A DNA stretch of 64,000 nucleotides from an uncultured Schlesneria sp. Lineage in GTDB: Bacteria > Planctomycetota > Planctomycetia > Planctomycetales > Planctomycetaceae. Under the pieces are notes generated by a model. That model ran no database searches, had not been told where the DNA came from, and worked only from the letters and a program-made list of their open reading frames with translations. A program made the translations under genes and the position numbers. Shown here piece by piece: positions 1-64,000 of this stretch (the stretch's first letter is position 1; each line of letters starts with the position of its first letter). The DNA lies in assembly GCA_903834925.1 (NCBI GenBank), contig CAILLA010000132.1, positions 1-64,000 on the forward strand, read 5' to 3'.

Positions 1-121
1 CAATACCCCATGATCACTCACCTCCCACGATCCGCTAAATCTCGTCGTCCCTTCGCAGAATTACTTATCTATCTTTGAAATCCGCCGCTGCATAGCCTAA
101 GTTCGATTATTTCGACAGTCC

Positions 122-141
122 CCAGGGGCGGTGGGGTTTCG
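122..141. repeat. Fragment of a dispersed GC-rich inverted repeat
   Basis: This short stretch (core GGGGCGGTGGGGTTTCG) matches the outer end of the inverted-repeat element at 44917-45051 and the partial copy at 17911-17960. It lies in the otherwise empty stretch 1-254 before the first gene. Nothing else was seen in 1-254. Confidence 0.5.
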
Positions 142-254
142 GAAGAATCCGCCGTGTAGACTGGAAGAATCGATTGTTTGCCGCGATTATCTGGGTTTTC
201 CATTGAGGCCGATTCGATGATTCGGCCAGATCCCTACAAAATATTGGCGGCAAC

Positions 255-1139
255 GTGGCGTTTCCTGGATACGACTTCGCATCACATTTCACCGAGATCG
301 ACGGCTTGCGGATGCATTATCTTGACGAAGGCCAGGGTGACACCGTTGTCATGCTGCACGGCAATCCGAACTGGTCGTACTACTACCGAAACCTCGTGAA
401 AAATTTGCGAGACCGGTATCGCTGCCTGGTCCCTGATCACATCGGCTGCGGACTGTCCGATAAACCGGGCGATGACCGGTATGAATACTCGTTGGCTCGT
501 CGAGTGGCTGATCTTGGTAAATGGCTCGATTACTGTGGGGCCACCGACAACCTGACACTGGTCGTCCATGATTGGGGCGGAATGATCGGCATGGCGTATG
601 CCACCGAACACTCCGAACGGATTCGACGTCTGGTGATCCTCAACACTGGTGCGTTTCATCTACCAAAAACCAAACCCGTCCCCTGGCAATTGAAACTCGC
701 CCGCAGCCCAATAGGCGCATTCCTCGTTCGCGGTTTCAATGCGTTCAGTCGAGGAGCGGTTAAATCGTGCGTGACTCGAAACCCGATGCCAAAAGAAGTC
801 GGCAATGCCTACTGTGCTCCCTACGATTCCTGGTCGAATCGAATCGCCGTCCATCGATTCGTGCAGGACATCCCCCTGAAGCCGGGCGACCGAGGATACG
901 ATCTAATTACAAGGGTCGGAAGTCGGCTTGAGCTTCTTAAATCAGTCCCAATGTTCATCGGCTGGGGCGACAAAGATTTCGTTTTCGACGAGCATTTTTT
1001 GAAGGAATGGCTCGCTCGATTTCCGAACGCAGAACTTCATCGATACCCAGACTGCGGCCACTACATCCTGGAAGACGCCAGCGAAGTACTCATCCCGTTG
1101 ATCGCCAAGTTTCTTGATACGCACCCAATTGGACGGTAA
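255..1139 (+). CDS. Alpha/beta hydrolase, haloalkane dehalogenase-like (possible OleB type)
   Basis: A 294-residue single-domain alpha/beta hydrolase. The oxyanion/halide-site motif HGNPNW lies at residues 35-40. The nucleophile elbow VVHDWGG puts Asp106 where serine hydrolases have Ser, the hallmark of haloalkane dehalogenases and of OleB beta-lactone decarboxylases. Candidate acids are Asp239 and Asp241 in GWGDKDF, and the catalytic His is His269 in CGHY. The start is GTG with a weak upstream purine run. No signal peptide, so it is probably cytoplasmic. Related planctomycete genes often sit beside ole (long-chain olefin) genes, but the upstream neighbour is outside the window, so the choice between dehalogenase and OleB is open. 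It converges on ychF. Confidence 0.8.
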   Translation: MAFPGYDFASHFTEIDGLRMHYLDEGQGDTVVMLHGNPNWSYYYRNLVKNLRDRYRCLVPDHIGCGLSDKPGDDRYEYSLARRVADLGKWLDYCGATDNLTLVVHDWGGMIGMAYATEHSERIRRLVILNTGAFHLPKTKPVPWQLKLARSPIGAFLVRGFNAFSRGAVKSCVTRNPMPKEVGNAYCAPYDSWSNRIAVHRFVQDIPLKPGDRGYDLITRVGSRLELLKSVPMFIGWGDKDFVFDEHFLKEWLARFPNAELHRYPDCGHYILEDASEVLIPLIAKFLDTHPIGR

Positions 1140-1258
1140 GTCTTCGTTGAAACACGAAGGAAAAACGTGCTTGAATGATGAGAAGAGAGAACAAAAAGCG
1201 ATGAAAAAAGAGGTTTTGAACGCTAATCTTCACTAATTTACGGTAATAAGAAAATGCA

Positions 1259-1296
1259 ATTGGCCGAAATGCATGAAAGCAAGCATTTCGGCCAAT
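1259..1296. terminator. Bidirectional terminator-like hairpin between convergent genes
   Basis: A perfect 14-bp inverted repeat (arms 1259-1272 and 1283-1296, ATTGGCCGAAATGC and its complement) with a 10-nt loop lies between the 3' ends of the hydrolase gene and ychF. There is no long T-run on either side, so efficient intrinsic termination is uncertain. Confidence 0.5.
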
Positions 1297-1413
1297 GTCT
1301 GAGTTGCGACTTACTTTTCTCAAGAATTGGCAAAACCACGTGATCTGCGGGTAGTTGCAACCGAAAGTTGCCCCATTCTCCGTCGCGAGCACCAAAGAAC
1401 GCGAGCACTAAGA

Positions 1414-2502
1414 TCAATTGAAGAGGAAGTGGCAGATGTCTCCGTCTTGCATTACGTAGCTTTTGCCTTCGACTCGTAGTTTGCCGGCGGAGCGGATTTC
1501 TTTTTCGGTTTTGTAGGTTTCGAGGTCGGCGAGGGTATAGACTTCGGCTCGGATGAACCCTTTTTCGAAGTCGGTGTGGATGACACCTGCGGCTTGCGGT
1601 GCCGTGGCTCCGATAGGAATCGTCCATGCTCGGACTTCGATCTCGCCGGCAGTGAAATAACTTTGCAGGCCGAGCACTCGATAGGCTTCGCGAGCTAGAG
1701 CGGCGAGAGACGGTTCCTCCAGGCCGGCTCCGGCAAGCATTTCGGCTCGGTCTGCTTCGTCCAGTTCTGCAATTTCGGCTTCGAGTTTGGCACAGACGGG
1801 GACGACTGATGCGCCAACCTTGCTGGCAAAATCCCGGACTTGTTGAACGAGTTTTCCTTTGCCTTCCAGATCGTTTTCGTCGACGTTGGCAACGTACAGA
1901 ATTGGCTTGGCGGTCATCAGGCCGTAGCTGGAGACGACTTTCGCTTCGTTTTCGTCGAATTCCATTTTTCGCAGGGGCTGGTCCGTTGTCAGATGAGCCA
2001 GACATTTCTTGATGACTTCGACACGCATTTTGGCGTCTTTATCACCGCTCTTGGCGGTTCGTTCGGCCTTGGAGAGAGAGTTTTCCAAGGTCTGGATGTC
2101 TGCCAGCATCAATTCGATTTCGATCGTTTCGATGTCTGAGACCGGGTTGACGGTTCCAGAAACGTGGATGACGTCAGGATCTTCGAAACAGCGAACGACC
2201 TGCAGGATTGCATCGACTTCGCGGATGTGTGTGAGAAATTTATTTCCAAGCCCCTGACCTTCGCTGGCTCCTTTCACGATCCCGGCGATATCAACAAGCT
2301 TAAGCGCTGCGGGAACCAGTTTTTTCGGAACGATGTATTGGCTGATTCGTCGCAACCGGTCGTCGGGAACGCTGACGACCCCTTCGTTCGGCTCGATGGT
2401 ACAAAAAGGATAGTTCGCACTCTGAGCGGCCTTGGACATGGTGAGTGCGTTAAACAGAGTACTTTTGCCAACGTTGGGCAAACCGACGATTCCAGCTTCC
2501 AT
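1414..2502 (-). CDS. ychF: Redox-regulated ATPase YchF
   Basis: A 362-residue OBG-family P-loop protein, the usual length for YchF. It starts [14 protein letters not shown]: the G1 loop is at the extreme N-terminus, as in the family. A longer reading frame upstream exists but adds 41 residues unlike the family, so the ATG at 2502 is preferred. The C-terminus carries the conserved TGS-like domain ending in [10 protein letters not shown]. YchF binds ATP rather than GTP, associates with ribosomes and affects oxidative-stress responses. It is divergent from the DUF1501 gene. Confidence 0.95.
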
Positions 2503-2741
2503 GATACCGCGACAACCTTTGCGAGAAATTTTCAGGAGTGTACGAAGAGTTGTTCTGCGGCCAATCACCACGAAACCAACGTAATTCGACGCGGGATTGA
2601 TATCAAACCCGACGTTCAAAGTCACGCAGTGCGGCGGATAATCGTGATCCTCTGCCGTCTTCCTTCTTCATATTCCGCTGGTAAAGGGACGAATCACGCC
2701 GTACATTGTTTTCAGCGATTTCCGTGATTTCGGAGAGTCCC

Positions 2742-4856
2742 GTGCCGCGACCGCAAATTAATGCGTTTGATTCGATCCTGCACCGCCGTGACCTGATGCG
2801 GATGGGTGGAATATCGGCGCTTGCTTCGTGCTTGCCTGGCCTGCTTGGTTCAAAGGCAAATGGGGCTTCTGCGGTTGAGCAACCGGTGAATGCGCGGATG
2901 TTTGGTCGCGCCAAGCAGGTGATTATGCTATTTCTGTCGGGTGGTCCTCCGCAGCACGAGACGTTTGATCCCAAGCCGCTGGCTCCCGCCGAAATACGAG
3001 GTCCGTTCAAACCGATCAGTACTAACGTGCCAGGCATTCAATTCAGTGAATTGTTGCCGCGAACGGCGGCTCGTGCCGACCGACTGGCTGTGATTCGATC
3101 GATGTTTACGAATAACAATATCCACGGTGGAAGTGGGTACTGGGTCTTGACCGGTCGACCCATGCTGACGGGTGACGGCGAAGTTGCCTTGCCAACGGAT
3201 TGGCCGAATATGGCCTCGATTGTGAAGCGATTTCGACCGAGCGAACGAGTTCCGGCGCTCTCGGCTGTTTCCCTGCCGGAATTATTTATTGGAAACGGCG
3301 GCAACATCGAATCGGGCCAATTCGGTGGGATTCTTGGTCCACAATACAGCCCCGAATTGATTGAATGCCGTCCAGCAGAACCCAATTCGCCGCTGGGTGG
3401 TCTTTACGCGAGCCAGATTCCCGTCAGACAGATCAGGCAGCGAGTGGCGCTCTTGGATGCACTCGGTCAGACATTTGATCGGAATCCTCGCAGCGCAGTG
3501 GTGGAATTCCAGGAAGGACTTCAGCGTCAGGCGTTTGACCTGCTGACAACGGGAGGTGCCCGGGAGGCGTTTCGACTGGAGGAAGAATCCGACAAAATTC
3601 GCGACAGGTATGGCCGTCACACATGGGGGCAAAGCGTTCTTCTTGCGCGGCGACTGATTGAAGCAGGTGTCCGATTTGTCACCGTGAATTGGCCTCGTGT
3701 GCCGGGTGACCGAGGGGTCGACAATCCGGTCTGGGACACTCATGCCCGGAACTTCGATCGAATGGAAGATTGTCTGGCCCCACAATTCGATGTGGGGTTC
3801 ACAGCGCTACTTGACGATTTGTCTGATCGAGGGTTACTTGATGAAACCCTCGTGATTGCGGTCGGAGAATTTGGTCGGACACCAGCCGTCAACGCCAATG
3901 CGGGCCGGGATCACTGGGGATCGGTCTTTAGTTGCGTTCTGGCCGGAGGGGGGATTTCGGGAGGTCAGGTTTACGGATCGAGCGATCGCGAGGGGGGATA
4001 TCCTGCCAGCGATCCTGTCGATGCAGGCCATCTGGCGGCGACCGTCTTTCATCTCGCCGGAATTAATACTCAAGGCACGTTTAAAGACCGCCTGGGCCGC
4101 GAGCTTTCGATTACGGAAGCGGAACCGCTATTCAAACTATTGGGCGAAGAACCAGCAACGTCCACACGGGCAAGTTCCACGGGTGATGTGGCGTTTGTGC
4201 CACCTTACCGGCCGGGCCTGCTGATGTATCCCGATTTTTCCGACACAACACACTTGCTACCGCTGGAAGCTCCTGCCAGCCCCAAAGGCTGGCGAGCGAG
4301 TCCCGTTGTCGCAGAAGGGAACGGGTTTGGCGTTCGATTGCAAGATCACCTCAATGAGAAGCGGACTGCATTGATCGGCGTATGGGCAAACGGATCTGAA
4401 AATGTCGACGTCGCGACGAATTCGACTGCGGTGGTGACTCAACAGGTTCGCGATCCGCAGTCGGGACACTTCACAGTCAAGGCGTCGGTGACCGGTGGAG
4501 GAACATCTGCAGAAACGTTCCAGCGAGTTTTCGCCACGAATTTCCGCTGTCGATTGGTGATTTTCCAATATTCACGTCCCAGTAAGTCGGCCGTACATCG
4601 TCAGGAACTGGCTTCCGTCGAATTCCTACCGACATTTATTGAAAACGGCAACCAGAGTCCGTGGACAACAGTGACCGTTGAGAAGCGACTGGCACCAACC
4701 CCAGGAGTGAATTTCTCGTTCGGTTTAGGGATTGGAATCGCATTGATCGTCGAACAGAAAACGGGCGGCACGATTTCGTTTCCGGCAAATTCCGGGGAAG
4801 CCTACCTTCAGGTGAATCAGATCGAGATCAACTTTGAAGGCTGGAAAATCGGCTGA
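2742..4856 (+). CDS. DUF1501 domain protein with extended C-terminus
   Basis: A planctomycete DUF1501 protein (sulfatase-like fold) of 704 residues from the GTG at 2742, which has GGAGAG at 2732-2737. An in-frame TTG at 2706 is the alternative start. The N-terminus has an RR-containing segment (HRRDLMRMGG) followed by a hydrophobic stretch, consistent with a Tat-type signal. Family landmarks include the FLSGGPPQHETFDPK motif, GGSGYWVLTGR, WDTHARNF and VGEFGRTP. DUF1501 proteins are usually about 430-480 residues; this one has roughly 230 extra residues after the GRELSITEAEPLF region, with a beta-rich look and no recognised family. Function of DUF1501 is not established. A DUF1553 partner gene, often adjacent, is absent here. 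Confidence 0.85.
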   Translation: MPRPQINAFDSILHRRDLMRMGGISALASCLPGLLGSKANGASAVEQPVNARMFGRAKQVIMLFLSGGPPQHETFDPKPLAPAEIRGPFKPISTNVPGIQFSELLPRTAARADRLAVIRSMFTNNNIHGGSGYWVLTGRPMLTGDGEVALPTDWPNMASIVKRFRPSERVPALSAVSLPELFIGNGGNIESGQFGGILGPQYSPELIECRPAEPNSPLGGLYASQIPVRQIRQRVALLDALGQTFDRNPRSAVVEFQEGLQRQAFDLLTTGGAREAFRLEEESDKIRDRYGRHTWGQSVLLARRLIEAGVRFVTVNWPRVPGDRGVDNPVWDTHARNFDRMEDCLAPQFDVGFTALLDDLSDRGLLDETLVIAVGEFGRTPAVNANAGRDHWGSVFSCVLAGGGISGGQVYGSSDREGGYPASDPVDAGHLAATVFHLAGINTQGTFKDRLGRELSITEAEPLFKLLGEEPATSTRASSTGDVAFVPPYRPGLLMYPDFSDTTHLLPLEAPASPKGWRASPVVAEGNGFGVRLQDHLNEKRTALIGVWANGSENVDVATNSTAVVTQQVRDPQSGHFTVKASVTGGGTSAETFQRVFATNFRCRLVIFQYSRPSKSAVHRQELASVEFLPTFIENGNQSPWTTVTVEKRLAPTPGVNFSFGLGIGIALIVEQKTGGTISFPANSGEAYLQVNQIEINFEGWKIG

Positions 4857-5062
4857 CAAGTTTCGTCAGTTTTCGAGATTCTTGAGTATAAAACGCGTTT
4901 ATCTTTCCGGGGTCAATTCGAGATCACAGACATCGTTTCAATGACCCAACGGATACGATGAAGACTGCAAGCGGATGTAACGCGCAATCTCACATGTCCT
5001 CAAAAAACCAAAACAAACAGAAACCTCTCGTCCAATAGGACTTATGTCGCTCAGCGTGCCAC

Positions 5063-6328
5063 TCAAGAACGTGAACTTGTTCGACGCTGAAAGACTTTCT
5101 TAGCCGATTCGATCGCTTCGATCAGCTTGTCGATCTCGGCCCGCGTATTGTAGAAGGCCAGGCTGGCTCTGGCGGAGGAAGTTAAACCGAGAAGTTCGTG
5201 AAGTGGCATTGTACAGTGATGGCCGGCTCGGATGGCGACTCCTTCTCGATCAAGAAGATCCGACAAATCGTGTGCATGCAGACCGTCAATGACGAGACTG
5301 AGAATCGCTCCTTTGTGTTCGACGCTCGGACCCAGAATGCGGACTCCAGGGACTTCGCTCAGTCTTTTATGAGCGTAGACCGATAACTGGTGTTCGTATT
5401 CGGCAATTCGTTCAATGCCCAGCTTTGTCACGTAATCGATCGCCGCGCCGAGTGCGACCGCTTCGATGAAAGGACACGTTCCGGCTTCGAATTTCGCTGG
5501 CGGGTCTGCCCAGGTTGAGGATTGCTCGAAAACTTCTCGAATCATGTGGCCACCCGCGAGAAACGGGTCCATTGTCTGGAGAAGCTCTTTTCGCGCCCAC
5601 AGAACCCCGATGCCTGTCGGACCGTAAAGCTTGTGTCCAGAGAACGCGAGAAAGTCGATATTCAATGTCCGCACGTTCGTGGAACCGTGTGGGACGCTCT
5701 GCGCACCATCCACACAGATCAATGCACCCACGGCGTGGGCACGCTTGGCCAATTCCGAAATCGGGTTGATGGTTCCTAACACGTTCGACATCGCCGTCAC
5801 CGCGACCAACTTTGTGCGCGTCGTCAGCAATTCATCGAGATGACTCAGGTCAAGCCGACCGTCTTCGGTCAGGGGGATGTATTTGAGGACGGCTCCTGTT
5901 GCCTTCGCCGCCAACTGCCAGGGGACGAGATTCGCGTGATGCTCCATCGGATTGACGAGAACTTCATCACCCGGCTTCAGAAATTTTCTCGCCCAGCCAT
6001 GGGCGACGATATTGAGGGACATCGTCGTACCTGACGTGAAGACGATCTCATCGACGTCTTTCGCGCCGATAAATCGCTGGACGGTTTCGCGAGCATTTTC
6101 CAACTCCGTCGTCATCCGATCGCCGAGTTGATGGATTCCGCGGTGTACGTTCGAATTGTACTTCTCGCAACATTCCACGAGTTTGTCGATTACAACGCGT
6201 GGCTTTTGCGAGGTTGCCGCCGTGTCGAGATAGACCAGCGGCCGATCATTCAACAGCCGCTGATCGAGAATGGGAAAATCGTGCCGAACGGATTCGACAT
6301 CGAACGGCAGATCGCCGGAAGTGGTCAT
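5063..6328 (-). CDS. sufS: SufS-type cysteine desulfurase
   Basis: A 421-residue class V aminotransferase fold enzyme. It removes sulfur from cysteine to give alanine and a protein persulfide for iron-sulfur cluster assembly. The PLP lysine is Lys233 in FSGHKLYGP. The catalytic Cys372 lies in IRAGHHCTMP, the group II (SufS/CsdA) context. The N-terminal YLDTAATSQKP and NVHRGIH motifs fit. No other suf genes are adjacent; dapB lies 39 bp upstream on the same strand, so the two may be cotranscribed. Confidence 0.95.
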   Translation of the reverse strand: MTTSGDLPFDVESVRHDFPILDQRLLNDRPLVYLDTAATSQKPRVVIDKLVECCEKYNSNVHRGIHQLGDRMTTELENARETVQRFIGAKDVDEIVFTSGTTMSLNIVAHGWARKFLKPGDEVLVNPMEHHANLVPWQLAAKATGAVLKYIPLTEDGRLDLSHLDELLTTRTKLVAVTAMSNVLGTINPISELAKRAHAVGALICVDGAQSVPHGSTNVRTLNIDFLAFSGHKLYGPTGIGVLWARKELLQTMDPFLAGGHMIREVFEQSSTWADPPAKFEAGTCPFIEAVALGAAIDYVTKLGIERIAEYEHQLSVYAHKRLSEVPGVRILGPSVEHKGAILSLVIDGLHAHDLSDLLDREGVAIRAGHHCTMPLHELLGLTSSARASLAFYNTRAEIDKLIEAIESAKKVFQRRTSSRS

Positions 6329-6367
6329 AAGTCATCTGTTTCTTAGCGTCAAACTCATAGCGGTGAA

Positions 6368-7168
6368 TTACAGCCCAAGTGCATCGTTCATTGTGTAAAG
6401 TCCAGCCGATTGCGTGACCAGGAACTTTGCTGCGGTCAGTGCTCCCGACGCATAACTGTCTCGCGACTGACCTCGGACGGCGACTTCGAGAGTCTCGCCC
6501 AACAAGCCGAACACGATGGTATGTTCGCCTACGTTGTCACCGACTCGAAGTGCATGGTAACCGATTTCCTGTCGCGGACGCTGACCAGTCCGGCCTTCGC
6601 GACCGTGAATGTGGTCCGTCTGGCCCATTTCGCTTGCGACGATTTCGCCGAACTTGAGCGCCGTACCGCTTGGAGCATCCTCTTTGTATCGATGATGCCG
6701 CTCGATAATTTCCACATCGACGCCACTGGAATGGTCTTTCAGCGCCCGGCCTGCATCGCGGACGAGTTTCATCGCGATATTGACGGCAAGACTCATGCTG
6801 GGTGCCATCAGGATTGGGGTTGTTTGAGCGGCGGATGCGACGAGACCCTTCTGATGTTCGGTCAGACCAGTCGTGGCGATCACGAGCGGAATTTGTCGAG
6901 CCTCACACAAAGCGAGGATATGCATCGCCCCTTCCGGGGTCGAGAAATCAATAATGACATCAACCGGGTGTTCGATCGTCGATTGAACGGGGACATTCAG
7001 CTTGCCGACGCCCGCCAGCTCACCAGCATCCTGACCAAGTCGTGGCGAGGCTGCCGCTTCGTAGGCAGCGGTAACTTTCAGTGATTTGTCCTGAGTTGCC
7101 AGAGCGACAACACGCTGGCCCATTCGACCTGCTGCACCGTTCACACCCAGCTTCAATGCGTTCGACAT
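6368..7168 (-). CDS. dapB: 4-hydroxy-tetrahydrodipicolinate reductase
   Basis: A 266-residue DapB, normal length. It reduces HTPA to tetrahydrodipicolinate with NAD(P)H in lysine/diaminopimelate synthesis. The dinucleotide-binding loop GAAGRMGQRV is at residues 11-20. The catalytic signature ERHHRYKEDAPSGTA has His158/His159 and Lys162. Lies 39 bp upstream of sufS on the same strand. A large hairpin at 7248-7343 sits between it and the preceding gene. Confidence 0.96.
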   Translation of the reverse strand: MSNALKLGVNGAAGRMGQRVVALATQDKSLKVTAAYEAAASPRLGQDAGELAGVGKLNVPVQSTIEHPVDVIIDFSTPEGAMHILALCEARQIPLVIATTGLTEHQKGLVASAAQTTPILMAPSMSLAVNIAMKLVRDAGRALKDHSSGVDVEIIERHHRYKEDAPSGTALKFGEIVASEMGQTDHIHGREGRTGQRPRQEIGYHALRVGDNVGEHTIVFGLLGETLEVAVRGQSRDSYASGALTAAKFLVTQSAGLYTMNDALGL

Positions 7169-7247
7169 TCCAAGAATCCTTGCTCAACGAAATCGGTTTT
7201 GATTGTCTCGTTGAAAGATTGTAGGTGAATCGTATCGTTTCGAAGAG

Positions 7248-7343
7248 GGGGGCGGGTGTTCAAATTTCAGAATTGGCGAGTATGCAGTCACCATGATGAA
7301 AATCGCCGGATTCGCCAATTTTGAAATTTGAACACCCGACCCC
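7248..7343. repeat. Long inverted repeat (stem of about 31 bp)
   Basis: Arms 7254-7279 and 7312-7337 are complementary over 26 bp with one mismatch. Pairing continues outwards through GC pairs to about 7248 and 7343. The loop is about 32 nt. It lies downstream of the small gene at 7352 and upstream of dapB, so it could end transcription of the former or be a dispersed palindrome. Confidence 0.65.
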
Positions 7344-7351
7344 GGAACTGT

Positions 7352-7627
7352 TTACGTCAGCGGTTCAACGTCATCGGCCTTGAGGCTCGCCATCAAGTGA
7401 TAGAGTTGCTGGGATTCGCATTTATCGAGGTATTCTTTGGGCATCGCGGCGAGTGTCGTGCCGTCCCATTCGACGATCACAGTCTGTAAGGGGGCCTTGC
7501 CCGATGTCTCTACGACCGAGCCAGTCCAGCCTGCCATGGAAATTTCAGGAAACTCCGGCGAATTGACGCCAGGCTTTACGCGGATGCGAGAACCCTCAAG
7601 CCCTCCCGTGGCTTTCTTTTTCGCCAT
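7352..7627 (-). CDS. Small conserved protein of unknown function
   Basis: A 91-residue protein starting MAKKKATGG at the ATG at 7627, with GAGG 7 nt upstream. A start 13 codons further up has no comparable ribosome site. It contains a basic segment (SRIRVKPGV), a PEFPEISMAGWTG stretch suggestive of a small beta-barrel, and an acidic C-terminus (SLKADDVEPLT). No catalytic motif or membrane segment is seen. It resembles small planctomycete and proteobacterial hypothetical proteins, but I cannot assign a function. It may be cotranscribed with dapB if the intervening hairpin does not terminate. Confidence 0.7.
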   Translation of the reverse strand: MAKKKATGGLEGSRIRVKPGVNSPEFPEISMAGWTGSVVETSGKAPLQTVIVEWDGTTLAAMPKEYLDKCESQQLYHLMASLKADDVEPLT

Positions 7628-8061
7628 TAATACCTCGTCAATCTGAGCAACCGAAAGAGAGTTCACCGAGTCACTTTAGCGAATCAACCTGCAGGACAAT
7701 ATCTGACGTTCGTATCGAAAATCAAGGAAACTTCCCAGTCTACCACACGCCGCTCCGCAATTTTCGCAGGAACGAGTTCATTTCAAGCATGACCAATCGA
7801 TAAAAACCATTTTGAGAAAAGTCCCCCACTTACCGCATCATCACCCTCCAATGCGATCGCTCATCTTCGCGTTTTCAGGGATTTTTCGGTCCAGAGACCC
7901 TCCAAAAAATACATACCACCCACTGGTGATTTGCAAGCAAAAAACTTCCCATTCGTGGGAATGGCGACGAAAGACGGGCGGCTCGCTTGAATCGTTAATA
8001 CCCTTCTGGCATAGTTGCCCCGCCTCGGGCCACTCTTTGGCGCTGGCGGGCTTGTATTCGA
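7628..8061. other. Intergenic region upstream of the nuo block
   Basis: About 430 bp between the divergent small gene and nuoH. No convincing reading frame, RNA gene or clear promoter consensus was seen. It must hold the promoter(s) of the nuo block if that block is an independent transcription unit. Confidence 0.5.
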
Positions 8062-9342
8062 ATGGACACACCCATGCACGGCTTTTTTGCCGCCCTTACT
8101 TTAGAAGATTTTATTGCCAGGACGATTTCGTCACTGGCCAAGCTCCCTGTCGAATCAGAAACATTGCTGCTAATTGCCTTTTTAGCCGCAGCGTTCACTC
8201 ACGCAGGATTGTTGCTTGGTCTGTTTGGCGGCCTACCCGTCTTCTACATCTGGCTTGAACGAAAGGTTGCCGGACGAATCCAAGATCGTCTGGGCCCCAC
8301 TCGAGTCGGTGGCAGCTTCGGCTGGCTGCAGACAATTGCTGACGGAATCAAGCTGATTCAGAAAGAGGATCTGGTCCCCAAGGAAGCCGATTCACTCGTA
8401 TTCCGGATGTCGCCTTACCTCGCGACAATCGCGTCGTTCGCAGCGTTCATGGTACTGCCAATCTGCGATGGTTGGATTGCCGTCGCGGCAGAATGTGGGG
8501 CGTTCCTGATTCTGGCCCTGATGTCACTTGAAGTCCTGGGGATCATTCTCGCAGGGTATTCCAGTGGATCGAAGTGGGCCTTGTTCGGGGCGATGCGAGA
8601 AGCGGCTCAGATGGTCAGCTATGAAATCCCGATGGCGATCTGTGCCTTGATTCCGTTGATGATTGCCGGGTCTCTCAACTTCCAAGTGATTGGCCGCATG
8701 CAGTCAGGCGGTTTCTGGAACTGGTTTATCCTGCACGATCCATTCACGTTCCTTGCCTTCTTCTGCTATTTCACCGTGGCAACGGCCAGCGTGAAACGAG
8801 CACCGTTCGACCTGGCTGAGGCCGAGAGTGAACTGGTTGCCGGTTTTCACACGGAATACAGCGGTTTTCGCTGGTCGATCTTCTTCTTGGCTGAGTACTC
8901 CAGCATGTTCGCAGTCAGCGCTGTGGCAGCACTCCTGTTCCTGGGCGGCTGGCACGATGGATTAGGGATCGACTCGGTCCTTGAAAGCTTATTCCGAGGA
9001 ACTGGAACTGGACTAGTTGACGGTTTTTCATTGGGCTCATACGTTGTCAATGTGTTTGGTGCAGTCGTGTTGATCACCAAAGCGTGCCTGCTGGTTTTCG
9101 TTCAAATCTGGGTCCGCTGGACGCTTCCTCGCTTGCGTATCGATCAGGTCATGACAACTTGTTTGAAATATCTGGTTCCGATCAGTTGCTTCCTGTTCCT
9201 GGCGGCTGTTCTGTGGCCATTGACGTTGGTAACGATGTTCTCACGTCCGGTAATTGCAGGCCCTGCAATTGGTGAAAGGGCGTTGTCGCAATCAACTGCG
9301 TCAGCTCGTGACACATCAGAACGATTGGGGGCAGCACGATGA
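8062..9342 (+). CDS. nuoH: NADH-quinone oxidoreductase subunit H
   Basis: A 426-residue polytopic membrane protein of complex I, contacting the quinone chamber. The conserved VFYIWLERKVAGRIQDRLGP loop, GWLQTIADGIKLIQKED, and the acidic motif DLAEAESELVAGFHTEYS are all present. Eight or more hydrophobic segments. It is longer than many NuoH proteins through an N-terminal extension of about 45 residues and a polar C-terminal tail. An alternative start is the ATG four codons downstream. It overlaps nuoJ by 4 bp (ATGA), indicating translational coupling. nuoI, normally between H and J, is missing. Confidence 0.96.
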   Translation: MDTPMHGFFAALTLEDFIARTISSLAKLPVESETLLLIAFLAAAFTHAGLLLGLFGGLPVFYIWLERKVAGRIQDRLGPTRVGGSFGWLQTIADGIKLIQKEDLVPKEADSLVFRMSPYLATIASFAAFMVLPICDGWIAVAAECGAFLILALMSLEVLGIILAGYSSGSKWALFGAMREAAQMVSYEIPMAICALIPLMIAGSLNFQVIGRMQSGGFWNWFILHDPFTFLAFFCYFTVATASVKRAPFDLAEAESELVAGFHTEYSGFRWSIFFLAEYSSMFAVSAVAALLFLGGWHDGLGIDSVLESLFRGTGTGLVDGFSLGSYVVNVFGAVVLITKACLLVFVQIWVRWTLPRLRIDQVMTTCLKYLVPISCFLFLAAVLWPLTLVTMFSRPVIAGPAIGERALSQSTASARDTSERLGAAR

Positions 9343-10031
9343 TTGAACAGTTGCTGTTCTACGTATTTGCAATTCTGACCTGCGGCGGGGCAATCGCCGT
9401 CGTCGCAACTCAAAATGTTGTGCGAATGGCTTTTTGGCTCGTAGTTTCGCTTGGTTCGGTAGCGGCATTGTTCTTTCTGCTGCACGCGGACTTTCTGGGT
9501 GCAGCCCAGTTACTGATTTATGTCGGTGGAACGGTCGTCCTGCTGGTGTTCGGCGTCATGCTAACCGCCAGTGGCCCATATACAACGATCAAAACATCCC
9601 CTGCCGAGGGGATTATCGGTGCCGCCGTTGGGGTGATGCTGCTGATGGTTCTGGTCTCATCAATCGGCAACGTCGATTGGATCGCGATCTCAGGTCGGTT
9701 GCCATCTTCCCCGGAATCACCATCGGCTGCAGATGCAACTCGTAAAGCTCACGCGGAAGAATCGCTGGTCAATTCAGGTTCAACGAAAGCTCTTTCGGAA
9801 TTTAATGCAAATCAACAGCAAGGCCGAACAGTTCGACAACTCGGGCTTAGTTTCCTTGGATTGCGTCCTGATCGAAATCTGAAAGAGGGTGGTGCCAACG
9901 GACTAGCTCCAGGTTATTTCCTGCCGTTTGAAATTGTCTCGGTGCATCTATTGGTTGTACTAATTGGGGCGGCCTATCTCGCACGTGCGAAACGGCGTGC
10001 TGTTTCAGAAGATCGGGTTAGCCTCGATTGA
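9339..10031 (+). CDS. nuoJ: NADH-quinone oxidoreductase subunit J
   Basis: A 230-residue NuoJ membrane subunit. It begins with hydrophobic segments (YVFAILTCGGAIAVVATQN) and contains the LIYVGGTVVLLVFGVML segment holding the pi-bulge region typical of NuoJ. A hydrophilic insert of about 70 residues separates the fourth and last membrane segments. The start overlaps the nuoH stop. It is followed by nuoK after 50 bp. Confidence 0.93.
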   Translation: MIEQLLFYVFAILTCGGAIAVVATQNVVRMAFWLVVSLGSVAALFFLLHADFLGAAQLLIYVGGTVVLLVFGVMLTASGPYTTIKTSPAEGIIGAAVGVMLLMVLVSSIGNVDWIAISGRLPSSPESPSAADATRKAHAEESLVNSGSTKALSEFNANQQQGRTVRQLGLSFLGLRPDRNLKEGGANGLAPGYFLPFEIVSVHLLVVLIGAAYLARAKRRAVSEDRVSLD

Positions 10032-10081
10032 TGTGAATTTGCTTTGCAGTGAATCTCGGAGTACGAGAGAGAAGATCGATC

Positions 10082-10393
10082 ATGGGTGAAGTTGGCCTGA
10101 GTGCCTATTTAATGGTTGGTGCGGTGCTGTTTGTCTGCGGCGTGGTCTGCATGGCAACCAAGCGCAACGGCATCGGGGTATTAATGGGTGTCGAATTGGT
10201 ATTGAACGGGGCGAACGTCAATTTTGTGGCGTTCTCTCGATACACTTCGCTTGGTTTGGACGGACAGACAACGGCACTGTTCGTAATCGTACTGGCCGCA
10301 GCGGAAGCGGCGGTCGCATTGGCAATTGCACTCAACTTTTACAACAATCACTTGACGATTGATGTGGATCGCGGAAACGAATTGCAGGGATAG
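10082..10393 (+). CDS. nuoK: NADH-quinone oxidoreductase subunit K
   Basis: A 103-residue NuoK (MrpC-like) antiporter-related subunit with three membrane segments. The conserved glutamate lies in GVELVLNGANVNFVAFS. The ATG at 10082 has GAGAGAAG upstream and gives the standard length; a GTG at 10049 would add 11 polar residues. The C-terminal AEAAVALAIALNFYNN is typical. Confidence 0.95.
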   Translation: MGEVGLSAYLMVGAVLFVCGVVCMATKRNGIGVLMGVELVLNGANVNFVAFSRYTSLGLDGQTTALFVIVLAAAEAAVALAIALNFYNNHLTIDVDRGNELQG

Positions 10394-10479
10394 ATCAGAA
10401 GTTTACACGAACAATACCGTTCGTATGACAGAAATAATTGGCGAACGGTTCTCTGACGCACACATTCAGTGACGGAATT

Positions 10480-12876
10480 ATGCCTGAGACTGGCGATATC
10501 TTGATGTTCCTGCTGACAGCGGCCTGGCTGCTGCCACTTGCAGGGTTCGTCGTTGAAATTTACTGGCTGTGCTTTTCGCATCGGCTGAATAAAGGCGCGG
10601 CTTATTGTGCCGTCGCATGCATTGGGCTTGGTTTCCTTTGCAGTTTTTCAGCTCTGATGTATTGGGGCTTCGACACCAAATGGGCGGCATTATCCGAACC
10701 AGCACACCACGGTCACGACACAGCGCATGATGCCGGGCGAACGGAAGGGGGTCATGAACACGATGCCCATGCTGCGAACACAGAACATGCTGATCACGCC
10801 GAACATCCCGATGCTCTGACGAAAAAGTATTACACAGGAACGTATTACGAACTGGCTCGATTCGGTGCTTTACGAGTTTCTCTCGATTGGTACATCGACA
10901 GCCTAACGCTGGTGATGTTTACTATGGTGACGTTTATCGCCACCTGCATTCACATCTTCGCCATCGGTTATATGCATGACGAATTGACCGAGGAATACGA
11001 AGACCACGAAGTTCACCTTCATAACGGCGGTCACTTCAGCCGCCCAGGTCGGTTCCATCGGTTCTTCGCATATCTTTCGCTGTTCTCGTTCTCGATGCTT
11101 GGGATCGTGTTGTCCGGGAATATTTTCCAGGTCTTCATCTTCTGGGAACTGGTTGGTCTCAGCAGCTATCTGCTGATCGGCTTCTATATCGAACGCAAGT
11201 CGGCAAGTACCGCAGCCAACAAAGCGTTTATCATGAACCGAGTCGGGGACTTTGGTTTCTTGATTGGCATGATGATTCTCTGGACGTCGTTCGGAACTTT
11301 CCAGTTCGGTGACCGCACAGATGGTGCTCACACGGAAGCCGGTTTGTTCACGATGGTTCGCGGTCAAGACGGAAAACTTGACGTCTCGGAAGATGGAAAA
11401 CAGGTTTACCTTCAGGACGCACACGGCCACCGAGCCGAGAAAAATGGCCAACCACTGACAATCAGCTACATGCTGCTGGTCGCAGCGGGACTTGGTGTGT
11501 TCGCTGGAAGCATTGGTAAGAGTGCCCAGTTTCCACTTCAGACGTGGTTGCCCGATGCGATGGAAGGCCCAACACCGGTTTCAGCACTTGTTCACTCGGC
11601 AACAATGGTTGCCGCAGGGGTTTATCTGGCTGCCCGGTTCTATCCGGTGTTCACTCCCGAAGTACTGTTGGGAATTGCCTATATCGGCTGCATCACATTA
11701 TTTATCGCCGCCACAATCGCGTTGGTCGTCACAGACATCAAACGGGTTCTTGCGTACTCAACCATCAGTCAATTGGGTTACATGATGTTGGCGATCGGTG
11801 TTGCTGGCTGGGGTGCGGCCCTGTTCCATCTGGTCACCCACGCGTTCTTCAAGTCGCTGATGTTCTTGTGTTCGGGCAGTGTCATCGCGGGTTGTCATCA
11901 CGTTCAGGACATGAGTCGCATGGGTGGCCTGCGGCACAAGATGAAGATCACCGCATACACAATGCTGGTTGGCGTTATCGCGATTGCCGGTCTTGCCATT
12001 CCAGGGACATCGATCGGTTTGTCTGGCTTCTACTCCAAAGACGCGATTGTTGCATCAGCATTGGCGTACAGCGAATTGAATCCAGGTCATATCCTGCTCT
12101 TCATCGCTCCGCTCGTCACTGCGGGAATTACCTCGTTCTACATGTTCCGCCTGTGGTTCCTCACCTTTGCCGGTGCGCCACGCGATGCACACGTTTATGA
12201 TCACTGCCATGAAAACCCCAGCATCATGACGACTCCGCTGCTTGTTCTGGCGGTATTGGCTGCTGGCTGTGCCTGGGGTGGTGAAGGTGGACCGCTCTAT
12301 CGCTTAATTGCTGATAGCGAAACAGTACCGGCGGTCGCCCGTGTGGCGTCGGTTGGTGCTGCGAAAGTGATTTTGCCTAGCCATCAGGGACATGAAAGCG
12401 ACGTGCATCATGTCCATTCAACGGCGGGAATGCTTGCTTTGATCTCGGCCATCATCGGTATGAGTTTGGCCTATTTGATTTACGTGAAGAAAACGATTGA
12501 TGCTAACCAGATTCGGAAGCAGTTTTCGGGTGTGTATGACTTCCTAGTCGATAAATGGCGGTTTGATTCCCTTTACGAAGCTATGTTTGTCGCACCGGTT
12601 CACATTATTTCGGCATGGTGTGTCAGCTTTGACAAAGGGGTCCTTGACCCTATCCTGCACAGTGCAGCAAGCTTGACGGTCCTGACGTCAAAATGGGACC
12701 GAGCCTTTGATGAGACATTTGTTGATGGTTTGGTCAATCTGGTGGGAACGGTGACCTACAATGTTGGCAATTCGCTCAAGGTGATCCAGACGGGTCGACT
12801 GAGACAATATGTAATGTGGATTGCGGTCGGTGTGATTGTGCTATTCGGAGCACTCGTTACGACGATTCCAAAATAG
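10480..12876 (+). CDS. nuoL: NADH-quinone oxidoreductase subunit L with a His-rich insert
   Basis: A 798-residue proton-pumping antiporter-like subunit from the ATG at 10480 (an in-frame TTG at 10438 is less likely). Family motifs: FIFWELVGLSSYLLIGFY, LPDAMEGPTPVSALVHSATMVAAGVYL, AYSTISQLGYMMLAIG, and a long C-terminal lateral-helix region. After the second hydrophobic segment lies an insert with ten histidines within 34 residues (about 10705-10806), and a second His/acid-rich segment follows the next helices. The family is usually 610-660 residues; the inserts explain the extra length. Part of the nuoHJKLMN block. Confidence 0.95.
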   Translation: MPETGDILMFLLTAAWLLPLAGFVVEIYWLCFSHRLNKGAAYCAVACIGLGFLCSFSALMYWGFDTKWAALSEPAHHGHDTAHDAGRTEGGHEHDAHAANTEHADHAEHPDALTKKYYTGTYYELARFGALRVSLDWYIDSLTLVMFTMVTFIATCIHIFAIGYMHDELTEEYEDHEVHLHNGGHFSRPGRFHRFFAYLSLFSFSMLGIVLSGNIFQVFIFWELVGLSSYLLIGFYIERKSASTAANKAFIMNRVGDFGFLIGMMILWTSFGTFQFGDRTDGAHTEAGLFTMVRGQDGKLDVSEDGKQVYLQDAHGHRAEKNGQPLTISYMLLVAAGLGVFAGSIGKSAQFPLQTWLPDAMEGPTPVSALVHSATMVAAGVYLAARFYPVFTPEVLLGIAYIGCITLFIAATIALVVTDIKRVLAYSTISQLGYMMLAIGVAGWGAALFHLVTHAFFKSLMFLCSGSVIAGCHHVQDMSRMGGLRHKMKITAYTMLVGVIAIAGLAIPGTSIGLSGFYSKDAIVASALAYSELNPGHILLFIAPLVTAGITSFYMFRLWFLTFAGAPRDAHVYDHCHENPSIMTTPLLVLAVLAAGCAWGGEGGPLYRLIADSETVPAVARVASVGAAKVILPSHQGHESDVHHVHSTAGMLALISAIIGMSLAYLIYVKKTIDANQIRKQFSGVYDFLVDKWRFDSLYEAMFVAPVHIISAWCVSFDKGVLDPILHSAASLTVLTSKWDRAFDETFVDGLVNLVGTVTYNVGNSLKVIQTGRLRQYVMWIAVGVIVLFGALVTTIPK

Positions 12877-12932
12877 TTAGGTTTGACAACCACCCACGTG
12901 GTTGAAGCTCGATTGAGGAAATAGAGTTCATC

Positions 12933-14513
12933 ATGAGTCCGGAAACACTCCTGACATGTATCGTGTTCCTGCCCGCTGTCTGGGCGATTGCGCTAGTGCT
13001 GTTTGACGCCAAAGCGAAAGAAGCAATGCGCTATTGGGGCGTGCTCGGAACCGCGCTGACATTCGCTTTGACAATCCAATTGCTCGCGCAATTCGACTCA
13101 AGCAAGTCGGGTATTCAATTCAAATTTGACACCCCGTGGATTGCAAACTGGAACGTCTTTTTCAGCCTTGGTGTTGATGGAATCAGCCTGCCGCTGGTGG
13201 TGTTAACAGGTTTCGTCTGCCTGCTTTCAATGCTCGCTTCATGGAGCATCGAAAAGAACGTCAAAGGTTATCTGATCCTGTTTCTGATACTGGAAACAGG
13301 CATGATGGGTGTCTTCCTGTCGCTTGACTTCTTCCTGTTCTATGTGTTCTGGGAAGTCATGCTGCTGCCGATGTACTTCCTGATCGGAATCTGGGGTGGT
13401 CCACGACGTGAATATGCCGCCATCAAGTTCTTCCTCTATACCCTGGCTGGTTCGGTCTTGATGTTGATCGCCATGTTGATGTTCTACTTCAACAGCGACC
13501 GCAGTTTCGACTTGCTAGAACTGGCGAGAATCGCCGGTGGCACATCCGCTGGAAAGTCTCACGTTTACGGAATGTCGATGCAGGTCGCGGCATTCATCAT
13601 GCTCTTTATCGGCTTTGCGATTAAGTTGCCGTCATTCCCATTCCACACATGGTTGCCAGACGCACACGTTGAAGCTCCCACACCGATCTCAATGATTCTG
13701 GCTGGCGTTCTGTTGAAGATGGGTGGCTACGGTATCATCCGCATCGCGTTTCCGCTTTGCCCTTACGGTGCCCAGTATGCCGCTTATTTCCTGGCAGCGC
13801 TAGGTGTCTTCAGCATCATCTACGGTGCGTTTGCCGCAATGGCCCAGACCGACTTCAAGCGACTGGTCGCCTACAGTTCGGTCAGCCACATGGGTTACGT
13901 GCTTCTGGGTATTGCCGTCTGGAAAATTGTCGACGGAAAGACCGTTGGTCGCGAATACTGGGAAATGGGGCTGAATGCCGCAATGTTCCAGATGATTGCT
14001 CACGGCATCTCTTCAACCGGCATGTTCTTTATGGTCGGCGTGCTCTACGACCGAGTCCATCATCGTGATATCAACAAGTTCGGCGGCATTGCTCAGGTGA
14101 TGCCTCATTACGCCGGCTTGGCTGCTGTGATTTTCTTCGCAGGTTTGGGACTCCCAGGATTGTGTGGATTCGTGGGCGAAGTCTTTTCGGTCTTGGCCTG
14201 TTGGAACTTCAGTCCACTTTTGGCGATTATTTCCGCGAGCGGTGTGATTCTGACTGCTGGCTACATTCTCTGGACGATGCAGCGCGTTTATCTCGGTCCC
14301 GAGTATAAGGGTCCGCATCCTGAAGCCTTAGTTGAAATGAATTCTCGCGAAATGGCGATTGGTTATACGCTGGTCGCGATGGCGATTCTGTTCGGTGTAC
14401 TACCTCACTTGCTTTTCGATCCGATGCATGGATCGATTCAGGCACTCACAGAAAGCCTTGCTTCCTCGTATGAGAAACTTTACGGTGCGATTCAGACATC
14501 GCAGTTGCCGTAA
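12933..14513 (+). CDS. nuoM: NADH-quinone oxidoreductase subunit M
   Basis: A 526-residue antiporter-like complex I subunit. Conserved features: DGISLPLVVLTGF, the FWEVMLLPMYFLIGIWGG motif with the essential glutamate, KLPSFPFHTWLPDAHVEAPT, and KRLVAYSSVSHMGYVLLG. The start ATG has GAGGAA upstream. It lies 56 bp after nuoL and 56 bp before nuoN on the same strand. Confidence 0.96.
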   Translation: MSPETLLTCIVFLPAVWAIALVLFDAKAKEAMRYWGVLGTALTFALTIQLLAQFDSSKSGIQFKFDTPWIANWNVFFSLGVDGISLPLVVLTGFVCLLSMLASWSIEKNVKGYLILFLILETGMMGVFLSLDFFLFYVFWEVMLLPMYFLIGIWGGPRREYAAIKFFLYTLAGSVLMLIAMLMFYFNSDRSFDLLELARIAGGTSAGKSHVYGMSMQVAAFIMLFIGFAIKLPSFPFHTWLPDAHVEAPTPISMILAGVLLKMGGYGIIRIAFPLCPYGAQYAAYFLAALGVFSIIYGAFAAMAQTDFKRLVAYSSVSHMGYVLLGIAVWKIVDGKTVGREYWEMGLNAAMFQMIAHGISSTGMFFMVGVLYDRVHHRDINKFGGIAQVMPHYAGLAAVIFFAGLGLPGLCGFVGEVFSVLACWNFSPLLAIISASGVILTAGYILWTMQRVYLGPEYKGPHPEALVEMNSREMAIGYTLVAMAILFGVLPHLLFDPMHGSIQALTESLASSYEKLYGAIQTSQLP

Positions 14514-14569
14514 TTGATGGCGTTCGTTGTTATTTCATTCCGTAAGCCGTTTTCCTGATCGCCAAACCG

Positions 14570-16204
14570 ATGGACTTTGAAGCTCTCTTTAAGCAGTTCT
14601 TGAGCGGAGACGTAGCCCAACAAGCCTCGATTCTTCGTTCGTTAACCATCTTCCTGCCGGAACTGGTGCTCTCATGCTCCATCGTCTTGATGCTGGTCGC
14701 ACGACTCATCAGCCTCGACCGGATCATCCCCACTCACTGGTTTGCTTTACTCGGGGGAATGGGTTCGTTCGTCATTGTGTTGTTTCAATTCTGGCAGTTT
14801 GGAGAATCACAAACCGTCCCGGTTGAGGTCTTTACCGGCCTGGCAATCCACGATGAATTCTCGATCTTCTTCCGTGGATTTCTAACATTCTTCCTGGTCT
14901 TTGTCATCGCACTGACGGTGTTGACCGGAATCCCTGACGACGAAGATGCACCCGATTTCTACTCACTTCTGACAGGTGCGGTGATCGGTATGATGTTGAT
15001 GTCGAGCGCCAATCATCTGTTGATGCTGTTTATCGGTATCGAAATGGCCAGCGTTCCCAGCTATGCGATGACAGGCTTCCTCAAGGGAAAACGCCGCAGC
15101 AGCGAAGCGGCATTAAAATTCGTCGTCTACGGTGCCGGTGCGGCAGGCGTGATGTTGTTTGGAATCAGCTTGCTGACAGGGATCCTTGGTACTGCCCAAT
15201 TCTCCGAGTTGGCTCCCCGCTTTCAAGCGGTCTTCGTAAATCATGCCGGTATGCAAGACCCAGCAACACGTTGCGTTGCGTTGGCACTGCTGATGATCGC
15301 CGTTGGTTTCGCATTCAAGCTGTCACTGGTTCCGTTTCATTTCTGGTGTCCAGATGCATTCCACGGCGCTCCCGCTGAAGTCGGTGGTTTCTTGTCGGTC
15401 GGTTCCAAGGCAGCGGCCTTCGCTCTTCTCGTTCGGCTGACAACAAGTCTGGCCGGTGATGGCACAGGAGCCTTGAGTCAACTCTCGCTCTCTTGCGGTT
15501 TGGGCTTGGGATTGATTGCGATCGCGACGACAACATTTGGCAATCTAGCCGCCTATTCACAACAGAACATTAAGCGAATGCTAGCGTATTCGACGATCGC
15601 TCATGCCGGTTACATGTTGATGGCGGTCTCGGCACTGCTCGTTTTGCAAAGCGTTCAGTCCGACCTGGTGTTCCAAGGGAACCATCAGGAAAATGGACCT
15701 CGGGCAATGGAAGGCCTGCTGTATTACCTGTGTGTTTATCTCTTCATGAACTTGGGAGCGTTTGCGATCGTCGCATTGATTCGCAATCAAACCTATTCCG
15801 AAGAAATCGATGACTACAAAGGGTTGGCCCAGCAGGCTCCCGTGCTGGCCATCTGCATGGCGATCTGCATGTTCAGCCTGGTCGGGATTCCCCCGCTAGG
15901 TGGTTTCTACGGAAAAGCCTTCATCTTCGCTTCGGTGTACGAGGCAACCAACGTGCATTGGTTCATGTGGATTGTGCTGGGTGCAGGTGGTTTGAATACC
16001 GTTATCAGCCTGTTCTATTACCTGCGAGTTGCCAAGACGATGTGCATTGATACTCGTCCGGCCGATGCCGTTCCGGTCACAATGGTTGCCAGTTCATCAC
16101 CGGCGTTGTACGTCATGCTGGTTTCCGGAATGGTCGTGTTTCTGGGAATCATTATTGATCCATTGTCCAAAGTCGCTTTGCACGCCGCACACGCCTTATT
16201 TTGA
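14570..16204 (+). CDS. nuoN: NADH-quinone oxidoreductase subunit N
   Basis: A 544-residue antiporter-like complex I subunit closing the block. Motifs: ANHLLMLFIGIEMASVPSYAM with the conserved glutamate, KLSLVPFHFWCPDAFHGAP, NIKRMLAYSTIAHAGYML, and FSLVGIPPLGGFYGK. About 14 hydrophobic segments. No obvious terminator follows; the next gene on the same strand starts 90 bp downstream. Confidence 0.96.
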   Translation: MDFEALFKQFLSGDVAQQASILRSLTIFLPELVLSCSIVLMLVARLISLDRIIPTHWFALLGGMGSFVIVLFQFWQFGESQTVPVEVFTGLAIHDEFSIFFRGFLTFFLVFVIALTVLTGIPDDEDAPDFYSLLTGAVIGMMLMSSANHLLMLFIGIEMASVPSYAMTGFLKGKRRSSEAALKFVVYGAGAAGVMLFGISLLTGILGTAQFSELAPRFQAVFVNHAGMQDPATRCVALALLMIAVGFAFKLSLVPFHFWCPDAFHGAPAEVGGFLSVGSKAAAFALLVRLTTSLAGDGTGALSQLSLSCGLGLGLIAIATTTFGNLAAYSQQNIKRMLAYSTIAHAGYMLMAVSALLVLQSVQSDLVFQGNHQENGPRAMEGLLYYLCVYLFMNLGAFAIVALIRNQTYSEEIDDYKGLAQQAPVLAICMAICMFSLVGIPPLGGFYGKAFIFASVYEATNVHWFMWIVLGAGGLNTVISLFYYLRVAKTMCIDTRPADAVPVTMVASSSPALYVMLVSGMVVFLGIIIDPLSKVALHAAHALF

Positions 16205-16294
16205 TGATTTTGATAATCGTTTTCGCAATCAGGCGTGAGATTACAAATGCCTGACGTCATAAGTTGCCTCAATTCACAGACTGCTAGTTGAGCC

Positions 16295-16735
16295 ATGCCG
16301 CACGTTCACCACAACGCGAAACTGAATCAGTTGCTGATCGACGTCGGGCGCAGCCTGCTTCAATATGTCGGCCACTGTTCCTCTTGGACCAGCAAAGCCC
16401 AGGCAAATCTGGAACAGGAGTTTCCTAAACTGGTCGCAACCCAGCAGGAACATGTGGAAAAGTTGTCGGCATTACTGACAGAACGCCGCTGGACGATCGA
16501 TTTTGGCGGCTTTCCCGCCACGTACACGGATCTTCATTTTCTTTCCTTGAAGTATCTTTCAAAGCTCATCCTCACCAATCAAAAGGGAGTGATCGCCGAG
16601 CTGGAAGAAGCGCTGCATGCGTGTGTCGACGATCCTGAAGCGACGACGCTGATCAACGAGGTCCTTGCTTCTGAAAAGCAGTTGACCGAGCGCCTGCGTG
16701 AGCTGACGACGGCGGGAGCCGGCGCTGCGGCTTGA
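16295..16735 (+). CDS. Conserved all-helical protein of unknown function
   Basis: A 146-residue protein, predicted mostly helical with no signal or membrane segment. The His-rich start (MPHVHHNAK) and a WTSKAQANLEQEF region followed by long amphipathic helices suggest a ferritin-like or four-helix-bundle fold. A central FPATYTDLHFLSL segment breaks the helices. I do not recognise a family with a known function. It follows nuoN by 90 bp on the same strand and could be read through from it. Confidence 0.7.
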   Translation: MPHVHHNAKLNQLLIDVGRSLLQYVGHCSSWTSKAQANLEQEFPKLVATQQEHVEKLSALLTERRWTIDFGGFPATYTDLHFLSLKYLSKLILTNQKGVIAELEEALHACVDDPEATTLINEVLASEKQLTERLRELTTAGAGAAA

Positions 16736-16851
16736 TCGCCCCGTTGGGACGATCGCGGCATTGCGGTAATCGCCCTTACACGGGACGCTACGATCTTTTA
16801 GCTTGAAAGATAGTCAGATCTCTTTTTGATTGCCGTCCTGGAAGGACATCA

Positions 16852-17057
16852 GTGATTAGCCGGTGGCTGAGCGTAGCGACGCCACCGGTGCTGGTATTGA
16901 CGACGTTCATCGATCCCAGCGGGATCGCACTCTGCCTGCCGACAACAATGATTAATTGACACCAAAAAAACGGTCGAGTCTGGAATCCCTTCGGGATTCG
17001 CAGATTGTTGACGTTCATTTCCGGTGGCGTCGCTACGCTCAGCCACCGGCTAATCAC
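16852..17057. repeat. Perfect 37-bp inverted repeat with 132-nt centre
   Basis: The arms 16852-16888 and 17021-17057 are exact reverse complements (ends GTGATTAGCCGG and its complement). The centre has further small palindromes, such as ATCCCTTCGGGAT near 16985, and the flank has TGCCTTCGGCA near 17063. No coding potential. The structure is that of a compound REP/BIME-type element or small non-autonomous mobile element. It fills most of the gap between the genes at 16295 and 17202. Confidence 0.75.
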
Positions 17058-17201
17058 TATAATGCCTTCGGCATAAGGAGATACGAGTGCTTTGCCAACT
17101 TATTTGTTGCGCGAGAAAAATTTCCTTCACGGCGTTGCGTTAAACACAACAATTCCGGGATGGCAAAGTCGCGATGCTTGTGCCGCTTTCAATTTGCGTC
17201 A

Positions 17202-17702
17202 ATGAGTGAGACTCAGGTGATGAGAGAGCTCTTCCACGGACGGCGACGAAAGACAGGAATCGTGTCGCTTGCGATGGCGTGTTTGCTCATGATCGGGTGG
17301 GTGAGAAGCCATGTCAAAGACGATATTTTTGCCGTTAACATCGGTAAGACATGGTGTTTCACTTTCCAGTCCAACCAATGTGGACTCGGCATGATTGCCG
17401 CGGCGTACGGCACTGACACCTCGACAATCAGCGTGACTTGGAATTCTCAGCCAATCCGCCCGTTGGCGTCCAAAAATCCGATGACAAATTATCATGTCGA
17501 CGTACCATATCGGATTGACTTCCACGGATTCCATTTTGGATGCGACGGGCTGAATCTTTTACTGCCGAGGTACTACGCCATTTGTTTTCTTTCATACTTC
17601 TATTTGATCACGCCACTGACACTGGTCTCGGCATATCTGCTGCTTGTAACACCACGCATTGCGAAACCGAGAGACGTCGTCGAGAATGTGAATCTTGGAT
17701 AA
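17202..17702 (+). CDS. Small membrane protein of a planctomycete-type family, unknown function
   Basis: A 166-residue protein from the ATG at 17202; the open frame extends upstream through the repeat element, but that part is not protein-like. There is a hydrophobic segment near residues 20-38 after a basic stretch (GRRRKTG) and a second close to the C-terminus (LITPLTLVSAYLLLV). Between them is a region of about 80 residues with a WVRSHVKDDIF start and a cluster of aromatic residues. The arrangement resembles a paralogous family of two-helix proteins common in planctomycetes. No function is known to me. Confidence 0.65.
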   Translation: MSETQVMRELFHGRRRKTGIVSLAMACLLMIGWVRSHVKDDIFAVNIGKTWCFTFQSNQCGLGMIAAAYGTDTSTISVTWNSQPIRPLASKNPMTNYHVDVPYRIDFHGFHFGCDGLNLLLPRYYAICFLSYFYLITPLTLVSAYLLLVTPRIAKPRDVVENVNLG

Positions 17703-17772
17703 CGGTTAGATTCGATCAAATCCGACGGGTTGCCGAGCCCCTTCAGGGCATCCCATTATTTTTTGATCGTAT

Positions 17773-17807
17773 CCCAGGGCGGCGCTCGAAGACGAGCTTG
17801 CCCTGGG
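17773..17807. repeat. CCCAGGGC-type palindromic repeat
   Basis: An imperfect hairpin, with arms near 17773-17788 and 17793-17807 around a 4-nt loop. A related copy lies at 50286-50320, also just after a gene's 3' end. Confidence 0.5.
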
Positions 17808-17910
17808 CTGATATCTGTTGCCCATTCAGGCAAAAAGACCTTTTTCGGCGACGCTGGTTGAAATGACATTTTTTTGGAATTTGCGTGGTATCGCTTGTTG
17901 GTAAACGATT

Positions 17911-17960
17911 GCTCGTGCTGGTGCAAATGCCCGGTTACCACCGCCGCGGGGGCGGTGGGG
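17911..17960. repeat. Partial copy of the 44917-45051 inverted-repeat element
   Basis: This stretch begins GCTCGTGCTGGTGCAA and closely follows the inner and right arm of the complete element at 44998-45047. No matching left arm was seen here, so the copy is one-sided or decayed. Confidence 0.55.
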
Positions 17961-18011
17961 TGGGTTCTAAATCACTTGCCATTCTGCTGACGATTACGAA
18001 AGGGATTCCCC

Positions 18012-18797
18012 GTGGAATGGATCGATACACATTGCCATCTTGATGAAGATGCTTTCACGCAGGACTGCGCAGAGGCCATCGCTCGGGCCGTTGATGCGGG
18101 GGTCGTGGCCATGGTCGCGATCGGGATCACTCTGGATAGCTGTCGTCGCGTGATTGAGATTAGCGAGCGATACCCTCAGGTCTATGCCACCGTTGGCCTT
18201 CACCCTAATTACGTTTCTGCCGCGCAGCCGGATGACTGGAAGCAGATTGTCGAGCTGGCAAAATCACCCAAGGTTGTCGGGCTGGGAGAAACGGGACTCG
18301 ACAAATACTGGGACCATTCCCCTTTGGACCTGCAGGCCGAATACTTCGATCGACACTTGGAATTATCACAGCAACTGAAACTTCCGTTTATTGTCCATTG
18401 CCGCGAAGCCGAATCGGAAACGGTGGCTCAGTTGCGTAAGCACGCGGCTCGGTCACCGCTGAATGGTGTGATGCACGCCTTTTGCGGATCAGCCGAAACC
18501 GCAGCCGCCTGCCTGGAAATGGGGATGTACCTATCATTGGGCGGCATGGTGACATTCAAGAAGAACGAAAGCCTGCGTCAACTGGCCGCTACGATCCCAT
18601 TGGATCGACTGCTGATTGAGACCGATTCACCCTATCTCGCCCCGACACCATTTCGTGGAAAGCGGAACGAACCGGCCCATGTCCGATTGACCGCCGCCTG
18701 TCTGGCCGAGATTCGCGGAGTCTCGAAAGAGGAAATCGCTGGCGCGACGACGGCGAATGCCAAGCGTTTATTTCGATTGAATGAAAATTTGGGTTAA
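18012..18797 (+). CDS. tatD: TatD family metal-dependent deoxyribonuclease
   Basis: A 261-residue TIM-barrel hydrolase of normal TatD length. The metal-binding DTHCHLD is at the N-terminus, GLGETGLDKY holds the family glutamate, FIVHCREA supplies a metal-ligand histidine, and LLIETDSPYLAP ends the barrel. TatD enzymes act as 3'-5' DNA exonucleases in DNA repair or degradation. The start is GTG. It converges on the HNH gene. Confidence 0.93.
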   Translation: MEWIDTHCHLDEDAFTQDCAEAIARAVDAGVVAMVAIGITLDSCRRVIEISERYPQVYATVGLHPNYVSAAQPDDWKQIVELAKSPKVVGLGETGLDKYWDHSPLDLQAEYFDRHLELSQQLKLPFIVHCREAESETVAQLRKHAARSPLNGVMHAFCGSAETAAACLEMGMYLSLGGMVTFKKNESLRQLAATIPLDRLLIETDSPYLAPTPFRGKRNEPAHVRLTAACLAEIRGVSKEEIAGATTANAKRLFRLNENLG

Positions 18798-18814
18798 GAC
18801 TCTTGATCGCAATT

Positions 18815-19216
18815 TCAAGGAAACAGGCCCAGCCGAGCCCACTGCTGCCTTGCATGACATTGAGTCGTTGAGTTCAATCGCAGCCGTGCTGCGGTTGCGC
18901 GTCCACATGGGGTCAGGCCGATCAAAACACCGTCGTCGATAACGACCGCAAAATGTTCGTCCCAGATTTGTTGTCGGGGATGAAACAGTCCCACTAATTT
19001 ACCGGTTTCAGGGTCTTCATGTTGCACCTCGTCACTCTTATAGAGATTGCACGAGCGGCAAGCCAAGCCCCAATTGTCTTCAATGTCAGATCCGAATTGA
19101 CCTGGCGGAACGACGTGTTCGACTTCAAACGGGAAATTGAAGATCGCTTCAGGCGCGTGACAGTATTCACACCGATGCTCTGCACGAGCCGCCACCAGGA
19201 CGTATCGCGGGTTCAT
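18815..19216 (-). CDS. HNH endonuclease
   Basis: A 133-residue HNH nuclease. The core reads RCEYCHAP (first zinc-binding CxxC), FEVEHVVP (the catalytic EHxxP) and NWGLACRSCNLYKSD (asparagine and second CxxC). The C-terminus adds a short conserved LFHPRQQIWDEHF segment found in stand-alone HNH proteins of bacteria with many mobile genes. Its start overlaps the stop of the upstream gene by 4 bp (ATGA), so the two are translationally coupled. It could be a mobile-element nuclease, a defence effector or one half of a toxin pair; the sequence does not decide. Confidence 0.9.
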   Translation of the reverse strand: MNPRYVLVAARAEHRCEYCHAPEAIFNFPFEVEHVVPPGQFGSDIEDNWGLACRSCNLYKSDEVQHEDPETGKLVGLFHPRQQIWDEHFAVVIDDGVLIGLTPCGRATAARLRLNSTTQCHARQQWARLGLFP

Positions 19217-19575
19217 TTTCCCAGTCCTCGCGCGAGATATTCCGCACGCTGGCCACTCGCAACCAACTCAGCTTCGATCAAAGCATCCAATTCTACTTGG
19301 TCAGCAGGTAACAACGGATGCTCTGTCTTACGCGCCTCGCGCCATAGACGCATCAGTTCCTGCAACCGTTGCTGTTGTGCAGCGGAAAAGAATTGGTCCG
19401 GGCGAAAACGCTGGACGACGATCATTGGCTCATCAGCCAGTTCCGGGAACCGAAGCGAAAGCGCGTCCAACGCCGCTCCTGCTGTTGTTCCCTCAGCACA
19501 GCGTTGGCCGGAAAATGCCTGGTAGGATCGAGTTCCCAGCGCTGTCTCAACCGGAAGGATAGCTACCGTGGTCAT
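19213..19575 (-). CDS. Small partner protein encoded with the HNH nuclease
   Basis: A 120-residue protein from the ATG at 19575, preceded by GAGGTG 6 nt upstream. The N-terminal half (MTTVAILPVE, then SYQAFSGQRCAEGTTAGAAL) has the beta-alpha pattern of HicB-like or antitoxin-like domains. FRPDQFFSAAQQQRLQELM leads into a helical C-terminal half. Similar proteins are, as I recall, often encoded directly ahead of HNH nucleases in planctomycetes and cyanobacteria. Its role as regulator or antitoxin is inference. It overlaps the HNH start by 4 bp. Confidence 0.75.
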   Translation of the reverse strand: MTTVAILPVETALGTRSYQAFSGQRCAEGTTAGAALDALSLRFPELADEPMIVVQRFRPDQFFSAAQQQRLQELMRLWREARKTEHPLLPADQVELDALIEAELVASGQRAEYLARGLGK

Positions 19576-19732
19576 CCGAAACACCTCTTTCGCAAAAAAC
19601 ATTCACCCGACGACCGTTCATTCTACTACCACTCGAAGGATTGTCTAAGTCCTTCATGAAAAATACGGTCACTCTCGACGAGAGCGACCGTATTCTCAGG
19701 ATACCTTCGATAGCCGATCAACCAATCCGTTG

Positions 19733-22354
19733 CTATTCCTCGCTCTTTCCACCAAACGTGAAATCTCCGTTCTGGACGTCGATTGTGATCCGATCGCCGT
19801 CGGCGAACTGGCCGCTGAGGATCGCGTTGGCCAGTTCGTTCTGCAGGCGGTGCTGAATGACTCTCTTCAGCGGACGAGCTCCGTAAACCGGATCGTAACC
19901 CTCTTCGGCAAGTTGCTTCCGAGCTCCATCGGTGACATTCAGCGTAAAGCCGTTTTCTTCGATTCGCTTTTCCAGCCGAATCAGTTGCAGGTCCACGATC
20001 TGTCGGATTTCGTTTCGAGTCAGTGGATGGAACACAATCACTTCGTCGACTCGGTTCAGGAACTCCGGCAGGAATTCCTTTCGCAATGCATGCAGGACTC
20101 TACGTTCAATCTCTTTATCGTCTTCTTTACCTGCCAGGTCCATGATCGTCTGGCTTCCGATGTTCGACGTCATCACGACGATCGTATTCGTGAAGTCGAC
20201 TGTTCGACCATGACTGTCAGTCAGCCGTCCATCATCGAGCACTTGCAGCAGGACGTTAAAGACGTCTCGATGCGCCTTCTCGATTTCGTCCAGTAACAGC
20301 ACCGAATAAGGCCGGCGGCGAACGGCTTCGGTCAGTTTGCCACCCTCTTCGTAGCCAACATATCCGGGAGGCGCGCCGATCAATCGAGCAACCGAATGCT
20401 TCTCCATGAATTCACTCATGTCGATCCGGACCATCGCCCGTTCATCATCGAACAGGAATTCAGCAAGCGCTTTGCACAATTCCGTTTTGCCGACGCCGGT
20501 AGGACCGAGGAAAATGAACGAACCGATCGGTCGATTGGGGTCCTGCAAGCCTGAACGCGACCGACGGACGGCATTGGCCACCGCCGTGACCGCCTCTTGC
20601 TGGTTGATCATCCGATGATGGATATGATCTTCCATTTCGAGCAGCTTCGTCTTTTCAGTCTGCAACAATCGGGACACAGGGATACCGGTCCAGGTGCCGA
20701 CAACCTTGGCGATGTCTTCCTGAGTGACTTCTTCTCGCAACAACCGTTGATCTGGATCACCAAGTTGAGCGGCCCGTTGTTCAGCTTGCGCCAGCTTTTT
20801 CTTCGCTTCGTCAAGATTCTTCTGGACCTCAAGCGCCTTGATGTACTCTTCGTTGGAATTGGTTCGCTGAGCCTGTGTGAAGGCGTGATCATAGGCGGTG
20901 TTCAGTCTTTCGATCTCTTCCTTGAGTGGACGGATCGAGACCAGAGCATCTTTTTCTGTCTGCCAGCGTGCCTTCAGCGTGTTGACGCTTTCTTCGCGAT
21001 CGGCGATCTGCCGACGCAGATCCTGAAGTCGAGCCTTGCTGTCGGCACTGGACTCTTGCGCGAGGGCAGCAGCTTCGATTTGCAGACGAGTCAACTGGCG
21101 AGTCGCCTCGTCAATTTCTAAAGGCATCGAATCCATTTCCATCCGCAGCCGACTCGCCGCTTCATCGACCAGGTCAATCGCTTTGTCTGGCAGGAATCGA
21201 TCGTTGATATAGCGGTCTGACAAAGTCGCGGCACCGATCAAGGCGTCGTCGGTGATACGGACGCCGTGGTGTGATTCATACCGGGATTTCAACCCGCGCA
21301 GGATCGAGATCGTATCTTCGACACTTGGCTCATTGACCAGGACCGGCTGGAACCGTCGTTCCAGTGCCGGGTCCTTTTCAATCGATTTGCGATATTCATC
21401 CAACGTCGTGGCACCGACGCAGTGCAATTCACCGCGGGCCAATGCCGGCTTCAAGAGATTAGCAGCATCCATCGCTCCTTCAGATGCCCCCGCACCGACG
21501 ACGGTATGCAATTCATCGATGAAAAGAATGACCCGTCCTTGAGCTTCCTGAACTTCCTTCAGAACGGCCTTCAGCCGATCTTCGAATTCACCGCGATATT
21601 TCGCACCGGCGATCAATGCACCCATATCGAGTGCAATGACCGTCTTGTCTTTCAAGTTTTGTGGAACGTCGCCCATTACGATCCGATGAGCCAACCCTTC
21701 AACGATCGCCGTCTTACCAACGCCAGCATCCCCGATCAGGACAGGGTTATTCTTACGTCGACGGGACAGTACCTGGATCACACGACGGATTTCCTGATCG
21801 CGGCCAATCACCGGATCGATTTTGCCGAGTCGGGCGAGCGCAACAAGATCCTTCCCATATTTTTCGAGGGCCTGATATTTGCCTTCAGGATTCTGGTCGG
21901 TGACGGACTGTGATCCACGCACCGACTTCAGGGCACTCATGACATCGGCTTCAGTCACGCCGTTCAGCTTCAGCACTCGTTGAGCCTGATCGTCGACTTG
22001 CGTCAGCGCAAGCACCAGATGCTCCGTGGAAACGAAGGCATCCTTCATTCCGTCGGCCAGTTCCGTGGCTTTGTCCAGCACCTGACGAATTGCCGTGCTT
22101 GCAGCAACTTGACCACCGCCGTTCGAGCTTCGCGGCAATTTATTCAGATCAGCATCAACGATCGTCCGCAACTGCGGGACCCGAATCCCGATCTTCTCCA
22201 TCAGCGGGCGGACAATCCCCTCTTTTTCGTCCAGCAGCGCCTTCAACAGATGCAGAGGGACCAGCTGAGCGTTGCCCTGAGACTCCGCTAATTGCTGCGC
22301 GGACTGAAGAGCCTCTTGCGCCTTAACCGTCAATTTGTCGGGACGAAATGCCAT
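19733..22354 (-). CDS. clpB: ATP-dependent disaggregase ClpB
   Basis: An 873-residue Hsp100 chaperone. An N-terminal Clp_N domain is followed by AAA-1 (Walker [10 protein letters not shown], Walker B LFIDELH), a long coiled-coil middle domain (about residues 410-530) specific to ClpB, and AAA-2 ([21 protein letters not shown]). It rescues aggregated proteins with DnaK. The ATG at 22354 has GGGGAGA upstream; an upstream extension of the frame runs through the intergenic hairpin and is not coding. It lies downstream of dnaK on the same strand. Confidence 0.97.
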
Positions 22355-22369
22355 AATGCGTCTCCCCAA

Positions 22370-22450
22370 AAAAAATTGCGAGCCAAACGGCGTCGGCCTT
22401 CGGATTCTTGATGACTTGCAGAATCCGAGGGCTGACGCCGCTCGGCTCGC
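22370..22450 (-). terminator. Hairpin plus T-run between dnaK and clpB
   Basis: Arms 22378-22408 and 22420-22450 pair over 31 bp with about four mismatches. On the minus strand the hairpin is followed within 5 nt by eight Ts (22368-22375 region). This is the form of an intrinsic terminator, placed after dnaK and just before the clpB ribosome-binding site. It may partly terminate dnaK transcription. The stem sequence also looks like a dispersed repeat. Confidence 0.6.
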
Positions 22451-22538
22451 CAGATACTTCGATCGATTTTCGTATCCAAGATTCAGCGGAGGGAACAGCA
22501 CACGCCGTCCCCTCCGTCTGAACTACTCTTGAATCTCA

Positions 22539-24449
22539 TTAACTCTTCTTTTCGAACTCCGCGTCGATCACTTCTTCATCGGCTTTGGCACCATTAGCGG
22601 ATGCCTGAGGCCCCGCAGCGCCGTCTGCGCCCGCCGCGCCGGCTGCATTCTGCATGTGCTGGCTGAGTGCGTAGCTGGCTTGCTGCAGTCCCTCGACCGC
22701 AGAATTGATCGCAGCGACGTCGTCGCCTTTTTCGGCGGCTTTCACCTTTTCGATGCTCGCTTCGACCGCCCCCTTGGAGGCTGCGTCAAGCTTCGCACCA
22801 TGTTCTTTCAGAATCTTTTCCACTTCGTAAACCGAGGTCGAGGCTTTGTTCTTGGCCTCGGCCAGTTCGCGACGATTCTTGTCCTCGGCAGCATGTGCTT
22901 CGGCGTCTTTCTTCATCTTTTCGATCTCGGCCGAATCCAGTCCGCTGGAGTTCTCGATCTTGACCGAGTGCTCCTTGCCTGTCGCCTGATCCTTGGCTTT
23001 GACGTTCAGGATGCCATTGACGTCGATGTCAAAGGTGACTTCGATTTTCGGCGTACCACGTGGTGCTGGCAAAATCCCTTCGAGGTTGAACTGATTGAGC
23101 AAGCGATTGTCGCGAGCCATCGGACGCTCACCCTGATAGACGCTGATCGTCACCGCAGTCTGGCCGTCAGCCGCTGTTGAGAACGTCTGTGTCGCGGTCT
23201 TCGGAATCGTTGTGTTACGCTCGATCAAGACCGTCAGCACGCCCCCTTCAGTTTCCAGACCCAACGACAACGGTGTCACGTCGAGCAATACCATGTCTTT
23301 GACATCGCCCGAGATGATGCCCCCTTGAATCGCAGCACCAATCGAGACAACTTCGTCTGGATTCACACCTCGGTGAGGCTCCTTCCCGCCGAACATCTTT
23401 TTGACAAACTCTTGCACTTTCGGAACGCGAGTCGAACCACCAACCAGCACCACTTCATCGATCTGGCTCGGCGACAGCTTGGCGTCACGAAGAGCGTTTT
23501 CGACGGGCTTACGGCAGCGTTCGATCAGATGATCAACCATCCGCTCGAATTCCGCTCGGGTGACGGTCATCTGCAAGTGCTTGGCACCGGTTGCATCGGC
23601 CGTAATAAACGGCAGGTTTACGTCGGTTGACTGTTGTCCTGACAGTTCCTTCTTGGCCTTTTCGGCTGCTTCTCGCAATCGCTGGAGCGCCATGGCGTCC
23701 TTGCGAAGATCGATACCGTGTTCAGCCTGGAATTTGTCAGCAATATGCTTGATCAGCACTTCGTCAAAGTCGTCGCCACCAAGATGCGTATCGCCGTTCG
23801 TGCTGAGAACTTCGACCAGTTCGTTATCGACTTCCAGCACCGAAACGTCGAACGTTCCACCACCGAGGTCAAAAACTGCGATCTTTTCGTTCTTCTTATT
23901 TTGCAACCCGTAGGCCAATGCAGCCGCAGTTGGCTCGTTGATAATTCGTTCAACCTTCAAACCAGCAATCTCGCCAGCGTCTTTCGTGGCCTGTCGTTGA
24001 GCATCGTTGAAATAAGCAGGAACGGTGATCACCGCGCGGCTGACCGTATGACCAAGGTAAGCTTCCGCAGCTTCTTTCAGTTTGCGCAGAATCTGCGCCG
24101 ACACTTCGGGAGGAGTGTACGTCTTGCCGTGAACTTCGACCTTCACATATTCAGCAGGTCCCCCGACGATTTTGTAGGGGACCATTTTCTCTTCGGATTC
24201 GACTTCGCTGTGTCGACGTCCCATGAAGCGCTTGATCGAGTAAATCGTATTCTTCGGGTTCGTAACCGCCTGCCGCTTGGCAGGGTCGCCGACGAGTCGA
24301 TCTCCCTTTTCGGTGTACGCGACAACCGAAGGAGTGATTCGATTGCCATCCTGATTAGCGATCACCTTGACTTCGCCACCTTCCATGACGGAAACGACGG
24401 AGTTCGTTGTACCAAGGTCGATACCGATGATTTTTTCTTGAATAGCCAT
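22539..24449 (-). CDS. dnaK: Molecular chaperone DnaK
   Basis: A 636-residue Hsp70. The nucleotide-binding domain starts [13 protein letters not shown], with [13 protein letters not shown] and [13 protein letters not shown]. The substrate-binding domain follows the [14 protein letters not shown] segment, and the lid ends in a Gly/Ala-rich tail and the acidic EEVIDAEFE motif. The ATG at 24449 has GGAG upstream; an ATG 5 codons earlier lacks a site. dnaJ and grpE are not adjacent. No CIRCE operator was seen upstream. Confidence 0.98.
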
Positions 24450-24737
24450 AGTTGCCGTCTCCATTACTAATAGGAGGATTGTTGACAGGAAAGTACGTTG
24501 TTACGACCCTGAATGCAAAGCCCGCGCCAACCGCATTCTGGCAATGAAATTGCCATGAAAATAAAGGGTTTACGGCGAAGATGAGGGATTATTACGAATC
24601 CACAGGGGCGCAATCTGCCGTTTTTGCAGCCAACCTCAGTTGCCGCGAAAAAACCAGAGATGCCATTTTGGCGGAATGGTTTCTCATAATCGGACGAACA
24701 GAATCTGTGGCACGAATTGTGATTTGCCTCAGTCCGT

Positions 24738-24829
24738 GTGCCACTGCTCCCGTCTTCGGTCAAGCAGTGTTCTTCCCGACGACAGAAAGCGAAGCCACTG
24801 CTTCTCCGAAGACTCCGAAGCAGTGGCAC
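24738..24829. repeat. MITE-like palindromic element, copy 1
   Basis: The element starts GTGCCACTGC and ends in its reverse complement GCAGTGGCAC. Inside are two hairpins: one around the CGTCTTCGG region and one around CTTCTCCGAAGACTCCGAAG. It is about 92 bp long, without coding capacity. A second copy follows in direct orientation, and others lie at 48020-48120 (inverted) and 54580-54618 (half). Confidence 0.75.
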
Positions 24830-24859
24830 AAAACCCAAATGGGGTTTGCCGCCGTCTTT

Positions 24860-24954
24860 GTGCCACTTGCTGGCCCGTCTTCGGTCAAGCAGCGCTCTTC
24901 TCGAAGACAGAAGACGAAGCCACTGCTTCTCCGAAGACTCCGAAGCAGTGGCAC
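24860..24954. repeat. MITE-like palindromic element, copy 2
   Basis: This is a direct repeat of 24738-24829 with a period of about 122 bp. Its inner hairpin CTTCTCCGAAGACTCCGAAG is identical. The left half is more diverged (CCACTTGCTGG instead of CCACTGCTCC). Confidence 0.75.
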
Positions 24955-24987
24955 AAATGCCAATTGAAACGCGTGTCTCAAGTTTCC

Positions 24988-25725
24988 TTACTTAATCTCG
25001 AAAATCCGAATGTTTTTGAATTCCGCCCACATCGGTTTCCCGGCGTGCAATTGCAACGCCATGATCCCCTCGGCGAACGCATTTTGGGGGTCTTCGTCCT
25101 GAAAGTCGAGAATCAGCGTGTTATTCAAGTAATGCTGGATGTGATTACCTTTCGCGATGATCACCACATCGTTCCAGTCGTCGAGCTTAAATAATGTCTG
25201 AAACTTCGCCTGGTCGACCAAATCGGACTTGATGGCGTGCTTGCCATCTTTATCCCATTTGGCCTGCTCGCCGGCCAGACAGATCCGGCCCCGTTTACCA
25301 CCTTCGTCATAGATGAAGCCAGAAACGTTCGGCAGCGTGACCTCATTCCGAAGCTCATGCTGATAGCCGCGAACGACCCAGCTATTTTTCACATTTCCAT
25401 CGGCGATGTGCTTGGAACGATATTGAATCCCCGAATTGTTGGTGGCATTGCATCGGAATGAAAGACGCAAATCGAAATCCTTTGTTTGGGTATCTTTGCG
25501 AATTAAAAACGTGTTCCCATTGGCAGTCGCTTCTGCAGTTGTCTCACCGTGAATTACACCCTCCTTGACGCTCCAAAGTCTTGGATCACCGTCCCAGCCA
25601 CTGAGATCCTTTCCATTGAACAGGGATTGGCTTCCCACAGGCTCAGGTGGAGGTGAGTCGGCAGCGACCACCTGGAAAGAAATCAGACCGACCAGAATCG
25701 GCGTAAGGATCAAGCGGTGAATCAT
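24988..25725 (-). CDS. Secreted DUF1080 (3-keto-disaccharide hydrolase-type) protein
   Basis: A 245-residue protein with a signal peptide (IHRLILTPILVGLISF, then cleavage near VAAADS). The DUF1080 jelly-roll domain shows the family pattern SLFNGKDLSGWDGD, a WSVKEGVIHGET strand and a C-terminal FKNIRIFEI strand. DUF1080 proteins belong to the concanavalin-like lectin/glucanase fold; some hydrolyse 3-keto-glycosides, and many planctomycete paralogues are uncharacterised. The ATG at 25725 has GGGAGA upstream. It is likely periplasmic. Confidence 0.88.
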   Translation of the reverse strand: MIHRLILTPILVGLISFQVVAADSPPPEPVGSQSLFNGKDLSGWDGDPRLWSVKEGVIHGETTAEATANGNTFLIRKDTQTKDFDLRLSFRCNATNNSGIQYRSKHIADGNVKNSWVVRGYQHELRNEVTLPNVSGFIYDEGGKRGRICLAGEQAKWDKDGKHAIKSDLVDQAKFQTLFKLDDWNDVVIIAKGNHIQHYLNNTLILDFQDEDPQNAFAEGIMALQLHAGKPMWAEFKNIRIFEIK

Positions 25726-25753
25726 CGTATTCTCCCGGACAGGTTGTGTTTTT

Positions 25754-25813
25754 GTAGTGGAGGCTTCCAGCCTCCACATATGTTTTACATCAGAGGCTGG
25801 AAGCCTCTGCTAC
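25754..25813. repeat. Short inverted repeat
   Basis: Arms 25754-25774 and 25793-25813 (GAGGCTTCCAGCCTC core) pair over 21 bp with about two mismatches. It sits between the divisions of two minus-strand genes and may act as a weak terminator for the PQQ gene or as a REP-type repeat. Confidence 0.6.
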
Positions 25814-25853
25814 GATTCGTGGCAGATCTTTTCATTTGAATCTGAATCAATCA

Positions 25854-28800
25854 CTATTTTGCTTGGGGAAACGTCAGTTCTAACTGAAAGTGATAGAAAT
25901 CGACAACTAACTTTCGGTTGTCAATCGAAGGAACAAATTGAACTCCTCGACCACCCGGGGTTAGTATTTCTTGTTTCTCGTAAATCTTGGCTCCTGTCCA
26001 CTTATCCAAGATCAGGGACGAGAGTTTTGGGGACGATGGAAACCCATTCCTCGCATCAATTTCAACGAACCACGACGCGAGCACCAGCACCGGGACACTC
26101 GAAGGCTGGGCCGTGTCGAAAGCTAAATCCGTCACGGGAACCGACCACAACACCTTCCCGTCTTTCTTATCAATCGAACACACAACTCCATCGATCGTAA
26201 AGGCGACGTTTGATGGAGCACCCAGATCCCGGGGTGATTGAAAGTCTTTTGGTGTCCCAAAATTCAGCGGGATCACCCGACGTTGTTCCGTGTTCTTTGT
26301 TTGAACCCCCGCCACAATAACGTAGCGATCTTCCCAGCGCTGTGCTGCCATGACAACGACCCCTCGAAGTGGCCGCTTGAGTGGTAATTCTGCCGCCAGA
26401 CGTACTTCTCCTGTGGAAAGTTTCAGCACCGTCAGTTTGCCGCTCGGTTCGAGGATGGCGAGATCTTCATCATCAATGACGCTGGGAAAACTGGTTGCTT
26501 GATGCTGCGATTGCCAGATCACACGATCACCGTCGAAATCGCGCAGCTCGAAGACTCGCTGGTCAGAACCGAGATTTCGCATACTTAATCGACGGGTCCC
26601 ACGAAACCAGATCGGCGTCTCGTTAGGATTCCCCGGAAGCTGCTGTTGTATGGTTCCGTCCATGGCTCGCAGCAAGTAGGCACCGTTGTCAGACGCGTTG
26701 ACGACGAGCGACTTGTCAGCCGTTGCATCGGCCTTGGCAAATTGTGAGCCGAATCGCGACCACAAAATCCTACCGGTCTCGGGATCGGCGGCGTAAAGAC
26801 GATTGTCTAATTGATAAAAGACCGCGTCGTCAGCCAGTCCGATCAAGAAACCTGCTGAGCCTCGAATATCGAACATCACCTGAAATCGTCGACCGTTCGG
26901 AAGCAGACGGCGTTCGACAGGATTATTGTTCGCACGATTGACCACAAACGCGTTCGGCCGCAACGATTTTTCGAAAAGAAGCCTTGGTTCACTTTGTGAG
27001 TCGGCAACTTCCATGACACCGAGCCACGTCCCGGAAGAAAATGCGAGCCGTCGTCCACGAATGTGTAACTGACTGGGATGAACCCGCAAGTCGTTCGAAG
27101 AATTCATCAGCGGAAACCGCCAGGCGACTTTGAAATTCTGATCTCGAGCAGTCAGCGTTGTGACCAATGCATCTGTTTCAAACGTCCAGCCTTCAAAATA
27201 ATGTCCGGCATGCGTCACCACATCCACAGGCCACGACGCTTGAGTCAAATTATTTTCTGTCCGATTGACATCGACCTGACTTTGAGGCCAATTCCGCTTG
27301 CCTACATCCAAACGGCGAATTTCGGTTCGCCCCATCCATTCGTCGCTCAACTGCCGACCGGTTTTTCCATCGCGCACGACCTCTGAAGGGAACCGTCGAC
27401 CAAGCTCCTTAATCCACGGCCTTGCTTCCACCGGGGAATTTGACGCCAGAAAACGCGATGCTAATGCGGCCACTGCTGCCGCTGCCACGGGCTTATTCTC
27501 AGACTGGGCAATTCTCTCGAATAGCTTTGTTCGCCTCATCTCTCCCGGCAAGGCCTCATTAGACTCGGCCAGTCGCAGCAACAATCGATCGGCACCAGGG
27601 TGTCCCACCGTGAACTTCATGTAATTGATCAACAGCCGATCTCGATCTGGCGATGCCAACAAGGAGTTGAGTTCCCGTCCAAAAACATTGGTAATTTCCG
27701 TTCGCTCATTGGAACTGGCGGCGTCATAGATCGCGAACAATTGCGATCGAATCGTCTGTTCCAGAGACACAAAATGAGCTGGCCCGCTGGCAACCATGTC
27801 CTCTGGGAATTGCGTCGAGAGAGCCAGCCGAAAGAGCTGCGTAACGGCACCGACGTGATCACCAGTCTCATTCAGGGCCGACGCGAGCAACTGCGTTACC
27901 TCAATCTGTTGTCGCGGATCTTCCGCAAGTGACTGTAACTCGGCCGAAGATTTCAACAATTGTCGCGGATCGTTTCGAAAACGATCGAGCAACGTTTCGA
28001 CCAGAATCCGCTTCACGCGCAGTTTTGGCTGCTGCTGCAAGGAACGACGAAGATCGTTGATCGCGTCGTCCTCTTTACCTTGGTGCAATCTCATTTCGGC
28101 TCGCAGCGCCAGCGCTTCTGCATTTGTGGAATCGGCACCGAGTTGACGATCAACCTGCCGCTCGATATCCGGCAGCGAACGAAATCCAATCACGTCGTTA
28201 AGCCCACAAGAAACAAGAGCACCCTCTCCGACCGCCAGGTTTCCGGGCATGCAATTCTGATGAAGTCTCGACCGCCCGAGAATCTTGCCAGTTTTCAAAT
28301 CGAAGGTCGCAATGTGCCCCGTTGACAAGGGGAGAAGATATTCCGAACCGATACGGACACCGCGTCCACTTGGTTCGGGAATTTCCGTCGGTTGATTCCA
28401 CACCTCGGAACCGTCTGCCAGGGAAAAGGCCACCACTTGAGTGCGTCCAACAACAATCACCTGATCACCATTCACACAAGCGACGTAAAGCCCCTGCTGA
28501 CGCTGCCGCTTCCATACCAGTGAGCCATCGACAAGATTCAAACAATGGATTTCATTGGAATCGCGAGGGGTTAACACCACGCGCCCCTCTGAAAGAACGG
28601 GACCACTATCAAGCCATCGCCCCTCTTCTTCGTCACCAAGGATTTCGCCACCCTGCAAGCTTCTTCTGAACTGAGAATCGTACGAATAGCCCCATTTCAG
28701 CTGTCGCTGGACGACATCAAAGGCCACGACAGAGCCATTCGCAGTCGGGCAGATCATCAGTCCCTCTGACATTGCGGGGACAAGGCCGGCCGACCGGAAC

Positions 28801-30392
28801 GGCGCGTCGAACATGACTCGATCTGTTGTAATTAGCGCCTGCGACCATTCCAACCTTGCTGTTCGTTCCTGAGTAGTCAGACACAACAGTCGCATCTCAT
28901 TCTTCGATTCGGCAAGACAGTACAATCGTCCTCCAAACGGAAGCGGCGGACCGGCAAAGAAAAGCCCAGCAAATTCGAGGGGTGGAGTTCCATTCTGTCC
29001 GCCGATCTCCCAAAGCAGACGTCCCCCTTTCAGGTCATAAGCGACTAGCTTATTCACTGGATCGGCGACCATCTGCACCCCGAATGTCAGGCGGCTACGA
29101 GGCAGATACGCGTTGAATTGTGATTCGGTCTCTTCAATCGCATAAAGATTCTGGCCGTCACTGGTCAGCGAACCTGAAAGCTGATCGCGGAATAGTTTGC
29201 GGCGAAGATATCCGCGAAATGTCACCGGCGACGACGCAACCATTGCCTCGGAACTGGCAAGTGGACTTTGAAAAAGCCACCCGAGCATCCCATCGGTTGT
29301 TGCCGAACGCCATAACAAACGACCTGTCTTCAGGCTGACGGCCGTGACGTCGTTCAACGTTCGATAGGCAACGACATCGCCAACAATCACAGGGATCGCG
29401 GCGGGTTGGGCCAGCCGATTGTTCTCACGCATCAGCCGTTCGAGTTGATTCGTCAACTGGTCAAATCCTGCAATCCGCTGCTGGTTCGTCACGTCGTCCG
29501 AGTGAAACCGCAAATATTGTCGCGTCGAAATCGCCCACAATGCACCACCAATGGGCAAAGAAGGATGGGCCGATTCATTCCCGGTCAGTCCGCCTCGTGG
29601 CGTTTCCCATTCGTCCACCGTCGCGACAATCGATCGCGGCACCGGACCGAAATTGGCCGCCATCCATTCCGGTGCGTCCTTCAGCTCTCCAAAGGGTGTG
29701 ATCGCACGCCCACCAACCTGCCATGCGACATCTCCCATTCTTCTTACTTCATCCAAAGCGATCAGCGCCCGTAAGGTTCGGTCAGAGTCACCTGCGAGAT
29801 ACCAGGCCAACGCGGACTTCAGTAACAACGTGGACTTAAGCGGCCCCTTTGATTTTGGATGGCGCAGCATCGTGTCACACAGGTTCCCTGCTTCGATCAG
29901 GTGGTCATGGTCGAAGGCCATTGCGGCAAGCAGTTGCAGTGCCTCGAATCCAGCCGCAGTCATCTGATAGTTGGAAGCGATTTCGTACAACTTTTCAACG
30001 TCATTGGTCGCCTGGGCTTCTTTCAAAAGTTCGCGGGCAGTGCTCCCCACCTGCAATTCATAAGCCGCCTGTCCCTGAGCGGGCAGGTCCGCCAGCATCT
30101 GCAGGGCCTGCTCACGAATTGCCACAGGTTTTCTGAACCGGAAATCCTTCTCCAGAAAGTAGTCTTCGGGATGATCGAGTACCGACTGCAAGCGGATCAC
30201 TGCGGGGGCGAATTGATTCTGTTCGAGGAATCCTTGAGCGTCCTCAATCGCCTGTTGCAGACTGCGATCGATTTCGGCGGTCACTCGGTTGTCGGCGGGA
30301 ATCGAAAACCGTGGACGGAATTGTGCGCTCGACGAAGAGCCGAGACAAACAATTCCCCCGATAATGAACCCAATCCAAACGACGCTCCGCAT
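25854..30392 (-). CDS. Very large secreted PQQ-like beta-propeller protein
   Basis: A 1512-residue protein starting at the ATG at 30392 (AGGAGA upstream). The signal peptide is VVWIGFIIGGIVCLG, with likely cleavage after SSAQ. An N-terminal helical region of roughly 250 residues looks TPR-like (LLEQNQFAPAVIRLQ, later SLQQQPKLRVKRIL). Repeated propeller blades carry the PQQ-type strand pattern (VVAFDVVQRQLKWGY, EIHCLNLVDGSLVWKR, TFDLKTGKILGRS, YAADPETGRILWSR). There are two propeller regions separated by a helical block at about residues 760-1020. Probably an outer-surface or periplasmic scaffold of the BamB-like superfamily; no enzyme activity can be inferred. Confidence 0.85.
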   Translation of the reverse strand: MRSVVWIGFIIGGIVCLGSSSSAQFRPRFSIPADNRVTAEIDRSLQQAIEDAQGFLEQNQFAPAVIRLQSVLDHPEDYFLEKDFRFRKPVAIREQALQMLADLPAQGQAAYELQVGSTARELLKEAQATNDVEKLYEIASNYQMTAAGFEALQLLAAMAFDHDHLIEAGNLCDTMLRHPKSKGPLKSTLLLKSALAWYLAGDSDRTLRALIALDEVRRMGDVAWQVGGRAITPFGELKDAPEWMAANFGPVPRSIVATVDEWETPRGGLTGNESAHPSLPIGGALWAISTRQYLRFHSDDVTNQQRIAGFDQLTNQLERLMRENNRLAQPAAIPVIVGDVVAYRTLNDVTAVSLKTGRLLWRSATTDGMLGWLFQSPLASSEAMVASSPVTFRGYLRRKLFRDQLSGSLTSDGQNLYAIEETESQFNAYLPRSRLTFGVQMVADPVNKLVAYDLKGGRLLWEIGGQNGTPPLEFAGLFFAGPPLPFGGRLYCLAESKNEMRLLCLTTQERTARLEWSQALITTDRVMFDAPFRSAGLVPAMSEGLMICPTANGSVVAFDVVQRQLKWGYSYDSQFRRSLQGGEILGDEEEGRWLDSGPVLSEGRVVLTPRDSNEIHCLNLVDGSLVWKRQRQQGLYVACVNGDQVIVVGRTQVVAFSLADGSEVWNQPTEIPEPSGRGVRIGSEYLLPLSTGHIATFDLKTGKILGRSRLHQNCMPGNLAVGEGALVSCGLNDVIGFRSLPDIERQVDRQLGADSTNAEALALRAEMRLHQGKEDDAINDLRRSLQQQPKLRVKRILVETLLDRFRNDPRQLLKSSAELQSLAEDPRQQIEVTQLLASALNETGDHVGAVTQLFRLALSTQFPEDMVASGPAHFVSLEQTIRSQLFAIYDAASSNERTEITNVFGRELNSLLASPDRDRLLINYMKFTVGHPGADRLLLRLAESNEALPGEMRRTKLFERIAQSENKPVAAAAVAALASRFLASNSPVEARPWIKELGRRFPSEVVRDGKTGRQLSDEWMGRTEIRRLDVGKRNWPQSQVDVNRTENNLTQASWPVDVVTHAGHYFEGWTFETDALVTTLTARDQNFKVAWRFPLMNSSNDLRVHPSQLHIRGRRLAFSSGTWLGVMEVADSQSEPRLLFEKSLRPNAFVVNRANNNPVERRLLPNGRRFQVMFDIRGSAGFLIGLADDAVFYQLDNRLYAADPETGRILWSRFGSQFAKADATADKSLVVNASDNGAYLLRAMDGTIQQQLPGNPNETPIWFRGTRRLSMRNLGSDQRVFELRDFDGDRVIWQSQHQATSFPSVIDDEDLAILEPSGKLTVLKLSTGEVRLAAELPLKRPLRGVVVMAAQRWEDRYVIVAGVQTKNTEQRRVIPLNFGTPKDFQSPRDLGAPSNVAFTIDGVVCSIDKKDGKVLWSVPVTDLAFDTAQPSSVPVLVLASWFVEIDARNGFPSSPKLSSLILDKWTGAKIYEKQEILTPGGRGVQFVPSIDNRKLVVDFYHFQLELTFPQAK

Positions 30393-30767
30393 CTTCGTTC
30401 TCCTCGAACGATCGGCGCAATCAGTCACTGCCGACTCCAGTTACAAGCGTAGGAACTCGAAAGCCGACGAGTGCTGGTTTTCCTCAATCCACAGGAACCG
30501 TGATTCATGCGCTCGTCTTAATCGATCTCGCGAATTATAGACGATTAATTCCGTGAATGCTGCATAAGGCTAGCAGATCGCAAAGCAGATTCACGTTTCA
30601 AACTGGGGTACCACGGTTTTGAAGTCTTCGACAAAGCCGTGCGATCGAATTCCGCGTAGTACGTCTCGCACGACCATGTCGAAGACTCCATGATCGTGGC
30701 ACCCCACTTTTGCCGTTTTGAAAAATGGATTGAAATGCTGTTGTCCCACCACAACAACGCCGCCGAC
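30393..30767. other. Intergenic stretch with one hairpin repeat
   Basis: No credible gene. Arms 30604-30633 and 30677-30706 form an imperfect 30-bp inverted repeat (TGGGGT...GTCTTCGACA), described separately. A short open frame across it is judged spurious. Confidence 0.5.
30604..30706. repeat. Imperfect 30-bp inverted repeat
   Basis: The left arm 30604-30633 and right arm 30677-30706 pair with about five mismatches around a 43-nt centre. It lies just beyond the 3' end of the halogenase-like gene and could contribute to termination. Confidence 0.55.
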
Positions 30768-32279
30768 TTAAGAGAAGTCATACGGGTACATATTGAGCCT
30801 TTGTGGGTCGCATAATCCGACTCGGTTAAACGGTTTGATCGCTGCCGAGATTCTGGCGGTCAAATCGGCTGACGAAACTGCTGGATCTCGAACATCTTGC
30901 ACGGCCTGAATCAAAGCAGCCCTCAGTTCCGGTCGATCGGCACTGAGAAACGCTGCCCCTTTCGCAACCCGACCGGCACGACGCTCTTCTTCGGAAAAGA
31001 TTGATGTGGCAAAGTAAAACATCGACATCGCAATCATCCGCTCAAACTGTCGGAACCCGGCAAAACTTCCGCTGACGATCAGGTCGATAAATTCGACTTC
31101 CTTCTGAACCAGAACATCGTATTTCCGAAGTTCGTCAGCCAGTTCGGGTCGCCCCCAGCATCGTTCGAACATGTCCATTAATCGTTCGATCCCGATCAGC
31201 GTGAAGGTGTTTCCGGTACTGTGCAGCGGATCATGAAAAGCAGCGGTGTTTGGAAGCATGACCCAATTCGGCCCCGCAGACCGACTCAAGCGACGCTGCA
31301 TCCGCCCGGTCTGCCGCCACGGAACAATCGGTTTGGCACGCGCAAACTGTTCCGCAACGGCGGGCAATTGAGCCATCATCGTGGCCCATTCCGCCTCAGG
31401 ACTGCCGCTTGTTTCGCGAGGAAATCGTTCTGGATCGAGTGCAAACCCGGCACTGGCAACCCCGTTGTCGAAGGGTAGAACCCACATCCATCCCCCATCA
31501 AAAACATGATGCAGGGCGGCATCGTCACATGGATAGGGATGCCCCGAGAGATCGCCGCCTCGATGGGAATAGAGATCGCCCCAACCGGCAACATCCGTGA
31601 AATGCGAAAACAGCCCGCGTGATCGCGTCTGTAATCCGTCTGAATGCGGTTCAACACCCAAAAACTTCGCCAGAAAGCCCCCTTCCCCGGACGCATCGAT
31701 CAAAAAATCGACGCGAATCTTGATTGACTCTTGCCTCGATTCCGACCGCCCCTGAAATTCCCAGTCGTCGCCGTTCGGAGTCAATTGATCAATGACAGTT
31801 TGATCGAAGTACGGAATCCCCATCTGCACCGCTTCGCCAGCCAGAAAACCATCGAAGTCGGACCTCAACCAGTGAGTATCGGCATCTTCATCTGTGAGAC
31901 TCGCCGCCACGAGCAATTCGTTCGCTCGATCAGGACGAGGTTGAAAGTCTTGACCGAATTCATGGTGAAAATAACTGAAGCCTCGTTTCAGCCCGCAAAC
32001 AATCTCGGGATAGGTTCGCTTCCAACTGGCATAATTGGCCAGTGGAGCGATCCGGGGCAAATCGTAGCGATGTGCCAGCCCTTCCAGGATCAGGTTTGCC
32101 ACGGGCGTTGATGATTCCCCCACTGCAAAGCGGGGATGAGAACCGCGATCAACCAACACAGGACGCAGACCCATGCGTTGCAGTAGCATGGCGATCAGGC
32201 TACCACTAAAGCCCGCTCCAACGACAGCAATATCAGCATCGATTTCAATCACAGGTTTTCCATTTTCCGCGCCGGTCAT
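30768..32279 (-). CDS. FAD-dependent oxidoreductase of the flavin halogenase family
   Basis: A 503-residue flavoprotein. The Rossmann FAD motif VVGAGFSGSLIA is at residues 19-30, followed by GESSTPV, the halogenase-type GES loop. W264-M-W-V-L-P269 matches the WxWxIP halogenase signature (I to L). F349-HDP-L-H-S-T-G356 matches the FxPxSxG motif of flavin halogenases. Lys98 in GLKRGFSYF is a candidate for the chloramine-forming lysine. No natural-product genes are adjacent, and no dedicated flavin reductase is seen. It may be a true halogenase or a related monooxygenase; substrate unknown. Confidence 0.75.
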   Translation of the reverse strand: MTGAENGKPVIEIDADIAVVGAGFSGSLIAMLLQRMGLRPVLVDRGSHPRFAVGESSTPVANLILEGLAHRYDLPRIAPLANYASWKRTYPEIVCGLKRGFSYFHHEFGQDFQPRPDRANELLVAASLTDEDADTHWLRSDFDGFLAGEAVQMGIPYFDQTVIDQLTPNGDDWEFQGRSESRQESIKIRVDFLIDASGEGGFLAKFLGVEPHSDGLQTRSRGLFSHFTDVAGWGDLYSHRGGDLSGHPYPCDDAALHHVFDGGWMWVLPFDNGVASAGFALDPERFPRETSGSPEAEWATMMAQLPAVAEQFARAKPIVPWRQTGRMQRRLSRSAGPNWVMLPNTAAFHDPLHSTGNTFTLIGIERLMDMFERCWGRPELADELRKYDVLVQKEVEFIDLIVSGSFAGFRQFERMIAMSMFYFATSIFSEEERRAGRVAKGAAFLSADRPELRAALIQAVQDVRDPAVSSADLTARISAAIKPFNRVGLCDPQRLNMYPYDFS

Positions 32280-32387
32280 TTATAACGAGACACCACCGTA
32301 TATGGACCCAAACCGATTCGCAAATGCAAACATTTTCTGATTCCGACTCTTTTCCTGCCACCTGAATTCGAATGGAACATCCTCGTC

Positions 32388-33206
32388 GTGGACAACAGTT
32401 CTCAAAAGCAATCAATCGCGAGGTGGTTCCGTCGGTCGTACGCCGGGCGGATCATCACTGCGCTTGTTCTGATCGCCGTCATTCAGTTGGCCGTAATCTG
32501 GTTGAACTTCTTGCTTCCCGTTCAGCGGGAGCATTGGGTTGCCAGCAAAATCGAAGCCCTCGGCGGACAGGTCGAATGGCAACGCCGTGGGCCACGCTGG
32601 GTCTACAGGCTTCCCTATGCCGACAACTTGCAACGTATTACGGGAATTACACTGGGAGGGGAGGAGGTTTCCGCGAAGGTATTTCAGCCCGTTCCTGCGG
32701 AATTAATCTCAGAAATCGCAGCGTTAAACTGGCTCGAATTTCTTTACCTGACCGGCCCACTCGTCACTGATAAACAGATCTTACGACTCAAGGGGTTAAA
32801 GCGAACTCTCGACGACATTCCACAAAGCCTTGATCTTCAGGGGACTCAACTCACCGACGCGGGATTAGAACATTTGAAAGGGCTGACAAACCTGGGTAGC
32901 CTCAACCTCAGTAGTACTCAAATCGGTGACGCCGGACTTATTCATTTGTCAGGATTTTCGTCACTTACTGATCTCGCCCTCTCTAACACCAAAATTTCCG
33001 ACGAGGGGCTTAAACATTTGTCAGGACTTTCGTCACTTACTGAACTCGCCCTCTTCAACATCAAAGTCACCGACGAGGGGCTTAAGCATCTTGTTGGATT
33101 GGTGAATCTCGAAAAGATTGATCTCGACGATACTCAAACCACCCCAGAAGGGCGAGCCATGCTTCGCCAGGCTCTGCCACGTTGTCTGGTCATACCGGAA
33201 CCGTGA
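32388..33206 (+). CDS. Membrane-anchored leucine-rich repeat protein
   Basis: A 272-residue protein (GTG start). One transmembrane segment (IITALVLIAVIQLAVIWL) near residues 20-38 would leave the C-terminal part outside the cytoplasm. From about residue 140 come four to five 24-residue LRRs of the planctomycete type (LDLQGTQLTDAGLEHLKGL and variants). Two LRR units (32943-33014, 33015-33086) are near-identical at the DNA level with a period of 72 bp, indicating recent duplication. It ends 32 bp before the next gene, which could be cotranscribed. Confidence 0.8.
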   Translation: MDNSSQKQSIARWFRRSYAGRIITALVLIAVIQLAVIWLNFLLPVQREHWVASKIEALGGQVEWQRRGPRWVYRLPYADNLQRITGITLGGEEVSAKVFQPVPAELISEIAALNWLEFLYLTGPLVTDKQILRLKGLKRTLDDIPQSLDLQGTQLTDAGLEHLKGLTNLGSLNLSSTQIGDAGLIHLSGFSSLTDLALSNTKISDEGLKHLSGLSSLTELALFNIKVTDEGLKHLVGLVNLEKIDLDDTQTTPEGRAMLRQALPRCLVIPEP

Positions 33207-33238
33207 CAGTTTCAATTCCGTATCCCGAAAGAAACGTA

Positions 33239-34102
33239 ATGCAGTACTCCAACATTGTTCAGCAGGTTCTTGAGTTGGCGCGACAGGCCAGCGAAGCACC
33301 CGATAGCGCGGCGCGGCAATTGATTGAAAAGGATCTGCGGACATTTCTTAAAACACTCAAAGCGGCTGAAATCTACATGCTTGCCACACTCATGTATCTC
33401 GGTCGCGACGGTGGTGGTGTCGCCGGGCTGATGGATCGCTACCAGCAGATGAGCGACTCGTTCGGGACTCCTGAACGTGCGATCGATCAGATGCTCACGA
33501 AGAACGGTCTGCATAAGTACCTGCGTAATAGTTTGAAGACATTGGAGACTGCTGGGATTGAAGTTGACTCGTTACTGACGACACACATTGATTCTCCTCT
33601 GGCACTTCTGAACAGTAGCGATGATGTGGAACTGAGTCTCGGCCCGTGGTGTTGCGATCGGTGCGGTCAAGTCATTTCAAAGCCTGAGCACGGACTTCTG
33701 CAATGGCTTACTCGCTCGAATGATGGCCATTGCATCGGGCGAGATTTGCAAATTGTCCACGTCAACCATGCGAGTCCGCTCGGCCTGCCGAACGGTTGCT
33801 GTCCGGACCCAAGCGAGGAGTTCGCAAGGGACGGATCGGGCCATTCGGATGTCCCTTTACATTGGATGCTGGAACCCGATGGATTGGTACGATTACTCGC
33901 ATTCATTGAAGAAGGTGAATTCCCTGCTAAAGAGGTGAGCCGAATCATGATGCGGTTGCTCATTCCTGGTTATGAAACAGCAAAACCGTATTTTCAAAAA
34001 GCGATTGATGCCGGGATCGTCGACGATGAACTTCCGAAGGATTACTTTTTTCAGTCGCAACTGGGCGACATCGTTGCGAATATTCCGAAGCTTGAAAAAT
34101 AA
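33239..34102 (+). CDS. Unknown protein with a zinc-ribbon-like Cys motif
   Basis: A 287-residue protein from the ATG at 33239 (GAAAGAAAC upstream). The N-terminal half is helical (KDLRTFLKTLKAAEIYML, then YLGRDGGG), reminiscent of DUF3775-type domains, which I hold only weakly. CCDRCGQVI at about residues 141-149, with a later PNGCC, could form a zinc site. A middle WLTRSNDGHCIGRDLQIVH segment looks like a beta-finger used in recognition. No known function. It follows the LRR gene and precedes the truncated gene at 34115. Confidence 0.6.
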   Translation: MQYSNIVQQVLELARQASEAPDSAARQLIEKDLRTFLKTLKAAEIYMLATLMYLGRDGGGVAGLMDRYQQMSDSFGTPERAIDQMLTKNGLHKYLRNSLKTLETAGIEVDSLLTTHIDSPLALLNSSDDVELSLGPWCCDRCGQVISKPEHGLLQWLTRSNDGHCIGRDLQIVHVNHASPLGLPNGCCPDPSEEFARDGSGHSDVPLHWMLEPDGLVRLLAFIEEGEFPAKEVSRIMMRLLIPGYETAKPYFQKAIDAGIVDDELPKDYFFQSQLGDIVANIPKLEK

Positions 34103-34114
34103 TTGCGGTGTGCG

Positions 34115-34327
34115 ATGGGACGACAACTTCCAATTGTGGCGACCTGGAACGATGAAGTTCAGCTTTTGCGGTTCATTCAAACTCTCTCACCAATTCTTCC
34201 GTTTGTCTCGCAGGCCTCTCAAATCGACGACCTCTGGTTTCCGGATTGGGAGCAACGTGAGATTCCAGGACAGCAATACAGTATTTGGATGAAGGCTTTT
34301 CCGTGGACTTCAAGACGTTTCGGACCG
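34115..34327 (+). pseudogene. Probable truncated gene (N-terminal fragment)
   Basis: From the ATG at 34115 about 70 residues read as real protein (MGRQLPIVATWNDEVQLL, then DLWFPDWEQ and YSIWMKAFPW). The open frame continues to 34435, but beyond 34327 it lies antisense to the lipase 3' end and loses protein-like character. The likely explanation is a gene cut short when the lipase region was joined here. It resembles, without certainty, the start of a family of small unknown proteins in sporadically distributed clusters. It could also be an intact overlapping gene. Confidence 0.4.
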
Positions 34328-35515
34328 TTACGTGCGTGTGGCGAGTGCTTTCTTCATCCAGTTCGCGACCACGTCACCAACGGCGAAGGGGAGACTGAAG
34401 TGGTCGTCCTGTGGAAACTCCTGAGTTTCGATTGAGGCTCCTAATGCTTTTACGGACTTCGCGTACGCGTGCTGCCATGGTGCGGGAATCACGGTGCCAC
34501 CCTGGAATGCGTCGACGCACATTAACAGCGGACATCGGGGTTTAACCCAACCTGCGGAACCTTGCTTGATCGCAACCTTCCAGGCTTCGAAATTCTGCGG
34601 TGGCGATTTTAAGATCGCTCCTTTCAGCCGAAACATTCGAGCGATCGTATCATTCAGATGATGGACCGGCTGCACTTTCCAGGAGTCCTGCATCAGTTGC
34701 ATCCCCAGCGGCGTGAAGACATCAGCCACATTCAGCTTGGGGAATGCTGCTGCATAGCCCCACAGTGTCATCAACAGGTGCGAGTCAGGTGCCGTGCGGG
34801 CATCTGCCAGCGCAGCTCCCATTCCAGTGGGATTCTCAATCCCGACGTAAGCGACTCCCGGTGACAACAGAACGCTTCCTTTCAGGTCGAGAACACCAAA
34901 ATCGCCTTCACCGAGCTCTGCCACGGACGCAGCCGTTGCCCCACCTTGAGACCAGCCATAGGCGAGCAATTGAGTTCCCGCTCCGGTTTCAAACTCCCTC
35001 GCCGCTTGAGCGATGAAGACCGCATCGCGCGCGTTCGTCGGGCTTACCATGTACTGATGAATTTCCGAGTTTCCTAAGCCCTGGTAATCCGTTGCGCAAA
35101 CGACGTAGCCGGCATCAATGAAACCCTGAACGCCGGGAACTCCATAATCGATCTGCTGTGTCGCACCGGGACTGAAATAGACCGTCAATTCGCGAGCCGG
35201 ATCGGGCTGGGCGGAAGGACAGGCCGCGTCGCCGAGTCCTGTTGTTCCGTGGCACCACGTCACGATCGGGCGATCTTTCCCCGGTTTTGCAGGTGCGATC
35301 ACAATCCCCGTCACTTCATGAGCGACATCGTTGATATCCTTCGACATGTAGCGAACCCGCCAGGCGACAGCTCCGTTCAATCGAGTTTCGATCGGTTTGG
35401 CCTGAAGCAACTTGCCCGCCGAACTCGTCTGATTGGAAACCTGACTGGCCAATGTTTCGCCGAGCAGACTGAGGCTTGAACCTAAAACGACTGCATGAAA
35501 TGTTCGTCTTTGCAT
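34328..35515 (-). CDS. Secreted lipase-like alpha/beta hydrolase (secretory lipase family)
   Basis: A 395-residue protein with a Tat-like or Sec signal (MQRRTFHAVVLGSSLSLLGETLAS). The alpha/beta-hydrolase fold shows HGTTGLGDAA (oxyanion loop), the nucleophile elbow GWSQGG, and a likely C-terminal His near QDDHFSLPFAVGD. The CPSAQ and PGATQQIDYGVPG loops match the secretory lipase family (LIP). Probably exported; substrate an ester or lipid. It ends convergently against the truncated gene. Confidence 0.85.
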   Translation of the reverse strand: MQRRTFHAVVLGSSLSLLGETLASQVSNQTSSAGKLLQAKPIETRLNGAVAWRVRYMSKDINDVAHEVTGIVIAPAKPGKDRPIVTWCHGTTGLGDAACPSAQPDPARELTVYFSPGATQQIDYGVPGVQGFIDAGYVVCATDYQGLGNSEIHQYMVSPTNARDAVFIAQAAREFETGAGTQLLAYGWSQGGATAASVAELGEGDFGVLDLKGSVLLSPGVAYVGIENPTGMGAALADARTAPDSHLLMTLWGYAAAFPKLNVADVFTPLGMQLMQDSWKVQPVHHLNDTIARMFRLKGAILKSPPQNFEAWKVAIKQGSAGWVKPRCPLLMCVDAFQGGTVIPAPWQHAYAKSVKALGASIETQEFPQDDHFSLPFAVGDVVANWMKKALATRT

Positions 35516-36001
35516 CGCGAGCAGCTCTCATGAACGGATTTGTGAAGGAATGAATGATCACGTAAACAAGGACAGGCGTCGAGTCAACGAATCGATTGCC
35601 CCTGCAACACGATCATCACAAAAGCCTATCGTCCGAACGATTCTTTTTCGCTGTTAAATCTGCATCAGGACAAAAAAGGCGGGTTTCCCACGGTCTCAAT
35701 CGGCGACGAGGACAACATTCTGAAGCACCGATGCGACCGCCAGTCAAATGATTTTGTCTGGGATCCCGGACGAACGCCACAATCTTGCTATCCCCGAGGT
35801 CTGCTGGCAGTCTTACTTCATTGATCTTGAGGGAGATCTGTTCGGACTCTTCTGGCACGATGCTTTGGCAAAGCAATTAAGGTAAAATAGTATTACAACA
35901 AACATTCACGTCGCCACCGTTTTGGACGTCGGTTTTCCATCTTAACCGCTCGTCCAGTAACCGGGTGCGAGCATACTCATTGCAAAAGCAGGGCGACCAA
36001 A
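35516..36001. other. Intergenic region before the hybrid kinase
   Basis: About 490 bp between the divergent lipase and kinase genes. No RNA gene, repeat or credible protein was seen. An 86-codon frame on the minus strand here lacks a ribosome site and protein-like composition. Confidence 0.5.
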
Positions 36002-38794
36002 ATGGTCATGACATCATCTCAGTTTCTTCAAAATACACTCGACGCTCTTACCGCTCACATCGCCATTCTGGACGAATCGGGAGGAATTGTCGAAGTGAAC
36101 GATGCGTGGAGACGCTTCGCGCACTGCAACGCACAAAGCACGGCGGGCCTGGATGTCGGGGCCAATTACCTGACTGTTTGTGAACGAAGCCGGGGCAGGA
36201 ATTCTGAGGAGGCAGTGGCTGTTGCAGGCGGGATTCGTGCGGTGATGGCGGGAGAGACCAATGAGTTTCACCTCGAATATCCATGCCACAGTCCGAAGGA
36301 GCAGAGATGGTTCATTGTTCGTGTGACGGGCTTTGGGGTTAACGGTGACCGCCGTGTTGTGGTTGTCCACGAAAATATTACAGAACGCCGAAACGCCGAA
36401 GAAAGCCTGAAAGTCAGCGACCTGGCGCTGAAGTCGATCTCGCAGGGCGTAATTATCACCGATGCGAACCGTCTGATTCTGTCTTCGAATGCGGCGTTCT
36501 CGTCAATCACCGGCTATAGCATCAATGAAATCCTCGGCAGGAATTGCAATTTTCTTCAAGGCCCGCTGACCGATCCGAAAACGGTTGAAGCGATCAGGAC
36601 GGCACTCAAAAACGGGACTCATTTTTCCGGCGAAATTCTGAACTACCGCAAGGATGGAAATACGTTTTGGAACGAGTTAACCATCTCGCCGCTTTGGAAC
36701 GAACATGGCCGTTTAAGCCACTTTGTGGGAGTGACTCGCGACATTACAGACCGGAAATGGGCAGAACAAGTCGTCAGACAGGCCCAGGCGACGGCTGAAG
36801 CCTCAAGCCGAGCCAAAAGTGAGTTTCTCGCAAACATGAGCCACGAGATTCGGACACCGATGAACGGCATCATCGGCATGACCGAGTTGACGCTCGATAC
36901 GGAGCTGACATCAAATCAACGGGAATACCTGGAAGCGGTCAAGATTTCGGCAGACGGATTGTTATCCGTGATCAACGATATCCTCGATTTCTCCAAGATC
37001 GAAGCAGGGAAACTCGATCTCGACCCTGTCCCATTCGATTTGAGAGAAACGCTGGATAATACCCTGAAACCTCTGGCCATGCGTGCTCACCAGAAAGGGC
37101 TGGAACTCACCTGCGATGTTGCCAGCGAAATCCCTGACATCTTGGTGGCGGATTCCGTGAGGCTTCGTCAAATCTGGGTCAATCTGGTTGGCAACGCCGT
37201 GAAGTTTACGGCCAACGGCGAAATCGGAATTGCAGTGACAGTTGAATCAATGACTCGTGACAACGCAGTACTTCACTTCCAAGTCGCTGACACAGGGATT
37301 GGAATTCCTGCGGAGAAACTCGGGACGATTTTTGAACAGTTCTCTCAGGCGGATGGCTCGACCAATCGCCGGTACGGGGGAACGGGACTGGGACTGACGA
37401 TCTCGACTCAACTCGTCAAGCTGATGGGTGGGCGGATGTGGGTCGAGAGTGAAGTCGGACGGGGTAGCACGTTCCACTTTACTGTCAGCCTCGGTATTTC
37501 AAGCACACAGCCAAAGCAGGACCATCGACACCACTTGACCCGCCTGAAAGACATCTCGGTGCTCGTCGTCGATGACAACGCTACGAATCGGCGGATTCTT
37601 GATGAAATGCTGAAAAAGTGGCAAATGAAGCCGACATTGGCTGCCAGTGGCCCGATCGCACTGGCGACCCTTCGTCAAGCCACAGACGCAAGAGCGAAAT
37701 TCCCGTTGATTATTGTCGATTGTGTCATGCCTGGGATGGACGGCTTTGCGCTCGTTGAACAGATTCATCAAGTCGATTCCTGTTCGAAGCCGGTCGTGAT
37801 GATGTTGACTTCAGACAAACTCAGTGGAGATACCGCTCGATGTCGCGATTTAGGAATTGCATGTCACCTGGTGAAACCGGTGATGCAAGCCAAGCTTTTG
37901 AATTCGATCCTCATCGCTCTTGGTATTACTTCTTCTCCGAAGAATGAATCCAGTTCAAATTCGCCTGTTGTAATGTCTCCCGTCCCAAGCGATAGAAAAA
38001 ACCTTCAGATCTTGCTGGCAGAAGATAATGTAGTCAACCAGAAAGTTGCGGTACGAATACTTGAGCGACAAGGTCACAAAGTTGAGGTGGCAGAAAACGG
38101 AAAAGAGGTTCTGAAACTTCTCGAAACGCGATCGTTTGATGTCGTCTTAATGGACATCCAGATGCCCGAAATGAACGGCTTCGAGGCGACCGCCTGCATT
38201 CGAGCCCAAGAAAAGACGACGGGCTCGCATTTACCGATCGTCGCCATGACCGCCAATGCGATGAAGGGGGATCGAGAACGCTGCCTGGCCGAAGGGATGG
38301 ACGATTATGTTTCCAAGCCAATCAAAATTCCGGAACTACTGGAAGCATTACAAAAGGTGACGTCAAAGCATTCAAGCCTGGAAAACAATCATTCCATTGT
38401 CGACCCCAAGACGTTGTCATTCGACTCAGACGAGATACTGGCTAGCGTCGATCATGATTTTGGGGAATTAAAGGAACTGGTAAGGCTGTTCGTCTTGGTG
38501 ATTCCCGGATCTCTTAACGCGGTCCAGGAAGCGATTGCAAAAAACGATTCTCGAGCCTTAAATCGGTCGAGTCATGATATCAAAGGAACCTTGGTCAACT
38601 TTTACGCTCCCACAGCCATCAATGCGGCATTCGCACTGGAAAAAATGGGCTACGATGGACAATTGGTTGACGCAAAAGCAACGTTTGTGGTTCTCGAAAC
38701 GGCTGTGAAAAAACTGCAAGCCGAGTTGGTCTCATTTGTAAATCAACCGATTTTCGAGAAGAAATCACCGGACGACAAAAGGAATTGGAAATAA
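36002..38794 (+). CDS. Hybrid histidine kinase with LOV-like PAS, two receivers and HPt
   Basis: A 930-residue phosphorelay kinase without membrane segments. A PAS domain lies at about 5-130 and a second at 137-250. The second contains GRNCNFLQG with Cys182 at the photoactive-cysteine position of LOV domains, plus LNYRKDG and FWNEL; the usual Gln of the final strand (GVQ) is Thr245. The HisKA phospho-acceptor is His281 in MSHEIRTP, and the HATPase has N397, DTGIGIP and GGTGLGL. Receivers have Asp573 and Asp718, and a C-terminal HPt has His858 in HDIKG. Likely a cytoplasmic sensor, possibly of blue light. No partner regulator is adjacent. Confidence 0.92.
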   Translation: MVMTSSQFLQNTLDALTAHIAILDESGGIVEVNDAWRRFAHCNAQSTAGLDVGANYLTVCERSRGRNSEEAVAVAGGIRAVMAGETNEFHLEYPCHSPKEQRWFIVRVTGFGVNGDRRVVVVHENITERRNAEESLKVSDLALKSISQGVIITDANRLILSSNAAFSSITGYSINEILGRNCNFLQGPLTDPKTVEAIRTALKNGTHFSGEILNYRKDGNTFWNELTISPLWNEHGRLSHFVGVTRDITDRKWAEQVVRQAQATAEASSRAKSEFLANMSHEIRTPMNGIIGMTELTLDTELTSNQREYLEAVKISADGLLSVINDILDFSKIEAGKLDLDPVPFDLRETLDNTLKPLAMRAHQKGLELTCDVASEIPDILVADSVRLRQIWVNLVGNAVKFTANGEIGIAVTVESMTRDNAVLHFQVADTGIGIPAEKLGTIFEQFSQADGSTNRRYGGTGLGLTISTQLVKLMGGRMWVESEVGRGSTFHFTVSLGISSTQPKQDHRHHLTRLKDISVLVVDDNATNRRILDEMLKKWQMKPTLAASGPIALATLRQATDARAKFPLIIVDCVMPGMDGFALVEQIHQVDSCSKPVVMMLTSDKLSGDTARCRDLGIACHLVKPVMQAKLLNSILIALGITSSPKNESSSNSPVVMSPVPSDRKNLQILLAEDNVVNQKVAVRILERQGHKVEVAENGKEVLKLLETRSFDVVLMDIQMPEMNGFEATACIRAQEKTTGSHLPIVAMTANAMKGDRERCLAEGMDDYVSKPIKIPELLEALQKVTSKHSSLENNHSIVDPKTLSFDSDEILASVDHDFGELKELVRLFVLVIPGSLNAVQEAIAKNDSRALNRSSHDIKGTLVNFYAPTAINAAFALEKMGYDGQLVDAKATFVVLETAVKKLQAELVSFVNQPIFEKKSPDDKRNWK

Positions 38795-38933
38795 TCCCCG
38801 GTCTGGCGATGAATCCAACGGGATTGTCTTCAATTATGCCGTCATTTTTCTGCTTCTTATAACGATGATGATTCATTCTGATTTTTCACATGCCTTGAAA
38901 AAGGCACGAAGGAAATCCAGGATTGATTTCATC

Positions 38934-39666
38934 TCACCGCATTCGTTCAAGATAATTTGGAAACCATTTTTGGTCTTCAACGGACGCATTAAGTGGTTTC
39001 GCAGGCTTAAGCAGGGCTACCATTGCTGAAAGTCTCGCTTTTTTTCCACCACTCGGCCTCCGCAACTCCTTATGATCGTCAGATGCGTCCAGTTTCCAAT
39101 CGTTAACGTATTTATCGGCGTGCTTGTGAAGTTCCGGAAATCGGATTTCCCCCAAGCGGTAAGAGGACGTCTTCACGTGTTCCCTCTGCACCGCGTCCTG
39201 GAAATGCAAAAACGCCGACGGGCGGTCCATCCGTTGAAGTGATTGTTTCCAAAACCTGAGGCCGCGAATACCCCCGCTCCTCAAGCAGTTCAGCGAATTC
39301 ATTGAATCGATCGGCCGGCGGAACGTCGTCGGAATCGAGAACAATACCCACAGCCGACGGATTTAAGTCCAAACGAAGGAAGGCTTCGTGGTCAGAAATC
39401 ATCGTGCGTCGAATATTCGTAATTCCCTGAGAATTGCGAATTGCGACGCAGAAGCGTTCGTCAATTAAGAATGCAGGAGCAGGGACCGTTCGACGTTTGA
39501 TATCATCTCCCTCAGGCCACTTGAACTGGCTGAGCCATTTGCTGGCCTCTTCTGGAAGGTCCGCTTTGCGTTTGACCTCATCAAATTTAAATTCGGAACG
39601 TAATATCTGCGTAAGCACCACGACGTCCAGGACACCTTCTGCGATGAGGTATACAAATTTTTTCAT
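38934..39666 (-). pseudogene. TOPRIM-like (DUF3226-type) gene with a frameshift
   Basis: The frame begins at the ATG at 39666 (overlapping the ATPase stop by 4 bp) and reads a TOPRIM-like pattern: LIAEGVLDVVVL (Glu10, Asp14) and GIVLDSDD (Asp111, Asp113). At a run of five Gs (39149-39153 as C on the plus strand) the frame breaks. Dropping one base joins it to a second frame that reads LGEIRFPELHKHADKY and ends at 38934, giving a single product of 243 residues. The joined C-terminus (EDVLLPLGE, PELHKHA) fits the end of DUF3226 proteins. It is either a disrupted gene, a sequencing error, or a programmed frameshift. TOPRIM partners of ABC-type ATPases act as nucleases in OLD, Gabija and PARIS-type systems. 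Confidence 0.7.
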
Positions 39667-40700
39667 CGAAGATCAGTTCCTGATTCTCTGAGTTCGATCA
39701 AATTCTCTAGATCGTATCGATGAACAACGATTTGTTTGTCTCGTTTGTGAAGGTAAAAGGTTGCCATGTTATCGGCGAAATTACGACAAGAGCCGATTAA
39801 AGAGTCGATAGCTTCTAGACTGTGGGTTGTCGCTAAGATCTGGACCTCTGCCGTCTTTGCCGCCTGGATAAGTTTTGAAAAAACTTGCCCGAGAATCCTA
39901 GGATGGATTCCTGCTTCAATTTCGTCGACCAATAGCAATCCACCTTGTGAACGAACCAGCGCTAGAGCCAAAGCAGCCGACCGACGCATCCCATCACCGA
40001 ACGAAGCAAGGTCCACCACACCTCTGTCCCCATGTGTCACACGAACTCCATCACGGCCACGACTTGCGCTAATATCTAGTCCCTTTACCTTTTCATCAAA
40101 AAGACTCAATAACTCGACTGCAAGCTCCTTTTTTCCTTCGTCGACGACCTTACTGAGGTGCTCAACAAGGTGGCGGGTCGAACGGTGTGTCGCTGGAGTC
40201 ACCGTAAAAGATCGGAAGAAATGGACTTTGTCGCTATACTGCGCGGGGGTCTCTCGCCGAAACTCCATCGTATGAATTGCCGTTGGATTCTCACCGTGAT
40301 TGACCCTTGATTCCACTCGTAAGGTCAGATCCTCAGATTCTTCAGAGCCCCAACTGAGGCTCGCGAGTCCACTCGCCACTAGCTTTCGTTCCTGACCTTG
40401 CAACATTCCTTCGATCTTCAGAGGTTTTGTTTGTTTTGGACCATCATCGACCTGCAAAGGCGAATCGGATGGAAACAAGGACCACAACCCATCGACCAAG
40501 GGCATGTCGAGATCACGTTGCCTGGCAACCTGAACCCATTGAGCAGGATCAAAAGGTCTCAAAAGTAGGGCTGCAGCTTCAAGCACGCTGCTCTTTCCTG
40601 CGTTATTTGCTCCAACGACAAGACTGATCGGTGCCAATTGAACAAGCTTGACGCCGTTCATCCCGCGAAAGGCATCTATTGTAAGATCATTAAGAATCAT
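39663..40700 (-). CDS. ABC-type AAA ATPase, OLD/PARIS-like
   Basis: A 345-residue AAA_15/21-type ATPase. The Walker A GANNAGKSS (residues 30-38) follows the IDAFRGM start typical of RecF/OLD-like proteins. A signature-like DLASFGDGMRR is at 230-240, Walker B LLLVDEIEAGIHP at 255-266 and a switch histidine in ATTHSLEA. It has no fused nuclease domain; the TOPRIM-like gene directly after it, overlapping by 4 bp, would supply one. This two-gene arrangement matches ATPase/TOPRIM anti-phage modules in outline. No other defence genes are next to it; the divergent neighbour is an SDR. Confidence 0.88.
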   Translation of the reverse strand: MILNDLTIDAFRGMNGVKLVQLAPISLVVGANNAGKSSVLEAAALLLRPFDPAQWVQVARQRDLDMPLVDGLWSLFPSDSPLQVDDGPKQTKPLKIEGMLQGQERKLVASGLASLSWGSEESEDLTLRVESRVNHGENPTAIHTMEFRRETPAQYSDKVHFFRSFTVTPATHRSTRHLVEHLSKVVDEGKKELAVELLSLFDEKVKGLDISASRGRDGVRVTHGDRGVVDLASFGDGMRRSAALALALVRSQGGLLLVDEIEAGIHPRILGQVFSKLIQAAKTAEVQILATTHSLEAIDSLIGSCRNFADNMATFYLHKRDKQIVVHRYDLENLIELRESGTDLR

Positions 40701-41010
40701 TCCCGCTCCAATAAAACATCCCTCCCGAAAGCAATTCGCAATTCCTAAAAAATGGTCAAGCTTGTCTTCAGAACACCGTTAAAACAAAAATCATGGAAAT
40801 GGATTGGTCAGAACAATTTTAGCCTCCGCTGAGAATTATGCGACGATACTCGATCAAGCGGTTGGCAATTGTCATGTGCGCCGGGGACGGACATTGACTC
40901 ATGTGAATACGCCATTTCATCCAAGCCGATCCTAATGATTGAGTTCCAGAAATGAATTAGGTAGTCATACTTCGTATTCGACCGCAAGATGATCTGACGG
41001 AGAACTAGAA
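40701..41010. other. Divergent intergenic region
   Basis: About 310 bp between the ATPase gene and the SDR. No gene, repeat or operator was recognised; it should carry both promoters. Confidence 0.45.
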
Positions 41011-41769
41011 TTGTTCACACGAATTTCTGATCGTTACCAGAATTGCACGGCCGTCGTGATCGGCGCGGGTGGGATCGGTGGTGCGATTGTCCGAATCCTG
41101 TCTGGCAAGGTGAAGAATCTGGTTGTCGCGGACCAGAATCAGACGCTGCTTGACGCGCTGCCTGACTCCTCCGGACCGACGACACTTTGGAAACGAAAAC
41201 TGGATGTTCGTGACACATCTGCCGTTTCGGAACTTTTCACCGAAATTGAGACGAAGATCGGCGGATTGGATTATCTGTTTTACGCGGCAGGTATTCTCAA
41301 TATTGAGCCGCTCGCCGAAACGACGCCCGATCTGTGGAACCGGGCGATGGATATCAATCTCAACGGCGCATTCTACTGTGTTCAGGCAGCGGCGGAACGA
41401 ATGCGATCAAAGCAGCGTGGCAGCATTCTCGTGTTGGGATCAATCGCAGGGACAAAGGCTCGATCAGGCTCACGGGTGAATCCGGTCTACAACACCACAA
41501 AGGCAGGACTGGCAGCCTTCGTCAATGCGGCGGCGATGCAGCTTCGCAGCCATCATGTGCGGATCAACTGTATTTCACCGGGTCCAACCGAAACGGTGAT
41601 GATGGATCTCCAGCCGAAGCAGGTTCACGCCGCAGTCAACGAAATTGCGTTGGATGGCCGAATGAACGATCCTGTTGAGGTCGCCGAATTGGCGTTATTT
41701 ATCGCCGCTCACGGGCGGTTCACGGGTGAAGACATCTGCATGGGTGGCGGGGCTGGGCTGGGTGGTTGA
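41011..41769 (+). CDS. Short-chain dehydrogenase/reductase
   Basis: A 252-residue classical SDR (TTG start with GGAG upstream). The cofactor loop is VIGAGGIGGAIV, the NNAG-equivalent YAAGILN, the catalytic Ser in LGSIAG and the YxxxK as YNTTK. The ISPGPTET segment is the usual C-terminal loop. Substrate and cofactor preference cannot be told. It is followed after 18 bp by the DUF488 gene. Confidence 0.9.
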   Translation: MFTRISDRYQNCTAVVIGAGGIGGAIVRILSGKVKNLVVADQNQTLLDALPDSSGPTTLWKRKLDVRDTSAVSELFTEIETKIGGLDYLFYAAGILNIEPLAETTPDLWNRAMDINLNGAFYCVQAAAERMRSKQRGSILVLGSIAGTKARSGSRVNPVYNTTKAGLAAFVNAAAMQLRSHHVRINCISPGPTETVMMDLQPKQVHAAVNEIALDGRMNDPVEVAELALFIAAHGRFTGEDICMGGGAGLGG

Positions 41770-41787
41770 CAATCTTGGAGCGAACAC

Positions 41788-42156
41788 TTGGCGATTGAAA
41801 TTCGATTGAAACGAATTTATGACGAACCTGCTGACGACGACGGTAACCGTTTGCTCGTTGATCGACTTTGGCCACGGGGGATCTCAAAAGAGCATGCCCG
41901 GATTGACGTATGGGCTAAGGATTTTACTCCATCAAACGAATTGCGGAAGTGGTTCCATGCTGACCCGACGAGAATCGACGAATTCACGATTCGGTATCTT
42001 GACGAACTGGAAAAGCAAACGACCGCGATTGAACAGATCTTGTTCTCGCTGCCGCATACGACGATTACACTTGTGACGGCGACCACAGACCTTGAAAATG
42101 GACACGCTGCGATCTTAAAACGTTTTTTGCAACCGCTCCTACAGAAAAGGGGCTAG
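41788..42156 (+). CDS. DUF488 family protein
   Basis: A 122-residue DUF488 protein with the family features KRIYDEPADDDGNRLLVDRLWPRG, then WAKDFTPSNELRKWFH and a C-terminal LVTATTDLENGHA. Function is unknown; it has a small alpha/beta fold and no catalytic motif that I can name. The TTG start lies 18 bp after the SDR gene, so the two are probably cotranscribed. Confidence 0.88.
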   Translation: MAIEIRLKRIYDEPADDDGNRLLVDRLWPRGISKEHARIDVWAKDFTPSNELRKWFHADPTRIDEFTIRYLDELEKQTTAIEQILFSLPHTTITLVTATTDLENGHAAILKRFLQPLLQKRG

Positions 42157-42346
42157 AAAGCGCTTAAACCGCCGTTAGAATTTCCAGAAGGCTCCTCGAT
42201 CATCCAAATGGGAACTCGTACGCGTTTGGCCGACGAAACCTTGTTACCGACTCCGATTGACCAGCAGGGAAGATTCTGTTAACCCGTAGGAAGCTGGTGA
42301 GCCAGAAAAGTGGATTGTTATCTTTCGAGTTTTGCGGTGAAAGCCC

Positions 42347-42757
42347 ATGATTGTCGAACAGTATCAACTGTTAATCGCTGACGACGACGACGCCTTTCGC
42401 AGTACGCTATGCGAAATCTTCGAACCGTTTTTTCGATTGATCGAAGCCGAGTCGGGTGAAGAAGCCCTCGAACGAGCGGCCCACGAAGACGTCCACCTCG
42501 CGCTGTTCGACATGCATATGCAACGCCTGACAGGGCTAGAAGCACTTCGGCAATTGAAAGAAATCCACATTATCGCGCCCTGCATCCTGATCACGGCTGA
42601 TTACACGACGGAACTGTGCGATGATGCCGCAGAGGCGCAAGCGTTTACGGTCTTGAAGAAACCAGTCACTAAGCGGGAACTTGTGACAGCGGTCGCCACG
42701 GCCGTCGCAACCGCTTACCACGACAACGAACTGACACACCGAATGCTCAGCACGTGA
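42347..42757 (+). CDS. Stand-alone response regulator receiver
   Basis: A 136-residue single CheY-like domain with no output domain. The acidic pocket is ADDDD (residues 11-15), the phospho-acceptor Asp55 in LALFDMHM, the Thr in LITADY and the Lys in VLKKPVTK. It probably acts by protein contact in a phosphorelay. No kinase is adjacent; the hybrid kinase at 36002 is the nearest. Confidence 0.9.
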   Translation: MIVEQYQLLIADDDDAFRSTLCEIFEPFFRLIEAESGEEALERAAHEDVHLALFDMHMQRLTGLEALRQLKEIHIIAPCILITADYTTELCDDAAEAQAFTVLKKPVTKRELVTAVATAVATAYHDNELTHRMLST

Positions 42758-42784
42758 TTTTCACCCATTCAATACGGTGCCGTT

Positions 42785-43585
42785 ATGCCAACTTTGACGC
42801 CGTTACGAACCGGGTATCGCTTCGGATCTTCCGAGCAGCCTCAAGAATATGCACACCCGCCACTGATCGAAGTCTGGTTGGGAGTGGATTTCGCATCTCC
42901 GGCTGATTTCAACGAAATCACGGCGAACGAATGGCGAAATCGACTTGGCCCCGAATGGCCAGCCGACTGGCAGCAAATTGGCCCGGCTGAACGCCATTCG
43001 TCAAAGCCACATGATATCGAGCGTCAATTACGCAATGGCATGGGTGATCGCGCCATCCGCTTTAACCAAGACGGATTTCGCTTTGGCTGGCTCGGTCACG
43101 ATGGGAGCATGTACCCGCGATATGAGGCAATCCGGGATGGGTTCGTCGCCACATTAGACGCGGTTCGTGATGTCATGCCGAAACTCGGGTTACCGACGCG
43201 GTGGTCCATCAGTTATGTCAACCGGATTCCACAAGGAACGGTCTGGAGTTCACCCGTCGATTGGACATTTTTCAGATTGTGGCAGCCCAACCCGTTGAAC
43301 AAATTGAAAATCGAAGCAGACGGCTTTGTCGGTCGCTGGCAATTTCCTCTTGAAGCAGAACGGGGGACGATCGTGATCGAACTGACTCATGAGCCAGCCG
43401 TATCGAACAAGTCTGATACGGAATTTCTCTGGCTTCAAATGACAACTTCCGGCACAACCGACACCCACGAATCGTCATTATTCGATGGCCTCGATTACGG
43501 TCGTGAAACCATCGTACGAGCATTCGGCGAATTGGTAACTTCTGATGCCAAACAGTACTGGGGTGCCTTTCAGGCGAGAAGGTAG
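42785..43585 (+). CDS. TIGR04255-like protein, function unknown
   Basis: A 266-residue protein. The pattern (YAHPPLIEVWLGVDF start, RAIRFNQDGFRFGWLG, SISYVNRI, and the C-terminal LDYGRETIVRAFGELVTSDAKQYWG in pieces) fits the sporadically distributed TIGR04255 family, whose members occur in accessory islands. No catalytic motif, signal or membrane segment was seen. It lies 28 bp after the receiver gene, on the same strand. Confidence 0.7.
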   Translation: MPTLTPLRTGYRFGSSEQPQEYAHPPLIEVWLGVDFASPADFNEITANEWRNRLGPEWPADWQQIGPAERHSSKPHDIERQLRNGMGDRAIRFNQDGFRFGWLGHDGSMYPRYEAIRDGFVATLDAVRDVMPKLGLPTRWSISYVNRIPQGTVWSSPVDWTFFRLWQPNPLNKLKIEADGFVGRWQFPLEAERGTIVIELTHEPAVSNKSDTEFLWLQMTTSGTTDTHESSLFDGLDYGRETIVRAFGELVTSDAKQYWGAFQARR

Positions 43586-43767
43586 TTGTGAGTGAGTAGA
43601 AAGTAGACAGCAGAAAATCGTTTAACCGCGCCTCGAAGCGAAGCGGGAGCAGAGCGGCAGATTTGCCGTCAACCGAGGCGTCATTTCTCGTTGGAGGATT
43701 GCGAAAGGGCCGATCCGGGGCAACGGTCAAAGAGTTTGGCTGAACGCCGATCCGACTGCGCCGAAGG

Positions 43768-44760
43768 CTACGTGTTAAACGAAGATTCTGCCGCATGACC
43801 TAACCCACATGCCTGTCTGACTCGCTTGAGGACTTCCTGGCCTTTTTTTCTTGCCTTTTTTGCCCCTTCTTGCAAGACGGCTTCAACGTAAGCGGGGTCT
43901 GCCACCAGTTCTGCTCGTTTGGTTCTAGCCGCATTGAAATAGGACATGGATGCGTCGAAGACCGCCTGTTTGGCCTCGCCGTAGCCCATTCCACCCGCTC
44001 GATACCGATCGGCCAACTCCGCCTGTTGCTCAGGCGTGGCGAAGAGCTGATAAAGGGCAAACACCGAGCACGTTTCGGGATTCTTGGGGGCTTCCATTGG
44101 CAACGAATCGGTTTTGATCGACATGATCCGTTTTCTCAGGGACTTTTCCGGCTCAAAGATCTCGATCGTATTGCCATAGCTCTTGGACATCTTTTCGCCA
44201 TCCGTCCCCGGCACTTTGGCTCCTTCTTTGAGAACGCGCGCCGTCGGCAAGTGGAGAATCTCACCACCATAGGTGCTGTTAAATCGCTGGGCGATATCGC
44301 GAGTCACTTCCAGGTGCTGGATCTGGTCGGCTCCAACCGGTACGACGTCGCTGTCGTACAGCAGAATGTCCGCTGCCATCAGGACGGGATAGGTAAATAG
44401 TCCCGCATCCGGGGCAATTCCCTTGGCAACTTTGTCTTTATAGGACGTGCATTTCTCAAGCAGGCTGAACTGCGTCACCGTCAGCAGCAACCACATCAGT
44501 TCGGTCACTTCGGGAACATCCGACTGGCGAAAGAGCGTCGCGCGAGCAGGGTCCAGCCCCAGTGCCAGCAAATCCAGAGCGGCATCCGTGACATTCTGTT
44601 TCAAAACTTTGGCATCACGGACCGTTGTCAGTGCATGCAGGTCGGCGATGAAGTAAAACGATTGCTCGTTTCCCTGCAATGCAATGTATTGCTGAATCGC
44701 ACCAAAATAATTGCCCCAATGAAATCGACCCGTGGGCTGAATACCGGAAAGAACTCGCAT
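43768..44760 (-). CDS. trpS: Tryptophanyl-tRNA synthetase
   Basis: A 330-residue class I synthetase, normal for the family. The HIGH-type signature is [10 protein letters not shown], and the KMSKS motif lies in [11 protein letters not shown]. The Rossmann fold and [12 protein letters not shown] loop match TrpRS. It charges tRNA-Trp. It stands alone between unrelated genes. Confidence 0.97.
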
Positions 44761-45114
44761 GCATCACCAAAAAGTTAGAACCGCACACCTGACATCAGAA
44801 AGCATTCGCTGGATGGACTAAGCAAGAAGATATCAAATGTCGTAGAAAAAGTGGCCATTGTCGAGAACACCATAATGAATGATGATTCTGAATGCGATTT
44901 TTGATTTTGACGAAAACGAAACCCCACTGCCCCTGCGGCGGTGGTTAACGGGCCTTTGCCCTAGGAATTTTTATTTCATCGTATCGGTGAATGGTGGCTC
45001 GTGCTGGTGCAACGGCCCGTTAACCACTGCCACGGGGGCAGTGGGGTTTCGTCAAATTGCCTCCGGCGTTGGTCGGATTTCCTTTTGTGACTCCCAGACT
45101 TGGACGAACCACCC
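44761..45114. other. Intergenic region holding a complete inverted-repeat element
   Basis: Apart from the element at 44917-45051 no feature was seen. It should hold the promoters of trpS and of the glycosyltransferase gene. Confidence 0.5.
44917..45051. repeat. Complete 38-bp inverted-repeat element
   Basis: Arms 44917-44954 and 45014-45051 pair over 38 bp with about three mismatches around a 59-nt centre. The ends are CGAAACCCCACTGCC and its complement. Partial copies are at 17911-17960 and 122-141. It has no coding capacity and looks like a non-autonomous or REP-derived element. Confidence 0.75.
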
Positions 45115-46998
45115 GTGAAAAACCAAACCATAAAGCTTTTGTTTCGCCACCAGGCCATTCTGGCCGTTGTGGCGATATTGGTCTTCTTCACCAATCTCGG
45201 CAGCTATGCACTTTTCAACGACGACGAAACCAAGAACGCGACGTGCGGTGCCGAGATGTTCCGTCGCGCTGACTGGATTGTCCCTACGTTTAACGAAACA
45301 TTGCGAACCGATAAACCGATTTTGACCTATTGGTTCATGTTGACTTCGTTCAGCCTGTTTGGCATTTCTGAGTTTTCCGCCCGACTGGCTTCATCCCTGC
45401 TCGCGGTGGGGACAACGCTTTTAACGTATCACCTGGGTCGAAAACTTTATTCCGCCGAAATCGGGTTTTTGGCAGGGCTGATTCTGTCGACGTGCCTCTT
45501 ATTCTCGGCTGTCGGACGGGCGGTAACTCCCGATTCGTCGCTCGTGTTTTTCGTCACACTCAGCTTTGCGAGTTATGTGTGGGTCGTTGCGAGACGACGA
45601 GGCGGCAATTTCAGTGAAGGTGATTTTTTGCCGGTAGAGACCACGTCAACGGAACCTACAGTCGCAGAAGCAGTCACTGACAACACGAATCTGGATGCAG
45701 CCAATGATGACGGTGTAAAATCATTGCCGCTCCCTTCAGACGTGCTTGTTCCAGCCAGCTGGAAATTCGCCGCACCGACATTTGCCGCCATGGGACTGGC
45801 CGTCCTGGCAAAAGGGCCGGTAGGACTGATCCTCCCCTGCTTCATCATCCTGCTGTTTTTATTGATTACACGACGAGAGCGGGATCTGGAAAGGGAAACA
45901 ATCAAGTCCACAGAAGGTCGCTGGTGGCGACGATGGTTCTTGACGGTCGCTCAAGTTTTTCGCCCGCGACCGATTATTGAAGCGGTTCAAGGAATGCAAT
46001 TACTAATCGGTTTGGGGATCGTGGCAGCGATCGCCCTTCCCTGGTATCTCGCTGTAGGATTCAAGACGAACGGAGAATGGTTACGCGGCTTTTTCCTTGA
46101 TCACAATGTGTCACGCGCGTTATTTGCCAAAGAGAACCATACCGGGTTTCCGTTCTATCAACTCTACCAGCTGGTCGCGATTCATTTCGGCTGCTTTCCG
46201 TGGTCGGTCTTCTTGCCCGTGGCCGTTTATCAAATGTGGCAACGGTTTGAAGATCGTACACGATGGCGAGACAGCGACCGTTTGCTGGCCTGCTGGGTTG
46301 TCGTCTGGTTCATCGTCTTTTCACTGGTCAGCACCCGGTTGCCAAACTATTTACTGCCGATGTACCCAGCCGTCGCATTGATTCTGGCTCGTTATTTCTA
46401 CGACTGGCAACGAGAAGAAGTGGACATCGGCGTCTACTCGTTCAATCTCTGTCTCCGGGCATTATGGATCGCCGGCACATTCATGGTTATTGGCATCACA
46501 ATCACGGCGTTCCTCTTGTTTGTAAACGACCAATGGTTCGGACTGATCGGTTTGATACCGATCGCCGGTGCTTTTGTTGCCGCCAAATTTCTTGATCAGG
46601 AAAAACGAACTCGCGTCCTACAGACACTGCTGGTCACGGCAACTTTACTTGCGTTAATGATTGTCGGAATCGCTCCCGCTCGGATCAAAAGCTACCAGGA
46701 CTCGCCGCAATTCATCGCCGAAGCGAAACGATTTTCAAATGGGGAAGATTTTGTGATCGGGACGTACGGTTACTTTAAACCTTCCGTTGTCTACTACGCA
46801 GGTAAGAAGGTGACGGTTTTACAATCCTGGCCTGAGGTATCGGACTTCCTTTCCGGCCACCCCCACGCGTTTGTCATCACTCCAGCCGTCAAACATAACG
46901 TACTGCCGCAAGAATTAAGGGGCGATATTTCCGAGCTGTCGCGGCACCGTGATTTTCTGCACCGCGACGAACTGATCCTGCTTGGAAGACAGAGATAA
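45115..46998 (+). CDS. Membrane glycosyltransferase, ArnT/PMT-like
   Basis: A 627-residue GT-C enzyme from the GTG at 45115 (a TTG five codons upstream is also possible). About 12 hydrophobic segments. The first extracytoplasmic loop carries ALFNDDETKNA, the acidic catalytic motif of GT-C enzymes, and DWIVPTFNE. It probably moves a sugar from a polyprenyl-phosphate carrier to lipid or protein on the outer face of the membrane. A polar insert at about residues 165-215 lies between helices. No sugar-nucleotide genes adjoin. Confidence 0.85.
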   Translation: MKNQTIKLLFRHQAILAVVAILVFFTNLGSYALFNDDETKNATCGAEMFRRADWIVPTFNETLRTDKPILTYWFMLTSFSLFGISEFSARLASSLLAVGTTLLTYHLGRKLYSAEIGFLAGLILSTCLLFSAVGRAVTPDSSLVFFVTLSFASYVWVVARRRGGNFSEGDFLPVETTSTEPTVAEAVTDNTNLDAANDDGVKSLPLPSDVLVPASWKFAAPTFAAMGLAVLAKGPVGLILPCFIILLFLLITRRERDLERETIKSTEGRWWRRWFLTVAQVFRPRPIIEAVQGMQLLIGLGIVAAIALPWYLAVGFKTNGEWLRGFFLDHNVSRALFAKENHTGFPFYQLYQLVAIHFGCFPWSVFLPVAVYQMWQRFEDRTRWRDSDRLLACWVVVWFIVFSLVSTRLPNYLLPMYPAVALILARYFYDWQREEVDIGVYSFNLCLRALWIAGTFMVIGITITAFLLFVNDQWFGLIGLIPIAGAFVAAKFLDQEKRTRVLQTLLVTATLLALMIVGIAPARIKSYQDSPQFIAEAKRFSNGEDFVIGTYGYFKPSVVYYAGKKVTVLQSWPEVSDFLSGHPHAFVITPAVKHNVLPQELRGDISELSRHRDFLHRDELILLGRQR

Positions 46999-47010
46999 CG
47001 TCGGAATGGA

Positions 47011-47910
47011 TTAACGCAACGGACGACCTTCAACCGGCTTTCCGTTCGTATCAAGAATCTGAAAGCAGTGAATTCCTGCGCCGCGCTGGTCGGTATAGGT
47101 CCAGACGATTTTTTTATCTCGCGTCACTTCAAACAACTTCGTCTGGCCCGGCTTGGCGTGGTAGGCGGTGATGACGGTATTCCCATTCGGCAAACGCTGA
47201 GCACCACAGGCGTCGTCGAAAGGCTTCGAGGGAAAATCTTCATTCGAGACTTGCCAGACAGTCTTTCCATCCTTATCGACTTCAATCGTCAGATTGCCGA
47301 TCGTGCAGTTGATCAACGTATTGCCGTTTTCTAGGCGAATCGCTGTAAACGGCCAGTTGGGCGTGGCCACTTCCCAGACAATCTTACCATCGGGCTGGTA
47401 TTCGCGAACGACTTTATCGAGCAATTGTGGGACCAGGTAGTTTCCATTAGACAGTTTTCGAGCCATGCGGGATTGCAGGTGATGATCTTTGATTTGAGCC
47501 TGAATCGGAACCTCGACAGCGATCTTTCCTTCACGAGTCACTTCCAATAACCGAGGTTTGTCTCCCGCTTCGGTCAGCAGGATGTTTCCGTTTTCCAATG
47601 CCTGCACGGTGTTGACTTCGGACTGAGTCCCCTTGAACTCAAACACCGTTTTCCCCTCGCGAGTCACTTCGACGACGGATCCGCCATCGTTCGACCTGGA
47701 AACCGCGAGCAGCAGATTTCCATTAGGTAACACCCATCCGTCACGAGTCGACTTGGGAAACGACCAGAGGACTTTTCCATCCCCATCCTGTAGATAGGTT
47801 TCACCGCCGGTGGTCAGGAAGGCGTGGGTAATCTTCGCGTTGTCATCGGCATAAGTCGCAGAAAACGCAAAGCCGATAGCCATGACCAGAACAGAGATAC
47901 GAATCTTCAT
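47011..47910 (-). CDS. Secreted beta-propeller protein
   Basis: A 299-residue protein with a signal peptide (RISVLVMAIGFAFSATYA). A repeated strand pattern (YLQDGDGKVLWSFP, LLEVTREGKIAVEV, REYQPDGKIVWEV, FEVTRDKKIVWTY) with LPNGNLL- and NGNTLI-type turns gives roughly six blades, like arylsulfotransferase or PQQ-type propellers. No sulfotransferase active residues can be identified. Likely a periplasmic binding or scaffold protein. It converges on the glycosyltransferase gene. Confidence 0.8.
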   Translation of the reverse strand: MKIRISVLVMAIGFAFSATYADDNAKITHAFLTTGGETYLQDGDGKVLWSFPKSTRDGWVLPNGNLLLAVSRSNDGGSVVEVTREGKTVFEFKGTQSEVNTVQALENGNILLTEAGDKPRLLEVTREGKIAVEVPIQAQIKDHHLQSRMARKLSNGNYLVPQLLDKVVREYQPDGKIVWEVATPNWPFTAIRLENGNTLINCTIGNLTIEVDKDGKTVWQVSNEDFPSKPFDDACGAQRLPNGNTVITAYHAKPGQTKLFEVTRDKKIVWTYTDQRGAGIHCFQILDTNGKPVEGRPLR

Positions 47911-48019
47911 CGAAGCGACCTTTGAGCGAGAAGTGGAATAAGAATTACGTCGAAGCCTGACGATTTGGCCACAGGTTCGTCAAGCGATGAAGGCTTGCTC
48001 CCGTAGATCGTAGAGTCTT

Positions 48020-48120
48020 GTGCCACTGCTTCGGAGTCTTCGGAGAAGCAGTGGCTTCTTCTCCGAAGTTGATGAAATACAAAGAGCACTGCTTGATCGA
48101 AGGCGATCAAGCAGTGGCAC
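48020..48120. repeat. MITE-like palindromic element, copy 3 (inverted)
   Basis: Starts GTGCCACTGC and ends GCAGTGGCAC, and is close to the reverse complement of the element at 24738-24829. The inner hairpin CTTCGGAGTCTTCGGAG is kept; the other half has changed to TTGATCGAAGGCGATCAA. It fills most of the 317-bp gap 47911-48227. Confidence 0.75.
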
Positions 48121-48227
48121 AAACCATCGTTGATCCGACAAAGCGTTCGCTTGCTGTTCGAGGCATGGCGTCTTATTCTCGATCGCGATTAACGCCGGTC
48201 AAACCATTGTTGCTCTGGAGACTCGCC

Positions 48228-48554
48228 ATGTCCTTGATGCCGCTACTTGCCCAAATGCCAATGTTCCAAATGCAGCCGGAACACGTGATCGCTTATATCT
48301 CGTTCACTCTGTTTTTTCTGTTTATGGTCTGGCTGGTCGATACCGGCCGACCCGACGGACGAACTTATGTGTTGTGGGGCATTCTGCTAATGATGCTTTC
48401 CTGCGGTTACGGATTAATTGGGATTCCTACGTCAGCAATCGCAACCGCTGCGTTGCAGAAGATCAGTTTTCTACTGGTGCTGGGTGGTATCGCAGTCAGC
48501 CTGCTGTCCGCACCGGCGACGGACTCATCGAAGAAGGAGGCTGATCATGTCTAA
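48228..48554 (+). CDS. Small membrane protein, unknown function
   Basis: A 108-residue protein from the ATG at 48228 (GGAG upstream); the frame upstream is repeat sequence and not coding. Three hydrophobic segments (YISFTLFFLFMVWLV, YVLWGILLMMLSCGYGLIG, FLLVLGGIAVSLLS) and a polar C-terminal tail. It is the first of three membrane-protein genes and overlaps the next by 8 bp. Confidence 0.7.
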   Translation: MSLMPLLAQMPMFQMQPEHVIAYISFTLFFLFMVWLVDTGRPDGRTYVLWGILLMMLSCGYGLIGIPTSAIATAALQKISFLLVLGGIAVSLLSAPATDSSKKEADHV

Positions 48555-48759
48555 TAACACCCGAAACATCGTGATCCTGGCCCTGACTTTTCTTGCCTAC
48601 TTCGTGGCGTTCCCGTCCGATGCCGAAGCGATCCTGGGAATTTCAACTGCGATTTCCCCGTGGCTTTATGGTGTTATCGCGGCAGGACTGATTGCCTGGA
48701 GTATCGTCAAAGTCTGGGGACCTCGACCAATCACCAAACATTCTGAAACCACGACTTGA
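48547..48759 (+). CDS. Small two-helix membrane protein, unknown function
   Basis: A 70-residue protein with two hydrophobic segments (IVILALTFLAYFVAF and YGVIAAGLIAWSIV) and a short polar tail. The ATG at 48547 overlaps the end of the previous gene, with GGAGG ahead of it, so it is translationally coupled. No recognised family. Confidence 0.7.
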   Translation: MSNNTRNIVILALTFLAYFVAFPSDAEAILGISTAISPWLYGVIAAGLIAWSIVKVWGPRPITKHSETTT

Positions 48760-48780
48760 TACAAGTGGACGCGGATTTCG

Positions 48781-49401
48781 ATGGATTATTTAATTGCTGA
48801 CATTGTCTGGCGACCCTTGATCGGTGCTCGCTGGATCTGGGTGATCTCTGCAGCCCACTTATTTGCATGCTGGCTTTGCTTCCAGGCGGGACGTCAGAAA
48901 CGACTCAACCCGGACGGCAAACCCGATTCATTCGCCCCAACGTTCTGGAACTTGCTTGGGGTTTTCATGTTCGTTTTGTTCTTGAACAAGTTTCTCGACC
49001 TGCAATCGCTGATCACGATTTCGATGCGCAATTATGCAAAAACCGGCGGATGGTTATCCGACCGAAGAACGTTTCAGGTCGCGTTCGTGGCCGCGTCAGC
49101 CGCGATAGGAGGGATCTGTCTTGCCGTCTGTGTCTTCGTTCTGCGCCGTCGCTGGCGGCAGTGTGGACTTGCCTGCTCCGCTGCCGTTTTTCTTCTAACT
49201 CTTATTACTATTCGCACAGCATCGTACAACCCGATCGATACGCTACTTTATCATTTGCCACTTATTGGCAATCGAACGAACGCGGGACTTGAACTGGCGG
49301 GTGCCCTCCTGGTCTGTCTCGGTGCATGGCAGGCTTCGCCTCGTCAGCGCGTAACGGATAGCAATTTAAACCTGTCGTCAAACCAGAATACCCCGACATG
49401 A
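48781..49401 (+). CDS. Polytopic membrane protein, unknown function
   Basis: A 206-residue protein with about five hydrophobic segments. Between helices 2 and 3 it carries FLNKFLDLQSL and GGWLSDRRTFQ, which recall a widespread unassigned membrane family with NK-D-Q and GW-RR motifs. The C-terminal half has NPIDTLLYHLPLIGNRTN. It follows the previous gene by 21 bp. Confidence 0.7.
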   Translation: MDYLIADIVWRPLIGARWIWVISAAHLFACWLCFQAGRQKRLNPDGKPDSFAPTFWNLLGVFMFVLFLNKFLDLQSLITISMRNYAKTGGWLSDRRTFQVAFVAASAAIGGICLAVCVFVLRRRWRQCGLACSAAVFLLTLITIRTASYNPIDTLLYHLPLIGNRTNAGLELAGALLVCLGAWQASPRQRVTDSNLNLSSNQNTPT

Positions 49402-49542
49402 CAGAAGTTGCTTTACTTTCGACGAATGAACGCCTAGCCTTCTTCCGATGAATACGTGCCGCGAAGCGAGGGAAATGTCCTTACGTTAATCTAAAAACGC
49501 CGCACAGTTTTGGGAGATGTTTCAATTAATAAGGAAAACTTA

Positions 49543-50188
49543 ATGCGGCGACTTATTAGTCAATTGCTATTAACCTGTGCTGTCGTCGTCGCTACGACGT
49601 TGTTGGAGGGTACAACTAACGCAAGCCTTATCGCTGTGACGCCGTCGCAATTTTCAGGTACATCTGCGTCATTTACCGGCGACGCGTTGGGTGGAAGTCC
49701 ACCCCCCCTACGGATTCTCCAATAATGCTTCTGATGTCGGGTGGATCTGGTACAACGGCGACAATTTCACAGTCGATTTTCTGACTGCTGAGGCCGTCGA
49801 CACCTTCCGTGTCTGGAGCGTTTACGCGGGCGGCGAACGGGGTGCGACCTGGGAAATACTTTCCTCCGATAACGGCACGACGTTCACTCATGAAACGAAC
49901 TTTACTTACGACACAAGCGTTGGTGGCGGAGTCAACGACGATAATTCGACGAGAAGTGACTACGCGGGATGGTATTCCGTCAGCTTCAATGTTGTTGGGA
50001 ATGCACATCGCTACTGGCAGGTCCTTGATGCCGGTGCCCTGGTCAATCACTCCCCTCGATCGGCGGAAGTGCAATTCTTCAGCCAGACGGCGACCGTACC
50101 CGAACCCTCGTCGTTCGCCCTGTTGAGTCTTGGTGGAATCGGTTTGGCGATCGGTGCCTCCCGACGACGGACGCGAGCAAGCGCTTAG
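49543..50188 (+). pseudogene. PEP-CTERM protein gene with a frameshift
   Basis: The N-terminal frame starts at the ATG at 49543 (AAGGAAAA upstream) with a signal peptide (LLLTCAVVVATTLLEG). A run of seven Cs (49702-49708) breaks the frame; with six Cs it joins a second frame reading YGFSNNASDVGWIWYNG onward, for a product of 214 residues. The C-terminus is a classic PEP-CTERM signal: VPEPSS, a hydrophobic helix, then RRRTR. The middle is a beta-rich domain of no known function. It is either phase-variable, a sequencing error, or disrupted. PEP-CTERM proteins are processed by exosortases, none of which is in the window. Confidence 0.75.
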
Positions 50189-50220
50189 CCACTTGAGCAG
50201 ATCGATCAATTGAGCATTGA

Positions 50221-50254
50221 AACAGGCGACTGGAAACGGTCGCCTGTTTTGTTC
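50221..50254 (+). terminator. Intrinsic terminator after the PEP-CTERM gene
   Basis: Stem 50221-50230 / 50239-50248 (AACAGGCGAC and complement), 8-nt loop, followed by TTGTTC. Fits a rho-independent terminator on the plus strand. Confidence 0.7.
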
Positions 50255-50285
50255 TATGGGCTGGCAGGAAAATCGAAAACGATTT

Positions 50286-50320
50286 CCCGGGGCGGTGCTC
50301 GAAGGCGAGCTTGCCGCTGG
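50286..50320. repeat. CCCGGGGC-type palindromic repeat, second copy
   Basis: An imperfect hairpin resembling 17773-17807 (GCTCGAAG-CGAGCTTGCC core). It lies between the PEP-CTERM terminator and the tRNA terminator. Confidence 0.5.
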
Positions 50321-50390
50321 ACTGACATCGGGTCGGCTCTCTGTGGGCCTTAAACGCCAGGAGCGGTTTCAACCCACACAACCCCACCAA

Positions 50391-50430
50391 AAGCAAAAAA
50401 GCCTTGCCCACAGTGATTGTGAACAAGGCT
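50391..50430 (-). terminator. Intrinsic terminator for tRNA-Asp
   Basis: On the minus strand a 7-bp stem (AGCCTTG at the 5' side, its complement at the 3' side, plus extra inner pairs) is followed by TTTTTTGCTTTT. It lies about 10 bp downstream of the tRNA gene. Confidence 0.75.
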
Positions 50431-50438
50431 AATTTCAG

Positions 50439-50512
<74 letters not shown>

Positions 50513-50679
50513 TCGCACTGTAGGCCACACCAACTGCCAGAGCAGAAGGGAGGGCGATTCTATCACGCCAAGTGCTGTCGTCAAGTTTCCGACCCTTCCA
50601 AAATCGACCGCAAACCGTTCTGCTATCACAATAATTGGACTTCACCCGGTATATTCAGACTTAACTGGAAGGTTTTTGC

Positions 50680-51909
50680 ATGGATACTTTGCTCGACCGC
50701 TTTCTTCGTTACGTTCGGATCGACACTCAAGCGGACGAAACCAGCACCACTTCGCCCAGTACTGCCAAACAACTTACGCTCAGTCGCCTGTTGGCCGATG
50801 AGTGTCGTTTGATCGGGCTTTCGGACGTTACCTGCGATGAATTCGGGATCGTGATGGCGTCGGTTCCTGCCACGGTGCCCCAGCCGGTCCCCGTGATTGC
50901 CTACGTGGCACATGTTGACACTTCTCCAGAATATTCATCAACAAACGTTAATCCGATTGTTCACGCGAATTATCAGGGCGGCGATCTGGTATTGCCCGGT
51001 GATCCATCCAAAGTGATCCGCGTGGCGGAAAACCCGGATCTCAACAAATGTCTCGGGAACACATTAGTCACTTCCGATGGGACGACTTTGCTTGGTGCGG
51101 ACGACAAATCGGGTGTGGCGGCAATCATGTCGGCAGCGGCAGAATTGGTACGACGTGGCAAGGAACTGAAGCATGGTGTCGTCAGGCTCTGTTTCACGTG
51201 TGACGAAGAGATTGGTCGTGGAACGGATAAGCTCGATCTGTCGAAACTCGGTGCTCACGTTGCATACACGCTGGACGGGGGTGGACGGGATGAAGTCGAT
51301 TCAGAAACCTTTTCTGCCGACGGGGCCAAGGTGACTGTCAAAGGGATCAATACGCATCCTTCGGTGGGGAAAGGGGCGATGGTGAATTCCATTCGAATTC
51401 TCAGCACATTCCTGTCGCGATTACCGACCGCTCGGCTGAGTCCGGAAACGACTGACGGCCGCGATGGGTTTATTCACCCGTATCACATCGAAGGGGGCGT
51501 TGCCGAAGCATCGGCCCGGTTGATTCTTCGCGATTTCGAAACGACCGAACTTGCCGCTCAATCGGCATTGCTCGAGTCCATTGCTGCCACTCTGCGGGCC
51601 GAACATCCGCGAGCCCAGATTCTCGTCGAAGTCCGCCCGCAGTATCGCAACATGCGAGAAGGTCTCGCCAAAGAGCCCCGAGCGATGACCAAAGCGGTCG
51701 ATGCCTATAAATCCCTTGGCCGCGAACCGAAATTGACAATCATTCGCGGGGGAACGGACGGTTCGCTTTTGACGGCGAAAGGCCTGCCAACCCCAAACCT
51801 GTCGACAGGTGAACACAATCCTCATTCGCCATTGGAATGGACCAGCGTCGAAGAAATGCAGGCAGCAAGTGAAGTGCTGGTACAACTGGCGGTTGAATGG
51901 GCGAAGTAA
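50680..51909 (+). CDS. pepT: Peptidase T (tripeptide aminopeptidase)
   Basis: A 409-residue M20 metallopeptidase of usual PepT length. Metal ligands: His in AHVDTSP, Asp in LLGADDKSG, the catalytic Glu in TCDEEIGRGT, Asp in TLDGGG, and His in GEHNPHS. The dimerisation lid follows INTHPSVGKGAMVNS. It removes the N-terminal residue from tripeptides in the cytoplasm. No operon partners. Confidence 0.95.
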   Translation: MDTLLDRFLRYVRIDTQADETSTTSPSTAKQLTLSRLLADECRLIGLSDVTCDEFGIVMASVPATVPQPVPVIAYVAHVDTSPEYSSTNVNPIVHANYQGGDLVLPGDPSKVIRVAENPDLNKCLGNTLVTSDGTTLLGADDKSGVAAIMSAAAELVRRGKELKHGVVRLCFTCDEEIGRGTDKLDLSKLGAHVAYTLDGGGRDEVDSETFSADGAKVTVKGINTHPSVGKGAMVNSIRILSTFLSRLPTARLSPETTDGRDGFIHPYHIEGGVAEASARLILRDFETTELAAQSALLESIAATLRAEHPRAQILVEVRPQYRNMREGLAKEPRAMTKAVDAYKSLGREPKLTIIRGGTDGSLLTAKGLPTPNLSTGEHNPHSPLEWTSVEEMQAASEVLVQLAVEWAK

Positions 51910-51985
51910 GTGGGCGGTTTGGCGATTCGAATGAATGGGACGATTGGGACTTATTCGACCAAATCACCGGAGGAACCAAAATCCT

Positions 51986-52020
51986 GTCCCATAGGTCCTA
52001 TACGTCCCATAAGTCCTATG
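51986..52020. repeat. GTCCCATA(A/G)GTCCTAT direct repeat
   Basis: Two near-identical 16-nt units at 51986-52001 and 52004-52019 (period 18 bp). A related GGGACTTA fragment lies near 51946. It sits in the 137-bp gap after pepT. Confidence 0.5.
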
Positions 52021-52046
52021 ACGAACCGGCTGCTCAGGAAAACGAC

Positions 52047-52631
52047 CTACCCAAAACTGGCTGACAGGCTTTGGCGCAGCTTTTCCCGGGCGCGTGACAG
52101 CGTGGGGCCGATCGAGTTTTCTGGGATTCCAGTGTTTTCGCTGATTTCGCGGTAGGATCGGCCTTCAAGATGAAACTGCCGGATTGCAGTGGCATCCGTC
52201 TCGGAAAGGCCTTCCAGCATTCGTTCAACCAGTTCCTGATTTTCGATGCGAGTGATTTCGCTGATATCGGCTCGCGCCATTTCCAGGTTAGCGTTATGCG
52301 ATTTGACGTGCCCGAACGCTTCGGCCATTCGTCGCGAGATGATTTCCCGTACAACAATCCGACGCGAAATCACCGCGAGATATGTAGCCAGAGCGCTTTC
52401 GCCTTTAAAACGTCTGAGAACCCCAAAATCGTCCGCCAGGATCGCCAGAAAGATCTCGGCACACAGATCGTCAACGTCGCTTGGCCCCAACTCGACACTT
52501 CGTGCCTCAGAAGTGTGGTTGATCACATGGATAAACAGACCGGCAAATCGATCAACGAACTCGCGCCACGCACTGCCATCACGGCTGAGGCAGCGTTCGA
52601 GAAGATTGCGGTCACGGTCTGTCAGTGCCAC
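52047..52631 (-). CDS. RNA polymerase sigma factor, sigma-70 family (ECF-like)
   Basis: A 194-residue sigma factor with a region 2 (SAWREFVDRFAGLFIHVI, DVDDLCAEIFLAIL, LATYLAVISRRIV) and a region 4 HTH (LSETDATAIRQFHLEG, YREISENTGIPENSIGPTLSRAREKL). The start chosen is the GTG at 52631 with AGGTG upstream; an ATG at 52748 would add 39 residues with a Cys pair (SSCDRC) and no family match. No anti-sigma gene adjoins, so control may be through an unlinked factor. Confidence 0.88.
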   Translation of the reverse strand: MALTDRDRNLLERCLSRDGSAWREFVDRFAGLFIHVINHTSEARSVELGPSDVDDLCAEIFLAILADDFGVLRRFKGESALATYLAVISRRIVVREIISRRMAEAFGHVKSHNANLEMARADISEITRIENQELVERMLEGLSETDATAIRQFHLEGRSYREISENTGIPENSIGPTLSRAREKLRQSLSASFG

Positions 52632-53249
52632 GTTGCACCTGTCGCAGGAACTGATTCCAAAGGATCCGATGACAATCTGTCTGTAATCTACACCGGCGTG
52701 AGAACACGCCGCAAGACAATTATCAAGGTATGGGGGACACCAGTTCAAGACCCAGATGGGAATTCAGCCAATCTTAAGGGATTTAAAGACTTGATCGATG
52801 ATAAACTCGAAATAAATGAAAAACCCAATCCTGGCTTCACCCACATCAATGGGAGGGCGAGGCTCCTGCCGATGATTGGTCCAATTGCTCAATAGACTTC
52901 TTCGGGTCCGAAACTTGACTCAATGAGTCAAGTTTCAGAATTTCCGCAAGAGTCGCCTTCTCGCTGCGCGAGTAGAAAGCCGAATTGCCATTTACCGAGT
53001 GATACATCAGCGCATTCAAGCGCCAGTCGAGGTTTGCTGCAATTCGGCTATCCTCTCGCTGAGCGAGAGGGCTACTTTGGTCTGAGGAAAAGCCTCGCGA
53101 GAGTCTCCGTTTCGAGGTGATTTGACGGAAAAAAAGAAAATCCACCAATGCCGATTCACGAAATTTGAAACTCATTGCGGACTTTTCTGCTTGGGATAGA
53201 ATAGGGAAAATGACCTCCCTTTCTGTTACGACCACAATTGAGAGTCCGA
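52632..53249. other. Intergenic region with palindromes
   Basis: About 620 bp. It holds the perfect palindrome CTTGACTCAATGAGTCAAG at 52914-52932 and the inverted repeat 52951-53076, listed separately. The apparent minus-strand frame across it is judged spurious. Confidence 0.5.
52951..53076. repeat. Inverted repeat with CTCTCGCTGAGCGAGAG core
   Basis: Arms 52951-52988 and 53039-53076 pair over 38 bp with about eight mismatches. Each arm itself contains a small palindrome of the TCTCGCTGnGCGAGA type. It resembles a two-sided REP element. Confidence 0.6.
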
Positions 53250-54470
53250 ATGGCCGATGAACTCAGTTTTGCGGATTATGAAAGTCGCCTTGATCGATCG
53301 ATCAAGGTCAAAGCCCCCGATTTCTCGTCGGGTGATCGCCTGAAACACCTGATATTCTCGGGACAATTTACTCGACCTCTGCTCGATAAGCTTTGCCGAC
53401 TGGCTGACAAGATCCGGCTGCTGGCCAAGTCGAAAGAGGGGCACCGGTATCTCAATACTCTGCTGTCGCACAAGCGTGCAATGCTTTATTTCACGCAGCC
53501 TTCGACGAGAACGTTCATGTCGTTCGCCGCTGCGTGCCAGATCCTGGGGATGACCTGTAACGAAGTCCGCGATCTGTCGGTTTCATCGGAAGCCAAGGGG
53601 GAATCGCCATTCGATTCAATTCGAATGTTCAGCAGTTATTTCGACCTGGTGATCATGCGCAGTCACATTCCGAAATTTGCGGAATGTTGTGGCTACATGA
53701 TGAATACGCTGGCGGACAGTCAACGCCGCAGTGTTCCGATTATGAATGCGGGCGCGGGGTCAGACGAACATCCGACGCAGGCACTACTCGACATTTACAC
53801 GATCCAGCGAGCCTTCAGTTTCACGCACGCGAAGGATTCACGCCAATGGACTCGCTATGACGAATTGCGAGAGCAATTTCCCGGACTACGCAAAGGAATT
53901 TCAGGGAAAACAATTGGGTTTTGTGGTGATATCCGGCGTGGTCGAACGGTTCGCTCGCTGGCTCAATTACTTGCTCTGCACGAACAAGTTCGATTGGTAT
54001 TTATTTCTCCGCCACACCCGACCCTGGCCCTGCCCCGCGACTTGAAAGACAAATTGATCGACGCGAGGGTTGATGTTCGCGAGTGTCATTCGCTCGAAGA
54101 TCCGCTTGACGGCAAGCCGGTCATTGAGCAACTCGACGCCCTGTACATGACCCGAATTCAGCGTGAGCACAATTCCGGTGCCGAAGAAGCCGAACTGAAT
54201 GAACTGGATTTCTCGCACTTCAAACTGAATAAACCACGTGTCGCGCGAATGAAACCGTACGCGGCCATCCTGCATCCATTTCCACGCGACAAAGAGTTCG
54301 GTGAAATCCCACCGGCAATCGACGATGACGAACGTGCATTTTACTTCCGACAGGCACGAAACGGCATGTGGGCACGAGCCGCACTGGTTGCACACATCTT
54401 CGACGTCGACGGTGAGATCAACGATTACTACGAACAATACAACAGCGAAATGCAGATTTCGCCGCAGTAG
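53250..54470 (+). CDS. pyrB: Aspartate carbamoyltransferase catalytic subunit
   Basis: A 406-residue ATCase from the ATG at 53250. The carbamoyl-phosphate loop is QPSTRTFMSF. SEAKGES holds the mobile-loop lysine, AGAGSDEHPTQALLDIY the carbamate-site motif, GDIRRGRTVRSL and YMTRIQREH the aspartate domain, and ILHPFPR the C-terminal motif. It makes carbamoyl-aspartate in pyrimidine synthesis. It is longer than the E. coli chain (about 310), with an N-terminal extension of roughly 60 residues and inserts. No pyrI or other pyr gene adjoins. Confidence 0.92.
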   Translation: MADELSFADYESRLDRSIKVKAPDFSSGDRLKHLIFSGQFTRPLLDKLCRLADKIRLLAKSKEGHRYLNTLLSHKRAMLYFTQPSTRTFMSFAAACQILGMTCNEVRDLSVSSEAKGESPFDSIRMFSSYFDLVIMRSHIPKFAECCGYMMNTLADSQRRSVPIMNAGAGSDEHPTQALLDIYTIQRAFSFTHAKDSRQWTRYDELREQFPGLRKGISGKTIGFCGDIRRGRTVRSLAQLLALHEQVRLVFISPPHPTLALPRDLKDKLIDARVDVRECHSLEDPLDGKPVIEQLDALYMTRIQREHNSGAEEAELNELDFSHFKLNKPRVARMKPYAAILHPFPRDKEFGEIPPAIDDDERAFYFRQARNGMWARAALVAHIFDVDGEINDYYEQYNSEMQISPQ

Positions 54471-54579
54471 TGCTGCATTACCGCGGCAAATGTGGAAAAC
54501 ATGGGTTCGAACGAAATCTTGTGCCTCTGAATGACCGTCTTCGGCCATTCAGTGTCTTTCAATTGCGAACCTACCGGGC

Positions 54580-54618
54580 GAAGACACTGCGTCGGAGAAG
54601 ACTCCGATGCAGTGGCAC
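54580..54618. repeat. MITE-like element, half copy
   Basis: One hairpin of the element at 24738-24829, running from GAAGACACTGCGTCGG to its complementary end ATGCAGTGGCAC. It lies between pyrB and pdxJ (convergent). Confidence 0.65.
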
Positions 54619-54635
54619 ATTTTTGACACGTATTC

Positions 54636-55361
54636 CTACAACTTTGCAGTGACGATCAATTCCCGCATCTCACGGACGGCTTGGGTAATGCCGACCATGA
54701 TGGCTCGCGCAACTATGCTATGCCCGATATTCAGCTCTTCCGCACCGACGATCGCTGCGACGGGCTGAACATTCCGGTAGGTCAGACCGTGGCCGAAATG
54801 GAGATGCATGCCGCATTCCCGAGCGAAACCACCTGCTCGTCGTAACTGATCCAATTCCTGAGCCTGAATGACAGGCGTCAGCGCATCGGCATACTTGCCG
54901 GTATGTAATTCGACCGCCGCACAACCAAGTTTCTTTGTTACTTCAATCTGATTCTCTGCCGGATCAATGAACAGGCTGACAATAATTCCTTTCGCGTGTA
55001 ATTGATCGACACAGCGGCGTACGCGATCGAGATTGCCCACAACGTCCAGGCCCCCTTCGGTCGTAACCTCTTGCCGTTTTTCAGGGACCAACGTCACCTG
55101 TTGGGGCATAACTTCCAGTGCAAAATCGGTGATGCTTTGCTCCGCCGCCATTTCGAGATTCAACTTGACCTGCACGGTCTGTTTCAGAACCCGGACATCA
55201 CGATCCTGAATGTGTCGACGATCTTCCCGCAGATGAACGGTAATCACGTCGGCTCCGCCGAGTTCTGCCAGTGCAGCAGCCCAGACAGGATCAGGCTCAA
55301 TCGTTTTTCGAGCCTGACGGACGGTTGCAACGTGATCGATATTAACACCAAGTGTGGCCAT
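54636..55361 (-). CDS. pdxJ: Pyridoxine 5'-phosphate synthase
   Basis: A 241-residue TIM barrel of standard length. The start [38 protein letters not shown] and [10 protein letters not shown] are family hallmarks. It condenses 1-deoxyxylulose 5-phosphate with aminoacetone phosphate in the DXP-dependent vitamin B6 route. It is divergently placed with respect to no partner gene; the upstream neighbour is the NtrC-like gene on the same strand, 68 bp away. Confidence 0.97.
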
Positions 55362-55429
55362 GTTGTTTTTCTTCTGGAAACAGGGACTTATTCAATCCGT
55401 CATCGACCGAGGAAGGTTGTCACACACAA

Positions 55430-56848
55430 TCATACGCCATCATCTGTTGAATCAACGGATTGTCGCGGCTCGTCAATCTCGCCCGAATCATTGTCGATAA
55501 TCCCAAGCACTTCCATCCTTCGGTAAAGCCTCGGCCGGGTAATTCCCAATAACTCCGCCGCCCTGGCCTTATTATGACGAGCTTCCGCCAGAGCTAATTC
55601 GATTTGCTCCCGTTCGACTCGCAGCAGTAACGGATCGAGGTTCTCTGAACGTTTTCGCACTTTTGGGCCGATCGTCTGCCCGCTGACCCCTGTGCGGAAC
55701 CGAAACGGAAGATGATTCGTTTCAATATCCGGCCCCGTGCAAACCTGTCGCGATTCTGCAACAACGGCTCTCAGTTCACCGACGTTACCCGGCCAGTTAT
55801 ACCGACGAAACTGTTGCCAGACATCATTGTGAAAGCCGGTGATCTGATGCGATTCGCCTCGATTGAATTCTTCCAGGAAAAACTGAGCCAAGGGTTCAAG
55901 ATCCTCGGGACGACTTCGGAGCGAGGGGACTGAAATAACGATTGTGGTCAGCGCGTAATGAAGTTCGTTCAGAAATTCATCCGATTCAACTAACCGGTCT
56001 AACGGATTCAGCGCAGCCGCCATGACTCGTGGGCTTGCCGCGCGTTTTAACTCGATCACATTCAGCACAAGTCGCTGCAGGTCTCTTGGCAATGTTTCGA
56101 CGTGATTGAGATAGATTGTTCCGGGTTGAAAGTCGCCAGCCTGACTCGATTCCAGAATTCTGTTGAACGTTGATTCCAGATGCTGTGAGGTCAACCTGCG
56201 GCAATCCAGCGGCACAAATGATGTTCGCCCTCGATCACTGGCGTCATGGATCAGGCGCCCCAGTTGTTCGCGCCCGGTCCCGACTTCGCCCAGGAAAAGT
56301 ACGGGAACAGATGATTGTTGTGCCAATCTCAGTTGCTCAAAAACTCGCCGCATTCCGGGACTGCGGCCGACAAGCAAACCTTCGCCAATCTGCTGCCGTA
56401 CGGATACTCGCAACGCTGCAAGTTCGATATGCAACCGCTGCGAAATCGAAACGCCAGCAGAAATTGCGATTGCAGACGGAGGTTGAATCACGCCGAGTGC
56501 CGCTTGAACCTTATGATCAACATCGGTCAAAGGAAAGAAGTGAATGTGACTGGCGACAGGATCACGCTCGCGATGAGCAATAATCGCAGGGACCGTCACG
56601 GTATTGCCTTGCCAGACACTGGAAGGTGGGGTCAATGAAGCCAGGAGGGCCGCTGTTGTTTTCGAGTCGGCCTCTGTCACAAACTCGCAGACCTGACCAA
56701 GCACATCGGGCGGGGTCCATCCGGTCAATTGCTGGCAACCCGCGTTGAAGAACACCAGGCGTCGATTGGCATTCAGCACAAACAACGCCACCGAGGTGTC
56801 TTTTAGCCAGACTTCCAGTCGACGGGTCGTCCGAACACGTTTGGCCAT
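55430..56848 (-). CDS. NtrC-like protein with degenerate ATPase motifs
   Basis: A 472-residue protein. A PAS domain lies at about 10-125, followed by an AAA+ region at 155-380 and a Fis-type HTH at about 420-455 (ARAAELLGITRPRLYRR). The Walker A reads GEVGTGRE (the Lys replaced by Arg193). The Walker B reads TIYLNHVE, with Asn248-His249 where DE is expected. The GAFTGA sigma-54 contact loop is missing: the segment from LESTFNRILESSQAGDF directly reaches the Walker B. YNWPGNVGEL remains. It probably binds DNA and senses through PAS but cannot act as a sigma-54 activator. Last gene of a STAS-kinase-NtrC operon. Confidence 0.82.
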   Translation of the reverse strand: MAKRVRTTRRLEVWLKDTSVALFVLNANRRLVFFNAGCQQLTGWTPPDVLGQVCEFVTEADSKTTAALLASLTPPSSVWQGNTVTVPAIIAHRERDPVASHIHFFPLTDVDHKVQAALGVIQPPSAIAISAGVSISQRLHIELAALRVSVRQQIGEGLLVGRSPGMRRVFEQLRLAQQSSVPVLFLGEVGTGREQLGRLIHDASDRGRTSFVPLDCRRLTSQHLESTFNRILESSQAGDFQPGTIYLNHVETLPRDLQRLVLNVIELKRAASPRVMAAALNPLDRLVESDEFLNELHYALTTIVISVPSLRSRPEDLEPLAQFFLEEFNRGESHQITGFHNDVWQQFRRYNWPGNVGELRAVVAESRQVCTGPDIETNHLPFRFRTGVSGQTIGPKVRKRSENLDPLLLRVEREQIELALAEARHNKARAAELLGITRPRLYRRMEVLGIIDNDSGEIDEPRQSVDSTDDGV

Positions 56849-56877
56849 CTTCTTTTCACGAAACGATGACGTTCGAT

Positions 56878-57294
56878 TCAGCGTTGATGCAATTTTTCAA
56901 GCAGAACCCGATTTCCCTTAGGACTGAATTCGATCCGAGTCATAAACTCACGCATCAACATCAGTCCGCGTCCAGTAGGAATTTCGAGATTCTCATCTTT
57001 GGTGCAATCGGGGACCTCTTCCGGGCGAAAACCAGCCCCCTGATCCTCGATCTCAATTCGAACTCCGTCAGGAGTTCGCTGAAAATCGATTCGAACAGTT
57101 TTTTCGGGACTCAGCTTATTTCCATGTTTGATGGCGTTTGTCACCGCTTCGTCGACGGAAAGGCGGATCCCGAATTCATCTCGCGATGAAAATCCGGCTT
57201 GCGCGACCTCGGCCATGATCCGCTCAACGACCGCTTGCCCGGATTCGTAATCGCTTTGAATCACAACCTCGAACTGATCGCTGGGTGGCTTCAC
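56878..57294 (-). CDS. RsbW-like anti-sigma kinase (HATPase_c_2)
   Basis: A 138-residue GHKL-fold serine kinase or anti-sigma protein. The N box is DEAVTNAIKHGN (residues 48-59), the G1 box DQGAGF (84-89) and the G2 box GRGLMLM (108-114). It would phosphorylate the STAS protein and bind a sigma factor or other partner. It lies 3 bp after the STAS gene and 29 bp before the NtrC-like gene. The ECF-type factor at 52047 is near but not adjacent, and pairing is unproven. Confidence 0.9.
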   Translation of the reverse strand: MKPPSDQFEVVIQSDYESGQAVVERIMAEVAQAGFSSRDEFGIRLSVDEAVTNAIKHGNKLSPEKTVRIDFQRTPDGVRIEIEDQGAGFRPEEVPDCTKDENLEIPTGRGLMLMREFMTRIEFSPKGNRVLLEKLHQR

Positions 57295-57297
57295 GTC

Positions 57298-57651
57298 TTA
57301 AAACCCTTGGAGAGCTTCTTCTTGTGTCGCTTTAATATCAAAGATCTTGTTCAGCCGAGTGATCTCAAATACTTCGTAAATATCTGGCCTGATACAACAA
57401 AGTCGCAATTTCGATTTGGCGGCTTTCGCCTTCTTATCCAACGTAATCAATTTGCCGAGGGCGGCACTAGACAAGTATTCGACGAGGCTGAAATCGAGAA
57501 CAATCTTACGACGTCCGTCCTCGTCGATCAGCGCGAAGAGGTTACTGCCAATTACCTGAATGTTCGCTTCATCCAGAATTTTCTTGTCGACAAATTTGGC
57601 AACTGTCACATCACCAACTTCTTCAAGATCCAATCGTTGACTGGGTGCCAT
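57298..57651 (-). CDS. STAS-domain anti-sigma factor antagonist
   Basis: A 117-residue single STAS domain of the SpoIIAA/RsbV type. The switch region reads LVEYLSSAALGKL, with Ser61/Ser62 at the phospho-acceptor position usually in a DSSG context. The strand IVLDFS precedes it. It is first in a same-strand trio with the RsbW-like kinase (3 bp gap) and the NtrC-like gene. The partner-switch logic is inferred. Confidence 0.9.
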   Translation of the reverse strand: MAPSQRLDLEEVGDVTVAKFVDKKILDEANIQVIGSNLFALIDEDGRRKIVLDFSLVEYLSSAALGKLITLDKKAKAAKSKLRLCCIRPDIYEVFEITRLNKIFDIKATQEEALQGF

Positions 57652-58006
57652 AGTCCGTTTCCTGTCCGAAATCGATCGCTAAAATTCATCGCGGGTCGAG
57701 CCCACGAAATCACATTGTACTCTGGTTTGATTGATCATGTGAGTTGCACGATGTGAAGTCAAGTGTCGAAAATTCATCAAAAATTTTCAAACCAACTTCC
57801 TTTTTCAGGCGACTCTTATCAAGAGGAGCAATCTCGGACATCGAACGCACTGGGGACTGGGGTCGACACCGATGTTCAGACCCTGCTCTGAGACAAAGCC
57901 CGTTCCCTGTAAAAAAACGTGAATCCTCTCTTTCCACACGTTATTTCATCGATTTTCCAGTTAGAATGATAACCAATAAGTCGTTGGGGTTGGAAAAAGG
58001 ACAACG
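57652..58006. other. Divergent intergenic region upstream of the permease
   Basis: About 355 bp between the STAS gene and the permease gene. No gene was seen. An AATGATAACCAATAAG stretch (about 57965-57980) weakly recalls a Fur or MntR-type operator just upstream of the permease start, but the match is too poor to call. Confidence 0.4.
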
Positions 58007-59422
58007 ATGCTGACACGGCTGCTACAACAAAACGAAATTCTTAAACTGGCATGGATCATAGGGGTTTTTGATCCGACCGAACCCGCTCGCGCACCGATGA
58101 TGGCATACAATACACGGATCGTTCTGCTGGGGACGCTGCTGCTCGGAATGTGCAGTGGGATCGTCGGAGCGTTTATGCTCTTGCGAAAAAAACCCCTGGT
58201 GGGAGACGTTGCCAGCCATGCAGCACTTCCGGGAATTGGTATCGCATATCTGGCCGTCGAAGCGGTATCACCTGGAGCTGGAAAATCGCTTCCCTGGTTG
58301 CTTGCGGGTGCATCCGCGTCAGCCGCGTGCGGCGTCATCGTTACGAATTTGATTCAGCGGACCCGACTGATTAAAGAGGATGCAGCACTCGGGATCGTTC
58401 TTAGCCTGTTTTTCGGAGCGGGAATCGTATTGTTGACGATCATTCAAGGCATGAAAACGGGAAGCGCGGCCGGTCTAGGCGACTTTATTTTCGGTAAAGC
58501 GGCGGCAATGACTGCGATGGATGTGACGTTGATTGCAACGGCCAGTGCGATTGTTCTGCTTGTCTGTTTTGTTCTGTTCAAGGAATTTGCAGTCCTTTGC
58601 TTTGACGAAGAATACGCCGCTGCGCTCGGTTGGCCCGTGAAACAACTCGACCTGTTACTGACGGGACTCGTCGTGGGTGTGACAGTGATCGGCATGCAAA
58701 GCGTTGGCTTGTTGCTGGTCGTGGCATTGCTGATTATTCCACCGACGGCAGCGAGATTCTGGAGCAATCGACTTAAACCGATGGTATTGATTGCCGGGGT
58801 CATCGGTGGCGCAAGCTCGTCGATAGGTGTCCTGCTCAGCGCGACGATCACACAACTTGCAGCCGGGCCGATTATTGTCCTGATTGGATCGATTGCCTTC
58901 GGTTTCAGCCTGTTATTCGGAACCGTTCGAGGAACGTTCTGGCAACTGTGGCGACAGCGCACCGCAAGCCGCCGAAAAGGACAACTCGATCTGCTGCGGG
59001 CCTGTTATGAAGAGTTAGAACAGACATTATCGCCGGACAAATTTGACGGCAATCAGACTGTTCATCAAATGCCCGACCTGACTGCATACCCGATTAAACA
59101 AGAGTCGATTGTCGCCGCCCGAGGCTGGTCACCGGGACGAGTTGCTGAACTTTTGCGTTCTGCGATCCTCGAAGGCTGGCTGAGACAAGACTCGAGCGGA
59201 CAATTGCGTTTGACCGATGCCGGAACGCGACTGGCTGCTCGTGCCGTGCGAAACCATCGTTTGTGGGAGCTGTACCTGATTCACTTTGCCGACGTTGCCC
59301 CAAGTCGGGTTGATCGAGAGGCGGACATGATCGAACATGTGCTCGAACCGGGCCTGATCGACCAATTGGAAAAGCTATTGAAACAAGATCGGCCCAATTC
59401 CGTACCAGCCAGCCCGCATTAA
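58007..59422 (+). CDS. Metal ABC transporter permease fused to a DtxR-like domain
   Basis: A 471-residue protein. Residues about 30-315 form an ABC-3 family permease with some eight membrane segments (GMCSGIVGAFMLLRKKPLVGDVASHAALPG start, GMQSVGLLLVVALLIIPPTAAR). A cytoplasmic tail from about 320 adds a winged-helix-like part (residues 365-412) and NHRLWELYLIH...DREADMIEHVLEP at 416-447, which matches the DtxR/MntR dimerisation and metal-binding helices. It probably carries Mn, Zn or Fe. No ATPase or binding-protein gene adjoins, so its partners are elsewhere or absent. Confidence 0.88.
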   Translation: MLTRLLQQNEILKLAWIIGVFDPTEPARAPMMAYNTRIVLLGTLLLGMCSGIVGAFMLLRKKPLVGDVASHAALPGIGIAYLAVEAVSPGAGKSLPWLLAGASASAACGVIVTNLIQRTRLIKEDAALGIVLSLFFGAGIVLLTIIQGMKTGSAAGLGDFIFGKAAAMTAMDVTLIATASAIVLLVCFVLFKEFAVLCFDEEYAAALGWPVKQLDLLLTGLVVGVTVIGMQSVGLLLVVALLIIPPTAARFWSNRLKPMVLIAGVIGGASSSIGVLLSATITQLAAGPIIVLIGSIAFGFSLLFGTVRGTFWQLWRQRTASRRKGQLDLLRACYEELEQTLSPDKFDGNQTVHQMPDLTAYPIKQESIVAARGWSPGRVAELLRSAILEGWLRQDSSGQLRLTDAGTRLAARAVRNHRLWELYLIHFADVAPSRVDREADMIEHVLEPGLIDQLEKLLKQDRPNSVPASPH

Positions 59423-59431
59423 CTCTGCGGA

Positions 59432-60601
59432 TTATTCCGGAGACAGCGTTAGTCGCTTGATAAGTATCGTGGCATACGAGCCGCGAGGCAGAACGAATTC
59501 CAGAGCCATTCGATGACGACCGGTGTTGAGATCATCTTCACCGGTACGAGTCATCTTGAGGTTACCCGGCTTTACGATCGCCAGACGCTCACCTTTTGAA
59601 AAGAAACTGTCTCGCGGGTATTTCACACGCAACTCGCGTAATGACAGCCCCTGTTCGCCCAGAACCTTTTCGTAAAGGTCCAGCAATGGCCCTGCATCCA
59701 GGTGCAGGCGTGCCGAGGGAAGAGGCAAACTCAATTCGCTCAGATTTTTCACTTCGACGTCGTTCAAGTCCGTGAAGAAGGGAACTTGTGCCGTCGCAAG
59801 CTGGACTGAAAAAAGACGGCTCGCGTCGATCGATTCGTTCAACGTCGCAGCGAGACAACGATTCCAGAGATCGCTTTGATAAGCAGCCAGCCACAGACTT
59901 CGCATGTCTTGTCGCTGCAAGGCGAAAGCCTCACGAAATCGTTCCGGATGATCGACGAGATACGTGATAATGCTACGACTGGATGACTTTCGCAAAGTGT
60001 TCTTGCAGGCAACCCAGTCACCCCACAGTCGGCGAATGATCTCTTTTTCGTCCCGGTCGTTGGGTCGATCATGAGAATTCGGTTCGGCGATCGCCAACCA
60101 CAAAGCCCGTTCGTAGTTTCCAAGGCACCAGGGTCGACCGATGAATTCGCCCGATTCGCCAAGCGAGCCGAACCGCTGATCATCATAAAAATTGGGAATG
60201 CCAAAATTTGCCAATGGCTCGCGGACGCTCAAGATTTGCTGCACGGCCTCTTCCGTCAGGTTTCTCAAAACAATATGAAACCGGTTGGCCACGATATCCT
60301 GCGGCCCAAACGGCCGATTTGCCTGCCCCTGATAGGTGAGTGAAAGACTCTCTTCACGGAAATCTCGTCTTGGTCCCCGTTGAATCGTCACCCACTGGCG
60401 AGTGATGGCGTGCTTGTCTTTCAAGCCTCCATAACCAATGACACGACGTGGAAAGTTCCATCGGCTGGAAATCGCAGTGATCGCCTCGGGGGTCCCGAGC
60501 GAACGCTTCGTCAGTAAGTAGACGGCGAACGGGCCACCATCCATCGAGAAATCGCTAAGTTCCTCGACTTCAAAGTCTTCCGGCAAACTCTTGAGCTTCA
60601 T
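59432..60601 (-). CDS. truD: tRNA pseudouridine(13) synthase TruD
   Basis: A 389-residue TruD from the ATG at 60601. The catalytic Asp62 lies in GYGGLKDKHA. The NRFHIVLRN and GIPNFYDDQRFGS segments are family signatures, and the TruD-specific insertion domain lies between. It converts U13 of tRNA (tRNA-Glu in E. coli) to pseudouridine. It converges on the permease gene, 10 bp apart. An in-frame TTG at 60625 has no clear ribosome-binding site. Confidence 0.95.
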   Translation of the reverse strand: MKLKSLPEDFEVEELSDFSMDGGPFAVYLLTKRSLGTPEAITAISSRWNFPRRVIGYGGLKDKHAITRQWVTIQRGPRRDFREESLSLTYQGQANRPFGPQDIVANRFHIVLRNLTEEAVQQILSVREPLANFGIPNFYDDQRFGSLGESGEFIGRPWCLGNYERALWLAIAEPNSHDRPNDRDEKEIIRRLWGDWVACKNTLRKSSSRSIITYLVDHPERFREAFALQRQDMRSLWLAAYQSDLWNRCLAATLNESIDASRLFSVQLATAQVPFFTDLNDVEVKNLSELSLPLPSARLHLDAGPLLDLYEKVLGEQGLSLRELRVKYPRDSFFSKGERLAIVKPGNLKMTRTGEDDLNTGRHRMALEFVLPRGSYATILIKRLTLSPE

Positions 60602-60722
60602 GAACGATCCAACACAGTGCAACAACGCAGGGAATTCTTCAGAATCCCTGGGCCGTTTTTAAAATACGAATTTCAGACGAGAACTTTACTTGTTCTCGCG
60701 AACGCTGGAGAAGCATAACCGA

Positions 60723-63269
60723 CTAAGGTGTCACTGTGACATTACGGGTAACTGGATTACTCGACTTCGGAGTCGGAACAAAATCGTCGGTCGCGATGAC
60801 GGTAAATGTTCGAGTCGCCGTACTGACCGCTGATCCTGACGTGCTAAACGTCACCAATCGCAGAACCTCACGATAAAACCCTACGTAACTTGTCCCCGTG
60901 AATGTCAGCGTCCCTGTGGCTGCATTGAATGAACCGACGATCCCGTATTGATTCGTGAAAGAGAGCAAATCGTGTCCGCTCGAATTATTTTGGTAACCAG
61001 ATGTGATCTGGATGGTCAGACTCGTAAGGTTATTACTGTCAGGGTCACTAACCAGTGCATTGCCAAAAATTGCGATCGCAGGACTGTTCACTTTGTATGT
61101 CAAGGCTGTGGAGTCATTTACCTGCACAAGAGGAGGGGCGTCGATTCCACTGACCGAGACATTTTGAGTTCCGGACCCGCTGTTTGCATAAATGTCGTTT
61201 ACAGTGAACGTTGCCGCTCGAGTGGCTGGATTCACGACCCCGGCAACGGCGTAAAATACGATTGATCGAAGGACCGTCTGAAAGTGAGCCACCGTATCAA
61301 ACCCTGTCAGAGTCAACACGGCAGTGTGCCCGACAAGATCTTCGACAAACGTATGCTGAAACGCATAGCTGTTATAAAAATCAAGACGATCTCCCGCCTG
61401 CCAGTTTGCGAACGAGACCGTTGCGCTATAGATGTTCAAACCGGTCGGTTGCGTAACAACCAGGTTTGGAGCGACGGTCAGTGGAGCGGCATTTTGAAAG
61501 TATGTCACCGTACTGCCGACCCCGGTGACCGTCGGCGGAACACTGTTCGCGATGGGATTTATGCGAATGCTTTGAGAACCCGAGGCGCTGTGTGAAAGTA
61601 TGTCTGTCACGCTAAACATGGCGACTTGTTGCAACCAAGTTACGGGATTACCTGCCACGCACCAGAAGACAACGGAACTGAGCTCCGTCTGGTAGTGTGC
61701 AGCGGTGTTGACTCCTGTCAAAGTTAAGACCGCCATACCCGCGACAAGGTCTTCGCTAAACGTATGCTGCAATGCGTACGTGTTCGAAAACTCAAGACGG
61801 TCACCACTCTGCCAGTTCACAAACGAGACCGTCGCACTGGCGATATTCAGTCCGTCGGGATGAGTAACAACGATACTCGGAGCGATCGTGATTGCAGCCC
61901 CCTTTTCCACGTAGGTCAGTGGTAAAGTGAATCCCGAGATAGCCGGCGTCGCACCTGCCCGATCGGTCAGGTTGCGAGTCACGATATTGGAAAGCTGTTG
62001 ACCATTGTTCGCTTGAAAGCAGATCGTCCGGGTTAATGCCATGTTCGGTGAGGCACTGGTATTGTGGTACATGACATTGCGCAATGCAACGCGATAATTC
62101 GAAACCGAATCGGTTCCGGTCAGTGTCAATGTTCCCGTTGTCGAATTCCACGACCCGGTGATGGTGGCGGTGTTCGAAAAGGTGAGCACATCCTGGTTGC
62201 TCTGGTAATTACCCGTAATCGAAATCGTGGCTGAAGTCCAGTTATTCAAATTCTTGTCAAAGACGGCAAGTGTTGAGGTCACGGGTGTCGATAACGCACC
62301 GATGGCACTCAGCGGAGTCGATTCGATCCCGTAGAGAACGGGCGGGACGTTTGTTCGCGTGTTCGCGTCGACTTCAACGTTTTGTGATCCGATCGTGAAA
62401 TTCTTGGAAATCGGTGAGCTGATTCCTGTCCCCGAAAACGTGACGGTGTAAGTTCCAGCAGGAAGTGCAATCTGGTAACCGCCGGCAGAATTGGCTGTTG
62501 TGTGGTAAGTTCCTGCACCGGTAATGTCGACGGAAACTCCACCAATCCCTTCTCCAACGTCATAGAAGTTGTTGGCGCTGACAGAATCGGTATAGGCAAT
62601 TCCGGTCAAGATCGAATTGCCGGGCCTCGTTCCAAAATCGTTGCCAGTTTGAACCGCATTAAAGCCAGTGTATTTTCCCGATTGAACAGCCGAGCCCACT
62701 TCCGAGAAACTGCCGTTAACCATATTCACGCGATGGCCACGATCGACTTCGGTCGTATCGAGAAATAGATTCTGATACTCGTCAGTGACGAACTGAAGCA
62801 GATTGATGGCACCCGATGTGTATTGAAGCGCCAGATTCTCGCCAACGGTCGTCCACCCGGTGTAACCAGAGGCATTAATTCGCTGAACCGGCGTGGAACC
62901 GTCCGAGCCTGTGTGGGAAAAATAGTTATTGGCCAGTTCGTCAGCGATATGACCTTCGATTGATGCTTGCAGATTGTCATTGAGAGCCAACGGCTGACGA
63001 GCACCCGGAGCCAATGTTCCAGCGGGCAGGCCTTCGTTCAGCGTCGTCCCTAACCGAGTCGCTTCGGCAACCGGATCTTGTCGAGCGCGATTGATTAACG
63101 CCAGAAAATATTCTTCGTAGGCCGTAACGTTCGTTAGAGCGATCCGTTTTTCCAATCGTTCAATGGAAACCGCTCCTGGTCGGTTTGAGAAATACGATCG
63201 GACTCGTCGTCCCCGCTTACAAATTTTCGAATCAAAACACCAGCGTTTCAATTGCGTCCAAAAGTCCAT
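60723..63269 (-). CDS. Secreted CAP-domain protein with internal beta repeats
   Basis: An 848-residue extracellular protein. The N-terminus has the motif ERLEKRIAL (residues 37-45), like planctomycete LEPR-XLL signals. A CAP (SCP/PR1) domain spans about 52-225: LINRARQDPV, FSHTGSDGSTP, GENLALQY, GHRVNMVNGSFSEVGSA. A carboxypeptidase-regulatory or SdrD-like domain follows at about 230-305. The rest consists of four beta-rich repeats, of which two are very similar (SATVSFVNWQSGDRLEFSN and SATVSFANWQAGDRLDFYN). CAP domains occur in secreted nucleases, proteases and adhesins. Function is unknown. Confidence 0.82.
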   Translation of the reverse strand: MDFWTQLKRWCFDSKICKRGRRVRSYFSNRPGAVSIERLEKRIALTNVTAYEEYFLALINRARQDPVAEATRLGTTLNEGLPAGTLAPGARQPLALNDNLQASIEGHIADELANNYFSHTGSDGSTPVQRINASGYTGWTTVGENLALQYTSGAINLLQFVTDEYQNLFLDTTEVDRGHRVNMVNGSFSEVGSAVQSGKYTGFNAVQTGNDFGTRPGNSILTGIAYTDSVSANNFYDVGEGIGGVSVDITGAGTYHTTANSAGGYQIALPAGTYTVTFSGTGISSPISKNFTIGSQNVEVDANTRTNVPPVLYGIESTPLSAIGALSTPVTSTLAVFDKNLNNWTSATISITGNYQSNQDVLTFSNTATITGSWNSTTGTLTLTGTDSVSNYRVALRNVMYHNTSASPNMALTRTICFQANNGQQLSNIVTRNLTDRAGATPAISGFTLPLTYVEKGAAITIAPSIVVTHPDGLNIASATVSFVNWQSGDRLEFSNTYALQHTFSEDLVAGMAVLTLTGVNTAAHYQTELSSVVFWCVAGNPVTWLQQVAMFSVTDILSHSASGSQSIRINPIANSVPPTVTGVGSTVTYFQNAAPLTVAPNLVVTQPTGLNIYSATVSFANWQAGDRLDFYNSYAFQHTFVEDLVGHTAVLTLTGFDTVAHFQTVLRSIVFYAVAGVVNPATRAATFTVNDIYANSGSGTQNVSVSGIDAPPLVQVNDSTALTYKVNSPAIAIFGNALVSDPDSNNLTSLTIQITSGYQNNSSGHDLLSFTNQYGIVGSFNAATGTLTFTGTSYVGFYREVLRLVTFSTSGSAVSTATRTFTVIATDDFVPTPKSSNPVTRNVTVTP

Positions 63270-63522
63270 GATTGAGCCCTTTCACTAAAATCGACCCACT
63301 GGCTGGGATGGCTGGCGAGCCATTGTGAGATCGCCTTTCAGTATAACAAAAAACGACGGTAAACGAGGAAAGCCCCAAACTCAAAACCAACTTCTCTGCT
63401 TTTCTACAATCACACAAATCGCCTGAAACCGTTAAACAGCATTCACTTGCAACTGATCTTGGCCCGTTTTGCATCGGATTCTATACTCCCCGTCCCTTCG
63501 ACGAATTCTTAAGGAGTCTCAT

Positions 63523-63978
63523 TTGGGTCAGCTCATCACGAGTCACGTGCAGTCGCGGCAATCAAGTCGGGTCTGGCTTCGACATGGCCTTCTGGTCGTG
63601 CTGGCAGTCCTGTCGTCTTTGTCCGTCGGTTGCGTGAGTCGTCGGATGACAATCGTTTCCAATCCCCCTGGTGCCATGACGCTACTCGACGGACGAGAAA
63701 TCGGTTACACACCCGCTTCGGCCGATTTCATCTGGTACGGCACTCGACAAGTGACGTTGATCAAAGAGGGCTATGAAACGAAGACAGAGATGGTCACGAC
63801 CCCTGCACCATGGTACCAGTGGCCCGTGATCGAATTCTTCGCCGATAACTTTTCACCGAAACGCGTTACGGATCGACGAGTTTTCAATTTTGAACTGCAG
63901 CCCAGGCAAATCATCCCCGACGAAGAACTTCGGGCGCGGGCACGACAACTTCGCAGCGAAGCTCAGATCGGCCAATGA
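63523..63978 (+). CDS. PEGA-domain lipoprotein
   Basis: A 151-residue lipoprotein from the TTG at 63523, with AAGGAG at 63511-63516. The alternative TTG at 63469 has no ribosome site. The lipobox is LSVGC (Cys37) after a hydrophobic h-region (LLVVLAVLSSL). A PEGA domain follows at about 43-90: IVSNPPGAMTLLDGREIGYTP, VTLIKEGYETKT. It is likely anchored to a membrane and faces the periplasm. The polar C-terminus is helical. Confidence 0.85.
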   Translation: MGQLITSHVQSRQSSRVWLRHGLLVVLAVLSSLSVGCVSRRMTIVSNPPGAMTLLDGREIGYTPASADFIWYGTRQVTLIKEGYETKTEMVTTPAPWYQWPVIEFFADNFSPKRVTDRRVFNFELQPRQIIPDEELRARARQLRSEAQIGQ

Positions 63979-64000
63979 TTTTTTCCAGACATTCCTGGCA

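Follow-up and report, generated by a model that had tools for sequence, protein, structure and literature searches.

We describe a linked set of three regulatory genes, encoding a STAS protein, an RsbW/SpoIIAB-like kinase and a PAS-AAA-HTH protein with an NtrC-type AAA+ domain, in one clade of the planctomycete genus Schlesneria. The most probable reading is that two independent, separately conserved regulators, the STAS-kinase switch and the PAS-AAA-HTH protein, are now co-expressed from one apparent transcription unit, formed once in a Schlesneria subclade. The STAS protein, nearly universal and accompanied by its kinase, and the widely distributed NtrC-family protein are both part of Planctomycetia regulation. 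Among the matches listed from the open-licence PMC literature, we found no paper on these planctomycete genes and no described output for the STAS-kinase pair or for the regulator in Planctomycetia.

A three-gene locus in Schlesneria and its neighbors

The window (the whole 64-kb stretch of DNA that was analyzed) contains the trio and the following adjoining genes.

57298-57651, minus strand: STAS gene, ATG start, 117 aa
56878-57294, minus strand: RsbW/SpoIIAB-like kinase gene, GTG start, 138 aa
55430-56848, minus strand: PAS-AAA-Fis regulator gene, ATG start, 472 aa
54636-55361, minus strand: pdxJ, the first same-strand gene 3' of the regulator
58007-59422, plus strand, divergent: ABC-3 metal permease gene, upstream of the STAS gene
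52047-52748: ECF-like sigma gene, separated from the trio by two genes

The preliminary description had the STAS, kinase and PAS-AAA-HTH genes ordered on one strand, spaced 3 and 29 bp apart, and the open reading frame coordinates agree (57295-57297 between STAS and kinase; 56849-56877 between kinase and regulator). Gene content is nearly constant across 15 genomes of the genus: the regulator and STAS genes occur in 15/15 and a close kinase ortholog in 14/15. The three genes are contiguous and co-oriented in nine of these genomes (the window's own, G034, G118, G109, G269, G278, G299, G096, and G270), where about 15 to 115 bp separate kinase and regulator, measured between matched ends; in the other six (G268, G280, G275, G267, G288, and G075), the regulator and STAS genes are on separate contigs. 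The trio thus extends beyond one strain and is not a single-strain accident. A search for the same trio in other planctomycetes had also been suggested. Genome samples of the family, class, and phylum dismiss a general planctomycete trio and confine the linkage to one Schlesneria clade.

In a tree of 29 regulator sequences, built by a quick search with SH-aLRT support and without bootstrap, the nine trio genomes form one clade (SH-aLRT 100) and the six unlinked genomes form its sister clade (99), so that a single gain of linkage suffices. The closest named orthologs are from uncultured Schlesneria (85% and 83% identical). Linkage has been lost in 0/9 members of the clade, whose regulators are as low as 61% identical to that of the window, and its persistence at this level of identity counts against reading the regulators as independent. 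Genome G280, which we counted as unlinked despite this locus, has at a contig start (L157) a partial second regulator that is 62% identical to the window's and has its upstream side cut off; pdxJ and a carbamoyltransferase gene follow it, as in the trio clade, and it may be a second copy or contamination.

In the established operons spoIIAA-spoIIAB-sigF and rsbV-rsbW-sigB, the genes for STAS protein, kinase, and sigma factor follow one another. The trio is like the SpoIIAA/SpoIIAB-SigF and RsbV/RsbW-SigB systems in its STAS-then-kinase order and short spacing; it differs from these switches in that its third gene does not encode a sigma factor. The placement of a putative target after STAS and kinase, the genes being 3 and 29 bp apart, and the retention of linkage in 9/9 clade members both speak for a new partnership in the trio clade, in which the PAS-AAA-HTH protein would replace a sigma factor as binding partner of the kinase and would be freed by unphosphorylated STAS protein. 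We regard such a partnership as unlikely, in part because the flanking pdxJ is almost as well kept as the trio. Counted by homology in the nine trio genomes, pdxJ lies 3' of the regulator in 8/9 (not in G269), and the divergent permease gene lies upstream of STAS, at up to full length, in 7/9 (not in G270 or G096). The trio is therefore kept only slightly better than its neighbors, and strong selection for it is not needed.

Two of the flanking reading frames have unusual features. The permease frame (58007-59422) encodes 471 aa and has, fused to its C terminus, an iron-dependent-repressor (DtxR-type) metal-binding and dimerization domain. The aspartate carbamoyltransferase relative at 53238-54470 on the plus strand is 410 aa long, set against a model of 304 positions, and scores 204.6 bits, which is below the model cut-off of 236.95.

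The STAS-kinase pair, its putative promoter, and candidate targets

Judged by its domain matches, the window STAS protein is an RsbV/SpoIIAA-like single-domain protein: its one domain (Pfam STAS, 6.2e-15) spans residues 26-113 of 117 aa, and the protein exceeds the TIGR00377 cut-off. Ser62 pairs with the SpoIIAA phosphoserine (presumably Ser58 in that protein's numbering) in PDB alignments with SpoIIAA (1th8_B) and TM1442 (1sbo_A). The preceding residue, Ser61, occupies the position of an Asp in SpoIIAA, and it is this Ser before the phospho-serine that distinguishes the trio protein from SpoIIAA; Ser is kept there at the 95% level among 36 STAS proteins. Across the same 36 family proteins (35 loci plus the window, drawn from 113 family genomes with STAS), VEYLSSAALGKL is retained at the 95% level, Ser62 included.

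The kinase matches Pfam HATPase_c_2 (4e-26) and can be aligned to SpoIIAB (1th8_A). Its N, G1, and G2 boxes read EAxxNAIKHGN, DxGxGF, and GRG, with each residue kept in at least 80% of 35 family kinases. STAS and kinase domains, the phospho-serine position, and the kinase boxes are all points of likeness to the SpoIIAA/SpoIIAB-SigF and RsbV/RsbW-SigB systems. The kinase scores below the SpoIIAB/RsbW equivalog cut-offs (45.4 versus 135 bits for TIGR01925 and 31.6 versus 155.05 bits for TIGR01924), and the pair likewise misses the curated cut-off of TIGR02886. At 34 of the 35 loci examined, the STAS and kinase genes are adjacent and co-oriented. The one departure is G075 (L193), a smaller genus genome (4.7 Mb) in which STAS is present and a recognizable kinase beside it was not found. 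By analogy with the SpoIIAA/SpoIIAB and RsbV/RsbW families, the kinase would phosphorylate the STAS protein on Ser62, and an unlinked phosphatase would reset phospho-STAS. The boxes are kept in linked and unlinked kinases among the 35, and this conservation irrespective of linkage is a further point against a kinase with a new, clade-specific partner.

The pair also appears to have its own promoter.

57762-57734, minus strand: sigma-70-like promoter TTGACT-N17-CATGAT, whose first base lies 111 nt ahead of the STAS start

Promoter-like sites per se are not enriched over shuffles in number (3 versus 2.2), and the support comes from conservation. TTGACT-N17-NATGAT aligns upstream of STAS in 9/9 trio genomes, and TTGACA with the same spacing is found in 6/6 unlinked genus genomes. 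Outside the genus, TTGAC(A/T)-N16-18-NATGAT occurs in 9 of 21 other family upstream regions, compared with 0.0004 per composition-shuffled upstream region; the shuffles preserve base composition only and the pattern was chosen after viewing the trio alignment, the 21 upstream regions outside the genus being the least biased test. Since linked and unlinked genomes have this pattern in common, we infer that it belongs to the STAS-kinase unit and predates the regulator, which, on these alignments, seems to have joined a pre-existing unit.

No SigB/F/G-type sigma factor was found next to the trio among the open reading frames and Pfam matches of the window. TIGR02980, the model for the SigB/F/G family, exceeded its curated cut-off in 0/30 relatives, the window's own genome included, although this cut-off is strict: of 14 control genomes, just one exceeded it. 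The classical kinase target is therefore not recognizable here. Weaker sigma-70-family matches were found in 30/30 relatives, and these proteins are possible kinase targets. The earlier idea of a partner switch operating without a sigma factor stands insofar as the 30 relatives have no SigB/F/G sigma over the cut-off; it does not extend to a general module. That same 0/30 count favors a new partnership of kinase and PAS-AAA-HTH protein, as does the discussion of RsbW-like proteins with non-sigma targets in parts of one source (PMC12826045).

Anti-sigma activity is the established role of the kinase family, and the kinase might accordingly act on the ECF-like sigma factor encoded at 52047-52748, or on another sigma-70-family protein, with the regulator merely sharing the operon. 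We hold this to be improbable. The ECF gene is syntenic in 5/9 trio genomes, at 74-87% identity to the window's, but we saw no copy in the stretches retrieved from the remaining four or beside unlinked STAS-kinase pairs (stretches of 3.7 to 19 kb in both cases), and two genes intervene between it and the trio.

Further STAS switches have been reported, among them SypA-SypE, PA3347/HsbA-HsbR, RbaV, and HmpV (PMC8256260, PMC12826045, PMC6482189). According to the portions of these sources considered, the output of these STAS-kinase modules is likewise something other than SigB or SigF, or has yet to be identified, and a bEBP-like third operon member is not described in those portions.

Domains, motifs, and neighbors of the PAS-AAA-HTH regulator

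The regulator combines three regions.

56480-56812, minus strand: PAS domain, residues 13-123 (Pfam PAS, 3e-5)
55682-56374, minus strand: AAA+ core and lid, residues 159-389
55511-55618, minus strand: Fis-type HTH, residues 411-446 (Pfam HTH_8, 6.4e-11)

The AAA+ region matches Pfam Sigma54_activ_2 (2.2e-17) and AAA_lid_14 (9.7e-17), and its best PDB matches are an NtrC-family regulator (4l4u) and then VpsR. The motifs tell a different story from the domain matches. In the window regulator, Walker A reads GEVGTGRE, with Arg for Lys, the Walker B region reads IYLNHV, with NH for DE, and the stretch that carries GAFTGA in sigma-54 activators is absent. GAFTGA is present in 0/129 orthologs versus 6/12 paralogs (12/12 with a relaxed motif), and the Walker B DE is present in 4/129 orthologs versus 12/12 paralogs, 7 of these 12 paralogs being from the window's own genome. 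The Walker A residue is Lys in 86 and Arg in 40 of the 129 orthologs. The Fis-type HTH is among the best-kept parts of the regulator within the class.

These counts come from an alignment of 153 rows less 12, comprising 129 orthologs and 12 paralogs. Left out were L038, L040, and L042, as copies of genomes already in the alignment; L047, L048, and L049, as repeats of L138, L142, and L087; L055, present as two halves with the frame broken by a stop; and L043 and L044, with two rows each, which are Bradyrhizobium loci rejected as orthologs at 25% identity over the AAA-HTH part. An open reading frame near STAS in G053 (L225), taken at one point for the regulator, is a paralog bearing GAFTSA.

A canonical sigma-54 activator is ruled out by these motif counts, and by its motifs the regulator is not a classical one. 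The preliminary label of the third protein as NtrC-like is therefore apt for the fold and fails for sigma-54 function, since neither the GAFTGA loop nor the acidic Walker B pair is present. Domain matches alone would mislabel the PAS-AAA-HTH protein as sigma-54 dependent. A published sigma-54 regulon survey, in the part considered, retained GAFTGA-bearing proteins only (PMC12316311). We also rejected a defense-system reading: PADLOC matches to RtcR-type AAA-HTH models (best 8e-44) reflect the common AAA-HTH region, and PADLOC gave no match for the kinase or STAS. The predicted structure of the PAS-AAA-HTH protein (mean pLDDT 46.6, from a 5-row alignment) was too poor for a fold search.

According to the part of the source considered, the NtrC proteins of Caulobacter and Rhodobacter capsulatus lack GAFTGA and work at sigma-70 promoters (PMC10274813). 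These proteins and Vibrio cholerae VpsR have in common with the regulator an NtrC-type AAA+ domain without the loop and a retained HTH (same source and part), and in its PDB alignment with the regulator, VpsR has ND instead of DE at the Walker B position. The regulator differs from these GAFTGA-less bEBPs in its N terminus, which is a PAS domain where theirs is a receiver-type domain. We propose a regulator uncoupled from sigma-54, in which the signal would enter via PAS and the output would be DNA binding by the Fis-type HTH, presumably at sigma-70-type promoters and as either repressor or activator, like Rhodobacter and Caulobacter NtrC and VpsR.

A further difference from the GAFTGA-less bEBPs is that other families of the class encode a separate receiver-like protein beside the regulator.

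L123:4304-4804: example of the receiver-like protein, with 33 further loci

Of the 67 ortholog loci that come from these other families, 34 encode this protein of ~150 aa directly 3' of the regulator. By family, the count is 34/38 in seven (f2, f78, f81, f82, f83, f88, and f91; one f2 genome counted twice), 0/27 in f77, 0/1 in f79, and 0/1 in f87; the profile was iterated on the same candidates, and a handful of very long open frames are among those counted. None was found at the 63 loci of the window's own family. Weak PDB profile matches are to HupR1, FleR, and a response regulator (E 0.0053-0.0075), and the Pfam VpsR domain is found in 3/12 receiver-like proteins, in one of them barely over the cut-off. 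The receiver-like protein and the PAS-AAA-HTH protein are possibly a split VpsR/HupR-like regulator.

Distribution of the two units in family, class, and phylum

In a family sample of 120 genomes (thresholds of E ≤1e-45 for the regulator and E ≤1e-18 for STAS and kinase), we detected the regulator in 106, STAS in 113, the kinase in 105, and all three in 90. The 14 family genomes without the regulator, 13 of which are at least 94% complete, all keep STAS and kinase, so that the switch is independent of the regulator there. Conversely, the kinase was undetected in 15 of the 106 genomes with the regulator, several of these being incomplete. In 14 family genomes, both units are on one contig yet unlinked, 0.37-5.0 Mb apart in linear distance; one-contig genomes also include five trio genomes and, outside the genus, G079 and G005. 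All other family genomes with both units have them on different contigs. At class level, 193/196 genomes have a close STAS homolog (E ≤1e-14) and 118/198 have the regulator (1e-40). In the phylum sample, 9/149 had a regulator match at 1e-40; three matches from outside the class (L050-L052) carry a GAFTGA or GAFTDA loop and were not counted as orthologs.

The persistence of the switch in 14/14 family genomes lacking the regulator, and its unlinked state in nearly all others, tells against a partnership newly made in the trio clade. A mechanism joining kinase and regulator is weakened because both units exist independently, and we think it doubtful that operon capture re-targeted the partner switch so that a DNA-binding PAS protein, in place of a sigma factor, came under the direct control of STAS serine phosphorylation.

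A few loci bring the units together elsewhere. In G079, of another genus, regulator and switch lie tail to tail at a distance of about 330 bp, and in G005 they are 12.6 kb apart; this proximity counts against a single capture of independent regulators. STAS or kinase matches lie near a regulator-type open reading frame at 9 of 148 loci, namely, seven loci from five trio-clade genomes and one each in G079 and G332. The last, from another family, has a different STAS gene (L075:2511-2906), 32% identical to the window's, on the same strand just 3' of the regulator, with no kinase match in the G332 stretch. Its position beside the regulator also counts against independence. These cases (G079, perhaps G005, and the different STAS of G332) fit an old partnership in trans, in which switch and regulator would interact family-wide and the operon would only reveal this, in the manner of a Rosetta stone. 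Such a partnership appears very unlikely given the retention of both switch genes in 14/14 family genomes without the regulator, the undetected kinase in 15/106 regulator genomes (several incomplete), and the receiver-like neighbor that the regulator has instead in other families.

We therefore return to independent regulators brought into one apparent transcription unit. The PAS-AAA-HTH protein would then not be the ancestral output of the switch. Lying 3' of the kinase, its gene would be transcribed from the older STAS promoter, and regulator dose would for that reason track switch dose in the trio clade. The trio clade and its sister clade, which has the same genes unlinked, form a natural pair in which to study whether operon capture gives rise to a new signaling partnership.

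Gene neighborhoods of the regulator also yielded a recurrent family gene. With mechanical gene calls, members of one sequence cluster were found near the regulator at 20 loci of 17 family genomes, including four genus genomes in which the trio is unlinked; L067, the only cluster member tested, is a kinase of the PfkB family. Elsewhere in the window, 60723-63269 (minus strand) encodes an 848-aa protein with a CAP/SCP domain near its N terminus and a long, repetitive-looking C-terminal part, and 49691-50188 (plus strand) encodes a short protein with a PEP-CTERM sorting motif at its end.
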